Origin: Clostridiales bacterium
GTDB lineage: Bacteria; Bacillota_A; Clostridia; Christensenellales; Aristaeellaceae
Direction of reading: 5' to 3'
DNA: 6,444 nt
NCBI GenBank assembly: GCA_012514855.1
Contig: JAAYZL010000233.1
Location: 1-6,444 of the forward strand
The number at the start of each line of letters is the position of its first letter. Position 1 is the stretch's first letter. Shown here one piece after another: positions 1 through 6,444 of this stretch. A program made the position numbers and the translations under genes. The notes beneath the pieces were generated by a model. The model saw only the letters and a list, made by a program, of their open reading frames with translations, had not been told where the DNA came from and searched no databases.

Positions 1-40
1 CCGGCCTTCGCCCGGAAATTGTGAAATTTCAGAAGGCCGG
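1..40 (-). terminator. Nested hairpin downstream of the SH3 wall protein gene, possible terminator
   Basis: The outer arms CCGGCCTTC (1-9) and GAAGGCCGG (32-40) are perfectly complementary. Inside them GAAATT (15-20) pairs with AATTTC (25-30) around a 4-base loop. The structure starts at the first base of the window, so any U-tract on the minus strand, and any longer stem, lie outside. It could be an intrinsic terminator shared with a convergent gene to the left, or a dispersed palindromic repeat. The pairing is seen directly; the role is inferred. Confidence 0.45.
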
Positions 41-50
41 CCCTTCCTAC

Positions 51-78
51 GCGTTGAAAAACCGCAGTTTTTCAACGC
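51..78 (-). terminator. Perfect 12-bp hairpin just after the stop of the SH3 wall protein gene
   Basis: GCGTTGAAAAAC (51-62) and GTTTTTCAACGC (67-78) form a perfect 12-bp stem with a 4-base loop (CGCA on the plus strand). It begins 6 bases after the minus-strand stop codon at 85-87. The stem has a GC base and an A/T-rich upper part, but no U-tract follows it on the minus strand. It is therefore either an atypical terminator or a 3' mRNA-stabilising hairpin. Confidence 0.5.
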
Positions 79-84
79 TTTGGA

Positions 85-2403
85 TCACAGCGACGCGTTC
101 AGCGCCTTCTTGATCGCGGCCTGGTGCAGCGGGCACACGCGGTTTCCGCCGTGCGTGCGGCTGTTGGTGAAGTGTATGCAGTGGTGGCCGTCGAAGTTGT
201 TGTTCTTGATCGAGCCGCTTCCGTGCGGCATGCAGTTCATCGACGCGGCGTAGTTGACGCCGTTGATCGTCACGAAGATCGCGCGGCGCGTCCACGACCA
301 GCTCCCGCAGGCCTTCTTCATGCTGTTCGTGTCGGCGGCGGTGGAGGGCTGGACGTCGGCGTGGTTCGTGCCGCCGCTGCGGTATACGCGCCAGGCGATG
401 CCGGTCGACACGTCGGTCACGGTCGCGGTCACGCCGCGGGCGAATATCTTCTGGATGTCGCTCGTCCACCAGTCCTTCTCGACCGCGGTTCCGCTGGCGC
501 GCGTCGCCGTCGAATAGCCGGCGTTGGGCACGTGCTGCTCGCCGGAGCCCCCGGAGGGCGCGCTGTTCTTCGGCGCGCTGTCGGAGAACAGCGCCTCGAG
601 CGTCTTCGCGTCCGCGATGCCGTTCGCGGTCAGCTTCGCCGCCGCTTGGAACGCCGTCACCGCGCTCTGCGTCAACGTCATGTAGTTTCCGCCGATCGTA
701 CCCGCGAAGAAGCCGAGCTCCTTGAGCCGCGACTGTATCTTCTTGACGGCCTCGCCGGTGTCGCCGTACTTGAGCACGACGTCCTGAATCTCGACCTTCG
801 TCTGCGAGAGGTCGCCCGAGAGCATGTAGCCGACACCGCTGCCGCTCTGCACCCTGCACCAGTCGCCGCTCGCGCCGGTCACGGAGACCTCGGCGTTGAT
901 GGAGAGCGCCGCGAGCACGCTCGCGGACGTGGACGGCGAGGCGTAGACCTTCGCGCCCTCGCTCCTGACAAATCCCGGAACCGCGACGACCTCGACCTTC
1001 GAGGCGGACAGGTCGCCCGAGAGCATGTAGCCGACGGCGCTTCCGTTGACCACCTGCGCCCAGCCGTCCTTAACGGCGCGCACGCCGACCTCGTCGTTGA
1101 CCGAGAGCGTCGCGAGCACGCTCGCGGACGTCGACGGCGAGGCGTAGACCTTCGCGCCCTCGCTCTTGACAAATCCCGGAATCGCATCCGGCTCGGGCGT
1201 CGGCGTCGGAGTGGGCGTCGGAGCGGTCTCGACCTTCGTCTTCGACAGGTCGGCAAGCGGCATGTACCCGACGTTCGCGCCGTTTTTGACCTGCGCCCAG
1301 TCGCCGTTCGCCGCGAGCACGACTACCTCAAAGTTGACCGGCAACTCGGCGAGCACCTTCGAGTTCTTCGAGAACACCTGATAGACCTTCGCGCCCGGAT
1401 TCTTTACGTAGGCCTGATAGCTCTCGGGCTGCGCTTCGACCGGCTTTGTCGACAGGTCGCGCTTGAGCACATAGGCGACCGTCGAGCCGCGGACGACCTG
1501 GCACCAGTCGCCCTTCGCGGCGCTGACGTCGACCTGATCGTTCACGGAGAGCGTCGCGACGACCTCGCTCGAGGTCGAGAACGACTTGTATACCTTCGCC
1601 CCGTCGCGCACGACATAGCCGGGCACGGTCTTGACCGGCGCCGGGGTCTTCGTCGGCGCGGCCGTCGGCTCCGGGGTTGTCGCGGGCGCCGTCGTCGGCG
1701 CGGGCGTCGCGGTCGGGGCCTCCGGGACCGTAGAGGTCGAAAGATCGGCCTTCGGCACGTAGCCGACGCTCGAGCCGTTGACGACCTGGCACCAGTTGCC
1801 CTTGACGGAGCGCACGTCCACTTTGTCGTTCCGCGAGAGCGTCGCAAGCGCCTCGCTCGAGGTCGAGAACGACTTGTATACCTTCACGCCGTCGCGCTTC
1901 GCGTAGCCGGGCACGGTCTTGGCCGGCGCCGGCGTCGGTGTCGGCATTGCCGCCGGCGCGGTCGCGGTCAGGTTGGACGACTTCGCGAAGCCCTTGGCCG
2001 AGCCCGCCTTGACATAGGCCCAGTCGCCGCAGGTCGCGAGCAGCGAGAGCCTTGCGCCTTCGGCGACGGACTTGACCGCGCCCGCGGACTCCGACGGCGC
2101 CTTGCGTAGCTTCAGGCCGCTCTTGGCATATACGGCCTTGCCGCCCTGATTTTCGACGGTCGCGAGCTTCGACGCGTCCATATAGCCGACCGCCGAGCCC
2201 TTCTTGACCATCGCCCAGTTTCCCTGCGTCCCGACGAGCTCGAGCTTCGCCCCGGCCGGGACCGAAACCGACCTGCTCGACGCGTCCGGCTGCGCGTAGA
2301 CCGCCGTCCGCGAGGTCACGTAGGCCGTCTCCGCGAGCGCCGCGAGCGGCGCCAACAGGAACAGCGCGGCCAGCGCCGCGGAGATGATGCGCGAAATCTT
2401 CAT
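85..2403 (-). CDS. Secreted multi-SH3 cell-wall protein with peptidoglycan-binding domain and putative L,D-transpeptidase-like C-terminus
   Basis: This 772-residue protein has a Sec signal peptide at 1-24 (basic start, hydrophobic core, cleavage likely after AALA). Seven SH3-like repeats follow at about 26-80, 88-145, 164-222, 260-318, 329-387, 408-466 and 475-533, each ending in a GDW/GNW-x-x-V...GY motif. Some are separated by Thr/Pro/Ala linkers (151-162, 227-258, 394-407). A PG_binding_1-type domain lies at about 543-606. After a Ser/Gly linker, a C-terminal domain (about 640-770) carries H681-A-D683, H727-G728 and G739-H-H-C742-I-H. The H-G-x(n)-H-x-C pattern resembles YkuD L,D-transpeptidases; this is my inference. 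The protein probably acts outside the membrane, bound to peptidoglycan. The ATG start is supported by GGGAGGG at 2410-2416, six bases upstream, and by the signal peptide. SH3 repeats 6 and 7 are near-identical in DNA. Confidence 0.9.
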   Translation of the reverse strand: MKISRIISAALAALFLLAPLAALAETAYVTSRTAVYAQPDASSRSVSVPAGAKLELVGTQGNWAMVKKGSAVGYMDASKLATVENQGGKAVYAKSGLKLRKAPSESAGAVKSVAEGARLSLLATCGDWAYVKAGSAKGFAKSSNLTATAPAAMPTPTPAPAKTVPGYAKRDGVKVYKSFSTSSEALATLSRNDKVDVRSVKGNWCQVVNGSSVGYVPKADLSTSTVPEAPTATPAPTTAPATTPEPTAAPTKTPAPVKTVPGYVVRDGAKVYKSFSTSSEVVATLSVNDQVDVSAAKGDWCQVVRGSTVAYVLKRDLSTKPVEAQPESYQAYVKNPGAKVYQVFSKNSKVLAELPVNFEVVVLAANGDWAQVKNGANVGYMPLADLSKTKVETAPTPTPTPTPEPDAIPGFVKSEGAKVYASPSTSASVLATLSVNDEVGVRAVKDGWAQVVNGSAVGYMLSGDLSASKVEVVAVPGFVRSEGAKVYASPSTSASVLAALSINAEVSVTGASGDWCRVQSGSGVGYMLSGDLSQTKVEIQDVVLKYGDTGEAVKKIQSRLKELGFFAGTIGGNYMTLTQSAVTAFQAAAKLTANGIADAKTLEALFSDSAPKNSAPSGGSGEQHVPNAGYSTATRASGTAVEKDWWTSDIQKIFARGVTATVTDVSTGIAWRVYRSGGTNHADVQPSTAADTNSMKKACGSWSWTRRAIFVTINGVNYAASMNCMPHGSGSIKNNNFDGHHCIHFTNSRTHGGNRVCPLHQAAIKKALNASL
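902..1181 (-). repeat. Intragenic tandem repeat, 201-bp period (SH3 repeats 6 and 7)
   Basis: Bases 902-980 and 1103-1181 differ at only 3 of 79 positions. The segments 809-834 and 1010-1035 are identical with the same 201-bp offset. The period equals 67 codons, one SH3-like unit. The near-identity suggests recent duplication or gene conversion of one unit. Confidence 0.85.
1563..1884 (-). repeat. Intragenic direct repeat, 288-bp offset (SH3 repeats 3 and 4)
   Basis: A 34-base block at 1563-1596 recurs exactly at 1851-1884, an offset of 96 codons. It covers the KVYKSFSTSSE part of SH3 repeats 3 and 4. The larger spacing reflects the longer Thr/Pro/Ala linker between them. Confidence 0.8.
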
Positions 2404-2409
2404 GCATTG

Positions 2410-2416
2410 CCCTCCC
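2410..2416 (-). promoter_or_regulatory. Ribosome-binding site of the SH3 wall protein gene
   Basis: Read on the minus strand this is GGGAGGG, six bases before the ATG at 2403-2401. It decides that start over the out-of-frame ATG at 2407-2405. The same heptamer precedes the partial secreted gene at 6323. Confidence 0.8.
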
Positions 2417-2435
2417 GTGATTTGGTGTTGAAGCC

Positions 2436-2464
2436 ATTATATTACAGATTTATTTCAAAATCAA
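2436..2464 (-). promoter_or_regulatory. Housekeeping-type promoter for the SH3 wall protein gene
   Basis: On the minus strand TTGATT (2464-2459) is followed after 17 bases by a consensus TATAAT (2441-2436). This predicts a leader of about 25 bases before the ribosome-binding site ends. Spacing and hexamers fit a sigma-A-type promoter. Confidence 0.75.
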
Positions 2465-2655
2465 GAGGGAATATGCGATCTTTTTTACTTTGCTCGCGAT
2501 TTTTTGCCCAAATCGGCGTGAATGTGCCCGTATCCATTGAATTTCCCGCCAATTATTACAAAACTATGAATTTTACGGCGGCATCCCGGTCCCCGTCGCG
2601 CGCGCGTTCAATTTTCTGTCGAATTTGATTTTATTAAGGCACTTTCTGACAACAG

Positions 2656-2684
2656 TTGCATAACTTGCGGGCAATGTATATAAT
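2656..2684 (+). promoter_or_regulatory. Promoter of the two-component operon
   Basis: TTGCAT (2656-2661), a 17-base spacer and a consensus TATAAT (2679-2684) precede the response regulator. The -35 matches consensus only at TTG, so an activator, possibly the regulator itself, could be needed. The small palindrome CAAC-A-GTTG (2650-2658) overlaps this -35. Confidence 0.7.
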
Positions 2685-2716
2685 AATAGTACGAATGTGA
2701 AATCTGAGGTGAGGTT

Positions 2717-3412
2717 ATGTCGATGTACCCGCTGATTCTGATCTGCGACGACGATCCCGTGGTGCACGAGTCTCTCGGTCTGTACCTGGGTTCCGAGGGG
2801 TACGAGCATCAGTCCGCGTACGACGGCCAGCAGGCACTCGAAATGGTCGAAAGCCTGCACCCGGACATGGTGGTTCTCGACCTGATGATGCCCCGGATGT
2901 CCGGCATCGACGTGTGCCGCACGATCCGCCAGACGAGCTCGATCCCGATCATCATGCTCACCGCCAAGGGCGAGGAGATCGATCGGATACTCGGCCTCGA
3001 GCTCGGCGCGGACGACTACATCGTGAAGCCGTTCAGCCCGCGCGAGGTGCTCGCGCGCATCAAGGCGGTGCTTCGGCGCTTCTCCGAAAAGGCGCCGGAC
3101 GAGGACAACTCGATCATCAGGCTTCCGCAGCTCGAGATCAGCCTGGAAAACTACCAGGTCAAGGCCGCCGGCAAGGTCGTGCCCTGCACGCCCAAGGAGG
3201 TCGAGATACTGCACATGCTGACCTCGAACGTCGGCCAGGTGTTCTCCCGCGAGCAGATACTCTCGCGCGTCTGGGGCTACGACTACTTCGGCGACACCCG
3301 CACCGTCGACGCGCACATCAAGCGCATTCGCCAGAAACTCCCGCAGGAGAACGTGCCTTGGGTGCTCAAGACCGTCTACGGCGTAGGCTATCGGTTTGAG
3401 GTCAACGCATGA
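2717..3412 (+). CDS. OmpR/PhoB-family response regulator
   Basis: This 231-residue cytoplasmic transcription factor has the family's usual length. The receiver domain (about 5-121) shows the acidic cluster D11-D13, the phospho-acceptor D55 in VVLDLMMP, T82 and K104 in KPF. The winged-helix DNA-binding domain (about 133-229) has the conserved VWGYDYFGDTRTVDAHI segment and the terminal YGVGYRF. It should be phosphorylated by the kinase encoded immediately downstream, with which it overlaps by four bases (ATGA at 3409-3412). The start follows AGGTGAGG (2707-2714). A second in-frame ATG two codons later is also possible. The target genes are unknown; the divergent wall-protein gene and the operon itself are the nearest candidates. 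The family is clear, but I do not assign a specific name such as phoP or walR. Confidence 0.95.
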   Translation: MSMYPLILICDDDPVVHESLGLYLGSEGYEHQSAYDGQQALEMVESLHPDMVVLDLMMPRMSGIDVCRTIRQTSSIPIIMLTAKGEEIDRILGLELGADDYIVKPFSPREVLARIKAVLRRFSEKAPDEDNSIIRLPQLEISLENYQVKAAGKVVPCTPKEVEILHMLTSNVGQVFSREQILSRVWGYDYFGDTRTVDAHIKRIRQKLPQENVPWVLKTVYGVGYRFEVNA

Positions 3413-4800
3413 ACAAGGGAAGCTCGCTGATCAAGCGCGCGGTGCTCTTTACGGCGGCCATTGTTTCGACAATGGTCGTCGTAGCATTGCCCGCCCACCT
3501 CCTCCTGTTCAACCGGGGCGGGGGCGCGCTGCCGTTCGTGTGGTCGGTGCTCGCGGGGCTCGCGGCGGCGGGGTGCGCGTTCTACCCGCTTCTGAAACTG
3601 CTGCTTTTGCCGGTCAACCGGCAGCTCCGCGCGCTCCGCGACGTGGCGGTGGCGGTGGCCAAGGGCGACCTCGACGCGCGCGCGGACGAGCGGATGACCG
3701 GGGAGCTGGGCCAGCTCGGAAAGGCGCTCAACAACCTGTCCTACCAGCTCTCGCGCAACATGTATTTGCTGATCATCGAGCGCAACCGGCTGAAGCAGAT
3801 GCTGAACGGCCTCTCGGAGGGCATCGTCGCCGTGAACGCGAAGGGCCGCATCACGCACCGGAATCCGGCGCTCGAAAGGATGTTCGAGGCGCAGAGGAGC
3901 GCGCCCGCCCGCGGCGAGCGGCTGAAGCTGATCCCCGACCAGGGCGTCTGGGACGACTTCGACCGCGCGATCCGGGGCGGCGAGGTCATCGCGCGCAACC
4001 TCGAGCTCCCCGAGCGCGTGCTGCGCATCGTCATCTCGCCGCTGATCGACGAGATCGGGACGACGGCCGGCGCGGTGGGCCTTTTCTCGGACATCACGCA
4101 GCTCGAGCGCCTCGAGCGCACGCGGCGCGACTACGTGGCGAACGTCTCCCACGAGATGCGCACGCCGCTAACCGCGATGCGCGCGCTGATCGAGCCCCTG
4201 AAGGAGGGCATGGTCGCGACCGAGGAAATGCGCATGCGCTATTACGACATCATTTTGCGCGAGATCATGCGGCTTTCGCGGCTGATCAACGACCTGATGG
4301 AGCTCTCGAGGCTGCAGAGCGGCACGCTCGGAATCCAGACGGAGCGCCTCAAGCTCGGGACGCTCGTCTCCGACGTCTGCGAGCGCTACCAGGCGATCGC
4401 CGAGGATCACGCGCTCAACTTCCGGGCGACCGTGGACTTCTCGAAGGTGCCGCCGGTCGTGGCGAACACCGACCGCGTCGAGCAGCTACTCGTGATACTC
4501 CTCGACAACGCGATCAAGTACACGCCGGAGGGCGGCACGGTCTCGGTCGACGCCGCTTGGGACGACCAGCGCGTGACCCTGAGCGTCAGGGACACCGGCA
4601 TCGGCATCGCGCCGGAGGATTTGCCGTTCGTGTTCGACCGCTTCTATAAGGTGGACAAGGCGCACAGCGGCATGGGCAGCGGCCTCGGGCTCTCGATCGC
4701 GAGGGAGCTCTTGCGCTGGATGGGCGAGGACATCTGGGTCAAGAGCGAGAAGGGCCTCGGCAGCGAGTTCGGGTTTACGATACGGAGGGATCAGGGATAA
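3409..4800 (+). CDS. Membrane sensor histidine kinase with HAMP and PAS domains
   Basis: This 463-residue protein is the partner of the upstream response regulator. It has two predicted membrane segments (about 9-34 and 42-66) joined by a loop of only about seven residues (NRGGGAL). A HAMP-like linker (about 67-118) and a PAS-like domain (about 125-232) follow. The HisKA domain has phospho-acceptor H248 in SHEMRTP, with the E-x-x-T pattern typical of kinases that also dephosphorylate their regulator. The ATPase domain has N367 (N box), D395 in DTGIGI (G1), F409 in the F box, and GSGLGL at 423-428 (G2). All catalytic motifs are intact. The architecture resembles PhoR/WalK-type kinases, but the large external sensor domain is missing. 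The signal may be read within the membrane or by the PAS domain. Translation is probably coupled to the regulator through the ATGA overlap, with GAGGT just upstream. Confidence 0.95.
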   Translation: MNKGSSLIKRAVLFTAAIVSTMVVVALPAHLLLFNRGGGALPFVWSVLAGLAAAGCAFYPLLKLLLLPVNRQLRALRDVAVAVAKGDLDARADERMTGELGQLGKALNNLSYQLSRNMYLLIIERNRLKQMLNGLSEGIVAVNAKGRITHRNPALERMFEAQRSAPARGERLKLIPDQGVWDDFDRAIRGGEVIARNLELPERVLRIVISPLIDEIGTTAGAVGLFSDITQLERLERTRRDYVANVSHEMRTPLTAMRALIEPLKEGMVATEEMRMRYYDIILREIMRLSRLINDLMELSRLQSGTLGIQTERLKLGTLVSDVCERYQAIAEDHALNFRATVDFSKVPPVVANTDRVEQLLVILLDNAIKYTPEGGTVSVDAAWDDQRVTLSVRDTGIGIAPEDLPFVFDRFYKVDKAHSGMGSGLGLSIARELLRWMGEDIWVKSEKGLGSEFGFTIRRDQG

Positions 4801-4823
4801 ACCCCCGAAAACGCTTGATTTAC

Positions 4824-4847
4824 AAGGCTTTTCGTGGGCCTTCTTTT
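4824..4847 (+). terminator. Probable intrinsic terminator of the two-component operon
   Basis: AAGGC (4824-4828) pairs with GCCTT (4838-4842), followed by CTTTT. The stem is only 5 bp. A competing longer hairpin joins CGAAAA (4806-4811) to TTTTCG (4829-4834) with an inner CTTG/CAAG stem. It lies directly after the kinase stop codon, where a terminator is expected. Confidence 0.5.
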
Positions 4848-4939
4848 ATCGTATAGCGGCCAATTCTTCGCCAAACAGGCGCAGCGGGACGCAGATACGG
4901 AGAAGCACAGCAGGAAAGACGTTAAATCAAAAGACAGTA

Positions 4940-4969
4940 TTGACATCTGTTTGCACGCAATGCTATAAT
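4940..4969 (+). promoter_or_regulatory. Consensus extended -10 promoter of the hicA-hicB-secB-like operon
   Basis: TTGACA (4940-4945) is a perfect -35. After 18 bases comes a perfect TATAAT (4964-4969), preceded by TGC, which makes an extended -10. Transcription should start near 4976, leaving a leader of about 35 bases. Such an unusually strong promoter fits an autorepressed toxin-antitoxin operon. Confidence 0.9.
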
Positions 4970-4997
4970 CAATTGCAACTAAGCCACGGTTGCAACC
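4951..4997. promoter_or_regulatory. Cluster of three TTGC/GCAA palindromes, candidate HicB operators
   Basis: Three palindromic sites share the TTGC/GCAA core. TTGC-AC-GCAA (4951-4960) lies between the -35 and -10, TTGCAA (4973-4978) lies at the predicted transcription start, and GGTTGCAACC (4988-4997) lies in the leader. Their centres are 20 and 17 bases apart. A dimeric ribbon-helix-helix repressor such as the HicB encoded here would be expected to bind sites like these. The sequences are seen; the binding is inferred. Confidence 0.6.
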
Positions 4998-5010
4998 TTG
5001 GAGGATGGCC

Positions 5011-5274
5011 ATGAGCCAGATTGACAAACTAAAGCAAAGGCTTCTCTCCCGCCCTGCCGATTTTACGTTTTCCGAGATGACGCGCTTGTTGGAGCATCTC
5101 GGATTTACTTGTCACAACAAGGGGAAAACATTGGGATCGCGCGTATTGTTCCATCGGATGGCGGATGGCCTATCCATTGTTTTGCATAAACCGCATCCCG
5201 GGGACATAATGAAGAGGTACGCAGTCGATCAAGTGGTGAAGACGCTTATAGAAACGGGGGATTTCGTTGAGTAA
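5011..5274 (+). CDS. hicA: HicA-family toxin (putative mRNA interferase), first gene of a TAC-like operon
   Basis: This 87-residue protein has the length and layout of HicA toxins: an N-terminal helix, a GF-x-C strand, a GS motif (G42-S43) and a HKPHPG segment (59-64). HicA proteins are double-stranded-RNA-binding-fold ribonucleases that cleave mRNA. The usual G-S-H-H motif reads G-S-R44-V here, so the classical catalytic histidine is replaced. H48, H59 and H62 remain. This may mark a HicA subfamily rather than a dead toxin. The ATG at 5011 is chosen because GGAGG (5000-5004) sits six bases upstream; an ATG at 5005 and a TTG at 4990 would lie too close to, or upstream of, that site. The gene overlaps hicB by eight bases. 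Base composition is less GC-rich than the preceding genes, suggesting acquisition. Confidence 0.82.
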   Translation: MSQIDKLKQRLLSRPADFTFSEMTRLLEHLGFTCHNKGKTLGSRVLFHRMADGLSIVLHKPHPGDIMKRYAVDQVVKTLIETGDFVE

Positions 5275-5752
5275 TTTGCTGACGTACAAGGGTTATTCAA
5301 CCAAGGTGGAATACAGCGCCGAAGACAATTTGCTGTATGGAAAAATCGAGGGAATCGCGGACCTTGTGAACTTCGAGTGCGATTCCGCATCGGATGCGGA
5401 GCGGGCTTTTCAGGAGGCGGTTGACGACTATCTGGTTTTTTGCGAGGAAGTCGGAAAGGCAGCCAACAAGGAATACAAGGGTTCCTTTAACGTGAGGATT
5501 TCTCCGAGCTTGCATAGAGAACTCGACCGCAGGGCCTATGCCGAAGGCACATCCATGAACCAGCTGATTGAAAGGGCAATCCGGGCGTACATTGAGGGAT
5601 GCAGAACCATGAATGGCGGAGAATCCGTCGGCAGAGGCAGAAGCGAAATCCTTGAGCAAATCACCGGACAATGGGCGGCGGCGAGCGATTCATGGCGGCA
5701 GAATCTGCGCCTGGTTCAAGGCGGCTTGGTAAGCAGCCGCTTTTATCGCTAG
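5267..5752 (+). CDS. hicB: HicB-family antitoxin with ribbon-helix-helix domain and long C-terminal tail
   Basis: This 161-residue protein should neutralise the HicA encoded upstream and repress the operon. Residues 1-65 match the HicB N-terminal fold that contacts the toxin (YKGYSTKVEYSAEDNLLYGK, then EAVDDYL). Residues 71-110 form a ribbon-helix-helix domain (FNVRISPSLHRELDRRA...GTSMNQLIERAIRAYI). About 50 further residues (112-161) lie beyond the point where such HicB proteins normally end, with W136, W143, L147, L149, V150, L154, F159 and Y160. Next to a SecB-like gene, this tail is a candidate chaperone-addiction segment. The start is TTG, six bases after GGGGG (5256-5260). It overlaps hicA by eight bases, and no ATG is available before the conserved N-terminus. 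A TTG at 5276 is an alternative. Translational coupling with hicA is likely. Confidence 0.85.
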   Translation: MSNLLTYKGYSTKVEYSAEDNLLYGKIEGIADLVNFECDSASDAERAFQEAVDDYLVFCEEVGKAANKEYKGSFNVRISPSLHRELDRRAYAEGTSMNQLIERAIRAYIEGCRTMNGGESVGRGRSEILEQITGQWAAASDSWRQNLRLVQGGLVSSRFYR

Positions 5753-5768
5753 AAGGGAGACGGTTTTG

Positions 5769-6179
5769 ATGCGCCTTGGGGATTACTTTTTGGACGAATA
5801 CCGATTTGCGCTTAAGAAGGTTGCGTATGCGAAGATAAGCGCCGAGCCCTCAAAGGACAGTGCCCTCAAAATCACAGACCGTGTCGAGATTGCCAAACGC
5901 AAGCCGGAAGAAGTATCGGCTCTTTTTTCCAGGCGCGTGTTTTTCGAGCCGGAGGCGATGTTTGACGTGTGTGTGACATACGACATCGTCCTCAAAGTGA
6001 TGGGCGGAAAAGATATTTCTTCTGTGTCGGATGATGATTTCGCACATGCTGTTCTCGAATCAGAAGTTTTATCGGCTCCCGGTTCGTGTGCCTCTTTGCT
6101 CATTTCCGAAATTACCATGATGGGCACTGGATCGCCCATTGTCATTCCTCCGCGCCCCGTGAAAAAATCCGACGCATAG
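5769..6179 (+). CDS. SecB-like chaperone of a toxin-antitoxin-chaperone system
   Basis: This 136-residue cytoplasmic protein resembles SecB-family chaperones. The strand-rich core includes RVFFEPEAMFDVCVTYDIVLKV (about 56-77), followed by the stretch ASLLISEITMMGTGSPIVIPP (about 108-128). That stretch corresponds to the SecB element that ends in a Pro-Pro motif. The length fits a small SecB-like protein. Classical SecB serves protein export in proteobacteria, whereas solitary SecB-like genes beside toxin-antitoxin pairs act as dedicated chaperones of the antitoxin (as for Mycobacterium tuberculosis HigBA-Rv1957). The gene lies 16 bases after hicB in the same direction with GGGAG (5755-5759) nine bases before the ATG. 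A TTG one codon upstream (5766) is also possible. It is probably transcribed from the hicA promoter. Function is inferred from family resemblance and context. Confidence 0.75.
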   Translation: MRLGDYFLDEYRFALKKVAYAKISAEPSKDSALKITDRVEIAKRKPEEVSALFSRRVFFEPEAMFDVCVTYDIVLKVMGGKDISSVSDDDFAHAVLESEVLSAPGSCASLLISEITMMGTGSPIVIPPRPVKKSDA

Positions 6180-6206
6180 AAATCATTGAAGCGACCCCCA
6201 AACAGC

Positions 6207-6236
6207 CGCCGCATCTCTCCGGTCGGGGATGCGGCG
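6207..6236 (+). terminator. Hairpin after the SecB-like gene, probable terminator
   Basis: CGCCGCATC (6207-6215) pairs perfectly with GATGCGGCG (6228-6236), and a few further pairs are possible inside the 12-base loop. The sequence after it (CTTCCATTTATTCC) is only moderately T-rich, so termination may be incomplete. It lies 27 bases after the stop codon. Confidence 0.55.
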
Positions 6237-6262
6237 CTTCCATTTATTCCCAAAAATCTCCC

Positions 6263-6308
6263 GGAACCATTTCCCTTCGGTTCCTGTCTAAAAGGCAAAT
6301 ACAGGAAC
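6263..6308 (+). promoter_or_regulatory. Two mutually exclusive hairpins upstream of the partial SH3 gene
   Basis: GGAACC (6263-6268) can pair with GGTTCC (6279-6284). Alternatively GTTCCTGT (6280-6287) can pair perfectly with ACAGGAAC (6301-6308), ending directly before the GGGAGGG ribosome-binding site. The two stems share their middle arm. This looks like a switchable leader but may be chance. Confidence 0.35.
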
Positions 6309-6315
6309 GGGAGGG
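6309..6315 (+). promoter_or_regulatory. Ribosome-binding site of the partial secreted gene
   Basis: GGGAGGG lies seven bases before the ATG at 6323 and supports that start over the out-of-frame ATG at 6316. It is identical to the site used by the minus-strand SH3 wall protein gene. Confidence 0.8.
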
Positions 6316-6322
6316 ATGAGGC

Positions 6323-6444
6323 ATGAAGGGGAAATGGGTGAAGATTCCGGTGGCGGCGGCGCTTATTTTGGCGCTGGTCGCGGGCGCGGCGCTCGCGGCG
6401 ACGGTGTACGTGAGCAAGGACGGCGGGTCGCTGAACCTGCGCGC
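6323..6444 (+). CDS. Secreted SH3-type protein, N-terminal fragment (continues beyond the window)
   Basis: Only the first 40 codons are present. They begin MKGKWVKIPVAAALILALVA and show a basic start, a hydrophobic core and an ALA-A cleavage region near residues 24-26: a clear Sec signal peptide. The mature part begins ATVYVSKDGGSLNLR, which is the opening strand of a bacterial SH3 (SH3b) domain with its typical L-N-L-R motif. The protein is therefore probably exported and binds the cell wall, like the minus-strand protein at the other end of the window. Codon use is GC-rich again, unlike the preceding three-gene operon. What follows the SH3 domain (amidase, peptidase or other) cannot be seen. 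No convincing sigma-A-type promoter was found in the 143-base gap upstream. Confidence 0.8.
   Translation, partial: MKGKWVKIPVAAALILALVAGAALAATVYVSKDGGSLNLR

Follow-up and report, generated by a model that had tools for sequence, protein, structure and literature searches.

Does the third gene of a compact toxin-antitoxin operon encode a working part of the module, or is it only a neighbour that is transcribed along with it? This question is raised by a stretch of 6,444 nucleotides from a Clostridiales bacterium (contig JAAYZL010000233.1 of assembly GCA_012514855.1), hereafter the window, in which genes for a HicA toxin and a HicB antitoxin are followed by a gene for a small protein. The relevant features are the following.

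4940-4969, plus strand: sigma-70-type promoter by consensus, TTGACA, 18 nt, TATAAT, with a TG before the -10 (consensus scan only)
4974-4994, plus strand: inverted repeat TGCAACT-N7-GGTTGCA between the -10 and the ribosome-binding site, putative operator for HicB (RHH)
5000-5004, plus strand: Shine-Dalgarno-like GGAGG of hicA, read from the sequence
5011-5274, plus strand: hicA, 87 aa, ATG at 5011 and stop at 5274; toxin, predicted mRNA-cutting endoribonuclease
5267-5752, plus strand: hicB, 161 aa, TTG at 5267 and stop at 5752; antitoxin with an RHH DNA-binding domain
5600-5749, plus strand: C-terminal tail of HicB, approximately residues 112-161 (the RHH match ends at 110); putative chaperone-addiction (ChAD) region
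5769-6179, plus strand: gene for the SecB-fold protein, 136 aa, ATG at 5769 and stop at 6179; putative dedicated antitoxin chaperone
6207-6236, plus strand: intrinsic-terminator-like hairpin after the operon, 12 pairs and a weak T tract (consensus scan only)

Taken as a whole, the locus is very probably a HicAB toxin-antitoxin module with a dedicated SecB-fold chaperone for a HicB that carries a tail. This reading is supported by the three genes, the tail of HicB, the predicted SecB fold of the third protein, the conserved gene order and an operator-like repeat.

Layout of the operon

The first-pass annotation had described the three genes as a tight operon behind a single strong promoter. The coordinates of the open reading frames (ORFs) agree exactly with this layout, since hicA and hicB overlap by 8 nt, the third gene follows hicB after a gap of 16 nt, and all three lie on the plus strand. 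The candidate promoter at 4940-4969 matches 12 of the 12 consensus positions, which is a consensus match and not a measured activity. The TTG at 5267 as start of hicB agrees with the N-termini of HicB relatives. Terminator-like sites numbered 4 in the scanned region compared to 2.1 (sd 1.3) in shuffles, which is not clearly above the shuffled sequences, and Rfam and tRNA scans of the whole window were empty. That HicA, an RHH-type HicB and the 136-aa protein form one predicted operon behind a consensus promoter is well supported.

The identities proposed for the toxin and the antitoxin were confirmed by Pfam, where HicA matched PF07927 (E 7.9e-8, 32.7 bits versus a cut-off of 27), and HicB matched both PF05534 (E 1.8e-17) and RHH_1 (E 1.2e-7) above their cut-offs. 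PHROGs gave 8887, 'toxin', for HicA (E 9.6e-19) and 9151, 'HicB-like antitoxin', for HicB (E 5.3e-36). With both proteins over the Pfam cut-offs, the two make a type II toxin and antitoxin pair, and with HicA, HicB and RHH domains all present, a HicAB system with an RHH antitoxin. At third codon positions the GC fraction is 0.55-0.63 in the three module genes compared to 0.89-0.93 in three neighbouring genes, and this drop across 5011-6179 suggests that the module was gained horizontally between a histidine kinase gene and the gene that follows. The histidine kinase of the window reaches 51% identity in 391 genomes drawn from a single class, that of an Oscillospiraceae genome, and an origin in Bacillota is likely.

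Identity of the third protein

The third protein had been called SecB-like, a relationship to which the sequence libraries were blind. Searches against Pfam, NCBIfam, PHROGs, PADLOC and PDB sequences gave nothing beyond chance, the best chance-level matches (phmmer, hmmscan) being a PHROG at E 0.031, Pil1 at E 0.12 and yeast LSP1 at E 0.036. A single-sequence search of 5.8 billion proteins recovered only the protein itself, tblastn against phages and plasmids gave no match, and the single sequence found no relative in viral contigs. Comparison with the SecB profile PF02556, suggested as a check by the first-pass annotation, was negative for the protein and, at E 1 or better, for each of 25 members of its family (described below), and no Pfam or NCBIfam model matched these 25 members beyond chance. 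The family profile found no SecB among PDB sequences, and when the family was compared by hhalign with a single E. coli SecB sequence, the probability was 0.4%. When the profile was used to search a protein database, 36 proteins were listed, including the window's own, and the 3 of these that carry a source name are each called 'hypothetical protein'.

Structure prediction had been put forward as a second check, and this one returned a SecB fold. A model made from the single sequence was unusable (pLDDT 39). With 58 aligned sequences, AlphaFold2 gave a confident model (pLDDT 91.4) in which, as a predicted monomer, a four-stranded antiparallel sheet is followed by two helices, the topology of SecB. 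The best structural matches of this model in the PDB (Foldseek/VIA) were SecB and the SecB-like toxin-antitoxin-chaperone (TAC) protein Rv1957 of M. tuberculosis, with Rv1957 bound to a ChAD peptide as top match (5mtw, 8% identity over the structural alignment). Since PF02556 and the hhalign comparison with E. coli SecB were negative, we class the protein as SecB-fold and not, by sequence, as a SecB. Judged by the model, it is well supported that it has a predicted SecB fold and is a putative chaperone, albeit a highly divergent one.

Distribution of the chaperone gene among HicAB loci

Related loci were fetched through relatives of HicB, taking the best 80 of at least 553 genome matches and the best 80 of 92 viral matches. 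A regular-expression seed search recovered 2 loci, and profile iteration on the fetched ORFs led to a family of 27 proteins plus that of the window, every one of the 27 being encoded downstream of its HicB. Held out of the profile, the window's third protein was found at E 2.3e-24 in 20,788 ORFs. Among these best matches, the family is present in 15 of the 80 genome loci, in records titled as Bacillota lineages (e.g. Lachnospiraceae, Oscillospiraceae and Clostridiales), and in 12 of the 80 viral loci. The same three-gene order is found in 27 other loci, with L089/L090 and L085/L154 as near-identical pairs, and because all 27 were chosen through HicB, this recurrence describes what adjoins such HicBs and not how often the chaperone has a HicB. 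Together with the held-out E-value it indicates that the three-gene order is more than chance. A HicA match lies upstream in 28 of the 28 chaperone loci (partial in L008), and in 26 of the 27 other loci the chaperone gene overlaps hicB or starts at most 25 nt past its end. In L036 and L054, HicB is cut short and the start of the following ORF falls within the chaperone domain; these two, left unchanged in the counts, are apparently broken module copies or assembly errors.

For six of the viral loci, one to three neighbouring genes each were scanned, and a phage-type match was found in five: terminase in L090 and L091, tape measure in L093, an integrase in L084 and a DnaB-like helicase in L085, the last two not being phage-specific. 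The neighbours of L082 gave an ABC transporter match alone. In L090 (3998-7116), the HicAB-chaperone module lies directly before the genes for the terminase small and large subunits.

The presence of the chaperone gene tracks the tail of HicB. From 163 HicB rows, we set aside 32 that lack the FNVR motif and 6 with less than 300 nt downstream, and a tail was called long by a threshold of 70 residues after FNVR, a value chosen after inspecting the data. Reduction at 80% identity left 99 non-redundant HicB loci, window included, and in these the chaperone gene was downstream in 22 of 42 long-tailed versus 1 of 57 short-tailed loci (Fisher p 1.6e-9). The median length of HicB was 163 aa when followed by the chaperone gene versus 114 aa in short-tailed HicB, and the HicB of the window has a C-terminal extension compared to its two-gene homologues. 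Inspection of the tails by eye across loci revealed no common motif. A tail that tracks the downstream gene, together with a SecB-fold neighbour, is the layout of chaperone-addicted antitoxins, and we infer that the tail serves as ChAD region.

A lack of the gene in related loci had been named beforehand as one of two joint signs against a chaperone-controlled system, and on this point the outcome was mixed: the gene is present in the 27 other loci, but before reduction it was missing in 21 of 47 long-tailed rows and in nearly all short-tailed ones. The 20 of 42 long-tailed non-redundant loci without the family count against the TAC reading. The 21 long-tailed rows that lack a family member include 16 in which hicB is adjoined by a different ORF, 92-175 residues long, whose start lies no more than 25 nt before or 40 nt after the end of hicB. 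When 10 such downstream proteins were compared with Pfam, 8 had no match, and those of L004 and L099 had chance-level matches alone. In L104, L107, L109, L124, L129, L130, L138, L146 and L147, the ORF after a long-tailed HicB overlaps or abuts it and is 129-175 aa long. Alignment of nine downstream proteins (that of L102 and those just listed without L146) showed almost no conservation, and seven of the listed ORFs (without L130 and L146) matched no Pfam family. It is possible that these divergent downstream ORFs encode further TAC chaperones.

The locus could also be an ordinary two-gene HicAB, in which HicB suffices against HicA and the SecB-fold gene is a co-transcribed neighbour that provides a general or export chaperone. 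This would fit with the 56 of 57 non-redundant short-tailed HicAB loci that lack the chaperone gene, and with the statement in the available text of PMC6377645 that the TAC chaperones tested so far can substitute for SecB in export. It would also fit with chaperone genes away from HicB, and these were indeed found. In genomes drawn from two orders, the family was present in 7 of 394 and 3 of 392, and of the eight draw loci (two centre genomes left out), 3 have HicB, 4 have none within approximately 1.5 kb either side of the chaperone gene, and 1 is cut by the contig end. The three with HicB were already represented among the HicB-fetched loci, L173 and L174 by L033 and L036, whose contigs have matching lengths, and L167 by L154, which has an identical chaperone sequence. 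The family is, because of the four relatives without HicB nearby (L168-L171), not exclusive to toxin-antitoxin loci, and these four may possibly represent a solitary chaperone in that order. They form one clade nested among HicAB-linked members, in a tree in which the position of the window, on a long branch, is unsure, and such nesting fits loss of the toxin pair equally well as an independent job. What argues against the two-gene reading is that the chaperone gene tracks the HicB tail and recurs, closely spaced, in the other HicAB loci, and we therefore regard it as unlikely. The first-pass annotation had argued that Firmicutes generally lack SecB and that the gene is for that reason best read as a dedicated chaperone. 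The TAC reading itself is supported, but this argument was too strong, since in one order PF02556 had matches in 4 of 197 genomes, 2 of them over the cut-off, and four family members lack a HicB nearby.

Across 23 loci, the distances between the chaperones are correlated with those between the HicB proteins (r 0.82), as may be expected of a module that is inherited together, and common descent alone could also explain this. The same correlation, like the shared operon, would agree with a third protein that acts directly on HicA or HicB as co-antitoxin or co-repressor, by blocking HicA or tuning operator binding, and SecB-fold proteins do offer peptide-binding surfaces, Rv1957 having been solved with an antitoxin peptide. 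However, the closest structural matches of known function are chaperones, one of them holding an antitoxin tail peptide, and a Pfam scan found no DNA-binding domain in the third protein, so that such a role is in our view very improbable. A dedicated chaperone for HicB remains the preferred reading.

The inverted repeat at 4974-4994 matches the pattern TGYAACT-N7-AGTTRCA, which was defined after looking, at 13 of 14 positions with one mismatch. It is the single match in the window, and 0 of 200 shuffles gave one. The repeat was scored only in loci with a HicA match, sufficient upstream sequence and a distinct upstream region. With at least 12 matching positions out of 14, it lies before hicA in all 26 loci that have both tail and chaperone, the window among them, in both short-tailed loci that have the chaperone and, outside the family, in all 15 long-tailed and 41 of 69 short-tailed loci. 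Being common with and without the chaperone, it is a mark of this HicAB branch and not of the chaperone, and TGYAACT-N7-AGTTRCA is a candidate operator motif of this HicB branch. The repeat marks hicAB promoters, with or without chaperone, in records titled Bacillota, Bacteroidetes, Chlorobiaceae, Spirochaetes and others. Two other operator signs were rejected: the best simple palindrome before hicA was equalled or exceeded in 9 of 100 shuffles, and GGTTGCAACC is not unusual within the window. The candidate operator rests on the pattern common to relatives.

Proposed mechanism and known systems

For the working of the module we infer tail binding, antitoxin dependence, operator binding, a trigger and a biological role, which would combine as follows. 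HicA would cut mRNA as toxin, and HicB would bind HicA and repress the operon from the inverted repeat at 4974-4994. Before the SecB-fold protein binds to it, HicB is probably kept unfolded or unstable by its tail of approximately 50 residues, so that free chaperone would hold HicB and HicA would be neutralised. Under stress, misfolded proteins could occupy the chaperone, and so could phage proteins, as has been shown for CmdTAC; in either case HicB would be lost and HicA would halt translation.

A wider idea, which we put forward tentatively and hold to be possible rather than probable, is that this unannotated SecB-fold family operates HicAB alarms in Bacillota and in the phages of these bacteria, with the chaperone as sensor that is titrated off the HicB tail by the unfolded proteins of an infecting phage, upon which HicB would be lost and HicA would stop translation. 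If so, phage-borne copies, such as that beside the terminase genes of L090, would keep rival phages out, and in the related clade that lacks HicB the protein would have been set free to act as a general chaperone. The family is invisible to the SecB profile and occurs in Bacillota, where PF02556 was rare in the single order examined, so that chaperone-controlled toxins may be under-counted both there and in the phages of these bacteria. The link between tail and chaperone also offers natural pairs of HicB with and without tail for studying the origin of chaperone addiction.

Of the known systems, Mtb-TAC (HigB1-HigA1-Rv1957) shares with the window, in the descriptions available, the order of toxin, antitoxin and SecB-like chaperone; its antitoxin also has a tail, and Rv1957 is the top structural match of the third protein, but its toxin and antitoxin are of another family (HigBA). 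Methylomonas methanica is a gammaproteobacterium. The Mmet-HicAB/SecB-TA system of its strain MC09 consists, like the window, of HicA, a HicB with C-terminal extension and a SecB-like chaperone gene, and according to the available text it works as a chaperone-controlled toxin-antitoxin system in E. coli (PMC5105189), so that HicAB versions are not just predictions, which corrects the first-pass annotation on this point. The same text describes TAC systems with HigBA, MqsRA and HicAB, and gives the Mmet-TAC chaperone as approximately 53% identical to that of Vcho-TAC (PMC5105189), whereas the window's family has no Pfam or NCBIfam match beyond chance. CmdTAC of E. coli ECOR22 is likewise a toxin-antitoxin-chaperone system with a SecB-like chaperone, which is drawn off by a phage capsid protein (available text of PMC11618068), but its toxin is an mRNA ADP-ribosyltransferase and that of the window is HicA (PF07927). 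The class 4 HicAB described in PMC10865869 has, in the text available, HicA, a HicB with C-terminal RHH domain and a palindromic operator, to which the operator-like repeat of the window would putatively correspond; that system has two genes with no third gene described, compared to three here.

The words 'chaperone' and 'SecB' do not occur in the main texts of the 2024 HicA survey and the HicAB review, one of which is PMC10865869. As given in the available text of PMC4257090, published TAC surveys combined the SecB Pfam profile with a separate search for chaperones missed by it (33 listed), and the same text already mentions TAC chaperones that PF02556 does not contain, as well as the occurrence of SecB sequences in Firmicutes. 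In searches of open-access papers we found no description of a HicAB TAC from Bacillota. The HicAB-type TAC itself is already known and not new, and what looks new is a clade in Bacillota and viral contigs with a chaperone family that is missed by standard sequence profiles.
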